64,000 nt of DNA from Flavivirga eckloniae. GTDB lineage: Bacteria; Bacteroidota; Bacteroidia; Flavobacteriales; Flavobacteriaceae. A program made the position numbers and the translations under genes. Under the pieces are notes generated by a model. The model had not been told where the DNA came from and made no database searches. It saw only the letters and a list, made by a program, of their open reading frames with translations. Positions 1 to 64,000 of the stretch are shown in pieces (within the stretch, counting starts at the first letter, position 1; each line of letters opens with the position of its first letter). Location: NCBI RefSeq assembly GCF_002886045.1, contig NZ_CP025791.1, positions 1,875,001 through 1,939,000 of the forward strand. The letters run 5' to 3'.

Positions 1-994
1 GATTGTAAAAATTTTCGAGTGTAGCTCGGTCTCTAAGGTTTCTAGATCTGTAGGATTCTCCAAAAAATGTGTTTGCTGCTGTTTGATCATATTGATAGTA
101 TTTATCTTCAAACGACATGATATGACCTAAACTAAGCTTGTTTTTTGACAACGTATCTTTCTTCTTTACAATTTTATAATCGTGCTCCAAATGAAATCGC
201 TTTCCTTTTATTATATTCTCGGCATCTTGAAAATTCACTTCTAAAAACGACCGTTCTAAAAATTCTTCCGATCCTGTTTCAAAATTCTCAATACTCGGAT
301 CATCTAAAAGTCCTCCATTCTCTTCATTAAGCAAATCTTGCATTACTATATGCCCCCTAATATTATATCGGTTATCCTTTGTTCTATAGTTCGTCGTAAA
401 TCTAAAATTACCTGTACTAGTTAATATGTTCTGGTATTTACCTAAAGACCGTAATCCTTTATAGGCTACTGAAAAATTAAGTCTTGGAGACGTGTTTACT
501 GTAAAAAACGCATCGACTAATTGTCCTTGTTCAAAAGCTGTTTTAAAAAACAATTCTGTTAACGGAGTTGGCACTCTATAGTAATTAATATCTTCAATTT
601 CCATATAATTGAAGTGTCTTGCCCGTGCGCCAAAAATGGGCATTAATCCCGTATTCCGAAAATTATAAGTTAAACTATTATAGGTTTGCCCTAAGTTTGA
701 AAACGGCATTAAACCAAAATTGTCTCTTCGCAGATAATTAAATTTATATTCTTTTTGAATTGTTAAGGTTGTATCTACAAAAGTCGTATCATTTTCGCGA
801 GAGATTATTAGGTAATCTTGAATTTTAGCTTTTTTATCTTTAGAGCTTTTTTTTCCTGCCCCCCCCGTAATTGTATCCGATGCTTTTAAAGATTGAGTTC
901 TTGGAGGTGTTATTCCGGAATTCTTAGGAGCCACTTGAGCTGTTAATTGACTAAAAAGAGATATTGAGAAAAAGGCTAAAAGTAATTTCTTCAT
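1..994 (-). CDS. putative porin, N-terminal part (runs off the left edge)
   Basis: An uninterrupted reading frame of 331 codons starts at 994 and leaves the window at base 1, so the C-terminus is missing. It begins with a Sec signal peptide (MKKLLLAFF...LTAQ, cleavage near residue 20), followed by a Lys/Gly-rich linker and a segment containing RDNFGLMPF, ARHFNYMEIEDINYY and KTAFEQGQ. I recognise this pattern from the flavobacterial 'putative porin' family of outer-membrane beta-barrels, usually about 640 residues. The linker is coded by a run of eight G and, six bases on, a run of eight A (plus-strand C at 859-866, T at 847-854); the frame is intact as sequenced. Function beyond an outer-membrane barrel is unknown. 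Confidence 0.82.
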   Translation of the reverse strand, partial: MKKLLLAFFSISLFSQLTAQVAPKNSGITPPRTQSLKASDTITGGAGKKSSKDKKAKIQDYLIISRENDTTFVDTTLTIQKEYKFNYLRRDNFGLMPFSNLGQTYNSLTYNFRNTGLMPIFGARARHFNYMEIEDINYYRVPTPLTELFFKTAFEQGQLVDAFFTVNTSPRLNFSVAYKGLRSLGKYQNILTSTGNFRFTTNYRTKDNRYNIRGHIVMQDLLNEENGGLLDDPSIENFETGSEEFLERSFLEVNFQDAENIIKGKRFHLEHDYKIVKKKDTLSKNKLSLGHIMSFEDKYYQYDQTAANTFFGESYRSRNLRDRATLENFYN

Positions 995-1013
995 AAATTA
1001 TATATAAACAGTG

Positions 1014-1021
1014 CAAATGTA
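1014..1021 (-). promoter_or_regulatory. -7 element TACATTTG for the putative porin
   Basis: Read on the minus strand, the bases match the Bacteroidota -7 consensus TAnnTTTG exactly and end 19 bases before the ATG at 994. I found no clear TTTG -33 element at the usual spacing. Confidence 0.5.
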
Positions 1022-1262
1022 AATACAAAATATGATAACGTTGTAAAATGAAAAAATTATTTATTACGATGTATATATTATTAAAAAAATACGAAGAGGG
1101 CCTAAAAAGTGAGCTTAATACTTATGTTAAAAAACTGCAGTTGAAAAGCATTGTAAACCTATAGTTTAATAGTACCTTTAGCTGCGCTAAGACTAACCAA
1201 TCAAATTATATTATACTTTCTAGATACCCTCTTCTTAATATATACCAATATTTTATACCAGA

Positions 1263-2648
1263 CTAGCTAAACCATAGTCCATACACTCTAAGCGCCGGAT
1301 TTTCTGCACTTGTAAATGTTCCTGCTTTATTAGAGAAACTAGATAAGTTGGATGTAAACGCACCTTCGTCTGTGTAGATTAATCCTTCTGAACTGTTAAA
1401 GAAATCTATTAACGGCATCACTAATGGCTCAAAAAATTCTGAATTACCTGGAGTTGGTCCTGTATAAGTTAGAAATAACTTCCTATCGTTAAGAACTCCT
1501 TTCTCGAAACAATAAAATGAGTTAAAGGCAGCTCCATCTGCCTCTCTTAATAATTGAATGAATAAAAAGGTATCGCAATTGTCACTTTGAAAATCAACCA
1601 CAAACTGAACATCATTAACTGACCAAGCTCCTAAACCACCCCCAGCAAAATTAGCACTTATCTCACCTATAAGAGCATCAAACCCTATACTGGTTAAGGG
1701 GTTACTTCCTAATCTAGGACGGTATAGAAACCCTCTTGGTCCCAAATCTGGTAGCGCTTCAAAATCTCTATCTATAAATGCTGGATCGTTACTAAATAAC
1801 ATTGTAGCTGTGGTACCATTTACCGAAGAAACATAACTTGACGTTGCCGCGTCATAAACAAAATTCACATAGGTTTCCCCTTCAAATTCCAAGGCCGGAC
1901 TAATTACCAAACCGTCTTCTGTAAATGCTATTCCAAAATTAAACTCCGTAACGCTACCATCATCTGATGTTATTCTTGGTGAGGCAAAAAGGTTTGCAGG
2001 GTCATAATTAAGATTAAAGTTAGAAATTCCATTACCGTTTTCTATTCTTAGCACCTGAAAAACGGAAGTTGTTGGTGTGGGCAATATATTTTCACGTTGG
2101 GCTAGAGAAGCTTGGGCCTTAACAACACTTTCTGTTGTAAAGTTTGTGAAACCTGTTGGCTCTAAAGTTAAAAAGCCGGCATCCCTATTTCTAACATCCC
2201 TGAATGTTATAATACCATTATCGTTTGAAAAATATTGAAAAACAGATGTACCTCTAAATCCATCAGTATCTCCAAAAGATGTTTCACTTACTTTTTGAAT
2301 ATGATTTCTGGTTGTAAAAACCAATTCTGTAGAGGTACCTAAACGAACTTCGTAGGATGACGATATAATATCCGTTTCAGAATTAAAATCTGATGTCATC
2401 TGCACGGTTCCGTCCGTATTGAATTTCATATAAAAGGTAAACCCTCCAAACTGATCATTTTTCGTAAAATAAACACCTTTATACCCCTGGTCTTGAGATA
2501 AAAGTAGGTTTAATAATTCACTGTTTCTTTGCTCTATTCTTTCTGTGGGTGTTTCTGAAAAAAGCGTTTCGCTATCATCATCGCTACACGAAAGCACCCC
2601 AACAAACATTAAACAGATTATCCAATAATTTATATATATTCTTTTCAT
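1263..2648 (-). CDS. DUF4302 domain-containing lipoprotein
   Basis: This 461-residue lipoprotein has a lipobox ending VLSC (Cys21) followed by acidic residues, which favours surface exposure in Bacteroidota. The text after the signal (QRNSELLNLLLSQDQGYKG...FTFYMKFNTDGTVQM) matches the DUF4302 family, which is found almost only downstream of SusC/SusD pairs. No catalytic motif is visible. It is the last gene of the minus-strand uptake operon, eight bases after the HExxH lipoprotein. A role in holding or presenting the imported substrate is inferred from position only. The 268 bases between it and the porin contain no gene. Confidence 0.85.
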   Translation of the reverse strand: MKRIYINYWIICLMFVGVLSCSDDDSETLFSETPTERIEQRNSELLNLLLSQDQGYKGVYFTKNDQFGGFTFYMKFNTDGTVQMTSDFNSETDIISSSYEVRLGTSTELVFTTRNHIQKVSETSFGDTDGFRGTSVFQYFSNDNGIITFRDVRNRDAGFLTLEPTGFTNFTTESVVKAQASLAQRENILPTPTTSVFQVLRIENGNGISNFNLNYDPANLFASPRITSDDGSVTEFNFGIAFTEDGLVISPALEFEGETYVNFVYDAATSSYVSSVNGTTATMLFSNDPAFIDRDFEALPDLGPRGFLYRPRLGSNPLTSIGFDALIGEISANFAGGGLGAWSVNDVQFVVDFQSDNCDTFLFIQLLREADGAAFNSFYCFEKGVLNDRKLFLTYTGPTPGNSEFFEPLVMPLIDFFNSSEGLIYTDEGAFTSNLSSFSNKAGTFTSAENPALRVYGLWFS

Positions 2649-2656
2649 ACTTTTTT

Positions 2657-3511
2657 TTAATTTACTAGTTCTTGTGTCGCTGCATCTGTTAGTGCCTGTA
2701 ATTCATAAATATCAATTCCAAAGTTGGTTTGATAATACTCTACCACAATAGACTCTTTTAATCTTATTATTGCCCTTGCTTCATCACTAACAATACCATC
2801 TACAATAGCATCAAAATCTGCTTTTGAATTGGTTAACATCTCGGAAACCATTTCGACAAAATCCTCTCCTGACTGACTAGACGCATAGGCCGTGATATAA
2901 CCCAATTCTCTAGCTTGTGCATCACTTCTATTAAACCAATTCGCATTATAATTCTCTGGATTTATTTGACCATAGATTATATCGAAAGGAATATTTTGAT
3001 TTAAAATATGGGCGTATTCATGTTGTACCGTTTTTAAAGGCTGTTTAATACTATTAATATCCGTGAAGTCTAAAAAATCGAGATCGAAGAGTGTAATTTT
3101 CGATCCAGCTTCTGCTATACCTAGTATTCTGGTCGGCGTATCTGGGTCAAAATTAAAACCACCTGCAAAGGTAAATTGGCGAGGTGCAATGTTTTTTATA
3201 AAATTTTCGCCTCCTAATGCCGTATATGGTTCTATCCATGCTTTTTGCAATGCTTCTGCCATAGGTCTTACACTTTCCTCAAATGGCGGATGTATAAATC
3301 TATCAACATCGGTATCGTTGATATCCCATTTATATAGTATTTCTATATTATATGGTGATACGAAATTGCTTCTTAACCAAATATCTAAATCATTTAGAAT
3401 TGGCGGAGTTGTATCTATTTGACTTTTCCCTACACTATTAGAGCTATCGCTACAAGCCACCAATCCTGTAAGTGCTATAGAAATTAGCGTTATAATAAAA
3501 TATTTTTTCAT
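2657..3511 (-). CDS. substrate import-associated zinc metallohydrolase lipoprotein
   Basis: The protein has 284 residues from the ATG at 3511. An upstream in-frame ATG at 3532 would add seven residues before the signal peptide and is less likely. It has a signal peptide and lipobox (LVAC), then a HEYAH zinc-binding motif at about residues 164-168 (TVQHEYAHIL). This is the HExxH lipoprotein family that accompanies SusC/SusD in Bacteroidota (TIGR04549-type, Peptidase_Mx1-like). It probably sits on the cell surface and clips or binds the ligand taken up by the adjacent SusCD pair; the substrate is unknown. The downstream acidic segment (EDFVEMVSEML) may provide the third ligand or catalytic support. 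Confidence 0.86.
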   Translation of the reverse strand: MKKYFIITLISIALTGLVACSDSSNSVGKSQIDTTPPILNDLDIWLRSNFVSPYNIEILYKWDINDTDVDRFIHPPFEESVRPMAEALQKAWIEPYTALGGENFIKNIAPRQFTFAGGFNFDPDTPTRILGIAEAGSKITLFDLDFLDFTDINSIKQPLKTVQHEYAHILNQNIPFDIIYGQINPENYNANWFNRSDAQARELGYITAYASSQSGEDFVEMVSEMLTNSKADFDAIVDGIVSDEARAIIRLKESIVVEYYQTNFGIDIYELQALTDAATQELVN

Positions 3512-3543
3512 CGTATTAAAATTTTTAATCATGACTGTTTCTA

Positions 3544-5037
3544 CTACCTTGGATTTTTCTGAATACCAAATGATTGAGCTGCTTCTGGAATTTGAATAGC
3601 TCTCCTGTCATCACTTTTTGGTAAAAGCGAACTGTTACCAAAAAAGTCTAAATGTTCAACAGCAATATCATGCCTTTTAATATCGAACCATCTTAAGCCT
3701 TCATTGTAGAATATTGTTCTTCTCATATCTAGTATAGCACTTACTATTGGAAGCGCTTCACTTGGAATGGCATAAAATGGTGTATATAATGTGGGGTCTA
3801 CAACTCCGTAAATGGTTGCTATGTCGGCCGCTGATAATTCATCCGTAGCAGGATCGTACCCACTAGTTTTTAACGATAATGAGGTATTAATATCTGCTGC
3901 CGCCTCGTCCAGTTGCCCTAACATAGCATGAGCTTCTGCTCGATTAAGCAGTGCCTCGTCTGTAGATAGAAGTACATAGGTTACAAAAGGGATACCTATT
4001 CCAGCTGCTTGATTAGTAAACCTAAAATACTCTTGATACTTAGGTGTTAACCTGTTACTGCTTCCTCCTCTTGTAAAGATATCGTAACTCCAGCCCTTAC
4101 CTGTAATATTACTACCAAATAATTCGTTTGATATGTTTGAGGTTAATTGATATCTGGCTACACCTTCTATTCTATTATATCTTGAGTTCCCGGAAACCAA
4201 CAACAAATTTGCCGGCTGCACGGTTGAAGACATATATAATGCTACTTGGTCTTGAAAAGTTAAGGTAGTTGCTAAGAGCATATTTCTCAATTCGTTAGCT
4301 TCATTACCTCCTGCTAAAGCTGCTGTGCTTGTCGTAATTACTTTCTGCCAGTCACCAATAACTAAGTAAAAACGCGATGCAAATGCATTTGCTGCTTTTT
4401 TGGTAAAGTGAAATGCTGGAACATCATAGTTATCGGTAATTAGGGGCAACCCTGCTTCTATATCTTTTTGTATGCTTGCGTACACATCGGCAACATTGCC
4501 TCTTTGATAATCACCCAGCAATACTGTTTCTGGTTCTGTTACATAAGGTATTCCTAAATCTGTCCTTGCGGTTGTAGTGTTATAGGCTTTAGAAAAAATG
4601 GTTACTAACATAAAATGCGCATAGGCTCTGCACAATAAGGCTTCTCCTTTTAAAGCATTTAACTCCGATCCTCCACCCAACTCCTCTATAGATAATAATG
4701 CTTGGTTTGCTTGTGCTATTGCTGCATATGCATCGTTCCAATAGTTTGTTGGTGTATCTATATCGGTATCGTCTAAATCTCTCCAGAAATACATTTCTTC
4801 ATTTATCCGAAACTCTGAAGTAGCACTGGTACCTTTATCTCCTGCATTATCGGACATTGGCTCTAAAAATGACACATAGCCTGCTTCGGGATAGGCTCCT
4901 ACTAATAATTCTGCTATTTTTTCAACAGAATCTATGGTTGTTCTATTATCGGGTGTTTCATCTAAAATATCATTACATGATGATACTATTAAAAACACCA
5001 CTACTGCTTTTATTATATTAAATTTCATGTTTTTCAT
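3544..5037 (-). CDS. RagB/SusD family nutrient-binding outer-membrane lipoprotein
   Basis: The 497-residue lipoprotein has a lipobox (IVSSC, about Cys21) and the SusD start NDILDETPDNRT. A helical TPR-like core follows, with ALKGEALLCRAYAHFMLV, and the family's C-terminal signature FYNEGLRWFDIKRHD. SusD proteins form a lid on the matching SusC barrel and capture ligand at the cell surface. It begins just after susC (11 bases between stop and start) and is followed by the HExxH lipoprotein. A second ATG three codons in is an equally possible start. No sugar-specific features can be read from the sequence. Confidence 0.95.
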   Translation of the reverse strand: MKNMKFNIIKAVVVFLIVSSCNDILDETPDNRTTIDSVEKIAELLVGAYPEAGYVSFLEPMSDNAGDKGTSATSEFRINEEMYFWRDLDDTDIDTPTNYWNDAYAAIAQANQALLSIEELGGGSELNALKGEALLCRAYAHFMLVTIFSKAYNTTTARTDLGIPYVTEPETVLLGDYQRGNVADVYASIQKDIEAGLPLITDNYDVPAFHFTKKAANAFASRFYLVIGDWQKVITTSTAALAGGNEANELRNMLLATTLTFQDQVALYMSSTVQPANLLLVSGNSRYNRIEGVARYQLTSNISNELFGSNITGKGWSYDIFTRGGSSNRLTPKYQEYFRFTNQAAGIGIPFVTYVLLSTDEALLNRAEAHAMLGQLDEAAADINTSLSLKTSGYDPATDELSAADIATIYGVVDPTLYTPFYAIPSEALPIVSAILDMRRTIFYNEGLRWFDIKRHDIAVEHLDFFGNSSLLPKSDDRRAIQIPEAAQSFGIQKNPR

Positions 5038-5048
5038 AGTATATATTA

Positions 5049-8000
5049 TTAAAATCCAATGTTTAAAGAGAATGTAAACAGTCTGGATATTGGATATGCC
5101 ACTCCTCCCGATCTAAAAAATTCCGGATCTTGTCCTCCAAGTTTGGAATCGGAGTAAATTAAGAATGGGTTTGTACTTTGTAAACTCATTCTAAAGTTTG
5201 ACAATCCTAATTTATCTATGGTTCGTCTATCTAAGCTATAGCCTAGCGTTATATTTTTCATTCTAACAAAGCCTCCATCTGCCACACGGGCTGTTGAGTA
5301 ATTATAGGCATTGTAAGCGATCTGTAAACTTGTATCGCCATAAGACTGCAATAAGGATTTCGATGGTATTACTGGGATATCTGTAATATTTTCATCTCCC
5401 GGTACTAACCATCTATTCACAAATTCTCTTGGGAATACATCTAAATCTGTGTACTCTGATCTATATGCTGGATTTAACCTGATTTTATTACCTGCTGAAA
5501 AAGAGACAAAGAAGCTAAAATCCCAATTTTTGTATTTAAAGTTATTTGCTAAACCTCCGGAAAGGTTTGGTTCTGTTGCGCCTTCATATACTAAATTATC
5601 CAGAGCGTCTTCTGTATCTTGAAAATTGATTAAAGCGTAAGGTCTGTCTGGATCGTAATCTTCATTATCTGTTAAAAATTGAGGTAACCCCCACTCGTTG
5701 AGTCCTTCGAATTTATAGGAGAACAAGGCTCCTTTTGGAAAACCGACTGCATTACCTCTACCTGTTCCTGTAATTAAATCGAATACATTTGCTTCTTGCT
5801 TTAGCGAGGTTACTTCTTGATTAAAATGCGAAATATTGAATCCTGTTTTCCATCTAAAGTCATCGGTATCTACATTTATTGTATTTAATTGGAATTCTAC
5901 ACCATTTGTAGTCATCTCAGAATTATTCCCCAATTTGAGAGACTCTCCACCTATACCGGTTGTTCTTATTAGGTCTATTAAATCTTTACCTTTTCTAAAA
6001 TAGGCATCGAAATTCATCATGATTCTATTATTAAAGAACCCTACATCGAGACCTAGGTTTAATTCTAAGGTTTTCTCCCAAGTTAATTCGCTGTTTTGTA
6101 AGTCTTCAATATCTATAAAGTTTTCACGATCGTCATTATTCAGTCTATCTGTAATTTGATTTCTAAATACTGCCAAGTTGTTAGTCGCATTATCCGCTAA
6201 TAAAGCTACAAGTCCGTAACTCGGTCTGAAAGCCAAACTGGAAATAACATTGGAATTTTGAATAAAATCTTCTTTATCGATATTCCACTTAGCTCCTACA
6301 GTGTAAGTTGGTAGCCATCTCGTATCTGAAGATTTACCTGCCCTATTCGACCCTTCGTAATTACCTGTTACATTTAGCACATATTTCTTATCGAAATCGT
6401 AGGTTACATTAGCAAAGAAAGATACTTCCCGCTGTCTTGTTTCTTGGGATGAGAAGTACTCGTTACCTTCTAAAATAACTTTCTTTAAAATACCTGGATC
6501 TGTAAATACCGTACCTCCTCTTGAGAACTGGTACCCGTAACCTGTATTGGAACTCTCGCTTCTGTCTGTATACCTGTATTCCTGACCTCCATAAATTCTA
6601 ATACCGTGTGAATCGTTAAAACGTCTGGTATAATCGAGCGTATTTCTAAAAGTATACGTTACAAGCGTGTTTTTTGTTGTTGTTAAAATACCCCCAACTG
6701 GCAATACAACTCTTGGTCTGGAGTTAGGCTCGTCTGGATCTGTAAACAAAAATGTATTCTGGTCTTGCACAATGGTAGTTTCATCTGCCCTATACGCTCC
6801 AGCTACATTCGAATTTTCTGTGGCAGCTTGTTCTCCATTTGAAGTAACATATCTGGCAGATCCTAGGAAGTTATAGTTTAAATTTTCATTGATTTGGTAT
6901 TCTGCTTGACCTTGAAATTTTAAATCTGCTACATTAAGTTCTAAGCTGTTATTCTGTATTTCATTTAAAATATTAAAGGGCGCCCAGTTATAGCGCGAAT
7001 ATTCTAAATTACCATTGTTATCCCTTGGTCTTAAAGCCCTACTTGTATTTAAGGAATAACTAAATGGGTTTATATCGAAATCTCTTGTAAACGAACCAAA
7101 AACAACATCTTCTTCTCTAGCCAATGTCCCTGGAGCTAACTGGTTTCTAATCGATCCTTGAATTTGCGTTGTGATTTTTAGCTTATTGTCTGATAGATAA
7201 TACGTATTTCTTAAGTTACCGGTAACTCTTCTCACCCTATCTGCTATGGACCAACCTCCATCTGTATAATAGCCCAAGGATGCGTAAGACGTTGAGTTTT
7301 CGCCACCCCCAGAATAACTTAAGGTATGGGTTTGGGTAGGTGTTGTTCTAAATAGTGTTTTAAACCAATCTGTATTGGCCAACTCGTATTGTTGTAAAAA
7401 TTGGGCTCTTGCTTCTGGTGTGTTTTGAAGTTGAAACTGCCCAGTATTCTCGTCGTATGTATTAATGGCTCGGTACATGATATTATATATCCCGCCAAAT
7501 CTACCTTGAAATGATGAAGGTAAATCCAAAAATCCTTTAGACTCCATTTCTCTATATACAGAAACTGTTTCTTGAGAATTTAGCAAATCATAATTTGAAT
7601 ATCTTGGTAAATCCCTTACCGCAAATTCTGCTGCATAATTAAATGTAGGTTTTTGGTTTTTCTTTCCAGATTTGGTAGTAATTACTACCACACCATTTAA
7701 GGCTCTTGCTCCGTATAAAGCGGTTGCAGAGGCATCTCTTAAAATCTCAAAACTTTGTATATCTGTAGCATTCAATCCGGCTACGGCAGAACTAAGCAAG
7801 GTATTTGGATCTCCTGAAACCAAATCTGAAACCGATAGATTTACAATTTCTTCTTGTATAACACCATCTATAATCCAGATAGGTTTTGTATCACCCAAGA
7901 TTGATGAAGATCCCCTTATTGTAATTCTAGGTGCAGCTCCAAAGGTTCCTGTTACATTTTGCACACTTACTCCGGCCGCTCTTCCTTCAAGTGCTCTTGA

Positions 8001-8738
8001 GATATCGGCAACTCCATCTAGCTTAATATCTTCGGCTTTAATGGTTTGAGAAGCTCCTGTAAACAACTCTCTTCTTACATTTTGATATCCTGTTATAACG
8101 ACTTCATCTAAATCTGCAAAATCTTCTTCCATAACGATATCGATAACCGTATTGCTACCAACGGTTATAAATTTGGTTATCATACCAATAAAACTCACCT
8201 TTAGCACTTCGCCTTCGGTTGCATTGATAGCATAATTTCCATTAAAGTCTGTTTGAACACCTCGCGAAGTGCCTTCTATTATTATATTAACTCCCGGCAA
8301 TGGCAATCCATCAGTCGCCGCTGTAACATTTCCCGATATTTGCCGCTGGACATTCGAATCCGGATCTTCTATTTTCTTATTTAAAATGATCTGGCGTTCA
8401 TTTATGGAGTAGATAAGCTTTTCTTTATTTACAACTTTATCTAAAACTTTACTAATAGTTTCATTTTTAATTTGAATGTTGCCCAAGACTTTTTTTAATT
8501 CAGGCAGTACTTCATCGCTGTAAATAAATACAAATTCACTTTGGTTTTCTATAGATTCAATCATCCTCATTAATGTAGCCTTTTTAATGTCTATTCTCAA
8601 TTTCTTGCCCTGAGAATATGAGTTTGAAAAAGAATACAATGAAAATAGGACTAAAAAGACAGAGAGACTCTTCATTACAAATAGAGTTTTGTTTCTAAAA
8701 TCCAAGAGGGAATCATAGAAATTTTGGTTATTTTTCAT
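5049..8738 (-). CDS. SusC/RagA family TonB-linked outer-membrane transporter with STN domain
   Basis: The protein has 1229 residues. In order it has a signal peptide (ending SYSQ, about residue 43), an STN domain (about 47-125, LRIDIKKATLMRMIES), a carboxypeptidase-regulatory-like domain (about 133-210), a TonB plug with the SusC signature (ITIRGSSSILGD...PIWIIDGVI, then DASATALYGARALNGVV), and a 22-strand-type barrel ending FTFSLNIGF. The STN domain talks to FecR-type anti-sigma factors, matching the fecR and sigma genes just upstream. Import should thus induce its own transporter. No glycosidase or sulfatase genes are adjacent, so the ligand could be a peptide, glycoconjugate or chelate. 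Confidence 0.96.
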   Translation of the reverse strand: MKNNQNFYDSLLDFRNKTLFVMKSLSVFLVLFSLYSFSNSYSQGKKLRIDIKKATLMRMIESIENQSEFVFIYSDEVLPELKKVLGNIQIKNETISKVLDKVVNKEKLIYSINERQIILNKKIEDPDSNVQRQISGNVTAATDGLPLPGVNIIIEGTSRGVQTDFNGNYAINATEGEVLKVSFIGMITKFITVGSNTVIDIVMEEDFADLDEVVITGYQNVRRELFTGASQTIKAEDIKLDGVADISRALEGRAAGVSVQNVTGTFGAAPRITIRGSSSILGDTKPIWIIDGVIQEEIVNLSVSDLVSGDPNTLLSSAVAGLNATDIQSFEILRDASATALYGARALNGVVVITTKSGKKNQKPTFNYAAEFAVRDLPRYSNYDLLNSQETVSVYREMESKGFLDLPSSFQGRFGGIYNIMYRAINTYDENTGQFQLQNTPEARAQFLQQYELANTDWFKTLFRTTPTQTHTLSYSGGGENSTSYASLGYYTDGGWSIADRVRRVTGNLRNTYYLSDNKLKITTQIQGSIRNQLAPGTLAREEDVVFGSFTRDFDINPFSYSLNTSRALRPRDNNGNLEYSRYNWAPFNILNEIQNNSLELNVADLKFQGQAEYQINENLNYNFLGSARYVTSNGEQAATENSNVAGAYRADETTIVQDQNTFLFTDPDEPNSRPRVVLPVGGILTTTKNTLVTYTFRNTLDYTRRFNDSHGIRIYGGQEYRYTDRSESSNTGYGYQFSRGGTVFTDPGILKKVILEGNEYFSSQETRQREVSFFANVTYDFDKKYVLNVTGNYEGSNRAGKSSDTRWLPTYTVGAKWNIDKEDFIQNSNVISSLAFRPSYGLVALLADNATNNLAVFRNQITDRLNNDDRENFIDIEDLQNSELTWEKTLELNLGLDVGFFNNRIMMNFDAYFRKGKDLIDLIRTTGIGGESLKLGNNSEMTTNGVEFQLNTINVDTDDFRWKTGFNISHFNQEVTSLKQEANVFDLITGTGRGNAVGFPKGALFSYKFEGLNEWGLPQFLTDNEDYDPDRPYALINFQDTEDALDNLVYEGATEPNLSGGLANNFKYKNWDFSFFVSFSAGNKIRLNPAYRSEYTDLDVFPREFVNRWLVPGDENITDIPVIPSKSLLQSYGDTSLQIAYNAYNYSTARVADGGFVRMKNITLGYSLDRRTIDKLGLSNFRMSLQSTNPFLIYSDSKLGGQDPEFFRSGGVAYPISRLFTFSLNIGF

Positions 8739-8767
8739 AAATTTGAGTAAGTTTTTAATTAAACATT

Positions 8768-8788
8768 AAACTGCCTGTACAGCAGTTT
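8768..8788. repeat. 7-bp inverted repeat in the fecR-susC leader
   Basis: AAACTGC and GCAGTTT flank a seven-base loop, 30 bases before the susC start. It could be an mRNA hairpin near the susC ribosome-entry region or an operator; sequence alone does not decide. Confidence 0.5.
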
Positions 8789-8797
8789 ATTTTTTAG

Positions 8798-8830
8798 GTG
8801 GAGAATGTTGGCGCATTCTCCGCTTTTTTT
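8798..8830 (+). terminator. terminator-shaped hairpin, oriented against the operon
   Basis: GGAGAATG (8800-8807) pairs with CATTCTCC (8814-8821) around loop TTGGCG, extended by two further pairs, and is followed on the plus strand by a run of nine T. Its T-run lies on the plus strand although both flanking genes (fecR, susC) are minus. On the minus strand the hairpin directly follows the fecR stop without a T-run. Confidence 0.6.
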
Positions 8831-10039
8831 TTACTTCAATACATATTTTTTGTCATTTATTATTTCGAATTTAAATTTTGTTGTAGTTGTCAAATTTTCA
8901 AGGGTTTTTTCTATGTTGTCATTTAGGTCTAGTTTTCCGCTTACGTTTATATTTTTTGCATCGGCTATGTTCTCAAAAACTATTTTCACATTGTAAAAGC
9001 GTTCTATCTTTCTAACAATATTCATTATTGATTCACTCTCAAAGTACAATAGTCCGGAAGTCCATAATGTGTAGTTATCTGTATTAACATATTTAATGTT
9101 AACACGTTTTTCGGTTTTATTCCAGGAAGCTAATTGCCCAGGTTTTAAAATTGCTCTTTGCGTATTAAATATATTTTTCTCGACAACAACAACTTTACCT
9201 TCGGTTAAAACCGTTAGAATCTCTGGATCTATAGGGTAAGCAGATACGTTAAACTTTGTTCCAAGCACTTCTATTAAAATTTTTTCATCGATGGTTTTTA
9301 CCACAAACGGCTTTTCTTTATTAGTAGCTACTTCGAAAAAAGCTTCTCCAGAAAGAAATACTGTTCGATCGTCTTCGGCAAACTCCTTAGGAAACACAAA
9401 CCTTGTTCCTGCATTAAGGTGTACCACAGAACCATCTGATAATATGACTTTACTTCGTTTGCCAAAAGGTACAATTAATTTGTTAAAAAGTAAAGATTTT
9501 CCTTCATTCTTTATATCAACCTTTATGGTATCTCTTTCATTTAATACAACATTTCCCTGTTTGGTATATTCGATTACTGATTTTTTTTCATGTATTAATA
9601 AAGGGGTTCCTGCTTCTATAACCAATCGTGTATTTGTTTTTGCAGTAGAATCTAGAGACACCTCATTTATTTCTTCATAAATAAAATTGTTGGATCTTTT
9701 ATAGCTGTTATTAATAATCACCGCTGTGCCCACTAGTAATAGCACAAATATTGCTGCATATTTATATGTTTTCTTTACTAAGCTGTATACTTTATTGGAC
9801 TTATCCTTTGTATCTATTTTATTTAAAATTTTAGTAAATACTTCTTCTTTTTCTTCTTCAGACAACCGAACATCTTCAGTTTTTATATCTATTAAAATTT
9901 CCTTTAAAACATTAATAATTTCCTCTTCCTGGGGATTCTCCTCTATATAGTCCTTCCAAAAACGGTTAGTTTCTGGTGTTGGATTGTATACCCAACTTAG
10001 GAAAGCATCATTTTCTATATATTTAGAATAAAGGTCCAT
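8831..10039 (-). CDS. FecR family anti-sigma factor (DUF4974)
   Basis: The 402-residue protein has a short cytoplasmic N-terminus (about 1-90) that should bind the sigma factor and one membrane span (about 93-110, AAIFVLLLVGTAVII). A periplasmic FecR domain follows (about 185-285, with VILSDGSVVHLNAGTRFVFP and GEAFFEV) and a C-terminal DUF4974 domain (about 330-402). In this family the periplasmic part receives the STN domain of the partner SusC and releases the sigma factor. It lies between the sigma gene and susC, the usual order of a trans-envelope signalling unit. The 148 bases between sigma and fecR hold no gene. Confidence 0.94.
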   Translation of the reverse strand: MDLYSKYIENDAFLSWVYNPTPETNRFWKDYIEENPQEEEIINVLKEILIDIKTEDVRLSEEEKEEVFTKILNKIDTKDKSNKVYSLVKKTYKYAAIFVLLLVGTAVIINNSYKRSNNFIYEEINEVSLDSTAKTNTRLVIEAGTPLLIHEKKSVIEYTKQGNVVLNERDTIKVDIKNEGKSLLFNKLIVPFGKRSKVILSDGSVVHLNAGTRFVFPKEFAEDDRTVFLSGEAFFEVATNKEKPFVVKTIDEKILIEVLGTKFNVSAYPIDPEILTVLTEGKVVVVEKNIFNTQRAILKPGQLASWNKTEKRVNIKYVNTDNYTLWTSGLLYFESESIMNIVRKIERFYNVKIVFENIADAKNINVSGKLDLNDNIEKTLENLTTTTKFKFEIINDKKYVLK

Positions 10040-10187
10040 AAACTTGCTTTTATTTTCATAGGGTACAAATTCTTATTTTTGTGGACACTTTTTCTGAGTT
10101 TTTTTTAATAAAAACTTACAAACACCCACAAACACTGCAAACAAAAAGCAGATTTACTTAAAATAATTGAAATAAATCGTTAAGTTT

Positions 10188-10805
10188 TTACAACTGAGAT
10201 AATATTAAAAGAAGATACACACCAGAGTTCGTAGTTGTATTGAATATAGGATTTTTTCGTAATTTTTTTATGACCCTATACACTTGTTTACGTACAGAAT
10301 TATGGTTGATATTTATAATTTCTGAAATCTCGATGTAACTGAATCCTTTGGTAAACCTTAAGTAGAGTATTTCTTGTTGCTTAGGTGTTAACTCTTTGAT
10401 TATTTTGGCAACAAGTTCTTTTTGATGTTCTTCAACTTCTGTACTGATGGTCTTGGTTTCAATATTATAGGCTGTAATAAAGGAAAGATTTTCGTGTTCT
10501 GGCAAGTGGCTTTTTTTCCGTTCTTTTTTTAGCTCCCTAAACATGGTATGTTTAAGTGCCTTGAATAAATAAAACCTTATATTCTTGGGGGTTGAAATTT
10601 GTTTTCTATGCTCGTAAATGTCTAAAAAAACATCTTGAATACAGTCTTTTACAAAACCCTTTTCTGGGTTTAGTTTCATACCATACGAAAACAAAGCATC
10701 TACATTTAAATTATAAATGGATGTAAATGCATTTTTATCTCCATTTACAAATTTAATCCAAACCTCTTCAGACTCTTCTTGTATTGTTTCCTCTATAATA
10801 CTCAT
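10188..10805 (-). CDS. ECF RNA polymerase sigma-70 factor
   Basis: This 205-residue ECF sigma factor has region 2 at about residues 25-95 (ALFSYGMKLNPEKGFVKDCIQDVF) and region 4 at about 135-185 (LTPKQQEILYLRFTKGFSYIEIS). The C-terminal hydrophobic tail (GVYLLLILSQL) is common in Bacteroidota ECF factors paired with FecR. It is first in the minus-strand order and probably transcribes susC and the genes after it. A 9-bp perfect inverted repeat lies 63-86 bases upstream of its start. Confidence 0.94.
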   Translation of the reverse strand: MSIIEETIQEESEEVWIKFVNGDKNAFTSIYNLNVDALFSYGMKLNPEKGFVKDCIQDVFLDIYEHRKQISTPKNIRFYLFKALKHTMFRELKKERKKSHLPEHENLSFITAYNIETKTISTEVEEHQKELVAKIIKELTPKQQEILYLRFTKGFSYIEISEIININHNSVRKQVYRVIKKLRKNPIFNTTTNSGVYLLLILSQL

Positions 10806-10867
10806 TAATTATAACAGATGTATACGATTTAGGTTAGCTTTTGTTCGTATATAAAAACAAAAAATTC

Positions 10868-10891
10868 TTTTCGTTTACTAAAAAACGAAAA
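10868..10891. repeat. 9-bp inverted repeat upstream of the ECF sigma gene
   Basis: TTTTCGTTT (10868-10876) and AAACGAAAA (10883-10891) are perfect arms around a six-base loop. A regulatory role is only possible, given the AT-rich background. Confidence 0.4.
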
Positions 10892-11042
10892 AATATTTAT
10901 CCTCAGAAATGTCTATGGCCTAGAACCAAAAATCAATCCATCTTTTTTGATGTAATAAGCTACAAACAACTGTACAACTGCATTATTCTTTACAATTTTT
11001 TCAAATGTCAACTTTAAACAATTTAGTGAAAATATTTAAAAT

Positions 11043-11077
11043 AAAGAAAGCCAGCTACAAATGCTGGCTTTCTTTTT
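11043..11077. terminator. strong bidirectional hairpin terminator with no gene attached
   Basis: A 13-bp perfect stem (arms 11043-11055 and 11063-11075, core GCCAGC/GCTGGC) with a seven-base loop has A-rich and T-rich shoulders, so it can act on either strand. Neither flanking gene ends here: both point away from it. Confidence 0.75.
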
Positions 11078-11364
11078 AAATATTAGTTATCTGTTTAAAA
11101 GATGAACTTAAATATTTATTTTGAGTTAGTCGGTTGCAAACATCTTAATATTAAATCAAAAAAGCAAAAAAACTCATAAAAAAAGCAATAAATTGCAATA
11201 ATTTTACTTTTTTAAAATTACCAAATCCTTAAAATACAACCATTTTCATGAAGATATATCAAAAATAAGTGTATTAAAAAGAATATTTAACAATACTAAC
11301 TGTTAAATCCATATAAAAATGAATAAATTTATTAGGCATGCATAATAATTAGTATGTAAAATTA

Positions 11365-11372
11365 TAAATTTG
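11365..11372 (+). promoter_or_regulatory. -7 element TAAATTTG for rnhB
   Basis: Exact match to TAnnTTTG, ending 17 bases before the rnhB ATG, which predicts a short leader of roughly a dozen bases. Confidence 0.55.
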
Positions 11373-11389
11373 GCAATATTCTTATGTAA

Positions 11390-11989
11390 ATGTTATTAAA
11401 AAACCATTCCAAGTATTCTTTAGAGTGTGGTACAGATGAAGCAGGACGCGGTTGTTTGGCTGGCCCTGTTACTGCGGCGGCTGTTATTTTACCAAAAAAA
11501 TTCGAAAATACTTTACTAAACGATTCTAAGCAATTAAGCGAAAAGAAAAGGGAAATTTTAAAACCAATTATCGAAACTCAAGCGCTTACATTTGGCGTTG
11601 CACATATCTTTCAAGAAGAAATTGATAGCATAAATATTTTGAATGCTTCTATTTTAGCCATGCACAAATCTATAGACTCGTTAGCTAAAAAACCAGAATT
11701 TATAATTGTTGATGGCAATAAATTTAAACCTTATAATGGTATTCCTTTTGAGACTATTATTAAAGGTGACGGGAAATATTTGAGTATTGCAGCCGCATCG
11801 GTTCTAGCAAAAACACATCGGGATATGTATATGAATACCATTCATAAAGAATATCCTATGTATAATTGGAAACAAAATAAAGGCTACCCTACTAAAGAGC
11901 ATCGAGCTGCTATAGAAAAATATGGTATAACAAAGTACCACAGAAAATCGTTTAGACTTTTACCCGAACAATTAAAATTAGATATTTAG
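11390..11989 (+). CDS. rnhB: ribonuclease HII
   Basis: This 199-residue enzyme cuts RNA in RNA:DNA hybrids and removes single misincorporated ribonucleotides. The active-site pattern is complete: TDEAGRG with Asp16/Glu17, IIVDGN with Asp108, and KTHRD with Asp145. The length is normal for the family. It has its own -7 element and is followed, after 73 bases with a second promoter, by a large lipoprotein. The position next to the uptake locus looks incidental. Confidence 0.97.
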
Positions 11990-12036
11990 TGAGTTACTTG
12001 CTAAGCTTTTATACCTACTATAAAATGAAAAATATG

Positions 12037-12044
12037 TAGGTTTG
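12037..12044 (+). promoter_or_regulatory. -7 element TAGGTTTG
   Basis: Exact match to TAnnTTTG, ending 18 bases before the ATG at 12063. It overlaps an in-frame ATG at 12042, which argues that 12063 is the true start. Confidence 0.5.
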
Positions 12045-12062
12045 TATAAATTAATTTATTTT

Positions 12063-14498
12063 ATGAGATTTTTTTGTTTTTCCCTCCTTTTCTTATTGAT
12101 CTTTAACTGCTCTAACACCAAAACAAATCGCTCAGAATTAATTGACTTTGTACCCAAAAATGCTACTGTAGTTTTAAAAACTTCAAATCTTGAAAGTTTA
12201 AAAAGTAGTATTGACAATAGTGATTTTTTACAAAAGATTTCCAACACAGATTCGTACCAAAAATTAGAAAACACATTAGGCAACTTATGGTATTTAAAAC
12301 CTACAAGCGACATCTTAATTTGCTTGTCTAAGGACCTAAAGGACAGCCTACAATACTCGATTATAACAAAGTATAACAAACAGTTATTTAAAACAGACTC
12401 GTTACCAAACTATATTGAGGAAACGCTTGCTTATAAAAACAAAACAATAACAAAATCTACATTAAACAACAACACATTTTATAGTACGGTAATAGATAGT
12501 GTTTTTGTGGCTTCTTCTTCAAAAGACAATATTAATGCTCTTTTTAATAATAACACTGCTACTGATGCTGAACTAGAGAAAACATATGCCATAGTTGGTA
12601 ACGACAAAACCTTATCAACCATTTTAAAACCTGGTAATACTTTTTTAGAATCACTGTTTATTGAAGATTCGCTTTCACATAAACCGTTTACCAATTATGT
12701 GGCCGCAGATGTTAGTATAAGTCAGGACGAAATTCTTTTTAATGGGGTTACTAAAGCTGTAGACTCATCAAAAAGCCTTATCAATATTTTTAAAAACACC
12801 ATCCCTCAAGAAAATCAAATTCAAAACATAACACCTTCTAATAGTGATGGTTTTATGAGTTTTACTTTTAACGATTACGACATTTTTAAAACCAATTTAG
12901 ACCGGTTTAACAAAAAAGATTCCATAGTCAATAAAACAACGCTTTTTAATGATATTATTGAAGTTGGCGTTATTTATGAAGATAAAAACCATGCTATTGT
13001 ACTAAACTCTATTGATGTTATTGCTACTAAAGATGCCCTTTTAAGTGAACAAAATAGAATAGGTTCTTATAGAGGTGTTGCTATTTTTGGTTTTAGTCTC
13101 CCATCGTTATTTACAGAAACATTCGCGCCATTGGTATCATTCAACAAAGCCAATAAATACTGTATTCTAGATAATTTTTTCGTATTTGCCGGCAGTACCG
13201 AAATGCTTCAAAACATTATTGCCAACTATCAAAACAAAACAACATTTAGCGAAAAAAACTATTTTCAGGATATAAAAAACAATTTAAGTGATGCTTCTTC
13301 ATTAATGCAAGTGGTAACCCCAACCTCTTTAAATACCATTATAAATAAGAACCTTAAAAAAAATTCGGATTATAAACTAGCAGATTACAATACATCTGCA
13401 TTGCAATGTATTTATGAAACCAATTTTGCCCATGTAAATGGCGTAATTAAAAAGAATAAAGTAAAAGGATCTTTAAATTCAGTTTCAGAAGAGCTAAACA
13501 TAAAACTGGATACAGACATTTTAACCAATCCGCAATTTGTTAAGAATCATATTACCAAACAAAAAGAGATTGTTGTACAAGACATAAACAACAATTTATA
13601 TCTAATTTCCAATAAAGGAAAAATTCTTTGGAAAAAACAAATACAAGGTGCCATATTAGGAAGCGTTAAACAAATTGACATTTATAAGAATGGTCGATTA
13701 CAACTAATTTTCACAACTCCAAACAGACTGTACGTAATTGATAGAAATGGTAACGATGTAACGCCATTCCCTATTAGATTTAATGACGAAATCACACAAC
13801 CTCTAGCTGTTTTTGACTACGACAAAAACAAAAACTACAGGTTATTGGTTACACAAGGCAAACGTATTTTAATGTATAACGTTAAAGGCCAAACCGTAAG
13901 TGGTTTTACATTTAAATCTGCTAACAACACTATTACATGCGAGCCTAAACATTTTAGAATTGGGACTAAAGACTATATTGTATTTAAAACCAAAAGCAAA
14001 CTTTATATTTTAGATAGAACGGGGAAAACCAGAGTTAAACCAAAAACGGCTAACTCGTATTCTAACCAACCTATTTACTTATATAACAACAATTTTACGA
14101 CAACAAGTTCGGATGGGAATTTAATAACTGTAGATGCCAAAGGCAATGTATCTACTAAAGATTTAGACTTGTCTGAAAAGCATTTTTTAGAAACTTCAAG
14201 TAAAAGCCTCGTTGTGTTTGACGAAAACAAACTATCCATTAAAAGGAAGACTACAGAACTTGATTACGGTGATTACTCGGCACCGCGCCTTTTTTATATC
14301 AACGATAAAATCTACGTAGCTATAACAGATAAACAAGCTCATAAAATTCATCTTTACGATAGTCAGGCTAAATTACTACCCAACTTTCCGGTTTATGGTA
14401 ACTCACCAATTGTTTTAGACAACATTGATAAAGACAGAAATCTTGAGTTTGTAAGTAAAGGGGAGGATAATTCCATTATCTTATATCAAATAAACTAA
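12063..14498 (+). CDS. large lipoprotein with C-terminal propeller-like repeats
   Basis: The protein has 811 residues. The start at 12063 gives a clean signal peptide and lipobox (LLIFNC). The N-terminal part (about 25-450) begins with FVPKNATVVLKTSNLESLKSS and has no motif I can name with certainty; it resembles the DUF3352 style of 'phantom' protein. The C-terminal part (about 480-810) carries repeated blades with D-x-N/T-G turns (VIDRNGND, ILDRTGKT, TVDAKGN, LYDSQAK), typical of PQQ/WD-type beta-propellers. Probably a periplasmic or outer-membrane-anchored protein. It follows rnhB, a neighbour pair I believe is common in flavobacteria. Confidence 0.8.
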   Translation: MRFFCFSLLFLLIFNCSNTKTNRSELIDFVPKNATVVLKTSNLESLKSSIDNSDFLQKISNTDSYQKLENTLGNLWYLKPTSDILICLSKDLKDSLQYSIITKYNKQLFKTDSLPNYIEETLAYKNKTITKSTLNNNTFYSTVIDSVFVASSSKDNINALFNNNTATDAELEKTYAIVGNDKTLSTILKPGNTFLESLFIEDSLSHKPFTNYVAADVSISQDEILFNGVTKAVDSSKSLINIFKNTIPQENQIQNITPSNSDGFMSFTFNDYDIFKTNLDRFNKKDSIVNKTTLFNDIIEVGVIYEDKNHAIVLNSIDVIATKDALLSEQNRIGSYRGVAIFGFSLPSLFTETFAPLVSFNKANKYCILDNFFVFAGSTEMLQNIIANYQNKTTFSEKNYFQDIKNNLSDASSLMQVVTPTSLNTIINKNLKKNSDYKLADYNTSALQCIYETNFAHVNGVIKKNKVKGSLNSVSEELNIKLDTDILTNPQFVKNHITKQKEIVVQDINNNLYLISNKGKILWKKQIQGAILGSVKQIDIYKNGRLQLIFTTPNRLYVIDRNGNDVTPFPIRFNDEITQPLAVFDYDKNKNYRLLVTQGKRILMYNVKGQTVSGFTFKSANNTITCEPKHFRIGTKDYIVFKTKSKLYILDRTGKTRVKPKTANSYSNQPIYLYNNNFTTTSSDGNLITVDAKGNVSTKDLDLSEKHFLETSSKSLVVFDENKLSIKRKTTELDYGDYSAPRLFYINDKIYVAITDKQAHKIHLYDSQAKLLPNFPVYGNSPIVLDNIDKDRNLEFVSKGEDNSIILYQIN

Positions 14499-14835
14499 TT
14501 CTTAACACAAAAAGAAAACTTTTCCTACGTCTGTTTGTTTACACATATTATTGCTGCAAATCTTTTGTATATGAAAAACTAATTTTTATCTTTAAGGCAG
14601 CTATTAATCAATTATTTACGATAAAAACCAAAAAAACTTATAGCAATTTTTTAATGCGAATATTAAATAATAAGCGTGATTATTTTGTTAATACATAGCT
14701 GCTTTATTTTATTCATATAACGATAACCAAATCGTTAAGTCCCCGAATCTAGAACGTCAAAGTCACAGCTTTGGCGTTCTTTTTTACAGTTAATTCTAAT
14801 TATTTTAATAGTATTGCATACTTAAAAAGCAACAC
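14499..14835. other. 337-base intergenic region with a distal terminator
   Basis: No ORF above 15 codons. The only clear structure is the hairpin terminator at 14751-14786, 250 bases after the lipoprotein stop. The stretch before it could be a long 3' untranslated region or a small RNA. Confidence 0.6.
14751..14786 (+). terminator. rho-independent terminator
   Basis: AGAACGTCAAAG pairs with CTTTGGCGTTCT (one G-T pair) around loop TCACAG, followed by a run of six T on the plus strand. Confidence 0.8.
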
Positions 14836-15885
14836 ATGATTTCAAGAAAAAACGCTTCAATTTCAAAATTCATTATTCATAAAGTTGGAAACAAGTTTAA
14901 CGACACTAAAAATGCCTTTTCTGAGAATACTGTCGATTTTGACGAAGCTAGCTACGATTTAATTCTTCCGTTTTTGCTTCGTCCATTTGGTAGTGTCGTG
15001 CAGAGTTATCGGTTTAATCATCATGCTAGTATAGCTTTAAACGAGATTAACAACTATAGCTCACAGCTGTTTAATGATGAAGATGCTTTTATAGACGTTT
15101 CAAAACATATTGTAACTCACTTATACGAGCAATCTACCTCGGCCAATATAAAAACTGGCGATGTACTGGTCGCCTTGTTCGAGGGTATTGAATACCAGGA
15201 CATGACTACCAATGCCATCGGTATTTTTAAAATAGAAAGTAAGGTTAATTTCTTTCAAACTTTTTTGGAAAATAAGAGTTACGATGTATTAGTACAAAAT
15301 GGAATTAGCTCTAAAAAATTAGATAAAGGCTGCTTAATTTTAAACCAGAGCGATACCGAGGGTAATATTATTTTAAGTGTAGACAATAATAGCTATGATG
15401 CGCAATATTGGATTAATCAGTTTTTAAATATTAAATATGCCGATGATGCCAACAACCATACCCAGCAATACATTGAGCTTTGCAAGGAATTCTCAACAGA
15501 AGTTATAAAAAACAGCTATGGCGTCCAGGAACAAAATATCTTTTTGGCTAAAACAGTAGACTTTTTTAAAGAAAATGAAGTTGTAAATGTTGAACGTTTT
15601 AAAGAAGATATTTTTGAAGAAGAAAAACAGATTAGGCAGTTTGAAGATTATAAAAAAGAATACGAAGGCGAACAAAATCTAGTTCTTAGAAATCAGTTTG
15701 ATGTTTCCGAACGTGTATTTAACAAAGAAAAGAAAAAGATAAAAACCGATATTAAATTAGATACCAACATACAAATTAAACTGGATATTGATGCACCCGA
15801 TGCTTCTGCAGAATATTTAGAACGTGGGTACGATGATGAGAAAAAAATGCATTACTATAAAGTGTTCTTTAATGCCGAAGATTAA
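14836..15885 (+). CDS. nucleoid-associated protein (NdpA/YejK-like)
   Basis: The 349-residue protein starts KFIIHKVGNKF, followed by DLILPFLLRPFGSVVQSYRF, which fits the nucleoid-associated NA37 family (PF04245). Members bind the nucleoid, but their precise role is poorly known. The C-terminus is acidic and Lys-rich and ends DDEKKMHYYKVFFNAED. There is no signal peptide or membrane segment, so it is cytoplasmic. It has its own upstream region after a terminator and is followed 51 bases later by ppk2. Confidence 0.85.
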   Translation: MISRKNASISKFIIHKVGNKFNDTKNAFSENTVDFDEASYDLILPFLLRPFGSVVQSYRFNHHASIALNEINNYSSQLFNDEDAFIDVSKHIVTHLYEQSTSANIKTGDVLVALFEGIEYQDMTTNAIGIFKIESKVNFFQTFLENKSYDVLVQNGISSKKLDKGCLILNQSDTEGNIILSVDNNSYDAQYWINQFLNIKYADDANNHTQQYIELCKEFSTEVIKNSYGVQEQNIFLAKTVDFFKENEVVNVERFKEDIFEEEKQIRQFEDYKKEYEGEQNLVLRNQFDVSERVFNKEKKKIKTDIKLDTNIQIKLDIDAPDASAEYLERGYDDEKKMHYYKVFFNAED

Positions 15886-15925
15886 CCAACCGAAACATTG
15901 AGATAGGCATTCTTCGTTTTATTTT

Positions 15926-15933
15926 TAACTTTG
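15926..15933 (+). promoter_or_regulatory. -7 element TAACTTTG directly before the ppk2 start
   Basis: Exact TAnnTTTG match ending three bases before the ATG at 15937. If used, the transcript would be leaderless or nearly so. A TTG start at 15931 would lie inside this element and is rejected. Confidence 0.45.
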
Positions 15934-15936
15934 AGT

Positions 15937-16713
15937 ATGAAAGACAAGCATTTTAACTACGACAAAGAACTGGCCAAATTGCATACAGAATTGGTGCATT
16001 TGCAAGAATGGATAAAAAAACAAGGTTTAAAAGTTGTTATCGTTTTTGAAGGTAGAGATGCCTCGGGTAAAGGCGGTACTATTAAGCGGTTTACAGAACC
16101 TTTAAATCCCCGCATATGTAAAGTTGTGGCACTTGGTGTTCCTACCGAAAAAGAAAAAACCCAATGGTATTTCCAGCGATACGTAAAATATTTACCGGCT
16201 GCTGGAGAGATTATTCTTTTCGACAGAAGTTGGTATAACAGGGCTGGTGTAGAAAAGGTAATGGGATTTTGTACCGACGAAGAATACGATGAATTTTTAC
16301 GTTCATGTCCTGAATTTGAACGGATGCTTGTTCGCTCTGGTATTATACTTTTAAAATACTGGTTTTCTGTTGGCGACGAAGAACAAGAAAGGCGTTTTAA
16401 AAACCGTATTTCAAACCCATTAAAACGCTGGAAATTTAGTCCCATGGATCTAGAATCGCGTTCCAGGTGGCTAGAATACTCAAAAGCAAAAGACGATATG
16501 TTTGCCCATACTGATACGAAACAAGTGCCTTGGTTTGTTGTTAACTCAGACAACAAGAAAAAAGCACGATTAAATTGTATTAGTCATGTGTTGAGTCAAA
16601 TACCATACGAGAAAATGAATATAGAGCCCGTAGATCTTCCTGATTTACCCGATTACGAGAGTTACGTGCGTCCACCTATGAATTATCAGACCTTTGTTCC
16701 TGAAAAGTATTAA
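15937..16713 (+). CDS. ppk2: polyphosphate kinase 2 family protein
   Basis: The 258-residue protein has the Walker A motif GRDASGKGG (about residues 38-46), the lid segment around ALGVPTEKEKTQWYFQRY, and the Walker B motif IILFDRSWYNR. PPK2 enzymes use polyphosphate to phosphorylate nucleoside mono- or diphosphates, or the reverse. The single PPK2 domain with intact motifs and normal length indicates an active cytoplasmic enzyme; the class and nucleotide preference cannot be read here. It stands alone, with a promoter before it and the MarR promoter after it. Confidence 0.93.
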   Translation: MKDKHFNYDKELAKLHTELVHLQEWIKKQGLKVVIVFEGRDASGKGGTIKRFTEPLNPRICKVVALGVPTEKEKTQWYFQRYVKYLPAAGEIILFDRSWYNRAGVEKVMGFCTDEEYDEFLRSCPEFERMLVRSGIILLKYWFSVGDEEQERRFKNRISNPLKRWKFSPMDLESRSRWLEYSKAKDDMFAHTDTKQVPWFVVNSDNKKKARLNCISHVLSQIPYEKMNIEPVDLPDLPDYESYVRPPMNYQTFVPEKY

Positions 16714-16773
16714 ATAACGTTTATAAAAAGCATAGGTATAAAAACCTATTAAAATGTTAAACCTCATTAAAGT

Positions 16774-16787
16774 GTTGCATATACAAC
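16774..16787. promoter_or_regulatory. palindromic operator in the marR promoter
   Basis: GTTGCATATACAAC has arms GTTG/CAAC around a six-base centre. It covers the -33 position of the promoter whose -7 element is at 16798-16805. A near copy, GTTGCAGATACAAC, lies before the next gene at 17233-17246, which makes it a good candidate for the MarR binding site. Confidence 0.65.
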
Positions 16788-16797
16788 TCGAATCAGT

Positions 16798-16805
16798 TAC
16801 ATTTG
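16798..16805 (+). promoter_or_regulatory. -7 element TACATTTG of marR
   Basis: Exact TAnnTTTG match, 20 bases after the GTTG of the upstream palindrome, which fits the Bacteroidota -33/-7 spacing. It ends four bases before the ATG, predicting a very short or absent leader. Confidence 0.55.
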
Positions 16806-16809
16806 CTAA

Positions 16810-17211
16810 ATGGATTTTGAATTACAACAATGTGTTGGAGCCCGATTAAGGCGTTTATCTAGACAAACAGATCATTTGTTTAGAAAATGTTTAAAGGGCT
16901 ATGATATTTCCGAGAATCAAATGACATTGTTATTTGCATTACATGTTTCAGGGAAAATTGAACAAGGTTTATTGGGTAAAGAACTGGTAATAGACAAATC
17001 TTCGATGAGTAGAAACATGTCCTTACTTTCAAAAAAAGGATACATTATTAAAAGTAATGATTATCATCCACAGGTAGAACTCTCTAAAAAAGGTGAAGAC
17101 ATCGTGTTAAAACTCATTCCCCTTTGGAAACAAACTATGGATACTATTTATGAAAAACTTGGTGATGAGGGTATGGAAATGATAGAAAATATTGAAAGCA
17201 AATTGATTTAA
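16810..17211 (+). CDS. MarR family transcriptional regulator
   Basis: The 133-residue protein has the MarR winged-helix layout: N-terminal dimerisation helix, ENQMTLLFALHVSGKIEQGLLGKEL, the recognition helix VIDKSSMSRNMSLLSKKGYI, the wing, and a C-terminal helix. Matching palindromes sit in its own promoter (16774-16787) and just before the next gene (17233-17246), which suggests autorepression and control of the adjacent oxidoreductase. That target is now broken, so the regulator may be an orphan here. Inducing ligand unknown. Confidence 0.9.
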   Translation: MDFELQQCVGARLRRLSRQTDHLFRKCLKGYDISENQMTLLFALHVSGKIEQGLLGKELVIDKSSMSRNMSLLSKKGYIIKSNDYHPQVELSKKGEDIVLKLIPLWKQTMDTIYEKLGDEGMEMIENIESKLI

Positions 17212-17232
17212 TCTTTTTTTAAAAATTTAAAT

Positions 17233-17246
17233 GTTGCAGATACAAC
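17233..17246. promoter_or_regulatory. second copy of the MarR-type operator
   Basis: GTTGCAGATACAAC differs from the palindrome at 16774-16787 by one base. It lies 20 bases before the ATG at 17267 and within a longer possible ORF start at 17231, which is therefore rejected. Confidence 0.6.
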
Positions 17247-17266
17247 ATCAAATAAATTATCAAACT

Positions 17267-17569
17267 ATGGAAAACATTAAAATTTTAGTTACAACAGCCA
17301 ACGGTCATACTGGATTTCCTGCAGCAAAAGAATTATTAGACCTTGGCTTTAAGGTTAAAGCGATGATAAGAAACATTAACAGTCCGAACGCGCAAGAGTT
17401 AAAAAGACTAGGTGCCAAATTGTTTGTTGGAGATATGAATGATATTCATGGTGTGTTTATTAGCAAACCTCACCTTAAAAAATTTGAAAGAGAACAAGAA
17501 ATCCCCTTTTTTTTAAAAGGGATGAAATATGTTCTGGAAAATGAAAATTGGATACAATCGCATGCATAG
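17267..17569 (+). pseudogene. N-terminal fragment of an NmrA-type NAD(P)-binding oxidoreductase
   Basis: The frame has 100 codons. Residues 1-58 (KILVTTANGHTGFPAAKELL...LGAKLFVGDMNDI) are the Rossmann start of an NmrA/NAD(P)-binding family protein, normally near 290-300 residues. After GDMNDI the sequence leaves the family and continues with about 40 unrelated residues to a stop. The catalytic and C-terminal parts are absent, so this is a truncated remnant. The MarR-type operator precedes it. Part of it recurs at 18632-18853 inside the duplicated unit. Confidence 0.75.
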
Positions 17570-18625
17570 AGAAGAAAATAGATTCAGAATAAATAACCCT
17601 GACTGTTTAGCGCAACCTTACACACCTTGTTCCATCTTAAATATACAAACCTAAATTAGATAAAATATGCCCCATAAAAAAATTTCCTTATTAATAACAA
17701 TAATCATTTTTATTGTATGTCATTCTGCTTGTAGTAAAGATGACAACCCTCCTAATGACAATCCTCCTATTGAAGAACCTCAAGAAAAAGATGTTCCTTT
17801 TGATGAAGTAATCACAATACCTGTAGTGGTACATGTGGTTAATTATAAACCTGATCCATTTACCATTAGTGATGAAAAAATCAAATCACAAATTTATGTA
17901 TTAAATCAAGATTTTAGAAAAAAGAATCCTGATCATTTAAAAACACCTGATGAATTTAGTCATTTAGTAGCCGATGTGGGTATTGAGTTTTATTTGGCAA
18001 CCAAAGATCCTAATGGTAATGCTACAACGGGAATCGTTAGAACAGAAACTGATCGCAAATTGGAGGAAGATGATGTATTTTTTACAGAAAAAGGCGGACA
18101 GGATGCATGGCCTAGTGATAAATATTTAAATATTTGGATTAGAGATGTTAAGGATCGTAATGGAAATCTAGCCTTTCTTGGCAGCGCTCAATTTCCAGGA
18201 GGGGACCCAAGAACAGATGGCATAATAGTTGAAGTCTCTGTATTTGGAACATTGCCTCCATTAGCCCCCAGATATAATTTAGGTAGAACGGCTACGCACG
18301 AAATTGGACACTGGTTGAATTTGTTTCATATATACGGGGAACATGGTAGTTGTGAAAAAGGAGACTTAGTCGATGACACACCTAATCAAAAATCTGACTA
18401 TGTAGGAAACCCAACACACCCTCAAAAGTCATGTAACAGCAACGATATGTTTATGAACTTTATGGATAAAGTAGATGATCAATCCATGTATATGTTTACC
18501 ATTGGACAAAAAAGAAGAATACGAGACCTTTTTAATCCAGATGGCTTAAGAAGGAAACTATATCTTAACAATAAGTCAAATTAAACTATTACAAGATTAA
18601 TTATTGCTCTTATTTAAACACTATT
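17316..18625. repeat. direct duplication, copy 1 (about 1.31 kb)
   Basis: Copy 1 runs from within the NmrA fragment through the first M43 gene. Both ends are nearly identical to copy 2 at an offset of 1308-1309 bases, and about 500 bases in the middle are strongly diverged. The join to copy 2 shares only TTCC. Confidence 0.9.
17667..18584 (+). CDS. M43 (pappalysin/cytophagalysin-like) metalloprotease lipoprotein, copy 1
   Basis: This 305-residue protein has a lipobox HSAC (Cys22), a Pro/Glu-rich linker, and an M43 catalytic domain (about 48-290). The zinc motif HEIGHWLNLFH has ligands His211, His215 and His221 with Glu212 as catalyst. The Met-turn lies in MNFMDKVDD (about 263-270). Two CysX-type cysteines (Cys229, Cys256) may pair. 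There is no type IX sorting tail, so it is probably membrane-anchored. The middle differs strongly from copy 2, including at synonymous sites, while both ends are nearly identical to it. It encodes a secreted endopeptidase of unknown substrate. Confidence 0.9.
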   Translation: MPHKKISLLITIIIFIVCHSACSKDDNPPNDNPPIEEPQEKDVPFDEVITIPVVVHVVNYKPDPFTISDEKIKSQIYVLNQDFRKKNPDHLKTPDEFSHLVADVGIEFYLATKDPNGNATTGIVRTETDRKLEEDDVFFTEKGGQDAWPSDKYLNIWIRDVKDRNGNLAFLGSAQFPGGDPRTDGIIVEVSVFGTLPPLAPRYNLGRTATHEIGHWLNLFHIYGEHGSCEKGDLVDDTPNQKSDYVGNPTHPQKSCNSNDMFMNFMDKVDDQSMYMFTIGQKRRIRDLFNPDGLRRKLYLNNKSN

Positions 18626-18631
18626 CCAGCG

Positions 18632-18853
18632 GCAAAAGAATTATTAGACCTTGGCTTTAAGGTTAAAGCCATGATAAGAAACATTAACAGTCCGAACGCG
18701 CAAGAGTTAAAAAGACTAGGTGCCGAATTGTTTGTTGGAGATATGAATGATATTCAGGGTGTGTTTATTAGCAAACTTCACCTTAAAAAATTTGAAAGAG
18801 AACAAGGAATCCCCCTTTTTTTTATAAGGGATGAAATATGTTCTGGAAAATGA
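18632..18853 (+). pseudogene. second NmrA fragment, 5'-truncated
   Basis: Repeats codons 20 onwards of the fragment at 17267-17569 but lacks its start and NAD-binding loop, because the duplication breakpoint cuts there. A short frame from an internal ATG at 18671 ends in a changed T-run. No function expected. Confidence 0.8.
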
Positions 18854-18975
18854 AAATTGGATACAATCTCATACATAGAGAAGAAAATAGATTCAGAATA
18901 AATAACCCTGACTGTTTAGCGCAACCTTACACACCTTGTTCCATCTTAAATATACAAACCCAAATTAGATAAAAT

Positions 18976-19935
18976 ATGCCCCATAAAAAAAATTCCTTAT
19001 TAATAACAATAATCATTTTTATTGTATGTCATTCTGCTTGTAGTAAAGATGACAACCCTCCTAATAACAATCCTCCTATTGAAAAACCTCAAGAAAAAGA
19101 TGTTCCTTTTGATGAAGTAATCACAATACCTATAGTGGTACATGTGGTTAATTATAAACCTGATCCATTTACCATTAGTGATGAAAAAATCAAATCACAA
19201 ATTTATGTATTAAATCAAGATTTTAGAAAAAAGAATCCTGATCATTTAAAAACACCTGATGAATTTAGTCATTTAGTAGCCGACGTGGGCATTGAATTCA
19301 AACTTGCTGATACCGATCCTAATGGTAATGCTACAACGGGAATCATTAGAACAGAAAGTGATGTTATCGCCAGTGATGGTCACTCTATCGAAGGAGATAC
19401 ACCTATTACAGAGTTAAGGTTATATTTTACAGATAAAGGTGGACAAGATGCTTGGCCTAATGACAAATACTTAAATATTTGGATTGCAGATTATAGCACT
19501 TCTAATGGTAGGTTAACACTTCCTGGTTATGCCAATCCACCAGGTTCAGACCCAAGAATAGATGGTGTAGTGATGGATCCGAGAGTTTTCGGAATGCTAC
19601 CTCCATTACACCCCGCACATAAATTTGGCAGAACAGCGACCCACGAAATTGGCCATTGGCTTAACCTATTACACATTTATGCTGGTCAAAGAAAGTGCGA
19701 TTCTTCAGATCTTGTAGACGATACTCCAACTCAATATGAATCTTACTCTGGAAACCCTACTCATCCTCGAAAGTCATGTGGTAGCAATGATATGTTTATG
19801 AATTTTATGGATTATGTGAATGACGAGTCCATGTATATGTTTACCATTGGACAGAAAAAAAGAATGCGAGACCTTTTTAATCCAGATGGCTTAAGAAGGA
19901 AACTATATCTTAACAATAAATCAAAGTCAAATTAA
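18976..19935 (+). CDS. M43 metalloprotease lipoprotein, copy 2
   Basis: 319 residues with the same lipobox (HSAC) and linker as copy 1. The first 110 or so residues and the last 35 are almost identical to copy 1, also at the DNA level. The catalytic core has drifted: it has a 12-residue insertion after TGIIRTESD (IASDGHSIEGD...) and many substitutions, yet keeps HEIGHWLNLLH (about 223-233) and the Met-turn MNFMDYVND. Both copies therefore look active but probably differ in specificity. It carries the same upstream 120 bases as copy 1, so both should be expressed alike. Confidence 0.9.
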   Translation: MPHKKNSLLITIIIFIVCHSACSKDDNPPNNNPPIEKPQEKDVPFDEVITIPIVVHVVNYKPDPFTISDEKIKSQIYVLNQDFRKKNPDHLKTPDEFSHLVADVGIEFKLADTDPNGNATTGIIRTESDVIASDGHSIEGDTPITELRLYFTDKGGQDAWPNDKYLNIWIADYSTSNGRLTLPGYANPPGSDPRIDGVVMDPRVFGMLPPLHPAHKFGRTATHEIGHWLNLLHIYAGQRKCDSSDLVDDTPTQYESYSGNPTHPRKSCGSNDMFMNFMDYVNDESMYMFTIGQKKRMRDLFNPDGLRRKLYLNNKSKSN

Positions 19936-20079
19936 ACTATTACAAGATTAATTATTGCTCTTATTTAAACACTATTCTTATAAATTAAGCGCAACCATTT
20001 AGAGTTTGTAATTCAGTATATAACTATAAAAGGTAAATTAATTGGAATACTAGGAAATAGACAAGAAGATATCGATTTT

Positions 20080-20132
20080 AATATTTATAATCATATGGTA
20101 AGTATGGAGACTTCCGTGTGATTATAAATATT
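20080..20132. repeat. 14-bp inverted repeat at the lipB 3' end
   Basis: AATATTTATAATCA (20080-20093) and TGATTATAAATATT (20119-20132) are perfect arms around 25 bases. The right arm overlaps the lipB stop codon. No T-run follows, so it is not a standard terminator. The 195-base gap after M43 copy 2 otherwise holds a short open stretch on the plus strand (about 20005-20120) that may be a coding remnant. Confidence 0.55.
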
Positions 20133-20835
20133 AAACTCTTATAAATTCTGCTTCAAACAGATTAACAAAATGTTTTAGAAGTTTTTCCTTTACGTCTTCC
20201 ATGGAGACTTCTTTTTTACCTAGCTCTACATTTAAAGATGTTACAGCTTTACCACGAATACCACAGGGGATAATATTATCAAAATACCCCAAGTTAGCAT
20301 TTACATTTAGTGCAAAACCATGCATCGTTACCCAACGACTCGCTCTCACTCCCATAGCACAAATTTTACGAGCAAAGGGTGTTCCTACATCTAACCATAC
20401 TCCCGTTTCTCCCTTACTGCGTTCTGCTTTTAAACCATACTCTGCAAGAGTTAGTATAATCATTTCTTCTAAAAACCGAAGGTACTTGTGTATGTCTGTA
20501 AAAAAGTTTTCTAAATCTAAGATAGGATACCCTACAACTTGCCCCGGGCCGTGATAAGTAATATCACCTCCGCGGTTAATTTTATAAAAAGTAGCCCCTT
20601 TTTCAATAAGCTGTTTTTCGTTTAAAAGCAAATTAGACAAATCGCCGCTTTTACCTAGAGTATAAACATGCGGATGCTCTACAAACAAAAAATGATTCTT
20701 CGTTTGCAAACCTGCTTCTTCTCGCCTGTTTTTAATTTTGGTATCTACAATGGCTTTAAACAATGCTTCCTGGTAATCCCAAGTTTGTTTATAATCTTTT
20801 AAGCCTAAATCTTGTAGTTCAATTTGCTTATTCAA
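20131..20835 (-). CDS. lipB: lipoyl(octanoyl) transferase
   Basis: LipB (234 residues) moves octanoyl from acyl carrier protein to lipoyl domains of 2-oxoacid dehydrogenases. Family signatures are present: HVYTLGKSGD, the RGGDITYHGPGQ motif, MHGFALNVN, and the catalytic IIPCGIRGKAVTSL with Cys and Lys. The length and start are normal. It follows a small lipoprotein gene after four bases, so the two are probably co-transcribed. Confidence 0.97.
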   Translation of the reverse strand: MNKQIELQDLGLKDYKQTWDYQEALFKAIVDTKIKNRREEAGLQTKNHFLFVEHPHVYTLGKSGDLSNLLLNEKQLIEKGATFYKINRGGDITYHGPGQVVGYPILDLENFFTDIHKYLRFLEEMIILTLAEYGLKAERSKGETGVWLDVGTPFARKICAMGVRASRWVTMHGFALNVNANLGYFDNIIPCGIRGKAVTSLNVELGKKEVSMEDVKEKLLKHFVNLFEAEFIRV

Positions 20836-20839
20836 AATA

Positions 20840-21589
20840 CTAATTCTCTAACACAACTTCTATATTTAAAGCTTCCGGGTTTGTTATATATTCCATAAAA
20901 CCAAACTCTACAGTAAAGCTTTTTCTGTCGGCACTAAACATAGCCTTTTCGTTCGACACAGATTTAATAGGCTTCGGAAAGTGATAGTTTAGCTTGTACA
21001 TTGAAGACCCAAACATAGCAGCCATTTCTCCCAAACTATCTGTTGCTTTTTTATAAGCTTCCTTATCTAATATTTTAGCAACACGCTTAAACACTTTTCC
21101 ATTATATTCATAATCGAGCATCGTATGCCCATCTCCTCCAATAGAAGAAAACGGATTGGACTTTGCACTACTTTTAGCTCCTTTTTGCATACTACTAAAA
21201 TCATTCATCGCCTTAAACATATCCTGAAGCTCACTTACTTCTTTAAATTCTGTAAACATATCAAACTTCATTTCCGAAGTTTTTGGGTTCATAACCATAT
21301 GCATACTAAACGGTTCTAAGCTCTTTAATTTTAATTGCTCTTCTTCCGATAATTGCGAAATACTATCGCGTTTTTCTTCTAATAATTCTTTAAAACTAAA
21401 AGTAGAATCTACAGCCTTTTCTTGACTATTATTCATTTCTTTTCCCGCCATTTGCATAAGTTGAGTGCCATCAAAAGAAAATTCCATTCTTCCAGAGCCA
21501 TCATCATTTATATAAATGTTTTCAGAAAACTGACAACTAGTAAAAACTATAGAAATAATAAAAACGATAAGGGGATAAAATCTGTTCAT
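20840..21589 (-). CDS. conserved flavobacterial lipoprotein of unknown function
   Basis: The 249-residue protein has a signal peptide and lipobox FTSC (Cys19). The mature part starts ENIYINDDGSGRMEFSFDG, a beta-rich opening, and ends YITNPEALNIEVVLEN. I know of no functional annotation. It lies between the YqaE peptide gene and lipB on the same strand, with four bases to lipB. Envelope location is inferred from the lipobox. Confidence 0.75.
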   Translation of the reverse strand: MNRFYPLIVFIISIVFTSCQFSENIYINDDGSGRMEFSFDGTQLMQMAGKEMNNSQEKAVDSTFSFKELLEEKRDSISQLSEEEQLKLKSLEPFSMHMVMNPKTSEMKFDMFTEFKEVSELQDMFKAMNDFSSMQKGAKSSAKSNPFSSIGGDGHTMLDYEYNGKVFKRVAKILDKEAYKKATDSLGEMAAMFGSSMYKLNYHFPKPIKSVSNEKAMFSADRKSFTVEFGFMEYITNPEALNIEVVLEN

Positions 21590-21633
21590 TGTAATTAAAT
21601 TTTAGTTTAATTTAGTGAACAAAGATACATCTT

Positions 21634-21792
21634 TTATCTATTTGGGTTATTTATAATAACAAGTGCTGCTATAACTCCTGGTACCCAGCCGCAAAGCCAT
21701 AATAAAAAGACAATAAATATAGAGCCACAACCCTTATCGAGAACAGCCAAGGGAGGACAAATTATAGATAGTAAAACTCTCCAAAAACTCAT
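21634..21792 (-). CDS. YqaE/Pmp3 family small membrane protein
   Basis: This 52-residue protein has two hydrophobic segments. The start is MSFWRVLLSIICPPLAVLDKG; a Gly-Cys-Gly turn and a second span (FIVFLLWLCGWVPGVIAALVII) ending NNPNR follow. The CPPLAV and GWVPGVIAAL blocks are diagnostic of the YqaE/Pmp3 family, linked elsewhere to membrane potential and stress. It is followed by the lipoprotein and lipB genes on the same strand. Confidence 0.9.
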   Translation of the reverse strand: MSFWRVLLSIICPPLAVLDKGCGSIFIVFLLWLCGWVPGVIAALVIINNPNR

Positions 21793-21961
21793 AGTTTGAT
21801 TTATTTAATACTGAACTTATTTCAGTGTAGATTGATGATTGCTTATTTGACGTTATTGCTTCAATTTTGTTACAGTTTATGTTAGAAGCAATTAAAGAAA
21901 AATTCCTTCTACTCCTAGACCACAAATATACTGTAAGAAACACCAATTTTCGAACCCAAAA

Positions 21962-21996
21962 AAATCGTAAATCAATAATCGTAAATCGTAAATCAA
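21962..21996. repeat. short tandem repeats of AATCGTAAATC upstream of lysS
   Basis: The word AATCGTAAATC or its core recurs three times in 35 bases, just before the lysS -7 element. It could be a slippage-prone spacer or a protein site. Confidence 0.45.
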
Positions 21997-22001
21997 ATGA
22001 T

Positions 22002-22009
22002 TATCTTTG
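22002..22009 (+). promoter_or_regulatory. -7 element TATCTTTG of lysS
   Basis: Exact TAnnTTTG match, ending 30 bases before the lysS ATG. No TTTG -33 element is present in the repeat tract upstream. Confidence 0.5.
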
Positions 22010-22039
22010 TGCCTTTAAAATTCACACAGTATATAGAAT

Positions 22040-23731
22040 ATGTCGCAATTATCAGAGCAAGAGCTTGTAAGAAGAGAAAAATTAGCAAAATTACGTGCAT
22101 TGGGTATTAATCCCTACCCTGCAGACTTATACCCAGTAAACCATACCTCCAAACAGGTTAAAGATGAATTTGAAGAAGGCAAACAGGTTATTGTTGCTGG
22201 TAGGTTGATGATGATAAAAGTACAAGGAAAAGCTAGTTTTGCTCAATTACAAGATGCTGAAGGCAAAATACAGGTATATTTTAATCGCGATGAAATTTGT
22301 CCGGGAGAAGACAAAGAAAAATACAACGAAGTTTTTAAAAAACTTATAGATTTTGGAGACTTTATTGGTATTGAAGGCGAACTGTTTACAACAAAAGTAG
22401 GTGAGAAAACGGTTAAAGTTAAAAATTTCACCTTACTAAGTAAGGCTTTAAAACCCCTACCATTACCAAAGGAAAAAGATGGTGTTGTGTATGATGCGTT
22501 TACCGATCCAGAACAACGTTACAGACAGCGTTATGCAGATTTAGCAGTAAACCCGCAAGTAAAAGACGTTTTTGTAAAACGCACCAAACTGTTTAACGCC
22601 ATGCGCGAGTTTTTTAATAACTCTGGATACTTTGAAGTTGAAACGCCTATTTTACAGCCAATACCTGGTGGTGCAGCTGCACGTCCTTTTGTAACACACC
22701 ACAATGCTTTAGATATTCCGTTATACATGCGAATTGCTAACGAGCTATACTTAAAACGGTTAATTGTTGGTGGGTTTGATGGGGTATACGAGTTTTCTAA
22801 AAACTTTAGAAACGAAGGTATGGACAGAACTCATAACCCTGAGTTTACTGCCATGGAAATCTATGTGGCCTACAAAGATTACAATTGGATGATGGATTTT
22901 TGTGAACGTTTATTAGAGCATTGTGCTATAGCTGTAAACGGAACCACTAAAGCTACTTTTGGTGAACACGACATAGACTTTAAAGCGCCATATGCTCGTG
23001 TAACTATGGCAGACTCTATTAAGCATTTCACAGGATTTGACATTACAGGAAAAACCGAAGATGAAATTAGACAAGCTGCTAAGGATTTGGGTGTTGAAGT
23101 TGATGAAACTATGGGTAAAGGCAAACTTATCGATGAAATTTTTGGTGAAAAATGTGAGGGTAATTATATACAACCAACTTATATAACCGATTATCCTAAG
23201 GAGATGAGTCCACTTTGTAAAGAGCACAGAGATAATCCGGAATTAACCGAGCGTTTTGAGCTAATGGTTTGTGGTAAAGAAATTGCCAATGCTTATTCTG
23301 AGCTTAATGATCCTATTGACCAACGCGAACGTTTTGAACATCAGCTTAAATTAGCTGCTAAGGGTGATGACGAAGCTACAGAGTTTATCGATCATGACTT
23401 TTTACGTGCTTTAGAGTATGGTATGCCTCCAACATCTGGTATGGGCATAGGTATGGATAGATTAATTATGTTTTTAACCAATAACCAGTCGATACAAGAG
23501 GTATTGTTCTTCCCACAAATGCGACCAGAAAAGAAAGCTCCGGCCATAAGTGAAGAAGGAAAAGCACTTTTAGAGCTCCTGAAGAAAACTGAGCGTTTAG
23601 CGCTTAACGATCTTAAATCGCAGTCTGGCTTATCGAATAAAAAATGGGACAAAACTATTAAAGAGCTAACTAAAAATAGTTTAGCCAAAGTTGAAAAAAC
23701 AGATGATGGTTTATTTGTTGAGATGACTTAA
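22040..23731 (+). CDS. lysS: lysyl-tRNA synthetase (class II)
   Basis: The 563-residue protein charges tRNA-Lys. An N-terminal OB-fold anticodon domain (about 55-150, VIVAGRLMMIKVQGKASFAQL) is followed by the class II core with motif 2 (FRNEG, HNPEFTAMEIY) and motif 3 (GMGIGMDRLIMFLT, about residue 470). It has about 60 more residues at the C-terminus than the E. coli enzyme (LLELLKKTERLALNDLKSQ...), which is usual in flavobacteria. The start at MSQLSEQEL fits. A strong terminator follows. Confidence 0.97.
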   Translation: MSQLSEQELVRREKLAKLRALGINPYPADLYPVNHTSKQVKDEFEEGKQVIVAGRLMMIKVQGKASFAQLQDAEGKIQVYFNRDEICPGEDKEKYNEVFKKLIDFGDFIGIEGELFTTKVGEKTVKVKNFTLLSKALKPLPLPKEKDGVVYDAFTDPEQRYRQRYADLAVNPQVKDVFVKRTKLFNAMREFFNNSGYFEVETPILQPIPGGAAARPFVTHHNALDIPLYMRIANELYLKRLIVGGFDGVYEFSKNFRNEGMDRTHNPEFTAMEIYVAYKDYNWMMDFCERLLEHCAIAVNGTTKATFGEHDIDFKAPYARVTMADSIKHFTGFDITGKTEDEIRQAAKDLGVEVDETMGKGKLIDEIFGEKCEGNYIQPTYITDYPKEMSPLCKEHRDNPELTERFELMVCGKEIANAYSELNDPIDQRERFEHQLKLAAKGDDEATEFIDHDFLRALEYGMPPTSGMGIGMDRLIMFLTNNQSIQEVLFFPQMRPEKKAPAISEEGKALLELLKKTERLALNDLKSQSGLSNKKWDKTIKELTKNSLAKVEKTDDGLFVEMT

Positions 23732-23751
23732 CAAGTAAAATCAAACAATAT

Positions 23752-23789
23752 AAAAAAAGCCAGTAATTTAAAATTACTGGCTTTTTTTT
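23752..23789. terminator. bidirectional terminator after lysS
   Basis: GCCAGTAA and TTACTGGC pair around TTTAAA, flanked by seven A and eight T. It serves lysS on the plus strand and can also stop transcripts of the minus gene at 23869-24255. Confidence 0.85.
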
Positions 23790-23868
23790 ACTAACAATTT
23801 ATTAAACTTAAAAACAACTAATTATCTTCTGTCGCCCTACCCTATAAAGCGAGCTTTGGGCAACCTTT

Positions 23869-24255
23869 TTATATCTCTACGTCCTCTTCTATTTCGAATA
23901 GTTCAATCAAACTCCAATCTAAATCTCCCTTTCCTTTTAAAGGGTTAAAGTTTTTTGGCAAGTAACCTTTCGTATCGAAACCTAGATCTACGTCTTCCTC
24001 AACTTCGCAAATGTCTATCGTATTCCAATCTAAATCTCCTTTTCCTTTTAACGGATTGAAGTTTTTCGGTAAATAATCTTTAGTATTAAAACCAAGTTCT
24101 ACCTCTTCTTCAATTTCGTAAACTTCTATACTACTAATGTCTAAATAGTGGCTTATTTCGCAAGTAGACATATTAATTCCATCTGTGCTCCCGTTTACAA
24201 TATCCATTGTATTTAACGTAAACAATGAGCTTAAAATAAAGGCTAATTTTACCAT
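23869..24255 (-). CDS. small secreted protein with two 37-residue repeats
   Basis: This 128-residue protein starts with a short signal-like segment (MVKLAFILSSLFTLNT). Two repeats of 37 codons follow, offset by 111 bases, each of the form EEE/D-V-E/D-LGF-N/D-TK-YLPKNFNPLKGKGDLDW, and a partial third ends EIEEDVEI. I recognise the LGFDT..YLP.NFNP motif from uncharacterised secreted flavobacterial proteins. The high acidity suggests cation binding or surface contact. It is transcribed towards the lysS terminator. No function known. Confidence 0.75.
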   Translation of the reverse strand: MVKLAFILSSLFTLNTMDIVNGSTDGINMSTCEISHYLDISSIEVYEIEEEVELGFNTKDYLPKNFNPLKGKGDLDWNTIDICEVEEDVDLGFDTKGYLPKNFNPLKGKGDLDWSLIELFEIEEDVEI

Positions 24256-24570
24256 AATGATTAATAGTTTTTCTGATTGACTCTACAAAATTGACGTGTT
24301 TTTTTGAAAGTAATTACATGGGTTTAGAAACATTTAACACAATAGGCTAATGTTTTATATTTTATTTAAGAACACATGAATTGAGATGTTAATTTTTTAA
24401 GAGTTAGCACTTTATAAAATGAATAATTACTCTATAATAATCATTCCATTTTACAGTGATTTTAATTTAAGGTGTGCTTAAAAATTAAATTATTCAGATA
24501 ACCAACCATACTTTATGCAAAAAAAGATCTAGATATTTTGAAACATTTATAAGACTAACATAAAACAGTT
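24256..24570. other. 315-base AT-rich intergenic region
   Basis: No ORF, RNA fold or convincing promoter was seen. It should contain the promoter of the small repeat protein (minus) and the end of the alpha/beta hydrolase operon (minus). Confidence 0.6.
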
Positions 24571-25389
24571 CTATAAAATCTGATTTGCCCTTTTCAAAAA
24601 AGTCTCATGCTTTATCAGGTTAAAATGACTCCCGCCATCTAGTGTTGTAAAAGTAGTGTGAGCAGCCGGAGCTTCTTTAAATAGTTTTTGGGCAGATTCA
24701 TAAGGCACAATCCTATCATTAGTCCCATGAAACATAGATATCGGGCAATTTACCTGAGATATAAATTTATAGCTAGGAAGTTTATATTTTAGCATGTACT
24801 CTATAGGAAAAATGGGAAACTTAGATTTTGCCACATCCGTCATACTATAATATGGTGTTTCTAAAATTAATTGCTTGGGCTTGTTCTTTGATGCCACATA
24901 AGTAGCCATACCCGTTCCCAAGGATCTTCCATAAACGGTAATATCACTTTCCGAATAGTGCTGCTTTAAATAATCGTAACAATATTGCGAATCGTTGTAT
25001 AAAGCCGATTCACTTAACTCGCCTGTGCTTTTTCCATAAGTTCTATAATCTATGACTAAAACATCATACTGTTTTTTAACAAAAAACTGGGTAACTATTC
25101 CCCAACGGGATAAATCACCTGCATTGCCATGAAAGTATAATACAACACCTTTGGGGTTGTCTATTTTAAAATGTAGAGCGTTAATATTTGCGCCATCGGT
25201 CTGTAAAAACAGTTCCTCAAAAGGATATGGAAATTCGTAATTAAAATCTTGTGGTAATACCGAAGGATGAAATAGTATTTTCTCTTGCTCGAAATATAGG
25301 AAGGCTCCTCCTATAATATATAAACTAATTAAAACAATGGCTAACCTTTTAAGCCTTCGTTTTATTTTTCTTTGACGCGTGTTTAACAT
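24571..25389 (-). CDS. alpha/beta hydrolase, membrane-anchored (second of a pair)
   Basis: The 272-residue protein has one N-terminal membrane span (about 12-30) and a hydrolase domain. The nucleophile elbow is YGRSLGTG, the acid NDRIVPYES, and the histidine GGSHFNL. It belongs to the YqjL/'BEM46-like' group of small serine hydrolases on the membrane. Its start overlaps the end of the preceding paralogue by 41 bases, so translation is probably coupled. Substrate unknown. Confidence 0.88.
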   Translation of the reverse strand: MLNTRQRKIKRRLKRLAIVLISLYIIGGAFLYFEQEKILFHPSVLPQDFNYEFPYPFEELFLQTDGANINALHFKIDNPKGVVLYFHGNAGDLSRWGIVTQFFVKKQYDVLVIDYRTYGKSTGELSESALYNDSQYCYDYLKQHYSESDITVYGRSLGTGMATYVASKNKPKQLILETPYYSMTDVAKSKFPIFPIEYMLKYKLPSYKFISQVNCPISMFHGTNDRIVPYESAQKLFKEAPAAHTTFTTLDGGSHFNLIKHETFLKRANQIL

Positions 25390-26227
25390 GTATACTTGTA
25401 GTTGATAAATCTATTTTTTCTGGAACTCTATTTAGAATTTCATGAATCATTTTATGATACGATTCAAAGTTATTTAAATTTTTGTGTCCGCCGCCTATAA
25501 CAGAATGCAATTTAGTAAGTTTAGGATTTACCTTTGATAGTTTTATGCTAGTTTTAAACGGAATAAGTTTATCGTTCGTTCCATGTATAATGTGTATGGG
25601 GCATTGTACATACTTTAACCATTTATAAGTTGGCAACGGATATTTTAGTAAAATCGATAGCGGCATAAAAGGCGCATAACGTGCTGTCACCTTGGTTAAA
25701 CTATAATAAGGAGCATCTAAAATAAGCATTTTGGGGTGATTCATGGAGGCTAGCTTGGCAGCAAATCCAGAACCTAGAGATCTGCCATAAAGTATAATTT
25801 TATCTTCGGCAGTAAGTTCTTTTATCTTATTGTAAATAACTTGCAAATCCCGTTTAATGGCTTTTTGCGATCGCCTTCCTGTGCTTTTGCCAAAACCGCG
25901 ATAATCGACCATTAAAACATTATAACCATGCCTGGTGAAATCGACTGCAAATTTGCCCCAACCTTTAATACTTTTTGAGTTTCCTTTTAAATACAACACA
26001 ACACCCTTGCTTTCTCCTTTTGGAAAAAACCGAACGCCATTGATCATTGCCCCATCTCTTGTTTCCAAATTATACTCCTTAAACGCTTGATTGTCATAAT
26101 TAAACTGAAAATCCGCGGGAAGTTTTTCAGGCTTAAAGAGCATATAGTCTTGTAGATAGTACAATGCAATACTAATTGCTATATAAGCAACCAAAACAAT
26201 TATAGTTATGTATAACCAATAAGGCAT
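25349..26227 (-). CDS. alpha/beta hydrolase, membrane-anchored (first of a pair)
   Basis: 292 residues: N-terminal span (about 6-24), nucleophile YGRSLGSG, acid NDKLIPFKT, histidine GGGHKNL. It is clearly a paralogue of the next gene, sharing the LPADFQFNYD/LPQDFNYEFPY region, the YRxxGKSTG block and the YGRSLG elbow. The tail after the hydrolase fold is basic (HASKKNKTKA) and is coded in the overlap. Forty-two bases separate it from the GDYXXLXY gene upstream. Confidence 0.88.
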   Translation of the reverse strand: MPYWLYITIIVLVAYIAISIALYYLQDYMLFKPEKLPADFQFNYDNQAFKEYNLETRDGAMINGVRFFPKGESKGVVLYLKGNSKSIKGWGKFAVDFTRHGYNVLMVDYRGFGKSTGRRSQKAIKRDLQVIYNKIKELTAEDKIILYGRSLGSGFAAKLASMNHPKMLILDAPYYSLTKVTARYAPFMPLSILLKYPLPTYKWLKYVQCPIHIIHGTNDKLIPFKTSIKLSKVNPKLTKLHSVIGGGHKNLNNFESYHKMIHEILNRVPEKIDLSTTSIHVKHASKKNKTKA

Positions 26228-26269
26228 AGTAAAAACGCTAGTATACTAAGATACAACAAAATAGAATAA

Positions 26270-26842
26270 TTACTTCGAAGCGTTTTTTTCTACATATTCC
26301 TTAATCGATATATCGTCAATTATAACATCGTTTAAAACAGCTTCTCCATCTTTAATATAAACTAATGCATACGTATTATTTGGTAAGGAATCCCGTTGTC
26401 TATCTCTTACGGCTACCTCTGCATCTTTCGCTTTGGTTTCTTCCATATAATATCGGTTAAACGGAAACTGTATACTTAGCTTATTCGAATATTTTGAATA
26501 CCATCCCGCCTTAGCTTTAAAGTAATCGTTATCCTTATTTGGTATTAAAGCCCTACCAACTGTATCAATTTTAGCATATCCCGAACCATCGTTATTTAGA
26601 TAAACATAAATTATATCGTTTCGTTTCCATAAAGAATCCTTGGTTTTATACGAATCGATTTCATAATTAAGGGTTATATACTTTCCTCTAAAGGGATCGT
26701 TCGGATCTACAGGTCGTGTTTTAAACTTGTACGCCTTTCCTTGTTCCAAAATTCTTTCTTGATTAAAAATCATCTGAGCCGGCACAAATAATTGTACCAG
26801 TGCCAGAATTATAAATATTATGAATATGTGTATTGTTTTCAT
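26270..26842 (-). CDS. GDYXXLXY domain-containing protein
   Basis: The 190-residue protein has an N-terminal signal or anchor segment (about 5-23), then RPVDPNDPFRGKYITLNYEI, which is the GDYxxLxY motif with Lys in the second place. This family usually sits next to DUF2157 (or DUF4401) membrane proteins, as here, where two bases separate the genes. Function unknown; a membrane-linked periplasmic partner of the DUF2157 protein is inferred. Confidence 0.85.
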   Translation of the reverse strand: MKTIHIFIIFIILALVQLFVPAQMIFNQERILEQGKAYKFKTRPVDPNDPFRGKYITLNYEIDSYKTKDSLWKRNDIIYVYLNNDGSGYAKIDTVGRALIPNKDNDYFKAKAGWYSKYSNKLSIQFPFNRYYMEETKAKDAEVAVRDRQRDSLPNNTYALVYIKDGEAVLNDVIIDDISIKEYVEKNASK

Positions 26843-26844
26843 TT

Positions 26845-28122
26845 TTATTTTTTTAGAGTTCTCTGTTTTTTTATCATGATATAATTGGTTATGAAGAAAG
26901 CGATTCCAACACCAACAAATAGCAGCCCTCTAAGTACAAAACTTATATCTGTATCGAAAAAACGACAAACAATTAGCGCTGTAATGATTAACAAACCATA
27001 ATTTAAAACACCGAAATGCAATGTATCTGCCCCCGTTTTAACGACCATAATTCCCAATATTAAAACAAGCAGATTTACCAGTATTATTGAGATTCCCGGA
27101 CTAAACGAACTAATTATAAAGAAGAGTGTAAAAAATATGGGAGTGTATCGGAAAAGGTTAAAATCACGAATCCATTTTTTCGAATACGAATAAACTAATA
27201 GCAGTATTACCAAACAAAAAAGTATCAACGCTACGTAAAATGCTTGTGAGTTAAAATTCATCTCACGTTTAAAAACGCCCTCCCAAAGCCAATCAAAACT
27301 CGATAATAGCAACATATACACGGTTCCTAAAGAACCTAATACCAAGTAACCATTTCGTCTTAATTTTTGATTATTAAAAAACGGTATTTTTCCTATGCCG
27401 TATAATATCCCAAATAAGAGCATATAAATTAAAAACCAAAAGTTATCGCCGCCTTTAATAAAAGCCCCCATTACAATAATAATACTTAAAGGCATAAGCC
27501 AATTAAAAACCGAAGTTATATTATGTAATGCTTTATGTTTTAATAATTTATAATAGTGCGGTAGTAACGAGACTAATAAAACACAATACATCCATGGTGT
27601 TTTATTACCAGAAAAATAACTTAAGTTACAAACGTAACTCGTTATAAAAACAATTTGTAATATAACCAGCGCGTTAGATTTTAAAAGATAAACTAACGGT
27701 AAACTAAGCAAAATCCATGTTAGTAAATATTGACTTAAGTCTCCCGAGATGTTATAAATCTGACTCACTAAAGCAATACTAGCGCCTACAGCGAAAAACA
27801 GAAACACTCCAGAAGCTTCTTTCCAGGCAGTTCCTTTATTTTTTATAATAGAATACCCTGCAATGACCTGCCCTATCATTAAGGGTATAAAAGCAAAAAC
27901 AGTTTTTATGGTTCTTGAAAAATCATCCCAGTTATGAGCCAATATTAATATAATTCCTAACCCTACTAATGTAGAACCCAATACTGCAAAAATGGTTAGC
28001 AGTTTACTCGACAAATTACGCTGCTTCGATTGGTAATAAGACTCTATGTTTGAAGCAGTCTCTTTTGTTATAACCTGTTCTGCAACAAGTTCTTTTATAT
28101 CCTTTTGAATTTTTGAATTCAT
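26845..28122 (-). CDS. DUF2157 polytopic membrane protein
   Basis: The 425-residue protein has a cytoplasmic N-terminal helix pair (KIQKDIKELVAEQVITKETASNI) and about 12 hydrophobic segments. The opening matches DUF2157. It lies in a tight minus-strand cluster: seven bases after the CPBP-like gene and two before the GDYXXLXY gene. Role unknown. Confidence 0.85.
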   Translation of the reverse strand: MNSKIQKDIKELVAEQVITKETASNIESYYQSKQRNLSSKLLTIFAVLGSTLVGLGIILILAHNWDDFSRTIKTVFAFIPLMIGQVIAGYSIIKNKGTAWKEASGVFLFFAVGASIALVSQIYNISGDLSQYLLTWILLSLPLVYLLKSNALVILQIVFITSYVCNLSYFSGNKTPWMYCVLLVSLLPHYYKLLKHKALHNITSVFNWLMPLSIIIVMGAFIKGGDNFWFLIYMLLFGILYGIGKIPFFNNQKLRRNGYLVLGSLGTVYMLLLSSFDWLWEGVFKREMNFNSQAFYVALILFCLVILLLVYSYSKKWIRDFNLFRYTPIFFTLFFIISSFSPGISIILVNLLVLILGIMVVKTGADTLHFGVLNYGLLIITALIVCRFFDTDISFVLRGLLFVGVGIAFFITNYIMIKKQRTLKK

Positions 28123-28129
28123 TTTTATT

Positions 28130-28825
28130 TTAATTTAAAAGTTTTAAGAATACTTCCTGAAACGGATCTCTATTAACCACAGTAAAATAAAATAGAGTTC
28201 CTAACCATCCATGAAACACGCCCATGACATATATATTTTTAACCTTTAAATACACATATCCATAAAATAATGCCAGAATAAATGTTCCTAACATTAGCCA
28301 CATTGAAGGATAATGAACCACAGAAAACAATATTGCTGTTATAATTATAATTAAACTTCTGTTTAATTTTCTATTATTTAATTCATGTAAATTCCCTGCA
28401 ATTAAACCAATAATTAAAAACTGCTGAATACTACCCCAAATAGGATATGTTATTAAAAGCGGTAAAATATGCCATGTTAAGTTAATTGTATTTTGATAGT
28501 AACCAATACCGAGAAATAGCATAACCGAAATACCCCCAAAAGGTGCCATTAATTTTAAAATACTCTTAATATTGTCGGTTCTAAACCCCCAATATTTAAT
28601 AATGCCTCTTTCAGTTTTATATCTATAAATAATGTACAGCGTCCATGATACAATTGCAAAAACAACATAGAGCAGTCTCCAATTAAGATAATCCATAAAA
28701 ATAAATTTTCCGATGGCGGTTAGGATAACTCCAAATATTTCAGCTATTCTCGTCTTATCTGAAACAGGTCTAATTAATTTAATATCCGAAAACTCTATTA
28801 AATCTTTTGTGAGGTTTGGTTTCAT
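28130..28825 (-). CDS. CPBP-like intramembrane protein with altered catalytic motif
   Basis: The 231-residue protein has about seven membrane spans. The arrangement WGSIQQFLIIGLIAG, FSVVHYP and GVFHGWLG parallels the three CPBP/Rce1 motifs (EExxxR, FxxxH, HxxxN), but the two glutamates are Gln-Gln. If the assignment is right, it may have lost protease activity or belong to a Gln-type subgroup. First gene of the minus-strand run with DUF2157, GDYXXLXY and two hydrolases. Confidence 0.7.
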   Translation of the reverse strand: MKPNLTKDLIEFSDIKLIRPVSDKTRIAEIFGVILTAIGKFIFMDYLNWRLLYVVFAIVSWTLYIIYRYKTERGIIKYWGFRTDNIKSILKLMAPFGGISVMLFLGIGYYQNTINLTWHILPLLITYPIWGSIQQFLIIGLIAGNLHELNNRKLNRSLIIIITAILFSVVHYPSMWLMLGTFILALFYGYVYLKVKNIYVMGVFHGWLGTLFYFTVVNRDPFQEVFLKLLN

Positions 28826-28841
28826 TTTAAAAATTTGTTTA

Positions 28842-28870
28842 AAACCTCGCAGCGACTAACTACGAGGTTT
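28842..28870 (-). terminator. hairpin after the YiaAB gene
   Basis: AAACCTCG (28842-28849) and CGAGGTTT (28863-28870) form an 8-bp stem with a 13-base loop, 69 bases after the YiaAB stop on the minus strand. Only four T follow, so it would be a modest terminator. Confidence 0.5.
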
Positions 28871-28938
28871 AGGGTTATCTTACTAACCAATCATCAAAAC
28901 ATCCCTTTTTAATTTTGTTTTGACTAACATATCTTAAA

Positions 28939-29421
28939 CTATTTTTTATCTTCTGCGCTTCTTTCTATATACTGCACATCTCTTGTATTCTTCTGTACAG
29001 CAATGGCAGAAAACAAGCTTAAAAGAAATGACATAGCATAAAATCCTTTTTCACTTAAAAGTAAATCGGCATTCCAAAGACCAATAATCAATAACACAAT
29101 GGAGATTACTGTTGTAAACCAACTGATACTATAATAAATATCTGTAACAGGAATATTTTCCAACTTATCTCGAACTGCTTTTTGAACCGAGATTACCGAA
29201 AACAATCCAAAAAGAAGAATCGTAAAATAATAGCCTTTTTCATTTAATAACATATCGGCATTCCATAAACCAATACAATAAGACACTATTCCTACTAACA
29301 ATGCAGCCCAAGACGCTCCTATAAAAGCTGACGTTGGTTTTTGATCATAAACTTTCTTTTCCTTTTTAGGTTTTGTTTCTTTCGATTTTTCATCAACCGA
29401 AACTGTTGTTTGATAATTCAT
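28939..29421 (-). CDS. YiaAB two-helix domain protein (tandem)
   Basis: 160 residues from the ATG at 29421; an upstream frame start at 29466 adds 15 residues with no family support. After a Lys-rich N-terminus come two copies of the YiaAB unit, each with two membrane helices and the motif GLWNADxLLxEKG (about residues 51-63 and 109-121). YiaA/YiaB proteins are inner-membrane proteins of unknown function. A monocistronic minus gene, divergent from the next. Confidence 0.9.
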
Positions 29422-29493
29422 AATTTTTGTTTTAATGATTACAAGGCAAAACTGCAACTCTTGCACAAAACATGAAATACAACATTTTAAAAA

Positions 29494-29570
29494 AACTGAC
29501 GATTAAATTTTAATCATTTATTTCATTTTAACTATATTTAATATGATTTACAAATAAAGAACTGACGATT
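29494..29570. repeat. 11-base direct repeat AACTGACGATT in a divergent promoter region
   Basis: Copies at 29494-29504 and 29560-29570, 66 bases apart, lie between the divergent starts at 29421 and 29573. The second copy ends two bases before the ATG. A protein site is possible. Confidence 0.45.
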
Positions 29571-29572
29571 TA

Positions 29573-31093
29573 ATGACTAATCTAAATGATATAATTTCTA
29601 CTTTTTCTTCTGAAGACCAACATCGATTTGTAGCTTATTTAAGTAAAAAGAATAAACGCAGTGACGCCAAAAACATTCAACTATTTAATTACCTACTAAA
29701 TGACGAGTTTGATTCTAATAAGATATGCCATAAACTCTATGGAAGTTTGAAAAAAGATGCCTATCATGCTCTAAGAAAGCGCTTATATCAATCTATAATT
29801 GATTTTATCGCCAATAGCAGTTTACAGGAAGAAAACTCAATAGATATGCAAATCATTAAGTACTTATTAGCTTCCAAGTCGTTTTTGCAACACAAACAAT
29901 ATAAAGTAGCTTATAAGATTTTAGATAAAGCTGAAGCATTAGCTTCAGAGCATTATTTGTTTCCGCTATTAAATGAAATCTACCACACCAAAATTCAATA
30001 TGCAGATACTATACCTTCTATTTCAATTAATGAGCTTGTTAAGAAATTTGAGGCGAATCAAAAAAAACACCAACTAGAAGACCAACTTAATATTGTATAT
30101 GCAAAAATCAAACAAACCTTAAACAATATTGCTTATAAAGGCGATGTTGTCGATTTTCAAACTATTCTAGACCAAACATTACAGGAACACAATATTAGCA
30201 TTAGCGAATCCATGTCGTTTAAATCGCTATACCAATTAGCTACTATTGTTAGTATTTCGGCTTTCGTCACTAAAGACTATTTGCAAATCGAACCCTTTTT
30301 AATAAACACCTATAACATAATAATTGCTCACAAAGACAAGGAAAAGCAACACTTCTATCATATTCAAATTATATACCTAATTGCTAATGCCTTGTTTAGA
30401 AACAAGAAATTTAATGACTCTTTTTACTATTTAGAACTCATGCACGAGCACATGCTTATAAAGCAGAAAAAACACTATAACACTTATAAATTAAAGTACT
30501 ATTTACTCTTAGCTCTCAACTATAACTATTCCAACAAACAAAACATGGCTATAGAAGTATTAGAACCTTTAATAACCGGCAAACACCCCGACACAGAATC
30601 GTTATTGGATATTCACTTAAGTCTCATCACATTCTATTTTCAGAAAAATGAGTTTAAAAAAGCGCATACACTCTTTTCCAAGTTTTACCATACCGATCAT
30701 TGGTATACTGAAAAAGCCGGAAAAGAATGGGTTATAAAAAAGAATTTAATAGAAATCCTGCTTCATATTGAGCTTAAAAATATCGATTTGGTTGAGTCGC
30801 GACTTCTTAGCTTTAAAAGAAACTATTACAACTATTTAAAAAGCATCAATCAAGAACGTGTTATTACATATATGGGTTTTGTTGAATCTTATTACAAAGC
30901 ACCAGAAACAGTAACTTCCAACGAATTTAAAAACGCTGTAGAAACGTCTTTCGATTGGATTAGCACTCACAAAGAAGATATTTTTGTAATAAGCTTTTAT
31001 AGCTGGCTGAAATGTAAGATGAATAATCAAGACTTATACACCACTACTCTGGGTCTAATTAAACAGGCGCAACAAGAATTAATAAGGGCATAG
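29573..31093 (+). CDS. helical-repeat (TPR-like) protein of unknown function
   Basis: The 506-residue protein has no signal peptide or membrane span. It is nearly all-alpha, with repeated helix-turn-helix units of TPR-like spacing (KYLLASKSFLQHKQYKVAYKILDKA, LIANALFRNKKFNDSFYYLEL, LITFYFQKNEFKKAHTLFSKF). No catalytic motif. A cytoplasmic scaffold or regulator is likely. The next gene starts 35 bases later on the same strand. Confidence 0.7.
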   Translation: MTNLNDIISTFSSEDQHRFVAYLSKKNKRSDAKNIQLFNYLLNDEFDSNKICHKLYGSLKKDAYHALRKRLYQSIIDFIANSSLQEENSIDMQIIKYLLASKSFLQHKQYKVAYKILDKAEALASEHYLFPLLNEIYHTKIQYADTIPSISINELVKKFEANQKKHQLEDQLNIVYAKIKQTLNNIAYKGDVVDFQTILDQTLQEHNISISESMSFKSLYQLATIVSISAFVTKDYLQIEPFLINTYNIIIAHKDKEKQHFYHIQIIYLIANALFRNKKFNDSFYYLELMHEHMLIKQKKHYNTYKLKYYLLLALNYNYSNKQNMAIEVLEPLITGKHPDTESLLDIHLSLITFYFQKNEFKKAHTLFSKFYHTDHWYTEKAGKEWVIKKNLIEILLHIELKNIDLVESRLLSFKRNYYNYLKSINQERVITYMGFVESYYKAPETVTSNEFKNAVETSFDWISTHKEDIFVISFYSWLKCKMNNQDLYTTTLGLIKQAQQELIRA

Positions 31094-31128
31094 TTCCTGA
31101 TTATCAAAACTTTGACTATTTTTAACAA

Positions 31129-32346
31129 ATGTTAAAAAAAGTATGTTTTATTGCAATATGCATTTGCAGTCTTTCTGCTTCTGCGCAACAAAAGGATAGT
31201 TTATCAATAAAAAATGGTATTGACAACCCCAGTCTTTTAACAACACATCATTTTGGTATTTTTAGTTCCAGAATTAACCCTAATTTTAAACTTGCGCCTC
31301 CTAAAAAGCCTGTACTCACTATAAGTCATGCTAGCGGAAATAATTTTCATCCTTTTGTAGAAGCGTATTTCCCAAAAGATCCAAAAGTGAGAGAGGAACA
31401 AAGCAAACTTATTTGGCACGACAGGAATTTTCACTTTATAGATCAAATATTAACGCCTGCCGATTATTTAAATATTGTTATAGATGCTATTATTAAAGAG
31501 TTTAGAATAGGCATCAACATACCTCTAAACAAAAAACACGAATTAGGAATTGCTCTACGTTCCTATTTAATAACAAAAGGCAAACATCCGTTTTCGTTTT
31601 TTTCAGGCGATGAAACCATCGAATGGTTCCACAGTAACATTGAAGGAGGGGAAGACCCTTTTGGAAGACGCTACTACGGACTTAACCAGGTTAATTTTAG
31701 ATATTTCGACAGAAACGGAAATACGTTAGAGCTAAACGAAAATGGCTACTTTGTAGGAGGTATCGAATTAAGTCATTTTTACTACCCAGCCCTCTCAATA
31801 AATAGCTTAAGAAATCTTTTTGTCAATTTTGGAAGCCACTTAGGTATTAACACCTCTAAATTTAATTCGTCTCTAGATTTAGGCATTTCGGTAAATGTTA
31901 TCAAAAAAGCAAAACTAAAAAACCTTTACGAGTTTAATGTTGGAGCAGGAATTAGTGTTTTGCGTAAAAACCTTATCGATTTTAAACACGTTATCGACTT
32001 AGGTAATAATCCATTTTTAGCAACAATCCAAAGCGATCTCGAAATATCCAAATACACAAGAAAAGGACACTATAATGCATTTGGTGTTAGCTATCAAATT
32101 CAATCGAGATACAATAGGCGAAGAGAAGCCGACTATTACAAACTTTTAGGCAAATGGGAAGAAATAAATGGCGGTTGGCATCATGGTGTTTCAACGTTAT
32201 ACAAGGCACATTCTAATTGGTCTTTTATTTATACTTATGGGCATCATAAATACACGTTTTCGATATTCTTTAAAGAAGACTTTTTGGTGAACAACGCTCC
32301 AGATCTCCAAACAGGCATTTCCTTAAAAATTCCTGTATTTAAGTAA
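31129..32346 (+). CDS. secreted protein, probably an outer-membrane beta-barrel
   Basis: The 405-residue protein has a signal peptide (cut after SASAQ, residue 19). The mature part has alternating aromatic/hydrophobic strands (FRIGINIPLNKKHELGIALRSYL, FSIFFKEDFLVNN) and ends on a strand closing with a C-terminal FK. This suggests an outer-membrane barrel, but I do not recognise the family. Probably transcribed with the helical-repeat gene. Confidence 0.65.
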   Translation: MLKKVCFIAICICSLSASAQQKDSLSIKNGIDNPSLLTTHHFGIFSSRINPNFKLAPPKKPVLTISHASGNNFHPFVEAYFPKDPKVREEQSKLIWHDRNFHFIDQILTPADYLNIVIDAIIKEFRIGINIPLNKKHELGIALRSYLITKGKHPFSFFSGDETIEWFHSNIEGGEDPFGRRYYGLNQVNFRYFDRNGNTLELNENGYFVGGIELSHFYYPALSINSLRNLFVNFGSHLGINTSKFNSSLDLGISVNVIKKAKLKNLYEFNVGAGISVLRKNLIDFKHVIDLGNNPFLATIQSDLEISKYTRKGHYNAFGVSYQIQSRYNRRREADYYKLLGKWEEINGGWHHGVSTLYKAHSNWSFIYTYGHHKYTFSIFFKEDFLVNNAPDLQTGISLKIPVFK

Positions 32347-32352
32347 CCACAT

Positions 32353-32456
32353 ATCATTCCTGCAACATACGCTAATCTTGTTTCAGTAAGACAGGAATTC
32401 CTTTTCAACTATTGAAGTTTCTATTAAAAAGATTCCTGCCTTCATAGGAATGACAG
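32353..32456. repeat. degenerate intergenic palindrome with CATTCCTGC/GGAATGAC arms
   Basis: TCATTCCTGC at 32354-32363 and GATTCCTGCCTTC..GGAATGAC at 32431-32454 resemble the short palindromic repeats often found between flavobacterial genes. One half is a small hairpin (TTCCTGCC/..AGGAA). No coding potential. Confidence 0.5.
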
Positions 32457-32557
32457 AAACAGAGACAGCTTGTTAATATTTGGTTAAAATCAAAAAATCG
32501 TTTAAACCTTTTAAACAAGACCTAGTCCAACTTGCAAATAACTTAAAGGTATACAAA

Positions 32558-33007
32558 ATGAAACAGTTAATAATGATTGCTATTGTATTAATATCTATTC
32601 AAGCAGTAGCACAACCAGACCGAGGAGACCGTCCGGAAAGGGCTCAAAAAATGAAAAACCTTTCTGCTGAAGAAATGGCTACTCTAAAAACAAAAAAAAT
32701 GACCTTGTTTCTAGATTTAAGTGAATCACAACAAAAAGAGGTTCAAAAAATAAATTTAGAAAATGCGACTCTACGTAAAAAAATGATGGAAGAGCGCAAA
32801 GCTAGAAAAGCAAAAATAGAAGCTTTAAAGCCTACCCAGGAAGAATATCTTAAAATGAAAAATGACAGGTTGGATCGTCAAATTGCCATGAAAGCAAAAA
32901 TGAAGAGCATATTAGATGAATCGCAATATGAAAAATGGGAAAAGGCTCACCTTGAAAAAGCTGCTAAAAGAAAAGACCGAAAGAAAGGTATGAAACGGAA
33001 AAATTAA
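32558..33007 (+). CDS. CpxP/Spy-like periplasmic protein (DUF4890-like)
   Basis: 149 residues from the ATG at 32558, preceded by a longer frame lacking a proper start. The signal peptide (IQAVAQ) is followed by a basic helical protein (NLSAEEMATLKTKKMTLFLDLSESQQ, KPTQEEYLKMKNDRLDRQIAMKAKMKSIL) with the LTxxQ-like pattern of Spy/CpxP relatives. It probably acts as a periplasmic chaperone-like or stress protein. A strong terminator follows. Confidence 0.8.
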   Translation: MKQLIMIAIVLISIQAVAQPDRGDRPERAQKMKNLSAEEMATLKTKKMTLFLDLSESQQKEVQKINLENATLRKKMMEERKARKAKIEALKPTQEEYLKMKNDRLDRQIAMKAKMKSILDESQYEKWEKAHLEKAAKRKDRKKGMKRKN

Positions 33008-33042
33008 ACTTAGTTGATTGATTGGTTTTTTTGATGAAAAGA

Positions 33043-33094
33043 GGGGCGTTTGAAAAGCTGAGTTAAACTAGTCTTTTCAAACAGCCCCTTTTTT
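33043..33094. terminator. strong bidirectional terminator
   Basis: A 15-bp stem (arms 33043-33057 and 33073-33088 with one bulged A) carries GGGGC/GCCCC at the base and is followed by six T. It ends the CpxP-like gene and its T-run reaches the hemL stop, so it also caps the convergent hemL operon. Confidence 0.85.
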
Positions 33095-34379
33095 ATAACG
33101 TTTTTGCAACCTTATTTACTGCAGCAATGGTAAAGTCTAAATCCTCATAAGTTAAAGCATCGGTTATAAACCAAGTCTCAAAAGCACTCGGCGCTATGTA
33201 AACGCCTTCATTTAGCATTCCATGAAAGAATTTTTTAAACGTATCATTATTCCCTTTTGCAGATGTTTCAAAATCCACAATTTCCGAGTCATCAAAATGC
33301 ACAGAAATCATAGAACCCAAACGGTTTATAGTATGAACAACATTATTATCATTTAAAACTTTAGCAATACCCTTATGTAAATATGCTGTTTTCTCGGCTA
33401 AACGTTTAAAAATATCAGTGTCGTTATTCAATTCGCTAAGCATCGCTAAACCAGCGGCCATTGCTAACGGGTTACCACTTAAAGTTCCTGCCTGATACAC
33501 TGGACCTAATGGCGCTAAATGATTCATAATCTCATTTCTGGCTGCAAATGCTCCAACAGGCAAACCACCACCAATTACTTTCCCAAAACAAACAATATCC
33601 GCATTAATATCAAATAATTCCTGAGCGCCTCCTTTTGCTAAGCGAAACCCCGTCATAACCTCATCAAAAATCAATAGAATGTTATGAGCATCGCATAACG
33701 TTCTTAAAGCCTCCAAGAAACCTTTTTTTGGCGGGATACATCCCATATTTCCAGCAACCGGTTCTAAAATCACACAAGCGATTTCACCTTGGTTTGCTTC
33801 AATTAATTGCGTTACATTTTCAATATCGTTATAACGAGCCAACAAAGTATCTTTAGCTGTTCCTTCTGTAACTCCCGGACTATTGGGCGTTCCGAAAGTA
33901 ATAGCCCCACTACCCGCTTGTATTAAAAAAGAATCACTATGCCCATGATAACAACCCGCGAATTTTATAATTTTATCTTTCCCAGTAAAACCTCGCGCTA
34001 GACGCACAGCACTCATACAAGCTTCTGTTCCAGAATTTACAAATCGTATTTTGTCAATATTAGGCACCATCGAAACTGCTAATTCTGCAATTTTGGTTTC
34101 AATTTCTGTTGGCATACCAAACGATGTGCCTTTTTTTGCTTTTTCTACAACAGCACTAACAACAGGCTCATGAGCATGTCCCAGAATCATTGGACCCCAA
34201 GAATTAATATAATCGATTAATCTATTATTATCTTCATCATATAAATAGGCCCCTTTTGCTTCTTTTACAAAAATAGGAGTTCCTCCTACCGCTTTAAATG
34301 CTCTTACCGGAGAGTTTACGCCACCAGGTATAACCTTTTCCGCTTCCACGAATAGCGCACTACTTCTTTTATAGTTCAT
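33093..34379 (-). CDS. hemL: glutamate-1-semialdehyde 2,1-aminomutase
   Basis: HemL (428 residues) makes 5-aminolevulinate in the C5 route to haem. Class III aminotransferase motifs are intact: [15 protein letters not shown], the [11 protein letters not shown] block, and the PLP lysine in [10 protein letters not shown] (Lys267). Length and start are normal. It is the last gene of a three-gene minus-strand run, 17 bases after the glucosaminidase. Confidence 0.97.
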
Positions 34380-34396
34380 AAATTTATTATTGTTAG

Positions 34397-35203
34397 TTAT
34401 GGTTTTACAACGAGTACTTGTCCTACACTTAAGGCAGTACCTCTTATTCCATTTAGTTTTTGAAGTTCCTTTACAGTAATACCGTATCGCTTTGAAATAG
34501 AGTATAACGTATCGCCTTTTAAAACCGTATATGTAGCACGATCTGCATGACCGGTATTTGCTGGTTCTTTATATTCTGTATACGCGCCTCCTAACACCTC
34601 TTTATCGTATTTATACAATTCATAGCGTTCGATAATACTAATTAACTTTTGTGGGTATTTTTTATCGGTTGCATAGCCTGCTGCCCTTAACTCTCGAGCC
34701 CAGCCCTTATAATCTTCTTTCCGAAGCCTGAAGAGCTTTGCATATCGCTTTCTATCCTTTAAAAAAAGTGAATGATCCCTAAACGAATATTTGGCATCCT
34801 TATATTTTCTAAAACACTCCTGTGCTTTATCGTCATCATGATAAATTTTACCGCCTTTCCAGCCATGGCATTTAATACCAAAATGATTATTGGCCTGTAC
34901 AGAAAGTCGCCCCTTACCCGAGCCAGATTCCAGAACGCCTTGTGCTAAAGTAATGCTTGCCGGAATACCATATAAGCTCATTTCGTTTTGAGCGATGTCT
35001 TTATAATCGTCAATATACCGCTCTGTAGCATTGGCATATACTTTTGTTGAATTATCGGATGGTTTTTCCGTTCCTTTATTACTTACCGTAGTATTAGTAT
35101 TCGTTTTCGGCCTCTTAGAAATGACAACCTTTTTAGAACGGCAACTAAAAAGAAAACACCCTAAACACAATACTAACGCTATTCTACTTATTCTTCTATT
35201 CAA
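34397..35203 (-). CDS. glucosaminidase (GH73-like) with C-terminal LysM, lipoprotein
   Basis: This 268-residue protein has a lipobox (CFLFSC, Cys21), a low-complexity linker, a GH73-like endo-beta-N-acetylglucosaminidase domain (about 60-200, with [15 protein letters not shown] and [11 protein letters not shown]) and one LysM (about 225-267, [17 protein letters not shown]). It should cleave peptidoglycan glycan strands in the periplasm, bound by LysM. Its start overlaps the preceding deaminase gene by eight bases. Confidence 0.93.
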
Positions 35204-36107
35204 TTATTGATAAATTTTTATTTTTTAATACGGTATTCATACCATCAATTCCTTGTAAACCTCCAGTATGAATTGCTAAAATTTTCGATCCTTTTTTAAA
35301 GTACCCCTTATTAATTAAATCAAAAATTCCGAACATCATTTTCCCAGTATAAACTGGATCTAAAGAAATGGTATTCTGTCTTTTAAACTGATTGATAAAC
35401 GTTACCAATTCTTCATTTATTTTTGCGTAACCTCCAAAATGGTAATCGGTTATTAAATCCCAATTGGTCTTGGTTACAAATTTACTAATATCTTGTTTTA
35501 AAAAATCACCTTTTAGGGCAGGAAAACCTAAAACTTGTTGACTAGGTTTTGAACAATTTATAAGCCCGGAAATGGTACCGCCGGTTCCAACCGAAGAGCA
35601 TATATAATCAAAATCAGCATCCGTTTCACTCAATATCTCTTCGCATCCTTTAACTGCCAAGGCATTTGTACCCCCTTCTGGAACGAGGTAAAAATCTTCA
35701 AATATTTCTCTTAGTATACTTATAAAGGATTCAGATGTTTTATCCCGATATGCTTTTCTGGAAACAAACTTAAACTGCATCCCATTTTGTTTTGCAAAAC
35801 TTAAGGTTTCATTTTCAGAAATTTTATCTTCCAACTCATCGCCTCTAATAACACCAATTGTTTTAAACCCCAGCAAATTTCCTGCCGAAGCCACTGCTGC
35901 TATATGGTTAGAAAAAGCCCCTCCAAAAGTAAGAAGGGTTTTAAACCCTTGTTTTTCTGCTTCCAAAAGGTTGTATTTAAGCTTTCTATACTTATTCCCA
36001 GACACAAAAGGATGTATCTCATCCTCTCTTTTTATAAACAGTTCAACACCCTTATTTTCGGGCGCCTTTACTTGCTGATTTATACTATGTTCAAGCTTAA
36101 ATATCAT
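35196..36107 (-). CDS. 1-aminocyclopropane-1-carboxylate deaminase / D-cysteine desulfhydrase family
   Basis: The 303-residue PLP enzyme has its cofactor lysine in SGNKYRKLKYNLLEA (Lys39), the glycine-rich phosphate loop SSVGTGGTISG, and the family tail LAIHTGGLQG. Family members deaminate ACC or split D-cysteine; the sequence does not distinguish them. First of the minus-strand run with glucosaminidase and hemL. Confidence 0.9.
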   Translation of the reverse strand: MIFKLEHSINQQVKAPENKGVELFIKREDEIHPFVSGNKYRKLKYNLLEAEKQGFKTLLTFGGAFSNHIAAVASAGNLLGFKTIGVIRGDELEDKISENETLSFAKQNGMQFKFVSRKAYRDKTSESFISILREIFEDFYLVPEGGTNALAVKGCEEILSETDADFDYICSSVGTGGTISGLINCSKPSQQVLGFPALKGDFLKQDISKFVTKTNWDLITDYHFGGYAKINEELVTFINQFKRQNTISLDPVYTGKMMFGIFDLINKGYFKKGSKILAIHTGGLQGIDGMNTVLKNKNLSIIE

Positions 36108-36337
36108 GAGCGCGAAGATACTTTAAAAATCCCCAAAATGAATGTAGTTTTAAATTCGTATACGTCAAAAAATCATGTTTACATCTATTTTTCAATTAAT
36201 TAAACTAAATAAAAATTAATATTTATGTAAATAATAACCTACATTTATAATATTTGTTTAAATTAGTTTTTTTAACAAACAATAGAAACCTAAGGATTAA
36301 ACTCACTTATACTAACTAAACAATAAACCATTTTAAA

Positions 36338-37792
36338 ATGAAAAAATCAATTATTGCACTAAAATCCACATTATTAACCACCATCTTAGTCATATCTTTT
36401 TTGTCTTGCAAAAATGAAAAAAAAGTAGACGATGTTAAAAAAGAGGTTTTAACAACATACGATGAAAAAAATGGAAGTATTTTGTGCTTATCAAAAGCAA
36501 GTTGGTTTCCTCATAACCAAACACCTCCTCCCGCAGAAGGGAAAGGAAGTCCATTTGATGTAAGTTCGACAACAAACTGTATTTTTCATCAATGGTCATG
36601 GCAAAAATTTCTATGGGTTACAAAACCTGTAGGAGACTTACCTTTATTTCTTAATCAAAAAGAAATTATTCAAGTTACTGATGCTATGGAACCTGTTACA
36701 CAGCAAGAAGGAGCTAGTGTTGTATTAACAGATACGATACAGGCAGGCTCTAAACATGGCGTACTAAAAACAAATCCAGCATATTATAGTGCGACAGGCA
36801 AAGCTTTCACTGTTCATTATTCAATACATACAAGCATGATCATGCAAGAATCGGCCGTGGCTTTTAAAGAAGCTTTAGCGTCAGGAAAATTACCAGCAAA
36901 TAATTTTCAGACTTTTCCTGTTGGGTCTTTAGAATTAAAGGTTTCTTGGGTAGATGCAACGGCTATATCGAACGATAAATTAAAAAACTATTATATAACT
37001 ACAGCAGCAATAATCAATAAAGATGGCAAAACATATACAAATACAAAGGTTGCTTTATTAGGCATGCACGTTGTAGGAGTTGTAGAAAACCATCCGGAAT
37101 TTATCTGGGCCACTTTCGAACATAATGATATGGCTCCAAACTATGATTGGAAAACAAATTCTGCGAGTTCAACTAGCGAAAAATTATTATTTACAAAGGG
37201 TAGCACAACTGGTTTAGCTGGTATTACATTTATTAAAGACGACAAGCCCGTATTGCCAAATAAAGCCTACGACTTGTTTCAATATGGTGTACCAGTAACC
37301 TCATCAGGTTATATGGAAACAAGTCAAAAAGAACCTGAAAACTTTAATCATATAAGAGAAATAAACACAAGCGTTGCAAAAAATCTTAAAGATGTTTGGC
37401 AAAACTATTTTTACAATGGTTCTATATGGATAGATACAGATGGTTTAACACCAGAAGAGCAAGCTTTAAAAATTGTAAGCCTAGGAAGCGCTATTGGTGC
37501 CGCAACACCAGACTCTAGTGCCCGAGGGTCTTTAAATTGTGCCAACGTTACCATGGAAACATTTACACAAACATTTCAAAGTAACATTTCGGATATCAAT
37601 GTAAAAAATCTCACAAATTGTTTTTCTTGTCATAACCCTATAAGCTTTAGTAATAACACTTCTCCAATATATCTAAGTCATATATTTGATGCCTATATTA
37701 AAACAAGTGAAGGGAAAAGTAAGGAAGAGATTGATTTAATGAAAGATGAGCAACAAAAGAAAATGTCAGAATACCTTAGAACATTAAAGTAA
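36338..37792 (+). CDS. lipoprotein with one C-terminal c-type haem motif
   Basis: This 484-residue protein has a lipobox (LSC, Cys24) and no TM beyond the signal. One haem-c motif, CFSCH (Cys428-His432), lies 50 residues before the end. The large N-terminal part (PPPAEGKGSPFDV..NCIFHQWSWQKFLWVTKP) has no motif I recognise. Probably a periplasmic haem protein that accepts or donates electrons; substrate unknown. It stands alone with its own terminator. Confidence 0.7.
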   Translation: MKKSIIALKSTLLTTILVISFLSCKNEKKVDDVKKEVLTTYDEKNGSILCLSKASWFPHNQTPPPAEGKGSPFDVSSTTNCIFHQWSWQKFLWVTKPVGDLPLFLNQKEIIQVTDAMEPVTQQEGASVVLTDTIQAGSKHGVLKTNPAYYSATGKAFTVHYSIHTSMIMQESAVAFKEALASGKLPANNFQTFPVGSLELKVSWVDATAISNDKLKNYYITTAAIINKDGKTYTNTKVALLGMHVVGVVENHPEFIWATFEHNDMAPNYDWKTNSASSTSEKLLFTKGSTTGLAGITFIKDDKPVLPNKAYDLFQYGVPVTSSGYMETSQKEPENFNHIREINTSVAKNLKDVWQNYFYNGSIWIDTDGLTPEEQALKIVSLGSAIGAATPDSSARGSLNCANVTMETFTQTFQSNISDINVKNLTNCFSCHNPISFSNNTSPIYLSHIFDAYIKTSEGKSKEEIDLMKDEQQKKMSEYLRTLK

Positions 37793-37813
37793 TATCATAA
37801 ATCTTCTATAAAT

Positions 37814-37846
37814 AAAAAGGGTCTCTTATTAAAGGGATCCTTTTTT
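37814..37846 (+). terminator. terminator after the haem lipoprotein
   Basis: A 12-bp stem with two G-T pairs (AAAAAGG/CCTTTTT at the base) and loop TTATTAAA is followed by a T-run. Confidence 0.75.
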
Positions 37847-38006
37847 CGTAAATACTGTCTTGCCCTAAAATTAGGAGACAAAAATCAATTCAAATTTCCA
37901 GATACAAAAGTGTATATCTCATTTTTACCTTTTAAAAGGAATATTAACTTAAATTTTTCTGTTAGCGCTTATGTGTAATGAGTTCCGTATCGAATAATAA
38001 AAAAAC

Positions 38007-38345
38007 TTAAACATCATTAATAAAAAGATACTTCAAAAAACTCCAAAACGATCGTTGCTTTAAATAATCCAGATTAAACTCATTAGCATAAGCCTCTCGC
38101 TCAAAAGAAATATTTCGATATGCCAAACGCCATTTTTTATACTGAATTAAGCGTACTAAAAATTCAACGATATACATGAAATAAAAAAGAAAGACCAACA
38201 TTTCCATTTGTTGTCTTAAGTGAATTCTTTCATGGTTAATCAAAACGGTACGGTGTCTTAAATGTTTTGATTTTAAAAACACAAAAGGAAAAATGGTTAA
38301 ACCAGTATAACCCTTTGGCACTAAATATTTCGAAATTAAGATCAT
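38007..38345 (-). CDS. small membrane protein with HExxH
   Basis: The 112-residue protein has one strong hydrophobic span (about 50-72), preceded by NHERIHLRQQMEM (a HExxH motif) and followed by SFEREAYANEFNLDYL. The HExxH..E layout recalls M56/M48 metallopeptidases reduced to one helix. I recall it as a conserved Bacteroidota protein without a known role. It diverges from the DUF5522 gene, with 257 bases between them. Confidence 0.7.
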   Translation of the reverse strand: MILISKYLVPKGYTGLTIFPFVFLKSKHLRHRTVLINHERIHLRQQMEMLVFLFYFMYIVEFLVRLIQYKKWRLAYRNISFEREAYANEFNLDYLKQRSFWSFLKYLFINDV

Positions 38346-38496
38346 ATTTTATACCATTCAAAAATCAATCCAATTCTTGTTTAAGTTTAACTCAGACACT
38401 TTGATTGTACCCAGCATAAACTAAAGCCTAAAGGAAAAATGACTTTTTTTAAGATCTTGACAACAAGTATCGAGAAATAATTTTTTAAAATTACAC

Positions 38497-38504
38497 TATC
38501 TTTG
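38497..38504 (+). promoter_or_regulatory. -7 element TATCTTTG for the DUF5522 gene
   Basis: Exact TAnnTTTG match 98 bases before the ATG at 38603. The leader would contain two tiny ORFs, the second ending in an ATGA overlap with the DUF5522 start. Confidence 0.45.
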
Positions 38505-38602
38505 TTTAAAATGATGTAAGCATAACTAGAATTCTCATATCTATTGAGGTATTCTTTATGCAAATCGCAGCAGACGATTAGAAAAAATATGGTTGCTATC
38601 AT

Positions 38603-38755
38603 ATGAAAAAAATAATCCCTATAGAGGAAGGAGACTACTACTTAACACCTGAAGGTTACCGCTGTTTCACAGAACAATACCATTTAAAAAGGGGCTATTG
38701 TTGCGAAAGCGGATGCAGACACTGTCCGTACGGATACGACAGAAACAAAGGATAG
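38603..38755 (+). CDS. DUF5522 small Cys-rich protein
   Basis: The 50-residue protein contains EEGDYYLTPEGYRCFTEQYHLKRG and then CCESGCRHCPYGY. The four clustered cysteines and one histidine suggest a metal or redox site. The pattern matches the DUF5522 family of Bacteroidota. The start is set by this conserved opening. Cytoplasmic; function unknown. Confidence 0.88.
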   Translation: MKKIIPIEEGDYYLTPEGYRCFTEQYHLKRGYCCESGCRHCPYGYDRNKG

Positions 38756-38824
38756 CTAGAAATGCTATATCCCTTAGTACCATAGGCTTGGTACGATTAT
38801 TGATATTGTTATAACTAAAAAACA

Positions 38825-38845
38825 CTTAAAATCGATGATTTTAAG
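38825..38845 (-). terminator. 9-bp inverted repeat with T-run on the minus strand
   Basis: CTTAAAATC/GATTTTAAG arms around GAT, followed on the minus strand by GTGTTTTTT. No minus-strand gene ends here, so it may instead be a protein site before the DUF4136 gene. Confidence 0.35.
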
Positions 38846-38877
38846 GCTAATTGTGTAATGAACTAAAATAAAAGGCT

Positions 38878-39456
38878 ATGAAAAAACTATTTAACTCTTT
38901 ACCACTTTTAGCATTGCTTATTGTGGTTAGCTCGTGCAGTTCTGTGCGCGTTGCGGCAGACTATGATAAGAATGCCAATTTTGGAGAATACAAAACCTTC
39001 GCGTTTTTTAAAACAGGTATTGATAAAGCTGAAATTAGCGATTTAGATAAACGAAGAATCCTTCGTGCTATTGAAGCCGAAATGCTAGCTAAAGGTTTTA
39101 CAAAATCTAAAAAACCCGATCTTTTAGTAAGCCTTTTTACAAAATCTCAGCAACGCGTAGACGTTTACAATAACTCTTGGGGTTTTGGTGGCTGGGGCTG
39201 GGGTCCAGGCTGGGCCTGGGGACCTGGTTGGGGAGGCTTTGGACCCGGTTGGGGATGGGGTTGGAATCAGCCTAGCGTTTCTACCAGCACTCAAGGCGTT
39301 TTATACATAGATCTTATTGATTCCAATAAAAAGGAATTGGTTTGGCAAGGTATGGGCACTGGTTATTTAAGTAGAAATACAGAGAAAAAAGAAGCGCGTA
39401 TCAAAGAGTTTGTAACCGAAATCATGACGAAATATCCTCCGGGAGCTCAACCATAA
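38878..39456 (+). CDS. DUF4136 lipoprotein with Gly/Trp-rich insert
   Basis: The 192-residue lipoprotein (VSSC, Cys20) has the DUF4136 opening VAADYDKNANFGEYKTFAFF. A Gly/Trp/Pro-rich stretch (about 100-135, repeating GPGWGW-type units) interrupts the domain before STSTQGVLYIDLID. Such inserts are common in this family. Outer-membrane-bound by inference; role unknown. Confidence 0.88.
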   Translation: MKKLFNSLPLLALLIVVSSCSSVRVAADYDKNANFGEYKTFAFFKTGIDKAEISDLDKRRILRAIEAEMLAKGFTKSKKPDLLVSLFTKSQQRVDVYNNSWGFGGWGWGPGWAWGPGWGGFGPGWGWGWNQPSVSTSTQGVLYIDLIDSNKKELVWQGMGTGYLSRNTEKKEARIKEFVTEIMTKYPPGAQP

Positions 39457-39546
39457 AAAAAACAAAAGACACGAATTTATACCAACACCTAACATTTACG
39501 GTTGAAATATTTATTAGTAAAAATTCGTGCCTCTAAAAATACGTCC

Positions 39547-39577
39547 AAAAAGCAACTCAATTGAGTTGCTTTTTTTT
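39547..39577. terminator. perfect bidirectional terminator
   Basis: Self-complementary palindrome of 28 bases with AGCAACTCAA/TTGAGTTGCT core and A/T shoulders, between the convergent DUF4136 and bestrophin genes. Confidence 0.88.
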
Positions 39578-39578
39578 A

Positions 39579-40682
39579 TTACATCACAATATCATTTGGC
39601 CAAACATAAGGCTCAGGAATATCGGTATCATCAATAAGTTGTCTTATATCTATTTCTATACCCCTGCTTAAATCTGTAATAGGCACATCGTTAGGCCCTC
39701 CTTCAAATGGATTTTCTGTATTTTCTCCAATAGCTTCCATAGTATGAAACACCCATGAGATTAAAGCACTAAAAGGTACAGAGAACCATACAAAGTGTTT
39801 TGCAATGGCTTCTTGAGCCACATGCATAAGTGATGTTTGCTCTTCATGTTTGTTTAATGAAACCAAGATTTTCTCGCCAAAACTTTCAAACCCTTCCATA
39901 ATCCCATAGGGAATTAATAAAATAAAAATCCAAACGAATAGATAATTAAGAGTTGCAAATTGCCTTGGGTATGGAAAGTTTTTAATCCGTTCGCTTTTGC
40001 CTTGAAGTGTATAGAATTCCACAAGCATATTCATCATTTCCATATGCCTAAAATCCTCAATTAAACCCTCCTTCATTAATTCTTTTAATCGTCGGGATTG
40101 GATTCCTAATAATTGAGATGCTTGATTCCCCTTGGCAAAAACCTCATTATAGTCTTCATCTGAAAGGTATGATCTTATAGCGCCTTCTTTATCTTCTACA
40201 TCTTCACAGACCCTATACTTCGCTTCTCTAAACTCTTTATTGGATCTTCCAGCTTTAAGATGCATTTCCCATGGTTTGTCTTGTCGTAACTGATAGCGTA
40301 AAGCCGTTAACCAAGCCACATGCCTATGCACTAACTCCCGCTTAATAGCTTTCATCTCCTCTTCGGTTCTATCCTCTTTGGTATGATCGTTATTAATAAA
40401 ATCCTTTACCATGATCGTCCAGGAACGCGACGCATTCACTATGCCTCCCCATATTTTTCGGGCTTCCCACAGCCTATCATATGAAGCATTGTTTTTAAAA
40501 CTCACAACAAATGCCACCGCTGTACCTAAGACGCCTAATGGCAACCAAGGCACATGAAGCCATTTTAAACCTAGCACATCAAATAAAAAAACAGGGATTA
40601 AAGCTAAAAATATAAATAAGAAAATGTGCCTTCGAGTCCATTTTAAAACTCCTAATACTGGAAATATACGCCTTGTGTACAT
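39579..40682 (-). CDS. bestrophin family membrane protein
   Basis: The 367-residue protein has N-terminal spans (about 20-60) followed by FVVSFKNNASYDRLWEARKIWGGIVN, the RFP-TM/bestrophin signature, and two more spans near 250-300. Bestrophins form pentameric anion channels. Monocistronic, transcribed into a shared terminator. Confidence 0.92.
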   Translation of the reverse strand: MYTRRIFPVLGVLKWTRRHIFLFIFLALIPVFLFDVLGLKWLHVPWLPLGVLGTAVAFVVSFKNNASYDRLWEARKIWGGIVNASRSWTIMVKDFINNDHTKEDRTEEEMKAIKRELVHRHVAWLTALRYQLRQDKPWEMHLKAGRSNKEFREAKYRVCEDVEDKEGAIRSYLSDEDYNEVFAKGNQASQLLGIQSRRLKELMKEGLIEDFRHMEMMNMLVEFYTLQGKSERIKNFPYPRQFATLNYLFVWIFILLIPYGIMEGFESFGEKILVSLNKHEEQTSLMHVAQEAIAKHFVWFSVPFSALISWVFHTMEAIGENTENPFEGGPNDVPITDLSRGIEIDIRQLIDDTDIPEPYVWPNDIVM

Positions 40683-40815
40683 AATTTTTAGGTTTAAAAA
40701 TATATAAAAATACTAAAATAAGCCTTTAAATTAGCATTATTAAAAACACAAAAAAATCGACAATTATTTAAAGATTTCGTATTTTTACTAAGCAAAACCC
40801 AATACTTAATTAATT

Positions 40816-42573
40816 ATGTCTAATCTTATAGAATCTAACGATATTTTAAAACGCCTACCCAAACATCTTATGCAATTTATAAAACCTCAAGATTACGAGG
40901 ATTATTCTGCCATAGACCAAGCTGTTTGGCGTTATGTAATGCGTAAAAATGTCGATTTTCTTAGTAAAGTAGCCCATAAGTCTTATATGGAAGGGCTAAA
41001 GCAGACCGGTATTTCTATTGATAGCATTCCTAATATGTATGGTATGAATAGAATTTTAAAAGACATTGGTTGGGCCGCAGTGGCGGTTGATGGTTTTATA
41101 CCGCCAAATGCATTTATGGAATTTCAAGCCTATAATGTATTGGTTATTGCTAGCGATATAAGACAGTTAGAGCATATAGAATACACACCTGCTCCCGATA
41201 TTATTCATGAAGGCGCTGGACACGCTCCTATTATTGCTAATCCTGAATATGCAGAGTATTTAAGACGTTTTGGAGAGGTTGGTTGTAAAGCTATTTCGTC
41301 TGCCAAGGATTACGAATTATATGAAGCTGTTAGATATTTATCTATTATAAAGGAGGCTCCCAATTCTGAAGCGAGCGACATAGCCGCTGCCGAGAAAAAA
41401 GTTGAAGATTTACAACAAAACATGGGCGAACCTAGTGAAATGGCGCTTATTAGAAATTTACATTGGTGGACGGTTGAATACGGTTTAATCGGAACTTTAG
41501 AAAATCCGAAAATTTACGGCGCTGGTTTACTATCCTCTATTGGCGAAAGTGCCTGGTGTATGACCGATGAGGTTGAAAAGCTTCCTTACGATATTAAGGC
41601 AACCTATAAAAATTTCGATATTACTAAACCACAACCTCAGCTTTTTGTTACACCAGATTTTGCTCATTTAAGTCTTGTATTAGAAGAATTTGCAAATACC
41701 ATGGCGTTACGTAAGGGCGGACTTTCTGGGATTAACAAATTAATTGAATCTAATGCCTTAGGCTCTATAGAACTAAGTACTGGTTTGCAAATTTCCGGAA
41801 TTTTCACAAACGTGATAGAAAATGACAGAAAGCCTATTTACATTCAAACAACCGGCAAAACAGCTTTAGCTTATAGAGAAAAAGAATTAGTTGGGCATGG
41901 TACAAATACTCATAGTGAAGGTTTTGGATCTCCTATAGGAAAACTAAAAGGGATAAATTTAGCGATTGAAGATATGAGCCCAAGAGACCTAAGTGCTTAC
42001 GATATTTATGAAGAACAGGCGGTTACTTTAGAGTTTGAAGGCGGTGTGAAAGTTTCTGGTGAAATTATTACTGGCAAAAGAAACCTTCAGGGAAAAATAA
42101 TATTGGTGCGCTTTAAAAATTGTACCGTTACGCATAATGATACGGTATTGTTTAAACCAGAATGGGGTATTTACGATATGGCTATTGGTAAAGATATTGT
42201 TTCTGCATATTCAGGGCCTGCCGATTTAGATAGTTTTGATTTAATTACGCATGTGCCATCTACTAAAACCATTCATGTAAAAAAATCGGAAGAGCAAATT
42301 CAGTTAGAAATGCTTTACCAACAAGTTCGAGATTATCGCGAAAATAGGAATAGAACCATTTCCAGAACTAAAATGTTAGACGAATTAATGGAGAATCATC
42401 CCAATGATTGGTTATTATCCGTAGAACTTTACGAACTGGCTTTTGAATCGAATAAAACCGAACTCTGCAAAAACATCTTAAACCACTTGGAAACCGTAAA
42501 ACAAAATAGACCAGAAGTTGGTCATTTAATTGATGATGGTTTAGAAATTATTAAACAGACTGTTAATGTTTAA
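40816..42573 (+). CDS. aromatic amino acid hydroxylase (phenylalanine 4-monooxygenase type)
   Basis: The 585-residue protein has a biopterin-dependent hydroxylase core (about 15-330) with the iron motif HEGAGH (His131, His136). It hydroxylates an aromatic amino acid, most likely Phe to Tyr, using Fe(II) and a pterin. About 250 residues follow the core; part (about 390-475, VTLEFEGGVKVSGEI..ILVRFKNCTVTH) looks beta-rich and the end is helical. This long form is usual in Bacteroidota. Own promoter region; divergent from bestrophin. Confidence 0.92.
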   Translation: MSNLIESNDILKRLPKHLMQFIKPQDYEDYSAIDQAVWRYVMRKNVDFLSKVAHKSYMEGLKQTGISIDSIPNMYGMNRILKDIGWAAVAVDGFIPPNAFMEFQAYNVLVIASDIRQLEHIEYTPAPDIIHEGAGHAPIIANPEYAEYLRRFGEVGCKAISSAKDYELYEAVRYLSIIKEAPNSEASDIAAAEKKVEDLQQNMGEPSEMALIRNLHWWTVEYGLIGTLENPKIYGAGLLSSIGESAWCMTDEVEKLPYDIKATYKNFDITKPQPQLFVTPDFAHLSLVLEEFANTMALRKGGLSGINKLIESNALGSIELSTGLQISGIFTNVIENDRKPIYIQTTGKTALAYREKELVGHGTNTHSEGFGSPIGKLKGINLAIEDMSPRDLSAYDIYEEQAVTLEFEGGVKVSGEIITGKRNLQGKIILVRFKNCTVTHNDTVLFKPEWGIYDMAIGKDIVSAYSGPADLDSFDLITHVPSTKTIHVKKSEEQIQLEMLYQQVRDYRENRNRTISRTKMLDELMENHPNDWLLSVELYELAFESNKTELCKNILNHLETVKQNRPEVGHLIDDGLEIIKQTVNV

Positions 42574-42666
42574 GGATCTTTTGTAAACTGATTATGATAA
42601 TATTAGCGATTAGCTTAAGTCAAACTCAAGTCACATGAATATGACTATTAGGTTCTCGTAAATCAA

Positions 42667-43425
42667 CTACCGAAACCGTTTCAAGGTTTTTTTGGTGAAT
42701 TTACTAAGCACCAATTCACCACTTATTTTGGCCCGATCGGTTAATAAAGTATCCCAATGCTCTGTATCCTTCCAAAAAACGGCCTTCATTTTCGCTAAGG
42801 CTTCCGGGTTATAGGACGCTAGTTTAGTAGCCAGCGTATTAACAGCTTCGTCTAGTTCTTCTGTGGTTTCAAAAACATCGGCATATAGCCCTTTTTCTTT
42901 CGCGAATTCTGCAGAGAAAAATGTTTCAGCATCTATTGTCATTTGAGACATCGCTGGCAATCCTATCTTTCTGGTCACCGCAGGTTCTATTACAAATGGA
43001 CCAATACCTATACTTAGTTCACTTAGTTTTATTGAAGCATATTTTGTAGCCATACAATAGTCTGTTGCTGCTGCTAACCCTACACCGCCACCAACAGATT
43101 TCCCCTGAATACGCCCAATAATAAGCTTAGGACATTTCCGCATCTCGTTGATAACATTTGCAAAGCCAGAGAAAAATGTTTTCCCGCTTTTAGCATCTTC
43201 AATAGCTATCAACTCATTAAAACTTGCTCCTGCGCAAAAGGTTCTGTCTCCTCCACTTTTTAAAACAATAACTTTAATAGTATTGTTGTTTCCTGCTTCT
43301 TTAATGGTTTTAGCCAACTGAGACAAAATATCACTTGGCATAGAATTACGGTTTGGGTGAGAGAATTCAATATACCCAATTTCGTTGTTAATCGTAAGCT
43401 TTACGTATGATTCTATCATGGCCAC
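42667..43425 (-). CDS. enoyl-CoA hydratase/isomerase family protein
   Basis: The 252-residue crotonase-fold protein has an oxyanion loop in FCAGASFNEL and the second in GKSVGGGVGLAAATDYCMA. The member's exact reaction cannot be told. Last of a minus-strand run (DUF4230, dehydratase, crotonase), 16 bases after the dehydratase. Together with the nearby aromatic hydroxylase it may serve amino acid breakdown, but that is only a guess from position. Confidence 0.92.
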   Translation of the reverse strand: MAMIESYVKLTINNEIGYIEFSHPNRNSMPSDILSQLAKTIKEAGNNNTIKVIVLKSGGDRTFCAGASFNELIAIEDAKSGKTFFSGFANVINEMRKCPKLIIGRIQGKSVGGGVGLAAATDYCMATKYASIKLSELSIGIGPFVIEPAVTRKIGLPAMSQMTIDAETFFSAEFAKEKGLYADVFETTEELDEAVNTLATKLASYNPEALAKMKAVFWKDTEHWDTLLTDRAKISGELVLSKFTKKTLKRFR

Positions 43426-43441
43426 AAATTACAATAATTAT

Positions 43442-44377
43442 TTAAAAAGGAAGGTTAGACACATCTACATTTCCACCCGATATTATAACCCCAACTTTTT
43501 TATTCTTTATTCTTTCTTTATCCTTTAAAACAGCTGCAAAGGCGACTGCACTAGATGGTTCTACTACAATTTTCATACGTTCCCAAATGAGTTTCATGGC
43601 CTCAACAATTTCATTTTCTTCTACTCGTATTATTTCTTCAACGTGAGCCTTAATAATTGGAAAATTTCTGTCGCCTAAGTAGGTTCGTAAACCATCGGCT
43701 ATGGTATTAGAGGTTTCGTTTTCCTCAATGCGTCCAGAAATCAACGATCGATAAGCATCATCTACTTCTACAGGTTCTCCTGCTATTACTTTACATGTAT
43801 TCGAAAAATGATTGGCTGCTAAAATAGTACCTGCAAGCAATCCTCCACCCCCTACAGGTGTGTATATGTAATCCAAATTATTATAATCTTCCAACAATTC
43901 GATAGCTGCAGTTCCTTGTCCATAAATAACGGCATCATCATTAGATGGATGAATAAACGTTGCTCCTTTTTCTTTTTGAATTCGATCTGCTTCAATTTCC
44001 CGGGCGTAGATATTGGAATCGCATTCAATAATAATACCTTCGTAAGTTTTAACAGCATCTTTTTTAACCTGTGGGGCGTTCTCGGGCATTACGATATACG
44101 CTTTTACGCCCAAACCTTTAGCTGCTAGCGATAATGCCTGTGCAAAATTCCCCGAAGAATGTGTTACAACACCTTTACTTTTCTGCTCTTCCGATAAACT
44201 TAAAATAGCATGTACTGCGCCGCGCATTTTAAATGCCCCCATTTTCTGAAAGTTTTCACATTTAAAAAAAACCTCAGCTTCGCATATGGCATTTAATAGT
44301 TGTGATGTTAAAACAGGAGTTCTATGAATATAAGGTTTTATCAGGTTATGAACTTTTTGTAAAGAAACTTTATCCAT
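43442..44377 (-). CDS. threonine/serine dehydratase family (PLP)
   Basis: The 311-residue fold-type II PLP enzyme has its lysine in GAFKMRGAVHA, the phosphate loop TPVGGGGLLAG, and the ending VGVIISGGNVDV. It lacks an ACT domain, like catabolic threonine dehydratase or serine racemase. It deaminates Thr/Ser to oxoacids or racemises Ser. Sits nine bases after the DUF4230 gene. Confidence 0.92.
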   Translation of the reverse strand: MDKVSLQKVHNLIKPYIHRTPVLTSQLLNAICEAEVFFKCENFQKMGAFKMRGAVHAILSLSEEQKSKGVVTHSSGNFAQALSLAAKGLGVKAYIVMPENAPQVKKDAVKTYEGIIIECDSNIYAREIEADRIQKEKGATFIHPSNDDAVIYGQGTAAIELLEDYNNLDYIYTPVGGGGLLAGTILAANHFSNTCKVIAGEPVEVDDAYRSLISGRIEENETSNTIADGLRTYLGDRNFPIIKAHVEEIIRVEENEIVEAMKLIWERMKIVVEPSSAVAFAAVLKDKERIKNKKVGVIISGGNVDVSNLPF

Positions 44378-44386
44378 GTCTTGATG

Positions 44387-45001
44387 CTATAATTTTAAAC
44401 CTTGTAAAGCATCTAACGTAGACACTGGATTTTCGTTGTATTTTAAAGTCCATCCCAAAGAATTAGTTAGAATATAAAACTTTGAAAGTTCACTTATTAA
44501 TCTGTTTTTGGCATTTGCCTTTAAATCTGAATTTTCCAATTTTTTATTTAATGACGCTTTAACTATTCTTTTTATATCGTTATAATCTTTAGCTTCAAAA
44601 GGGTTAAGATAATCTGATTGAATATCGTAATACTCCAAATCTGGGTTAATCTTCACTTCCTCTTCAGGAATGCTTAAAACTGTTAGCGTCTTACTGGCTT
44701 CATCTATTTCAAATTCAATTTTACTTAAATCGTAAGCAATGGTAACTTCGGCATTAACAACAACCAATGCTTTTTTTTCTGACGTGAAATAATCGCCAAA
44801 AACCTCTTTGGAATTCTTATAGTTAAAAACCTCACTAAAATGACCTTCTGTTACTACTAGTTTTCCAACATTTTTAATTTGTTTTTGTATTAATGCAGAG
44901 TTTTCCTGAAGTGTTATTTTGTCTTGAGCCTTGTCTTCACAGTATTTAAAGGAAAACAGTATAATTAAAGTAATTATTATGCCGAATAAAATTTTTCTCA
45001 T
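44387..45001 (-). CDS. DUF4230 membrane-anchored protein
   Basis: 204 residues: N-terminal span (about 3-18), then GKLVVTEGHFSEVFNYKNSKE and the DUF4230 beta-rich region (ALVVVNAEVTIAYDLSKIEFEI). The bulk is extracytoplasmic. First gene of the dehydratase run. Function unknown. Confidence 0.87.
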   Translation of the reverse strand: MRKILFGIIITLIILFSFKYCEDKAQDKITLQENSALIQKQIKNVGKLVVTEGHFSEVFNYKNSKEVFGDYFTSEKKALVVVNAEVTIAYDLSKIEFEIDEASKTLTVLSIPEEEVKINPDLEYYDIQSDYLNPFEAKDYNDIKRIVKASLNKKLENSDLKANAKNRLISELSKFYILTNSLGWTLKYNENPVSTLDALQGLKL

Positions 45002-45580
45002 GCACTAATTTAAACAAAAAAACATTAGTTTCCTTCGACATAAGAAGTCTAACCAATGCATTTTTATAGGTCTCCGTTTCACTACAAATTTTTCTTTGTA
45101 ACTACTCGGAAACAACAGGTCAAAAATAACTAGTTCGCCTCGATATAATATTAAAAGAAGGTTAAACTAAGGTTATTTCTATCTCCATAACCTTGAACAT
45201 TCTAATCCAATTATTTACGACATTACAAACGGCAACAACAAAAAAGACAAACTGACTGATTACCAAACTATTATAATAAGAAAATTGATTCTGTAAGATC
45301 AACATAACCAATAAAAAAAACACCAACCTGTAATCGTTTTAATGATTAGCAGAATTGATGTTTTTTAATACGAACTGATTAATAGCATTTTAAATCTACA
45401 ATATATTAACAATAGAGTTAGTAATTTTTCGACAAAACGTTATTAAAAAAGATAAACCGTAATAATATAATTCATCGTTCCCAATAAGAAAATCTCAGAT
45501 TGGAGTTTTCTTTTTCGATATCATCAATTCGTGCGATTTTTAACCAATTAAAAATAATTATTTAAGTTATTGATTTTAAA
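45002..45580. other. 579-base intergenic region without a gene
   Basis: No ORF, tRNA or repeat I can support. A weak hairpin with a short T-run (near 45486-45512, plus strand) is the only structure. Both flanking genes are minus, so it holds the DUF4230 promoter and the 3' region of GSCFA. Confidence 0.6.
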
Positions 45581-46549
45581 CTACTTAAACTCTATATGTG
45601 AAAATTGAGACTTAATTTGGGATTTTTTTATCTCTAAATTCTGGAGAAATTTTTGATGTGCATCGGAATTTGCATTAAATGGTTTGTGCTGCATGCCTTT
45701 TTGAACAACATCTATTTCTTCCATGGTTTTAGTTGCTTTTGAAGAGATCCAAACCTCATGAAAACTATTCCAGATATAATCAATAGCTATTTTACTTGGA
45801 TGAACCATGTCTTCGGTGTAAAAACGATAATCGCGGAGCTCGTCCATCATGATTTCATAAGACGGAAAATAAAATGATTGATGATTAACGCTTGATGATT
45901 CCTGGTTTAAGAATTGGTGTATTCCGGCTATTAAATGGGCTTTGCTTTGGGTGTTTTCTATAAAACCATCTTTTATATGACGTACTGGAGATACGGTAAA
46001 AATGATTGACGCCTTAGAATTCAACGTTCTTATAAAGCTTACAATGGTCTTTATTGATGTATAAACCTCATTAACCGAAAGCAATTCTTTTGTAAATTGT
46101 TTTTGTGGAACTTTATGGCAATTAGCAACAATGCTTTGGGTTTTCTCAAAACGATATACCCAAGCTGTACCTAAAGTAATAACTATATGTGTAGCCTTTT
46201 GAATTTGTTGATTTGTTGACTCAATAGTAGTATTTAAATCATTTAACAAATCTTCTTTGGAGGTATTACTCAATTTTGAATGCGCTTTAAAACTATGCCA
46301 TTGTTCGTTATGAAAAAAGATATCTTCTTCTGTATATAACTTTTTATTTATGACATCGGAAACTAAAGTTTCAATGGCTTTTGGGTGAAATAAAATGCCC
46401 AACGGATTTTGAGTATTTTGAAATTTAAAATAATCTAATTTCCCTCCAATGTTTTCTACGAAGCACGAACCTACTAATAACACATTAGAGTTATAGTCTA
46501 TTAGGTTTTTAGACAGTTTTTCTAATGGTATTTTTGTTTGTAGTTTCAT
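45581..46549 (-). CDS. GSCFA domain-containing protein
   Basis: 322 residues from the ATG at 46549; the 46567 start adds six residues before the conserved opening MKLQTKIPL. The GSCF motif is at VLLVGSCFVENIGGKLDYF, and ITLGTAWVY and YEIMMDELRDYRFYTEDMVHPS match the SGNH-like GSCFA family. It probably acts as a hydrolase/esterase; substrate unknown. Just upstream lies the GxxExxY insert. Confidence 0.93.
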   Translation of the reverse strand: MKLQTKIPLEKLSKNLIDYNSNVLLVGSCFVENIGGKLDYFKFQNTQNPLGILFHPKAIETLVSDVINKKLYTEEDIFFHNEQWHSFKAHSKLSNTSKEDLLNDLNTTIESTNQQIQKATHIVITLGTAWVYRFEKTQSIVANCHKVPQKQFTKELLSVNEVYTSIKTIVSFIRTLNSKASIIFTVSPVRHIKDGFIENTQSKAHLIAGIHQFLNQESSSVNHQSFYFPSYEIMMDELRDYRFYTEDMVHPSKIAIDYIWNSFHEVWISSKATKTMEEIDVVQKGMQHKPFNANSDAHQKFLQNLEIKKSQIKSQFSHIEFK

Positions 46550-46600
46550 TTGTTTTCTCGCTGACACTAAAAGTATTTTTTATTACTAAATACTATTTTT

Positions 46601-46640
46601 ATTTCTCGCGGAGGCGCTAAGTCGCAAAGAAACAAAGTTT
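46601..46640. repeat. left inverted repeat of the GxxExxY unit
   Basis: TTCTCGCGGAGGCGC...CGCAAAG...CAAAGTTT is an imperfect inverted copy of the right end at 47045-47080 (shared TCTCGC.GAG at the outside and CAAAGTTT at the inside). Confidence 0.6.
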
Positions 46641-46643
46641 GTG

Positions 46644-47044
46644 CTAATATAAACCGTTTACTATTCTGGTTATTCCTGTTTTTATTAGAGGGCTATTGAA
46701 ATTAATTAGCAATCCAAGCTTTAAACCTGTTAATTTTAAATAGGTGTGCAATTGTTTTGGGTGAACAGGATGAATTTCCTGCACTGATTTGATTTCAATA
46801 ATTACTTTGTTTTCAACAATTAAATCGGTTCTAAATCCTAAATCCAGTTTTTTATTTTTCCATACAACAGGTAATTGCTTTTGGCGCTCTACTAAAAAAC
46901 CCTGTCCTGTTAACTCAGAATATAAAATTTCTTCATAATACAGACTTTAACAAACCTGAACCTAATTCAACATGAATATGGTAACAGCAATCAACTATTT
47001 TTGTAGCTAAATAATTTTCAAAAAAGCTGTTCTTTTATTTTCAT
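46644..47044 (-). pseudogene. GxxExxY family gene with two frameshifts
   Basis: Reading from ATG at 47044 gives MKIKEQLF, then one extra T in a T6 run shifts the frame. The next frame (ENYLATKIVDCCYHIHVELGSG) has one extra T near codon 45. The last part (EEILYSELTGQG...IVENKVIIEIKSVQEI..LGLLINF) matches the C-terminus of GxxExxY/PD-(D/E)xK-like proteins. Repairing both shifts gives about 130 residues. Function of the family unknown. Sequencing error at both T-runs is possible. Confidence 0.82.
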
Positions 47045-47080
47045 AAAACTTTGCGCCTTTTGCAACTCTGCGAGATAAAT
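47045..47080. repeat. right inverted repeat of the GxxExxY unit
   Basis: AAACTTTGCGCC..GCAACTCTGCGAGA mirrors the left end at 46601-46640. It stops four bases before the alaS stop codon. Confidence 0.6.
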
Positions 47081-47083
47081 CGA

Positions 47084-49699
47084 TTAATTCAAATAACTCT
47101 TAGCCTTCTCCAAAGCCTCTTCAATTCCATCTGGATTTTTACCACCAGCAGTAGCAAAAAATGGCTGTCCGCCACCACCGCCTTGGATATACTTTCCAAG
47201 TTCTCTAACTACCTGCCCTGCATTTAATTCCTTGCTAGCCACTAACTCTTTTGAGATGTAACAAGACAAGAGTGCTTTTCCTTTTTGTTCGGTTCCAAAT
47301 AAGAGAAACAAATTATCAAACTGACTTCCCAGTTCAAAAGCCACATCTTTTAAGCCTCCTGCATCCAGATCTAACTTTTTTGCTAAAAACTGAATTCCAT
47401 TAATATCTTGCAATTCATTTTTAAGCTCACCTTTAATATTTTTAGCTTTATCCTTTAATAAAGCTTCTATCTGTTTTTTAAGATTTGTATTTTCTTCTTG
47501 CAGGCTCTGTATAGCTTTTACTGGCTCTTTTGCATTATTAAGTAAATCTTTTATTTCGAAATACGTACGGTTGTTTTCAAAATAAAAATCTTTCACGGCA
47601 TCATGGGTAATGGCTTCTATTCGACGAATTCCAGCTGCTACCGCACCTTCCGATGTTATTTTAAAGTGCCAAATATCTGCTGTATTCTTTACATGTGTTC
47701 CTCCGCAAAGTTCGATAGATTGACCAAAACGGATAGAACGAACGGTGTCCCCATACTTTTCACCAAACAAGCTCATAGCTCCATCTGCTATCGCTTCTTC
47801 TTTAGGCGTATTACGCTTTTCTACTAATGGTAACTTCCCTTCTATTCTAGCATTTACAAAGTTTTCTACATCGCGTAATTCTTCAACTGTTAGTTTTGAA
47901 AAATGAGAAAAATCGAAACGCAAATACTTCGAGTGTACCGCACTTCCTTTTTGTTCAACATGGGTTCCTAAAACCTCTCTTAAGGCTTGATGCAATAAAT
48001 GGGTTGCTGTATGATTACATTCTGTTCTATACCGTTGTTTGGAATCTACAACTGCTTTAAACGTTTCTTCAACATGCTTTGGCAAGTTTTTAGCAAAATG
48101 AATGATTACATTATTTTCTTTCTTAGTATCTAAAATATAAATAACATCACCACGTGTATCTTCCAAATATCCTTTATCCCCTACCTGGCCTCCTCCTTCT
48201 GGGTAAAATGGCGTTATATTAAATACCAACTGATACATTTCGCCATCCTTTTTAGAAACGACTTTTCTGTATCGGGTTAATTTAACTTGAGCCTCAAGTG
48301 AATCGTAACCTATAAACTCTTCTTCAGCATCATCAAATAAAATAGTCCAATCGTCTGTAGATACTTCACTGGCAGCACGCGAACGGCTCTTTTGTTTTTG
48401 AAGTTCAGCATCAAACCCTTTTTCATCGAGTTTTAATCCTTTTTCATTTAAAATAAGCGCGGTTAAATCTATTGGAAAACCATATGTATCATACAATTCA
48501 AAAGCTTTTTCTCCAGAAACTGTATCATTTTTCGTTTCTTCTACAATTCTATTTAATAGTACAAGACCTTGATCCAAGGTTCTTAAAAATGACTGTTCTT
48601 CCTCTTTTATAACATTTTCAATAAGCTGCTTTTGAGCCTTTAATTCTGGAAAAGCATTTCCCATTTTCTTACTCAAAACATCCACTAACCTATAAATAAA
48701 AGCTTCTTTTTTGTTTAAGAACGTAAAACCATAACGCACTGCTCTTCGTAAAATTCTACGAATAACATAACCAGCGCCAGTATTACTCGGTAGTTGGCCG
48801 TCTGCTATAGAAAATGCCACAGCTCTCACATGATCTGCTATAACACGAATAGCAACATCTACGTTTTCAACCTTACCATACTTCTTTTTAGTAATTGTTT
48901 CTATTTCCCTAATTAAAGGTGTAAAAACATCTGTATCATAATTAGATTGAACGCCTTGTAACACCATACACAGACGTTCAAAGCCCATTCCGGTATCAAT
49001 ATGTTTATCTGGAAGGTTTTCTAAACTACCATTTGCCTTACGATTGTATTGCATGAAAACCAAATTCCAAATTTCTACAACTTGCGGGTGGTCTTGATTA
49101 ACCAATTCCTTTCCGGGAACTTTTGCTTTTTCTTCTGCAGAGCGAATATCTACATGTATTTCGCTACAAGGCCCGCAAGGCCCCTGGTCTCCCATTTCCC
49201 AGAAGTTGTCTTTTTTATCTCCTTTTAAAATACGGTCTTCTGCAATGTGTTGCTTCCAAAAATCGTAAGCTTCAGTATCCATTGGAAGATTATCGGCATC
49301 CTCACTCCCTTCAAAAACGGTAACATATAATATGTCCTTGTCGATGCCATAAACTTCGGTTAATAATTCCCAAGCCCATGCTATGGCTTCTTTCTTAAAA
49401 TAATCGCCAAAACTCCAGTTACCCAGCATTTCAAAAAGTGTATGGTGGTATGTGTCGTACCCCACCTCTTCTAAATCGTTATGCTTTCCAGAAACACGTA
49501 AGCATTTTTGGGAATCTGTAATACGGTTGTTCTTTGGTTGTGCATTCCCTAAAAAGTATTCTTTAAAAGGCGCCATCCCCGAGTTTACAAACATTAAAGT
49601 AGGATCGTCCTTTAAAACCATAGGTGCGGATGGAACAATACTATGCTTTTTTTCTTCAAAAAAACTTAAAAACTTAGACCGTATATCTTGTGACTTCAT
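47084..49699 (-). CDS. alaS: alanyl-tRNA synthetase
   Basis: The 871-residue protein charges and proofreads tRNA-Ala. It has the class II catalytic core ([29 protein letters not shown]), the editing domain with [11 protein letters not shown] and CGGTHV zinc motifs (about 560-665), and the C-Ala domain ending [14 protein letters not shown]. Normal length. Its 3' end carries the inverted repeat of the GxxExxY unit. Confidence 0.98.
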
Positions 49700-49840
49700 C
49701 TATTATTGTTAAATCTTGTTTCTTTTAAATTCTTTTTAATAAGAAACAATTTTTATATTTACCTCTTAATTTATCTTAAATTTAAGATATCGTTAACCTT
49801 CAGTGAAAAAGAATCGTAAATGAATATGATAATTTTTTTG

Positions 49841-49848
49841 TAGGTTTG
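49841..49848 (+). promoter_or_regulatory. -7 element TAGGTTTG before the M23 peptidase gene
   Basis: Exact TAnnTTTG match 71 bases before the ATG at 49919, giving a leader of about 65 bases. A nearer TAAATTTA is a weaker alternative. Confidence 0.35.
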
Positions 49849-49918
49849 CTCGTTTGCATATTAAATGCTGTGATTTCTATTACTTAAATTTAGTTGCAAA
49901 AATAGTATAATTTAAGAA

Positions 49919-50890
49919 ATGAGTAAGGTAAAATATTATTACGATCCCGAATCGCTCTCCTACCGAAAAATAGAGCGAAAAAAAAGAACTACTTTTAAGT
50001 ATGCCTCCTTCTTTATTTTAGGCTGTGCTTTTTTTGCTTTCATCTTTGTTTTTATTGCCAGTCAGTACATAGAATCTCCTAAGGAGAAGGCTTTAAAACG
50101 TGAATTGCACAATATGCAGTTACAGTTTGAATTGCTTAATAAAAAAATGGCCGAAGCTGAAACTGTTTTAGCAAATATTGAAGACAGGGACAATAATATT
50201 TATCGTGTTTATTTTGAAGCTAATCCTATTCCAGAAGCACAGCGTAGAGCTGGTTTTGGAGGAATAAACAGATATCGGGATTTGGAAGGTTTCGACAATT
50301 CTAAATTAATTATAGAAAGTAACAAACGTATCGATATACTACAAAAACAAATTGTAGTGCAATCCAAATCGCTTGACGAAATTGCTGTCTTAGCAGAGGA
50401 AAAAGAAAAGATTTTAGCTGCTATTCCGGCTATACAACCTGTAAGTAACGAAGACTTAACTAGAATGGCTTCTGGTTATGGTATGCGATCGGATCCGTTT
50501 ACTAAGGCTCGAAAAATGCATTGGGGTATGGATTTTACCGCTCCAAGAGGCACACCTATTTATGCTAGTGGTGATGGAAAAGTTGTTCGCGCCGATTCGG
50601 GATCCAGTGGCTATGGTAAACATATACGAATTGATCATGGTTTTGGATACATTAGTTTATATGCACATTTATATAAATATAATGTGAAAAAGAATCAAAA
50701 GGTTAAGCGTGGTGATTTAATTGGTTTTGTGGGGAGCACAGGACGTTCTGAAGCACCTCACCTACACTACGAGATTTTTAAAGATGGTAAACGTATAAAT
50801 CCTATAAACTTCTACTATGGTAGTTTAACTGCTGAAGAATTTAACAAATTACTAGAGCATGCCTCTTTAGAAAATCAATCTCTGGATTAA
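49919..50890 (+). CDS. M23 family peptidoglycan metallopeptidase
   Basis: The 323-residue protein has one N-terminal span (about 27-48), a coiled coil (about 55-90) and a LytM/M23 domain (about 175-310). Zinc-site residues are visible at HWGMDFTAPRG and the HLHYEIF pair, with the GYGMRSDPF entry. It cuts peptide cross-links in peptidoglycan or activates amidases from the inner membrane. The stop shares one base with the next start (TAATG), so translation is coupled. Confidence 0.95.
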   Translation: MSKVKYYYDPESLSYRKIERKKRTTFKYASFFILGCAFFAFIFVFIASQYIESPKEKALKRELHNMQLQFELLNKKMAEAETVLANIEDRDNNIYRVYFEANPIPEAQRRAGFGGINRYRDLEGFDNSKLIIESNKRIDILQKQIVVQSKSLDEIAVLAEEKEKILAAIPAIQPVSNEDLTRMASGYGMRSDPFTKARKMHWGMDFTAPRGTPIYASGDGKVVRADSGSSGYGKHIRIDHGFGYISLYAHLYKYNVKKNQKVKRGDLIGFVGSTGRSEAPHLHYEIFKDGKRINPINFYYGSLTAEEFNKLLEHASLENQSLD

Positions 50891-51219
50891 TGCATATAGA
50901 TTTACCCGAAAAACGATATTATGGTATAGGCGAAGTCGCCAAAGCTTTTGATGTTAATACGTCTTTAATTCGTTTTTGGGAAAAGGAATTTGATGTATTA
51001 AAGCCTAAAAAGAATGCTAAAGGAAATCGGAAGTTTACTCCAGAAGACATTAAGAACCTAAAACTTATTTATCATCTTGTTAAAGAACGTGGATTTACGC
51101 TTGATGGAGCAAAAATTCATTTAAAAGAAGGTAAAAAGGAAACACTTTCTAATTTTGAAATTATAAGCAAACTGGAAGGCGTGAAAAACCAACTGATTAA
51201 AATAAAGCAGCATCTTTAA
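50890..51219 (+). CDS. MerR family transcriptional regulator
   Basis: This 109-residue protein has an HTH at YYGIGEVAKAFDVNTSLIRFWEKEFDVLKPKK and helix 3 TPEDIKNLKLIYHLVKERGFTLDGAK. The C-terminal effector part is short. Typical of the small MerR proteins coupled to M23 peptidases in flavobacteria. Translationally coupled to the peptidase. Confidence 0.93.
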   Translation: MHIDLPEKRYYGIGEVAKAFDVNTSLIRFWEKEFDVLKPKKNAKGNRKFTPEDIKNLKLIYHLVKERGFTLDGAKIHLKEGKKETLSNFEIISKLEGVKNQLIKIKQHL

Positions 51220-51325
51220 AATTCACTGCTATTGATAAAAAACGCATGCCTTTGTGTAACTTTTTTAAACATTAGGTGTCTTACAAGTAATCTAACCATT
51301 AACAAATCATATAAACTCATTTATC

Positions 51326-51913
51326 ATGAAAAAATTTTTACCATGGATCGTTATAGGAATTCTAGCTATTGGTCTATACTCTTGGGGAAAAGGATTTAAT
51401 AATACGGCTGTTGAATATGAAGCTGATGCAAAAACCGCATGGTCTAATGTTGAAAGTGCTTACCAACGTCGTGCCGATTTAATACCAAACTTAGTTTCTA
51501 CAGTAAAAGGATATGCAGCACATGAAAAAGAAACTCTTGAAGGCGTAATTAAAGCACGTTCTGAAGCTACAAAAACAACAATTAACGTTAATGATTTATC
51601 ACCGGAAAAAATAGCACAATTTCAAAAGGCGCAACAGGGTTTAAGTGGAGCTTTATCTAAATTACTTTTAACAGTTGAGCGCTATCCTGAGCTTAAAGCT
51701 GATAAAAGCTTTTTAGAATTACAATCTCAATTAGAAGGCACCGAGAATAGAATTAACGTTGAACGTAATCGTTATAATAGTACTGTAAATATATATGATA
51801 AGTATATTAAAAAATTCCCAGGAAAAATATTAGCTAGTCTATTTGGCTTTGAAGAAATGCCAAGATACAAAAGTGCTCCCGGCAGTGAAAATGCCCCTAA
51901 AGTTGAATTTTAA
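51326..51913 (+). CDS. LemA family protein
   Basis: 195 residues: N-terminal span (about 4-20), then the LemA helical core (EYEADAKTAWSNVESAYQRRADLIPNLV..) and ENRINVERNRYNSTVNIYDKYIKKFPG. Inner-membrane-anchored; role poorly known. Its stop overlaps the next start (TAATG), forming a LemA-TPM-TPM operon. Confidence 0.95.
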   Translation: MKKFLPWIVIGILAIGLYSWGKGFNNTAVEYEADAKTAWSNVESAYQRRADLIPNLVSTVKGYAAHEKETLEGVIKARSEATKTTINVNDLSPEKIAQFQKAQQGLSGALSKLLLTVERYPELKADKSFLELQSQLEGTENRINVERNRYNSTVNIYDKYIKKFPGKILASLFGFEEMPRYKSAPGSENAPKVEF

Positions 51914-52350
51914 TGTCGAAAGTTGAAGATTTTCTTACTCCTTCCGAAGAACAAGAAATTGTTGAGGCTATTAGACAGGCTGAACTAAACACTTCTGGAG
52001 AAATAAGAGTTCATATTGAAAAAACCTCAAATGGAGATGCCACTAATCGTGCTTTAGAACTTTTTCATACCTTAAAGATGGATAACACCAGGCTTCAAAA
52101 TGGAGTGCTAATTTACGTAGCCATTGAAGACAAAGCCTTTGTTATTTATGGAGATAAAGGTATAAACGATGCTGTTTCAAGCGATTTTTGGGATAGCACC
52201 AAAGACATAATACAATTCCATTTTAAAAAAGGGGATTTTAAACAAGGATTGATTGAAGGCGTCTTAAAATCTGGAGAACAACTAAAACAGTATTTCCCTT
52301 ATACAGATTCGGACATCGATGAGCTCCCAAATGAAATTTCAAAAGGTTAA
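51913..52350 (+). CDS. TPM domain protein without membrane anchor
   Basis: 145 residues with a TPM phosphatase-like domain throughout (LTPSEEQEIVEAIRQAELNTSGEIRVHIE, AFVIYGDKGINDAV). No signal peptide or span, so cytoplasmic, unlike its neighbour. TPM proteins often accompany LemA. Overlaps lemA by one base. Confidence 0.9.
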   Translation: MSKVEDFLTPSEEQEIVEAIRQAELNTSGEIRVHIEKTSNGDATNRALELFHTLKMDNTRLQNGVLIYVAIEDKAFVIYGDKGINDAVSSDFWDSTKDIIQFHFKKGDFKQGLIEGVLKSGEQLKQYFPYTDSDIDELPNEISKG

Positions 52351-52360
52351 GATTAAAGAA

Positions 52361-53194
52361 ATGCAGTTACCTACAAAACACAAAAACATTATTATTTCTT
52401 TGTTCCTTTCACTCTTTGTTTTAGGGACTACTTCTGCTCAATTTAAAATACCTAAAAAGCCTTCAGATAAAAAGCAAACTTTTGTATACGACTATACCAG
52501 TCCTAAGTTACTTTCAAAAAGAGACAGTACTGAACTAGCGGTTAAACTTAGAAAGTATTCTGACACTACTTCTACTCAAATAGTTGTAGCTATTATTAAT
52601 TCTACAGAAGGAGAATATATTAATTTTTTAGGAGCTCAATGGCTGGATGAATGGGGTATTGGGCAAGCCAAAAAAGACAATGGCATATTGATATTATTAG
52701 CCAAAAACGATAGAAAAATAGGAATAAACACGGGGTATGGTATTGAACATCTTTTAACAGATGCATTATCTAAACGCATTATAGAAAGTGATATAATCCC
52801 TTATTTCAAACGAAACGATTACTATGGTGGTTTAAATAGAGGAACAGATGCTATTTTTGAAGTATTAAAAGGCGAATATAAAGGTTCCCGTAAATCATCT
52901 AATAAAGGCTTTCCTGTAGGGCTTATATTTATATTCTTTTTTATTTTTATTGTTATTCTCATTTCAATATCCAAGAATAAACGTGGCGGCGGCGGTAGTA
53001 ATAAAGGAAATAGGTCTGCCGCTGCTGATATACTAGAAGCTATTATCTTAAGTAATATGGGACGTGGTAGCTTTGGAAAATCATCCAGTGGTTGGGGCGG
53101 AAGTTCTGGTGGAGGATGGTCATCAGGCGGTGGTTTTGGTGGTGGATTTGGAGGCGGTTCCGGCGGAGGTGGAGGCGCATCAGGTGGCTGGTAA
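52361..53194 (+). CDS. TPM domain protein, YgcG-like, Gly-rich tail
   Basis: 277 residues from the ATG at 52361; an upstream start at 52319 would overlap the previous gene by 32 bases. The signal peptide (ending TSAQ) is followed by a TPM domain (about 40-180), a membrane span (about 188-208), and a tail of Gly/Ser repeats ending ASGGW. This is the exported partner of the LemA/TPM set. Confidence 0.92.
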   Translation: MQLPTKHKNIIISLFLSLFVLGTTSAQFKIPKKPSDKKQTFVYDYTSPKLLSKRDSTELAVKLRKYSDTTSTQIVVAIINSTEGEYINFLGAQWLDEWGIGQAKKDNGILILLAKNDRKIGINTGYGIEHLLTDALSKRIIESDIIPYFKRNDYYGGLNRGTDAIFEVLKGEYKGSRKSSNKGFPVGLIFIFFFIFIVILISISKNKRGGGGSNKGNRSAAADILEAIILSNMGRGSFGKSSSGWGGSSGGGWSSGGGFGGGFGGGSGGGGGASGGW

Positions 53195-53195
53195 A

Positions 53196-55970
53196 CTAAA
53201 ACACATGAAAACCTCTTTCCCTTATTTCTCCTTTTTTACCTAAACTATTAAATTTCCAACTAAAGTTTAACATAAAATACCGTTGTAAAACCGTGCTTTG
53301 AGAGTCTTGTATAAAATTCTGATTTGCAGTTCGTCTTGCATTCGTATTTTGGTTCAATAAATCGTAAGCTTTTAGTGTTACTGTTGCTTTATCTTTCATT
53401 AAAGAATAGGCCAAAGCAGCATTCCAAAACCAGGAACTTTTTTGAAAACCGTCAGCAATATTTGGGTTGTAATCGTATTGTATGTCATTTCTCCATTCTA
53501 AATGTTTAGGTAAAAAGGTTGCTGTTCCTAATCGAAATGAATGATAAAGAAACTCTCTATCTTCAAAGGAATCGATATCGTAGGTATTTTTAGTAAAATT
53601 AACCTGATACTGTGGTCTAAATTCCACAACATCCTTCCATAAAAACGTAACATTAACTCTAGGAGATATTGATGTTACATTGCCCGCATATTGCACTCCG
53701 TTATTATAATTTATACTTCTATTTTTATTTCCGCCAAAGCCGACACCGCATCTTAAGGTTCTTAGCGAGTCTAACTTAAACCTTTTTCTAAAACTTAAAT
53801 TCCCGTTAATTGTATAGTTGCCATTTACATTTGTGTAAGTTGTTTTTCTAACAAAGTTTTCATCTACAATTGTATTAGAAACCACCTGATTGTTTGTAAA
53901 ATTGGCACTAAAATAAGAGTAAATCCCCGTTCCTTTTTGAAAGTCGAAAGCATGATAATTTAAGTGAACCCTGTGGTTGGTGATTGGTTTTAAATTTGGA
54001 TTACCGATTATTGTATTTAAGGGGTCTGAAACGTTTTGAAATGCTTGCAACTGCCTTAACTGTGGTGGATTGTTACTTAGGTTATAGCCCATATACATTG
54101 ATGATTTAGGACTAAACCTATAGTCGAAATTAGAACTTAACTCCTTAGCTTCGAACTTTTGTTTAATACTAAACTCTGGTCTCAACACATCTTTGTTTTC
54201 CAGATTTCTAAACAAATAACTGGTTCTAAATCGAGCAGACCATTTTTTGTTTCTATATCTAATGGATAATTCCGGTCTTAGTATTTCATTTATGTATTCA
54301 AAATCCGTACTTAAATCTGAGTTAAAAACCGTATATGCCCCATTATCATCTTTGTCTAATGTACTTTGTTTATCTTCCTGTTTATTTCGGCTATATCGGT
54401 ACCCTAAATTTAAAAATAATTCCTTGGCTATTATTGGTAGGTTATAATTTATACCAGTATTAATATTATTAGATTTATTGGTTCCTTCTGTAAATTGGTC
54501 TCTAATAATCTCATTAGGGTTATCTCCATATATGCTCGTTTTAGAAGATAAAAAATCATCACTTTCCCTGTTACTAATCTCATTGTCTATATTCAACCTC
54601 AGGTAAGCGCCTTTTGAACCAAAACGCTTTGTAACTTCTATATTGTTACTAAAACTTTTACCAATAGTTTCAACAAGCGACTCGGTATTTGATTCGTTGG
54701 TCAATACTCCTAATTCGTCTTTAGAATTTTCATCTCTGTAAAAAACGGTTTTATTTTTTGTTTGGCTAAATCTAGGAGCAATGTTTATTAATAAAGTAGA
54801 ATCGACTTTAATATCGAATGCCATATTCGCATTATGGCTATCGTTATCGTTGTATGATCTAGAATCTGAATTAGTAAAATATCTGGAATCTGGTAATATA
54901 TTCTCGCGCTCTGTAATTGTTACATTATCTGAACTACTACTTGCATAAAAATAGTCTGATCCTAAATCTAATTGCTCTCCCAATTTATCTGCAAAATTTA
55001 CACCAACATTATTAGAGGTGGTAATACCTTGTCCGCCTCCAAACGATCGTCCTCCTACATCAAAAGAACCATCACCTGAAAAACTGATAGAGTTGCCTCC
55101 ACCAAACATTTTTCTTATTTCTCCAAAACTAAACCCAGGAGAGTTTACATTATTGCCTCCGGCCAATACACTAAACCGTTGGTCGTTATCAAAACGATTA
55201 ATCATCCCTGCAAACTCATACCTTTCATCTGTTCCTCCTCCTGCCGAAGCCCGTCCAAAAACACCTTTATTGTTTTCCTTTTTTACAGTAAGGTTTATTG
55301 TTTTATTTTCTCCATCTCCCCGTTCTCCGGAAAATGCCTGAGCTTTTGTTTTTGTATCAACCACCTGTACTTTCTCAATAATACTCTTTGTTAGGTTTCT
55401 AGTGGTAATGGTTGGGTCGCTTCCAAAAAAAGGCTTACCATTTACAAGAATCTGGCTTACAGATTTACCATTTACTGTTATTTTTCCTTCTTCATCTACT
55501 TCTACACCGGGTAAGACCTTTAACAAATCTTCAACATTAGCGTCTTTTTTGGTTTTAAAGGATTTTACATTAAATTCAAGCGTATCTTTTTTAATAGTAA
55601 TTGGTGCCCTGGAGGTTATAACAATCTCTTCCAACGCATCGGTATCTGTTTGTAATTTAATGACACCTAAATTAATTTCCTTCTTTTTTAGGTTGATGGT
55701 CTTGGTATATGTTTTATATCCAACAAAAGATACGAATAGATTCAAATTCTCATCGCTAGATTTATCTTCTAAAGAAAACTTACCATGCCTATCTGAAATG
55801 GTATAGGTAACCACCGAACTATCTTTTACTCGTTCTAAATGTATCGTAGCAGATTCTAACGGAAGGCTTTCTTCTTCAGAGATCAAAACCCCAGAGACTT
55901 TAAAAGCTTTAGATTGAGAAAAGGATACGGTTACACATAACAATATCGAGCAAAAAATTAATTTCCGCAT
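53196..55970 (-). CDS. outer-membrane beta-barrel protein with carboxypeptidase-like N-terminal domain
   Basis: This 924-residue protein has a signal peptide (VSFSQS), a CarboxypepD_reg-like domain (about 24-105), a plug-like segment (DLLKVLPGVEVDEEGKITVNG..ILVNGKPFF) and a long barrel with Gly/Asn-rich extracellular loops. This matches the OMP_b-brl_3 class related to TonB receptors but lacking SusC partners. No SusD nearby. Converges on the TPM gene with one base between stops. Confidence 0.9.
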   Translation of the reverse strand: MRKLIFCSILLCVTVSFSQSKAFKVSGVLISEEESLPLESATIHLERVKDSSVVTYTISDRHGKFSLEDKSSDENLNLFVSFVGYKTYTKTINLKKKEINLGVIKLQTDTDALEEIVITSRAPITIKKDTLEFNVKSFKTKKDANVEDLLKVLPGVEVDEEGKITVNGKSVSQILVNGKPFFGSDPTITTRNLTKSIIEKVQVVDTKTKAQAFSGERGDGENKTINLTVKKENNKGVFGRASAGGGTDERYEFAGMINRFDNDQRFSVLAGGNNVNSPGFSFGEIRKMFGGGNSISFSGDGSFDVGGRSFGGGQGITTSNNVGVNFADKLGEQLDLGSDYFYASSSSDNVTITERENILPDSRYFTNSDSRSYNDNDSHNANMAFDIKVDSTLLINIAPRFSQTKNKTVFYRDENSKDELGVLTNESNTESLVETIGKSFSNNIEVTKRFGSKGAYLRLNIDNEISNRESDDFLSSKTSIYGDNPNEIIRDQFTEGTNKSNNINTGINYNLPIIAKELFLNLGYRYSRNKQEDKQSTLDKDDNGAYTVFNSDLSTDFEYINEILRPELSIRYRNKKWSARFRTSYLFRNLENKDVLRPEFSIKQKFEAKELSSNFDYRFSPKSSMYMGYNLSNNPPQLRQLQAFQNVSDPLNTIIGNPNLKPITNHRVHLNYHAFDFQKGTGIYSYFSANFTNNQVVSNTIVDENFVRKTTYTNVNGNYTINGNLSFRKRFKLDSLRTLRCGVGFGGNKNRSINYNNGVQYAGNVTSISPRVNVTFLWKDVVEFRPQYQVNFTKNTYDIDSFEDREFLYHSFRLGTATFLPKHLEWRNDIQYDYNPNIADGFQKSSWFWNAALAYSLMKDKATVTLKAYDLLNQNTNARRTANQNFIQDSQSTVLQRYFMLNFSWKFNSLGKKGEIRERGFHVF

Positions 55971-56114
55971 TTTAACAGGGACTTGATGATGAATAATTAT
56001 TGCTTTTTTAAAATACTATAGTTAAAAAAACACCCTACGAAGATAAATTAGTACTTATATAAATTTTCTTAAAAAAGACTTAAATCATTCATAAAAGTGT
56101 AATTATCATACAAG

Positions 56115-58697
56115 CTATTTCTGTATTTCTGCTTTAAAAATGGTTTTTAGTTCTCTATTAGATTTATGCCCCACCTTAGGGTTTACCACTCGGCCTTGTT
56201 TATTAACCAATACGTAGTGTGGGATTCCTGAAATATTGAATTTCTCTGTTAAGTAATTCCATTCGTCTGCAGTTACTCTATAATGCTCTCCTTTTATATT
56301 AGCTATTGAATTTTTCCAGGTATTTTTAGGCGAAGTTTGATTTGTTATATATAAAAATACCACATCATCACCTTTCATTTCTTCTTTAAGTGGCTTAATC
56401 TTTTTTATACTTGATTTACAAGGCCCACACCATGTTGCCCAAAAATCAACGTAAACAACCTTGCCTTTAAACTTTTCAAGCATAGCATCGAATAACTCAT
56501 CTCCTTCTGTTCTATTAACCTTATTAACCGTATAACCTCCTTTTGTTTTGTTTAATTCAATTTCGCGTTTAACCTTCTCATTCTCTAGATCCAAATACTT
56601 TGCTAGAAACGGATCTTTTAACTCAGTTTGTATCACAGCTAACTCATCTCCAGTATATACTTTATAATCATTCAATTTCTTCATAGCCTCTTGCATTCTT
56701 ATTATATCGTATAGAAGAAGCCCATCAGGTTTACCCAAAAAAGACTTAATCTTGTTAAATCTAGTAGAGTAATATCTATCACTACTCATATCTGAATAAT
56801 GTTGTAAATACTTTTCATAAAACTGTCCCCTTACTTTCCCGTATGCTTCATCAAACACACGGTCTCTTTCATATTCTTCTTTGGTTTTCATAACTTTAAG
56901 AGCCTCAATCATTTTCAATTCTTCATCAGATAATGTTTCTTCCTTGTCTTTTAAATACTCAACTATATTTAAAAGAAAATGACTATGCTTAGGCTTCAAA
57001 TTATTTTCTTTTACATAATCTTTATAAGCCTTTGTTTGCTTCTGGTGCTTTTTATAAAACGCTTGTTCAACTTTGCCATGAGTTTTTCTAAAAAGCTCTT
57101 TCTTCTTCATTACTTCAGGCGTTTCTATTTGTTTGCTCATTTCAATCATCTCCAATTCTTCTGCAGTAAGTTCCTTATTGTTTTTTTGCAGCCAATCTGC
57201 AAATTCAACTAAAGTTATTTCAGCAGATAGTTGAGTTTCGAAGATTTCTGCATAAATTAATCTATTTACAAAAAAATAATATTCGCCAGTTAATAAGAAT
57301 TGTTTATTGTTTATTATATCTTCAGAAAGAAAATCATAATAACTTTTGTTAACCCAAAATTCTTTAAAAGGCTTTTTCTTATCTTCCGATTTTGCTTTTT
57401 TGTTCTGGTACTTTAAACTTCTTCTCAACATACTATAATCAAGAACATTCTGGTATGCCTTAAGTTCAATGTCGAGTTTTTTAAGCTGATATCCTTTGGC
57501 ACTTACAAAGTGGCTACTGGCATAATCTTCAAGTGCTTTTAGTTCTTTATCTCTTACATCCAGACACATTTTTTTATAATCTTCAGGTGAAGTTACTCTA
57601 ATATTTTTTCTAGCTTCCTGATGATTATAATAGTTTATAAACTTTAAAGCTTGTAAGTCTGAATTTACATGGGCACAATCGCCCGTAAAAAAGGATTCTT
57701 TACCATCAATACAATGGAATGTTTCCTTACCTGGTTCTACAAAAACCGTAAAAGCACCACTTGGCATGCGTACAAATATGCTTAGCGCATGTGTAATTGG
57801 AAACTCTACTGAAAAACTACCATCATCTGCAATTTTGATTAAATGAGAATCCTGACGTCCAAAAAAGGTATTATTAACATATAAAGTCGCTGTTTTTTGC
57901 CCGGCGTCTGCCGTAAAATTTTTAATAATTCCCGAATACTTTGTTGTTTTCAAATCTAATACTGGTGCCTCATACTCGCTATTATTAGCCAATTTGTAAT
58001 CTGGGTTGTAGATTTTTTCAAGACTATAATTCTGTAAGGTTTTTGGACTTTCACCAAATGCAACTCTTCCATTTTTTTGGCCTTTTGCATAAACTGTTTT
58101 AGCTTGATCTCCTTTTTCTAAAATTATAGTATACTTTTTTCCTTTCTTTTTTATCGACTTATAATACCAAACCTGTTTATCTATAATGGCTTTTTTCGAA
58201 TAGAATCCATAATGCCAGTCATTACTTCCATCGGTTAACATCCAATTTCCCCTAAGTGGTTTGGGCATTCTTAAAACACCATCGTTTTCATTAATTACTA
58301 TACTGTAAGTAAACCACGTTCCTCCTTCATTGGCTTCTCCAAAATCAATTTCGTTAATTGACTTGTCCAGTTTTGGAAAGTATAATTTATAATTTACCTC
58401 ACCGGACTCTGGCATATAATAGCGTTCGGCGAAAGGAATGCCTTCTGTTTTTGTGACGAAGAGTTTTTCATCAGAATCCACATTTTTTATAAAAGTTTCT
58501 TTTGGTATAAAAATCCAATGCCCCGGTCTGTATTTAATGTGAAAATGGAGTACTGTGGTATCTTCTAAAATCTCTATTTTGGTTAATTTTCCAGGAACTG
58601 TACTATATCCATAATCTGGATTTTCAATTACTTTTTGCGAAAACGCATTAAGGCATACCAATAGTAGTAGCAGATTGATTATGAGGCTTTTTTTCAT
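56115..58697 (-). CDS. large secreted TlpA-like thioredoxin with an N-terminal 'GxW' module
   Basis: 860 residues with a signal peptide (NAFSQ). An N-terminal domain includes YKLYFPKLDKSINEIDFGEAN, followed by LRGNWMLTDGSNDWHYGFY (about 148-165), a beta domain with EPGKETFHCIDG, a long helical part, and a C-terminal TlpA-type thioredoxin domain with WCGPC (about 756-760). The helical part has a duplicated 55-residue segment (about 507-560 and 586-640, each with EELxMIE..GKVxxxFYxK). The thioredoxin end (NISGIPHYVLVNK) should reduce or isomerise disulfides outside the cytoplasm. Last gene of a signalling cluster. Confidence 0.85.
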   Translation of the reverse strand: MKKSLIINLLLLLVCLNAFSQKVIENPDYGYSTVPGKLTKIEILEDTTVLHFHIKYRPGHWIFIPKETFIKNVDSDEKLFVTKTEGIPFAERYYMPESGEVNYKLYFPKLDKSINEIDFGEANEGGTWFTYSIVINENDGVLRMPKPLRGNWMLTDGSNDWHYGFYSKKAIIDKQVWYYKSIKKKGKKYTIILEKGDQAKTVYAKGQKNGRVAFGESPKTLQNYSLEKIYNPDYKLANNSEYEAPVLDLKTTKYSGIIKNFTADAGQKTATLYVNNTFFGRQDSHLIKIADDGSFSVEFPITHALSIFVRMPSGAFTVFVEPGKETFHCIDGKESFFTGDCAHVNSDLQALKFINYYNHQEARKNIRVTSPEDYKKMCLDVRDKELKALEDYASSHFVSAKGYQLKKLDIELKAYQNVLDYSMLRRSLKYQNKKAKSEDKKKPFKEFWVNKSYYDFLSEDIINNKQFLLTGEYYFFVNRLIYAEIFETQLSAEITLVEFADWLQKNNKELTAEELEMIEMSKQIETPEVMKKKELFRKTHGKVEQAFYKKHQKQTKAYKDYVKENNLKPKHSHFLLNIVEYLKDKEETLSDEELKMIEALKVMKTKEEYERDRVFDEAYGKVRGQFYEKYLQHYSDMSSDRYYSTRFNKIKSFLGKPDGLLLYDIIRMQEAMKKLNDYKVYTGDELAVIQTELKDPFLAKYLDLENEKVKREIELNKTKGGYTVNKVNRTEGDELFDAMLEKFKGKVVYVDFWATWCGPCKSSIKKIKPLKEEMKGDDVVFLYITNQTSPKNTWKNSIANIKGEHYRVTADEWNYLTEKFNISGIPHYVLVNKQGRVVNPKVGHKSNRELKTIFKAEIQK

Positions 58698-59051
58698 GAT
58701 TGATGAATTTATTAGTAATTACTTGACTTTATTTTGAACTTATTTTCTTCCTTATGCTTTATTCTTAAATTTCTTACGTATACAGTAATATTCACCACAG
58801 CCTCTTTACCCCTATCTTTTAAGGCTGATTTTTCATGTTTTATAATATCTTTAACACATTCTATATTAAATTGAGTTCGATGTAAGTGTAAAATTATTAT
58901 GCTGAATATCAAAATATGACATCTAAGTGTCAGGTTGATCCTTTCGTCTGCAAGATGACAAGTAACATTATTAGTGGATTTATCGTTTAAATGTGCTTGT
59001 TTTAAATCGAATTGACGTTAGTTATATTATTTCTAAAAGAAAAAGCTACTC
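58698..59051. other. 354-base gap between the two TlpA-like genes
   Basis: An open frame of 66 codons (58712-58912, minus) lacks any recognisable feature and is probably not a gene. No terminator or clear promoter was found. Confidence 0.55.
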
Positions 59052-60899
59052 CTACATTTCGCTTTTAAAAATTTTCATTAATTCATCGTTGGTAGGATTG
59101 AACTTCATTTGAGGGTTTACAATTTCGCCTTTTTTGTTAATAAGCGCATAGTGCGGGAAGTATGCAACACCAAACCTTGATGCCAGATAAGCCCATTCAT
59201 CATGAGAAACCCTTAAATGCTCTCCATCAATATCTGCTATTAATTTCTTCCATGTTTTTTCGTCAGATCCTGATTCTACTATATACAAAAACACCACATC
59301 TTCGTTCTTCAAAGTTTCTTTTAAAGGTTTAATTCTTTCCATTCCGGTTAAACAAGGACCGCAATAGGTTCTCCAAAAACCAACATAAACTACTTTACCT
59401 TTATATTTTCCAAACGTTGCTTGAAATACTTCATCATCATGCACTTTGTTTACTGCATACTCAGTCTGCCTATTTTTAGATTTGGCAACTTCAATTTCTT
59501 CTTTTATATTATCATTTAAAAAAGTTAAATAATTTGACAAAAAAGGTGTCTTGATCTCTCTTTTTATATTTTTTAACTCTGCATTTGTATATGGATTAAG
59601 TTTTAAAGGATTTCTGGTATGACCTTGACACGTAATTAAATCTAACATAAAACAGTCCTTTACGTTTAAAAACTCTGCCATATTATCTTGTCTTGCTTCT
59701 GCCATTTGCAACAGTTCTTCAAATGGCTTACTTCTATGTTCTCTAATAGCTTTACAAAATTTAAGTCTAAAAATTAGATCATAATATACTCTGGACAATA
59801 CAGCTATTTTATTATCTAATACATTTTCCAAGATATCATGATAATAAGTATCGTCTACTTTAAACTCCTTTATGGGTATTTTTTTTGCTTCATCTTTTAT
59901 AATCAACTCATTTCTTTTACCAAAACCAAATCTCTTAATTTCATAGTTTGTAACCCAAAATAGGGGCGTAAATTCAATATGCAACCTCTTTAATTGTAAA
60001 GCCTTATTACAGATAAATTGTTTTTGAGTTATAGAATCCATCTGTTTGGTTAACTTCTTAGCGTTTTCAAAACACTTTCTTTTATAATCTTCTGGAGGCA
60101 TTTCTCCTATACCCCTTATTCCTGAAAACGGCATGATCGATTTCATTAAATTTAAACCTGAATTTACCTGTGCTCCATCCTCCATAAATTTTGAATTATT
60201 TTTATGAATTAAATGAAAGACTTCTTTTCCTGGTTCAACAAACACAAGATGGTATCCGTTATATGGTATTTCAACCAGAATATGTGTTGGGCAGGGTACA
60301 GGAAATTTAATCGAAAAACTACCGTCCTTTTTTATTTCAATGACATGAGACTTTGAACTACCGGTAAAGACATTAGAAACCTTGATCGATCCGGTTTTCC
60401 TATTGCTTTTATTCTCTTTTGCAAAGTTCTTTATATAGCCAGAATACGTAGTAAAACCATGTTTTATATCTGCTTCGGTATATCTATCGTTGTTTAAAGA
60501 TTTGTATTCGGGGTTGTATATTCTTTCTGTGCTGTATGTTTTTAACACCCTTGGATCAAGATCAAAATCTACCTGACCATTTTTATTAAGTACAGCATGA
60601 ACTACCTTTAATTGTCCCTTTCTCTCTAAAGTAATGGTATACTTTTTTTCACTTATATCAACAGAATTGTAGTTCCAAACTGCTTTATCAACGATAGCAT
60701 TTTCGGGGTAAAAACCATAATCCCATCGATTGCTTCCATCTGCCAACATCCAGCTCCCCTCCAATTCTTTTGGAAGCATGGAACTATCTTTACTTTGATT
60801 AAAAGTTAAAAATTGGAATTCGGTTTTCTCTATGGTTCCCTGTGCGAAACCTGAGGCGCATAACATTCCTAAAAATAGGAAAACAATGTTTTTCTTCAT
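59052..60899 (-). CDS. secreted TlpA-like thioredoxin paralogue with YCGPC active site
   Basis: 615 residues: signal peptide (SGFAQG), the 'GxW' module LPKELEGSWMLADGSNRWDYGFY (about 42-64), the beta domain with EPGKEVFHLIH, a helical part, and a thioredoxin domain whose motif reads RTYCGPC (about 510-516) rather than WCGPC. Family members almost always have Trp there. It is shorter than the 860-residue paralogue by about 245 residues, largely because it lacks the duplicated helical segment. Same strand as the LytTR regulator upstream. Confidence 0.83.
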   Translation of the reverse strand: MKKNIVFLFLGMLCASGFAQGTIEKTEFQFLTFNQSKDSSMLPKELEGSWMLADGSNRWDYGFYPENAIVDKAVWNYNSVDISEKKYTITLERKGQLKVVHAVLNKNGQVDFDLDPRVLKTYSTERIYNPEYKSLNNDRYTEADIKHGFTTYSGYIKNFAKENKSNRKTGSIKVSNVFTGSSKSHVIEIKKDGSFSIKFPVPCPTHILVEIPYNGYHLVFVEPGKEVFHLIHKNNSKFMEDGAQVNSGLNLMKSIMPFSGIRGIGEMPPEDYKRKCFENAKKLTKQMDSITQKQFICNKALQLKRLHIEFTPLFWVTNYEIKRFGFGKRNELIIKDEAKKIPIKEFKVDDTYYHDILENVLDNKIAVLSRVYYDLIFRLKFCKAIREHRSKPFEELLQMAEARQDNMAEFLNVKDCFMLDLITCQGHTRNPLKLNPYTNAELKNIKREIKTPFLSNYLTFLNDNIKEEIEVAKSKNRQTEYAVNKVHDDEVFQATFGKYKGKVVYVGFWRTYCGPCLTGMERIKPLKETLKNEDVVFLYIVESGSDEKTWKKLIADIDGEHLRVSHDEWAYLASRFGVAYFPHYALINKKGEIVNPQMKFNPTNDELMKIFKSEM

Positions 60900-61054
60900 G
60901 CTAGTTGCTAATAGATTTAATTGTTAATGACTTTGTTTATTTCTTAATTTGTCACAAAACAAACTTATAACACAAGAGGGTACTTCTTGTTTAACAATGA
61001 GCCATTAGTATCATTAAATTAGTATTACTACTTCTTCGACTAGAATTCGGAATT

Positions 61055-61807
61055 TTATTTTAGGTAAGCCAACTTGCTTAGCGTTTGCTCTTTTTTGTGT
61101 TTGGAAACATTAACTATACTACCATCATTCATTAAAATATATCCTCCATCTTTTTTTACAAAAGATTTTACATGAATACTATTTATTAAATGCGATTGGT
61201 GTGTTCTGATAAATTGATGTGAAGATAGCATATCATCCCACTCCTTCAATGTTCTTGATACTAATATAGAGTCTCCATTTGTTAAATAAAACATTGTATA
61301 ATTGTTTTCTCCTTTGCATCTCACAATATCATCAATCAATACAAAATAAAGTTCTTCTGCAGTTGGTAATGCTATTTTTTTAGGTTGGTTTATACTGCTT
61401 AAGTTTTCAACTAAAACTTTTAATTTCTGATTTTCTTTTTTATCTGAAACGACCCTGGCTACTCTAGATACTGCATCTTTTAATTCTTTTATAGACACTG
61501 GTTTCATTATATAATCTAGCGCACAGGATTTAATAGCCTGAAGAAAATATTTGCTGTAAGCGGTAACAAAAATGACTTCAAAATTAACTTCACCTATAGA
61601 CTCTAACAAATCGAAACCGTTCTTTGTTGGCATTTCAATATCTAAGAATACTAAGTCGGGTTGCAACTTCTTTATCGCTTCTATACCTGCTTCGACAGAT
61701 GACTCCATGGCTAAAACTTCTACATCTGGACAGTTTTCTTTTAATAATCCATTTAAATTTTCCAGATTATGAACTTCGTCATCAATTATAATGCTTTTAA
61801 TCACCAT
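61055..61807 (-). CDS. LytTR family response regulator
   Basis: 250 residues: receiver domain with phospho-acceptor in VFLDIEMPTKNG (Asp56) and a C-terminal LytTR DNA-binding domain (about 150-248, ending NVSKHKKEQTLSKL). Paired with the histidine kinase 44 bases upstream on the same strand. Probable targets are the two TlpA-like genes just downstream; the 155-base gap after its stop may carry a site. Confidence 0.95.
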   Translation of the reverse strand: MVIKSIIIDDEVHNLENLNGLLKENCPDVEVLAMESSVEAGIEAIKKLQPDLVFLDIEMPTKNGFDLLESIGEVNFEVIFVTAYSKYFLQAIKSCALDYIMKPVSIKELKDAVSRVARVVSDKKENQKLKVLVENLSSINQPKKIALPTAEELYFVLIDDIVRCKGENNYTMFYLTNGDSILVSRTLKEWDDMLSSHQFIRTHQSHLINSIHVKSFVKKDGGYILMNDGSIVNVSKHKKEQTLSKLAYLK

Positions 61808-61851
61808 TTACGCCCATTTTTAAATCATTTTAAATGCAATTTCTTTTCTTA

Positions 61852-63198
61852 TTAATACCTTAACGGCATTAAAACTTCAACAGTTGTTCCGGTACGACCT
61901 TTACCATCAGAAATATCTGTAATCTCAACTTTTGCATTGGTTTTATAACTTTCATTAATTAAATCAATACGGTTTTTAGCTAATTTTAATCCGTATTTCT
62001 CTCTATTAAAACCTGTATCTTTTTTAGTTTCGGTTGTTTTAATTCCAATACCATTATCTGTAATTAAACACAATAAATTATCTTCTTTGATTTTAAATTC
62101 AATGTCCAGATTTTTTTCTCCCTTTTTTTCATTTAACCCATGTATAATGGCGTTTTCAACAAATGGCTGAATTAGCATTGCCGGAACTTCTGTTAAATGT
62201 ATATCTATTTCTGGGGCTACTTTTATAAGGTAATGAAAAGTAAAGCGTAATTTTTCTAATTCAAGGTATTTTTTTATCGATTCTATTTCATCGAATAACG
62301 GTACCAGACCTTTTTCTGATTTATCCAGAGTTAATCGCATAAGCTGTGAAAACTCAGTTAAATAATGATTTGCATTAGCGCTATCTCCTTTATTTATCAA
62401 ATTTTGGATAGCCCCTAAGGCATTAAACAAAAAATGCGGGTTCATTTGAGAACGAATACTTTTAAGTTGCATTTCTATAAACATACGTTTGGCTACTTCT
62501 TTTTTCTTGGTCAAGGCTATTTTCCACTTAAAAAGATAATAGCCAGTAAAAAAAAGTGATATAATAATTATTGAAATAAAACCTGTAAAGTATTTTTGAA
62601 AAAAGGATTCTTTCTTAAATGGTATATCTTTTGAAAAACTTGTTCTCAAAAAGTGTCCATCTTCATTAAAATAATTAAAAGAAAAGTAATATTCACCACC
62701 CTTATATAAAACAAAATAATGTTTAGTGTTGTTTATTGAAATTGCATAATCTAATTTGTATGAATCATCTAAAAAAAGCACCTCATCTTCTATTATTTTT
62801 ATTTCATTTTTAGAAGCATACCATTTACCCATAATCGATTTGGGTAATTTACTCGTGCTATTCACTTGAGCTTTAAATAGTTTTGTTATTTTATACCCTT
62901 CGTCTAAATAAATGTTAGTAGAATCAATTCCTTTTATACTAACATATTTCACATTAAAATCATCAATACAAGTAAGGTTTATAATCTCATCCTCTTTTAC
63001 TATTTCATTGTAATAATATAATTCAGTCTTAATAACAATGTATTCTTGAGTAACGATAAGCGCTATATCATTTTTCTCGTCTACCCAACTTCCCAAAATA
63101 TGTTCTGGGAGTTGTGAAGGCAGCAGACTTAAATTCTGTCCAAATAATACTATAGGAAGAAAAAGTACAGATAAAAAGAATATGCTTTTTAGTTTCAA
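61852..63198 (-). CDS. LytS-type sensor histidine kinase with duplicated 'GxW' sensor module
   Basis: 448 residues: signal peptide or first span (LPIVLFGQ), two tandem extracytoplasmic modules (LPEHILGSW at about 29-37; LPKSIMGKW at about 118-126), one membrane span (about 204-224), and a His_kinase domain with QMNPHFLFN (His255) and the ATP-binding N/G boxes (ENAIIHGLNEKKG, DNGIGI). The sensor modules resemble those of the neighbouring secreted proteins. It probably signals to the LytTR regulator downstream. Confidence 0.92.
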   Translation of the reverse strand: MKLKSIFFLSVLFLPIVLFGQNLSLLPSQLPEHILGSWVDEKNDIALIVTQEYIVIKTELYYYNEIVKEDEIINLTCIDDFNVKYVSIKGIDSTNIYLDEGYKITKLFKAQVNSTSKLPKSIMGKWYASKNEIKIIEDEVLFLDDSYKLDYAISINNTKHYFVLYKGGEYYFSFNYFNEDGHFLRTSFSKDIPFKKESFFQKYFTGFISIIIISLFFTGYYLFKWKIALTKKKEVAKRMFIEMQLKSIRSQMNPHFLFNALGAIQNLINKGDSANANHYLTEFSQLMRLTLDKSEKGLVPLFDEIESIKKYLELEKLRFTFHYLIKVAPEIDIHLTEVPAMLIQPFVENAIIHGLNEKKGEKNLDIEFKIKEDNLLCLITDNGIGIKTTETKKDTGFNREKYGLKLAKNRIDLINESYKTNAKVEITDISDGKGRTGTTVEVLMPLRY

Positions 63199-63219
63199 AT
63201 AAGGATGCTTTGTTTATTA

Positions 63220-64000
63220 TTATTTTATCTTTTTGTATTGAGTTTCCATATGTCCTCTGGGCCCCAACACATAGTTGCCGTTTATTTTATTTGCGATGTA
63301 CATATTAAATTTTCCCTGGTCATATAATATAAACCAAATGGCATCGTCTGATTTAGACACCGCCACATGATCAATATATTTTTTTTCGTTGCTCAATATA
63401 TTTTCGGGTGTTTTGTGGAAAAAAAATAAATTTTCAGACACGGTAAGCTTCCCTTTTCCATTCTTATTAATCCAATGACCTTTAATGAATTCGGGTACGT
63501 TAGTATCTGGTTTCCTTTTTAAATTGGTCAATTTGTCTGTTCTAATGATCATATTTTCATTATCAAGACTTAAAATTTCAAAAGTGTTTGCAGTAGTTTC
63601 AATCTTAAATTTATTATTTCCAATTTTTTGAATATCAACATAATATCGAATTCTAAAATCAGAAACAACGTAATCCGGTGTTGTAATTAATATAAGTGTA
63701 CCATATTTATCATACCAATTACCAAAAAAATCTTTGGGTAGATCTTTGGGAAAGATGTCTCCATCAGTTTTCACCGTTTTAACTTCTCTTAATTGTTTGT
63801 CTTTATTATTTATTGAAGATTTCTTTTTACTACTTATGTATTCTCGCGTATTATGCCATCTGTCTGACTTAAAGCGGTAACCATTTTTAGAAACATCTAA
63901 TTTATATATAAACCTATTGCCTTTTAGGTTAGATTCACCATAATTTATCTTTTTAACATCTTTTCCTAAGGCGGGGAAATATAGTTTATATATTATCTCA
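63220..64000 (-). CDS. secreted 'GxW' module protein, N-terminus beyond the window
   Basis: The frame is open from the right edge to the stop at 63220; a GTG at 63774 is internal and not the start. The visible part begins YKLYFPALGKDVKKINYGESN, like residues about 100-120 of the 860-residue TlpA protein, then a linker, then two modules (LPKDFFGNW; PEFIKGHW) laid out as in the kinase sensor, ending RGHMETQYKKIK. No thioredoxin domain. It may be a soluble relative or decoy of the sensor; 21 bases precede the kinase gene. Confidence 0.75.
   Translation of the reverse strand, partial: EIIYKLYFPALGKDVKKINYGESNLKGNRFIYKLDVSKNGYRFKSDRWHNTREYISSKKKSSINNKDKQLREVKTVKTDGDIFPKDLPKDFFGNWYDKYGTLILITTPDYVVSDFRIRYYVDIQKIGNNKFKIETTANTFEILSLDNENMIIRTDKLTNLKRKPDTNVPEFIKGHWINKNGKGKLTVSENLFFFHKTPENILSNEKKYIDHVAVSKSDDAIWFILYDQGKFNMYIANKINGNYVLGPRGHMETQYKKIK

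What the first reader, a model, noticed from the sequence alone, without database searches (positions are those of the whole stretch)
56115..64000. Two-component system whose sensor domain is shared with the neighbouring secreted thioredoxins
The LytS-type kinase has two extracytoplasmic modules starting LPxxxxGxW. The adjacent secreted protein (63220-64000) shows the same two-module layout. Both TlpA-like proteins have one such module (GSWMLADGSN, GNWMLTDGSN), and the 860-residue one also shares a YKLYFPxL..I..GE.N segment with the 63220 protein. All five genes are on one strand. I infer a system in which sensor and secreted redox proteins recognise the same ligand or each other. I know of no described system of this form.
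Basis: partly seen in the sequence, partly recalled or inferred. Interest (0 to 1): 0.72.

Follow-up and report, generated by a model that had tools for sequence, protein, structure and literature searches.

The report
Lipocalin-sensor circuit with secreted thioredoxins
In some marine flavobacteria a membrane sensor, a secreted partner protein and secreted thioredoxin-like proteins carry related barrel-shaped domains, and DNA in front of the partner gene and of a thioredoxin gene carries the same switch, so they look like parts of one envelope-sensing circuit whose signal is unknown.

Summary

S-HK-RR is a conserved cassette in five genomes of at least four genera. A TlpA gene adjoins it in only two, both apparently Flavivirga. 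Elsewhere, three-module TlpA proteins follow other LytS-LytTR pairs in two genomes.

New here is a regulatory link. A composite promoter, CTMATT-N15-CTMATT-N28-TAnnTTTG (21-bp repeat spacing as in LytTR sites), precedes S in five of five genomes (one or two mismatches allowed), the TlpA gene next to RR in both Flavivirga-like genomes, and an outer-membrane protein gene in another genus; in the 64-kb window it occurs once, before T615.

Best reading: an autoregulated LytS/LytTR circuit with a lipocalin-type sensor and paralogous accessory protein S, controlling at least one secreted thioredoxin. T860 lies at its old site beside der; no such promoter was found before it. That the barrels bind one ligand, or each other, is inference.

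The parts
63220..64000 (-). S: secreted accessory protein, 358 aa, start beyond the window (64296-equivalent). Signal peptide, N-terminal domain shared with T860 (largely outside window), modules at 63502-63747 and 63241-63504
61852..63198 (-). HK: LytS-type histidine kinase, 448 aa; sensor modules at 62851-63117 and 62614-62853, one membrane segment near residues 199-225, H-box NPHFLFN at 253
   Evidence: PF06580 and HATPase_c over cut-off, model m02fb70fabb88
61055..61807 (-). RR: response regulator with LytTR DNA-binding domain, 250 aa
   Evidence: PF00072 and PF04397 over cut-off
60960..61022 (-). Composite promoter of T615: CTAATT-N15-CTCATT-N28-TAAGTTTG; a third half-site CTAGTC lies 21 bp upstream
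   Evidence: only match in the window with up to 1 mismatch, 0.01 expected
59052..60899 (-). T615: secreted TlpA-like protein, lipocalin-like module at 60510-60782, C-terminal thioredoxin domain with CGPC
56115..58697 (-). T860: secreted TlpA-like protein; domain shared with S at 58278-58640, lipocalin-like module at 57990-58277, C-terminal thioredoxin domain with CGPC; no composite promoter found upstream
53196..55970 (-). OMP_b-brl_3 outer-membrane protein (TonB-receptor type by recall). Possible further member: its homologue in G229 stands beside S-HK-RR with the composite promoter; no such site was found before this copy

Best explanation
The genes form an autoregulated LytS/LytTR two-component circuit. 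HK holds two tandem lipocalin-like barrels outside the inner membrane. S, an old paralogue of that tandem, is secreted and fused to a domain also found on T860. The signal acts on the HK barrels, directly or through S; HK phosphorylates RR; RR binds CTMATT repeats 21 bp apart, 28 bp upstream of a TAnnTTTG -7 box, and raises S-HK-RR and T615 transcription; the secreted thioredoxin acts on the envelope. Shown by computation: shared domains, cassette conservation, shared composite promoter. Inferred: that this RR binds these sites, activation rather than repression, and that S modulates HK in the manner of CpxP or DbfQ. Speculative: that the barrels bind one ligand.
For: S-HK-RR in the same order with short gaps in 5 genomes. 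Best repeat pair of 11/12 or better at 21 bp in 5 of 5 S upstreams; no other period of 8-39 bp exceeds 2 of 5; 3 of 3 at T615, T711 and the G229 outer-membrane gene. -7 box at 28 bp: 6/6 in 7 of 8 promoters, 5/6 in the eighth; 25 of 24000 shuffles give 6/6 at a fixed place. The S site lies 53-56 bp before the start codon in all five. Many LytTR sites are repeats of 9-11 nt with 11-13 nt spacers (PMC4847170, passages). HK, S and three-module TlpA tandems each group as one clade (support 94/91, 98/94, 100/100).
Against: TlpA adjoins the cassette in 2 of 5 genomes only; no site of 11/12 or better lies before a TlpA gene in the three G383 loci held, and G392 is not among the 26 genomes with an A3 hit. 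No composite promoter was found before T860 or the own outer-membrane gene. Operator pairs alone are not enriched in the own genome: 13 against 17 for the reversed control; F. jejuensis has 31 against 14. The own S pair is imperfect (11/12; 15 of 1000 shuffles as good). No binding or expression data exist here.
Confidence: 0.68

Rival explanations
1. Common building block only: the barrel is an envelope domain often reshuffled in Flavobacteriaceae. Kinase and TlpA copies bind unrelated things and stand together by chance; only S and HK work together.
For: T860 orthologues beside der stand without kinase in G061, G044, G132, G145, G169, G265, G374 and G323. Three-module TlpA genes in G250 and G378 have no kinase nearby.
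Against: T615 and T711 carry the same composite promoter as S. A LytTR gene directly precedes the TlpA gene in 4 of 18 loci, 0.05 expected; without the two Flavivirga-like loci 2 of 16, 0.04 expected (assumes 900 genes per Mb).
Confidence: 0.25
2. The barrels dock to each other: HK senses S, or the TlpA protein, through barrel-barrel contact rather than a small ligand, giving negative feedback.
For: S has the same tandem as HK and is co-encoded in 5 of 5. Accessory proteins that regulate kinases are known: CpxP, QseG, DbfQ (search listing and abstract starts only).
Against: Nothing tested here shows binding; no complex was modelled.
Confidence: 0.3
3. The repeats are an inherited stretch of promoter DNA copied with the cassette, not an RR operator.
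For: Own and F. jejuensis upstream regions are clearly related; T615, T711 and the G229 post-RR region occupy the same place.
Against: Motif and spacings persist in four genera while the surrounding bases differ, and upstream of different genes.
Confidence: 0.1

Closest known systems
LytS/LytTR two-component systems (BtsS/BtsR, YpdA/YpdB of E. coli)
   Same: His_kinase and LytTR domains; paired repeats at a spacing in the LytTR range; apparently few targets (YpdB has one, yhjX, PMC4847170 abstract)
   Different: Sensor is a secreted-side lipocalin-like tandem on one membrane segment, not the 7-transmembrane pyruvate receptor of BtsS (title of PMC10653868)
Accessory-protein kinases (CpxA/CpxP, QseE/QseG, DbfS/DbfQ)
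   Same: Periplasmic partner of a kinase; for DbfQ, and here, encoded next to it (abstract starts)
   Different: Here the partner is a paralogue of the sensor domain itself; binding untested
TlpA/ResA thioredoxins of Bacteroidota with long N-termini
   Same: C-terminal thioredoxin domain, CGPC
   Different: Carry the lipocalin-like module; T615 has the S-type promoter
Lipocalin-fold proteins (Tp0751; C-terminal domain of 2qmi; BT_0869)
   Same: Predicted barrel fold, GxW motif (a lipocalin hallmark by recall)
   Different: No family-level sequence match; used as kinase sensor

Membership tests
LytS/LytTR two-component system | His_kinase PF06580 with H-box, and receiver plus LytTR PF04397 partner | tested here: met
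LytS/LytTR two-component system | Target promoters with paired repeats of 9-11 nt, 11-13 nt spacer | tested here: inconclusive
   Paired repeats at 21-bp period in 8 of 8 promoters fit the rule (rule from PMC4847170), but binding by RR is untested
LytS/LytTR with 7-transmembrane sensor (BtsS type) | Several membrane segments forming the sensor | tested here: not met
   N-terminal hydrophobic stretch plus one more in 4 of 4 HK scanned; F. jejuensis HK not scanned
Lipocalin/calycin fold | Eight-stranded barrel with GxW before the first strand (HK sensor) | tested here: met
Lipocalin/calycin fold | TlpA module has the same fold | tested here: inconclusive
Lipocalin/calycin fold | Binds a small ligand in the barrel | not testable with these tools
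   no coordinates or binding data at hand
Any Pfam lipocalin family | match over the gathering score | tested here: not met
   HK, S, T615, T860: none. 13 and 16 members scanned, no lipocalin family among those listed at E <= 0.1
TlpA/ResA-like thioredoxins | Redoxin/thioredoxin domain with CxxC | tested here: met
CpxP-like accessory regulator | binds the kinase and alters its activity | not testable with these tools
   co-encoding only

The most novel reading that the evidence does not exclude
A lipocalin-type ligand-sharing circuit: sensor kinase, soluble co-receptor and the secreted thioredoxin it switches on all carry the same barrel and bind one envelope ligand, so the effector is aimed at whatever the sensor detects.
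Probability: 0.3. Interest if true: 0.78.

Novelty: new variant of a known kind. Interest (0 to 1): 0.6.

Why it matters
It gives a testable case of a kinase whose sensor domain is shared with a co-encoded secreted partner and with an output protein, an input-output match that I do not know from other two-component systems. It adds a lipocalin-like sensor domain without Pfam match over cut-off, and a predicted LytTR operator-promoter for Bacteroidota with fixed spacing that can be used to find targets.

Tried and rejected
Genome-wide regulon by operator alone: 13 exact CTMATT-N15-CTMATT sites in the own genome, not more than the reversed control (17), and 11 of 13 lie inside ORFs of at least 100 aa. 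With a 6/6 -7 box at 28 bp, 3 of 13 remain: T615, a 169-aa lipoprotein-like gene (L141) and a site antisense to a GNAT-like ORF (L147; GNAT by recall) that I hold doubtful. F. jejuensis has 31 sites against 14 for the control; only 17 of the 31 had loci and were looked at: 14 lie inside ORFs, and only T711 has the 6/6 box. Its S site, not among those 17, has it too (L098).

Thiol-switch sensing by the kinase: not supported, not excluded. There is no conserved cysteine pair; one single cysteine (own C77) is at the same aligned place in 4 of 5 HK sensors, missing in G229, and S tandems have none in 4 of 5.

Recent copying of S from HK within each genome: rejected, HK and S are separate clades.

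Foldseek against PDB gave no match at E <= 0.001 for either model; sequence search of PDB with A2 gave only Nup133 at E 0.09-0.5, taken as chance. Four of the five further kinase-sensor hits outside own and G229 (G075, G101, G116, G176) are weak (E 0.001-0.01) and were not used; G542 has stops inside and was not used.

Neighbour count: LytTR neighbours were found by BLAST with the own RR. 18 loci used. Left out: G203 (contig end), G180 (broken gene), G921 C1 (another family), G252 C36:55316 (partial match across the module; no LytTR hit near it), and A3 hits that do not cover the module (G019, G248, G144, G329, G159, G162, G252 C36:16720, second loci of G061, G383 and G921, G914) or lie inside a locus already counted (G228 C4:205050). 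Of these, G159 and the second G061 locus do have a LytS-LytTR pair directly upstream. G228 T3 has an in-frame TGA and was counted; its two pieces were handled apart. The own locus raised the question, so I also give the count without it.

Full report
Observation. The five genes are real and on one strand. The last is cut by the window; its full form, S, is 358 aa. Pfam finds His_kinase and HATPase in the kinase, receiver and LytTR in the regulator, and thioredoxin-type domains at the C-termini of T860 and T615; S and the N-terminal parts have no family over cut-off. NCBIfam gives no match over cut-off for S, HK or the two TlpA-like proteins. Gene names der, TPM, MerR, GntR and the like are recalled labels.

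Shared modules. The kinase sensor finds S at E 3.8e-5. S shares its first 139 residues with T860 at 43%. Three-module TlpA-like proteins (T3) from G021, G203, G250, G378 and G228 hold the tandem of the kinase followed by the TlpA module in one chain; the G228 gene is split by an in-frame TGA. Profile comparisons of the three module types gave probabilities 78, 88 and 87%, with 0 of 200 column shuffles as high in each. Without T3 rows, HK modules 1 and 2 against the TlpA module gave 72.6 and 86.9%; S module 2 failed (0.9%), and some other pairs were weak (44-48% and below). So S reads as a mosaic: the T860 N-terminal domain plus the tandem of the kinase.

Distribution. With the tandem profile A1, 10 of 397 family genomes and 3 of 346 of an order draw (own, G203, weak G542) match at E <= 0.001; a genome-contig scan found 2 loci, Flavivirga jejuensis and what by its length is the G229 contig. 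The S-HK-RR cassette is in own, F. jejuensis, G229, G383 and G392. That the window is a Flavivirga is my inference from 73% identity of the HK sensor. The two same-genus genomes searched, G019 and G248, have no A1 match. In G392 S lacks the N-terminal domain. A TlpA gene follows RR in own (T615) and F. jejuensis (T711). T860 orthologues sit beside der without the cassette in eight genomes. The TlpA N-terminal profile A3 hits 26 of 397 family genomes at 1e-8, partial hits included, and 3 of 296 of a phylum draw at 1e-10 (own and two genomes of one other family). Other LytS-LytTR pairs, with different sensors, directly precede T3 genes in G021 and G228. Among 18 T loci, 4 have a LytTR gene directly upstream, 0.05 expected; leaving out the Flavivirga-like pair, 2 of 16, 0.04 expected (assumes 900 genes per Mb; loci left out are named under Tried and rejected).

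Regulatory link. Upstream of S, all five genomes have CTMATT repeats 21 bp apart (own 11/12, others 12/12), and no other period of 8-39 bp does this in more than 2 of 5. The same pair precedes T615 and T711 (12/12) and the G229 outer-membrane protein gene (11/12). In all eight, a TAnnTTTG -7 box (a Bacteroidota promoter element, recalled) follows exactly 28 bp later, 6/6 in seven and 5/6 in G383, where an equally good box also lies at 13 bp. A third repeat 21 bp further upstream (CTAG.C or CTAATC) is present at own S, F. jejuensis S, T615, T711 and the G229 gene. In the window the composite occurs once with up to one mismatch, 0.01 expected. In held DNA (1.56 million bases, both strands, some loci overlapping) every hit with operator score of at least 10, box score of at least 5 and sum of at least 16 lies at these promoters except one in L053. 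The G229 region just after RR keeps a weak copy of the triple repeat (13 of 18), as if a regulated gene once stood there; that is inference.

Mechanism. Confidence 0.68 in an autoregulated circuit that includes T615. Direction of control and the role of S are inferred; ligand sharing is speculative. T860 is probably a bystander in regulation, though its N-terminal domain links it to S. The G229 outer-membrane gene may be a target there; its homologues downstream of T860 in own and F. jejuensis have no site of 11/12 or better.

Comparison and novelty. It is a LytS/LytTR system by its catalytic and DNA-binding domains, with a sensor unlike the 7-transmembrane BtsS. Papers: the searches (open-access papers only) listed no title or abstract start that describes this arrangement; of papers I saw passages of PMC4847170 and otherwise only listings with abstract starts.

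Noticed in passing
window 52319-64000 and L046-L050, L107, L109, L110, L115, L116: The site between der and a TPM/MerR/peptidase gene block (recalled labels) holds a TlpA-family gene in these ten other loci; in G019 and G248 it is a ~740-aa form matching A3 at both ends but not at the lipocalin-like module.
   Followed up: partly
L122 9837-12529: The F. jejuensis T860 counterpart is a 410-aa form without thioredoxin match, followed by a 419-aa ORF without match to the reference proteins.
   Followed up: no
L098 13889-16913, L053 16493-18900, L114 10998-13014, L116 10298-12916: ABC transporter, membrane protein and small regulator-like ORF (GntR by recall) next to TlpA-like genes in several genomes.
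   Followed up: no
L057 4512-9080, L058 5070-9586: LytS-LytTR pair followed by a TlpA-like protein (633, 616 aa) without the CxxC motif, in G159 and G061.
   Followed up: partly
L141 932-1527: 169-aa lipoprotein-like gene of the own genome with an exact composite promoter, repeats ending 60 bp upstream: possible further target.
   Followed up: partly
L017 5387-8242: G228 three-module TlpA gene is interrupted by an in-frame TGA.
   Followed up: no
L122 6899-7261: Stretch before the F. jejuensis outer-membrane gene resembles a decayed copy of the S promoter and first codons (seen by eye).
   Followed up: no
window 61852-63198 (HK residue 77): A single cysteine at the same aligned place in 4 of 5 HK sensors, absent in G229.
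   Followed up: no
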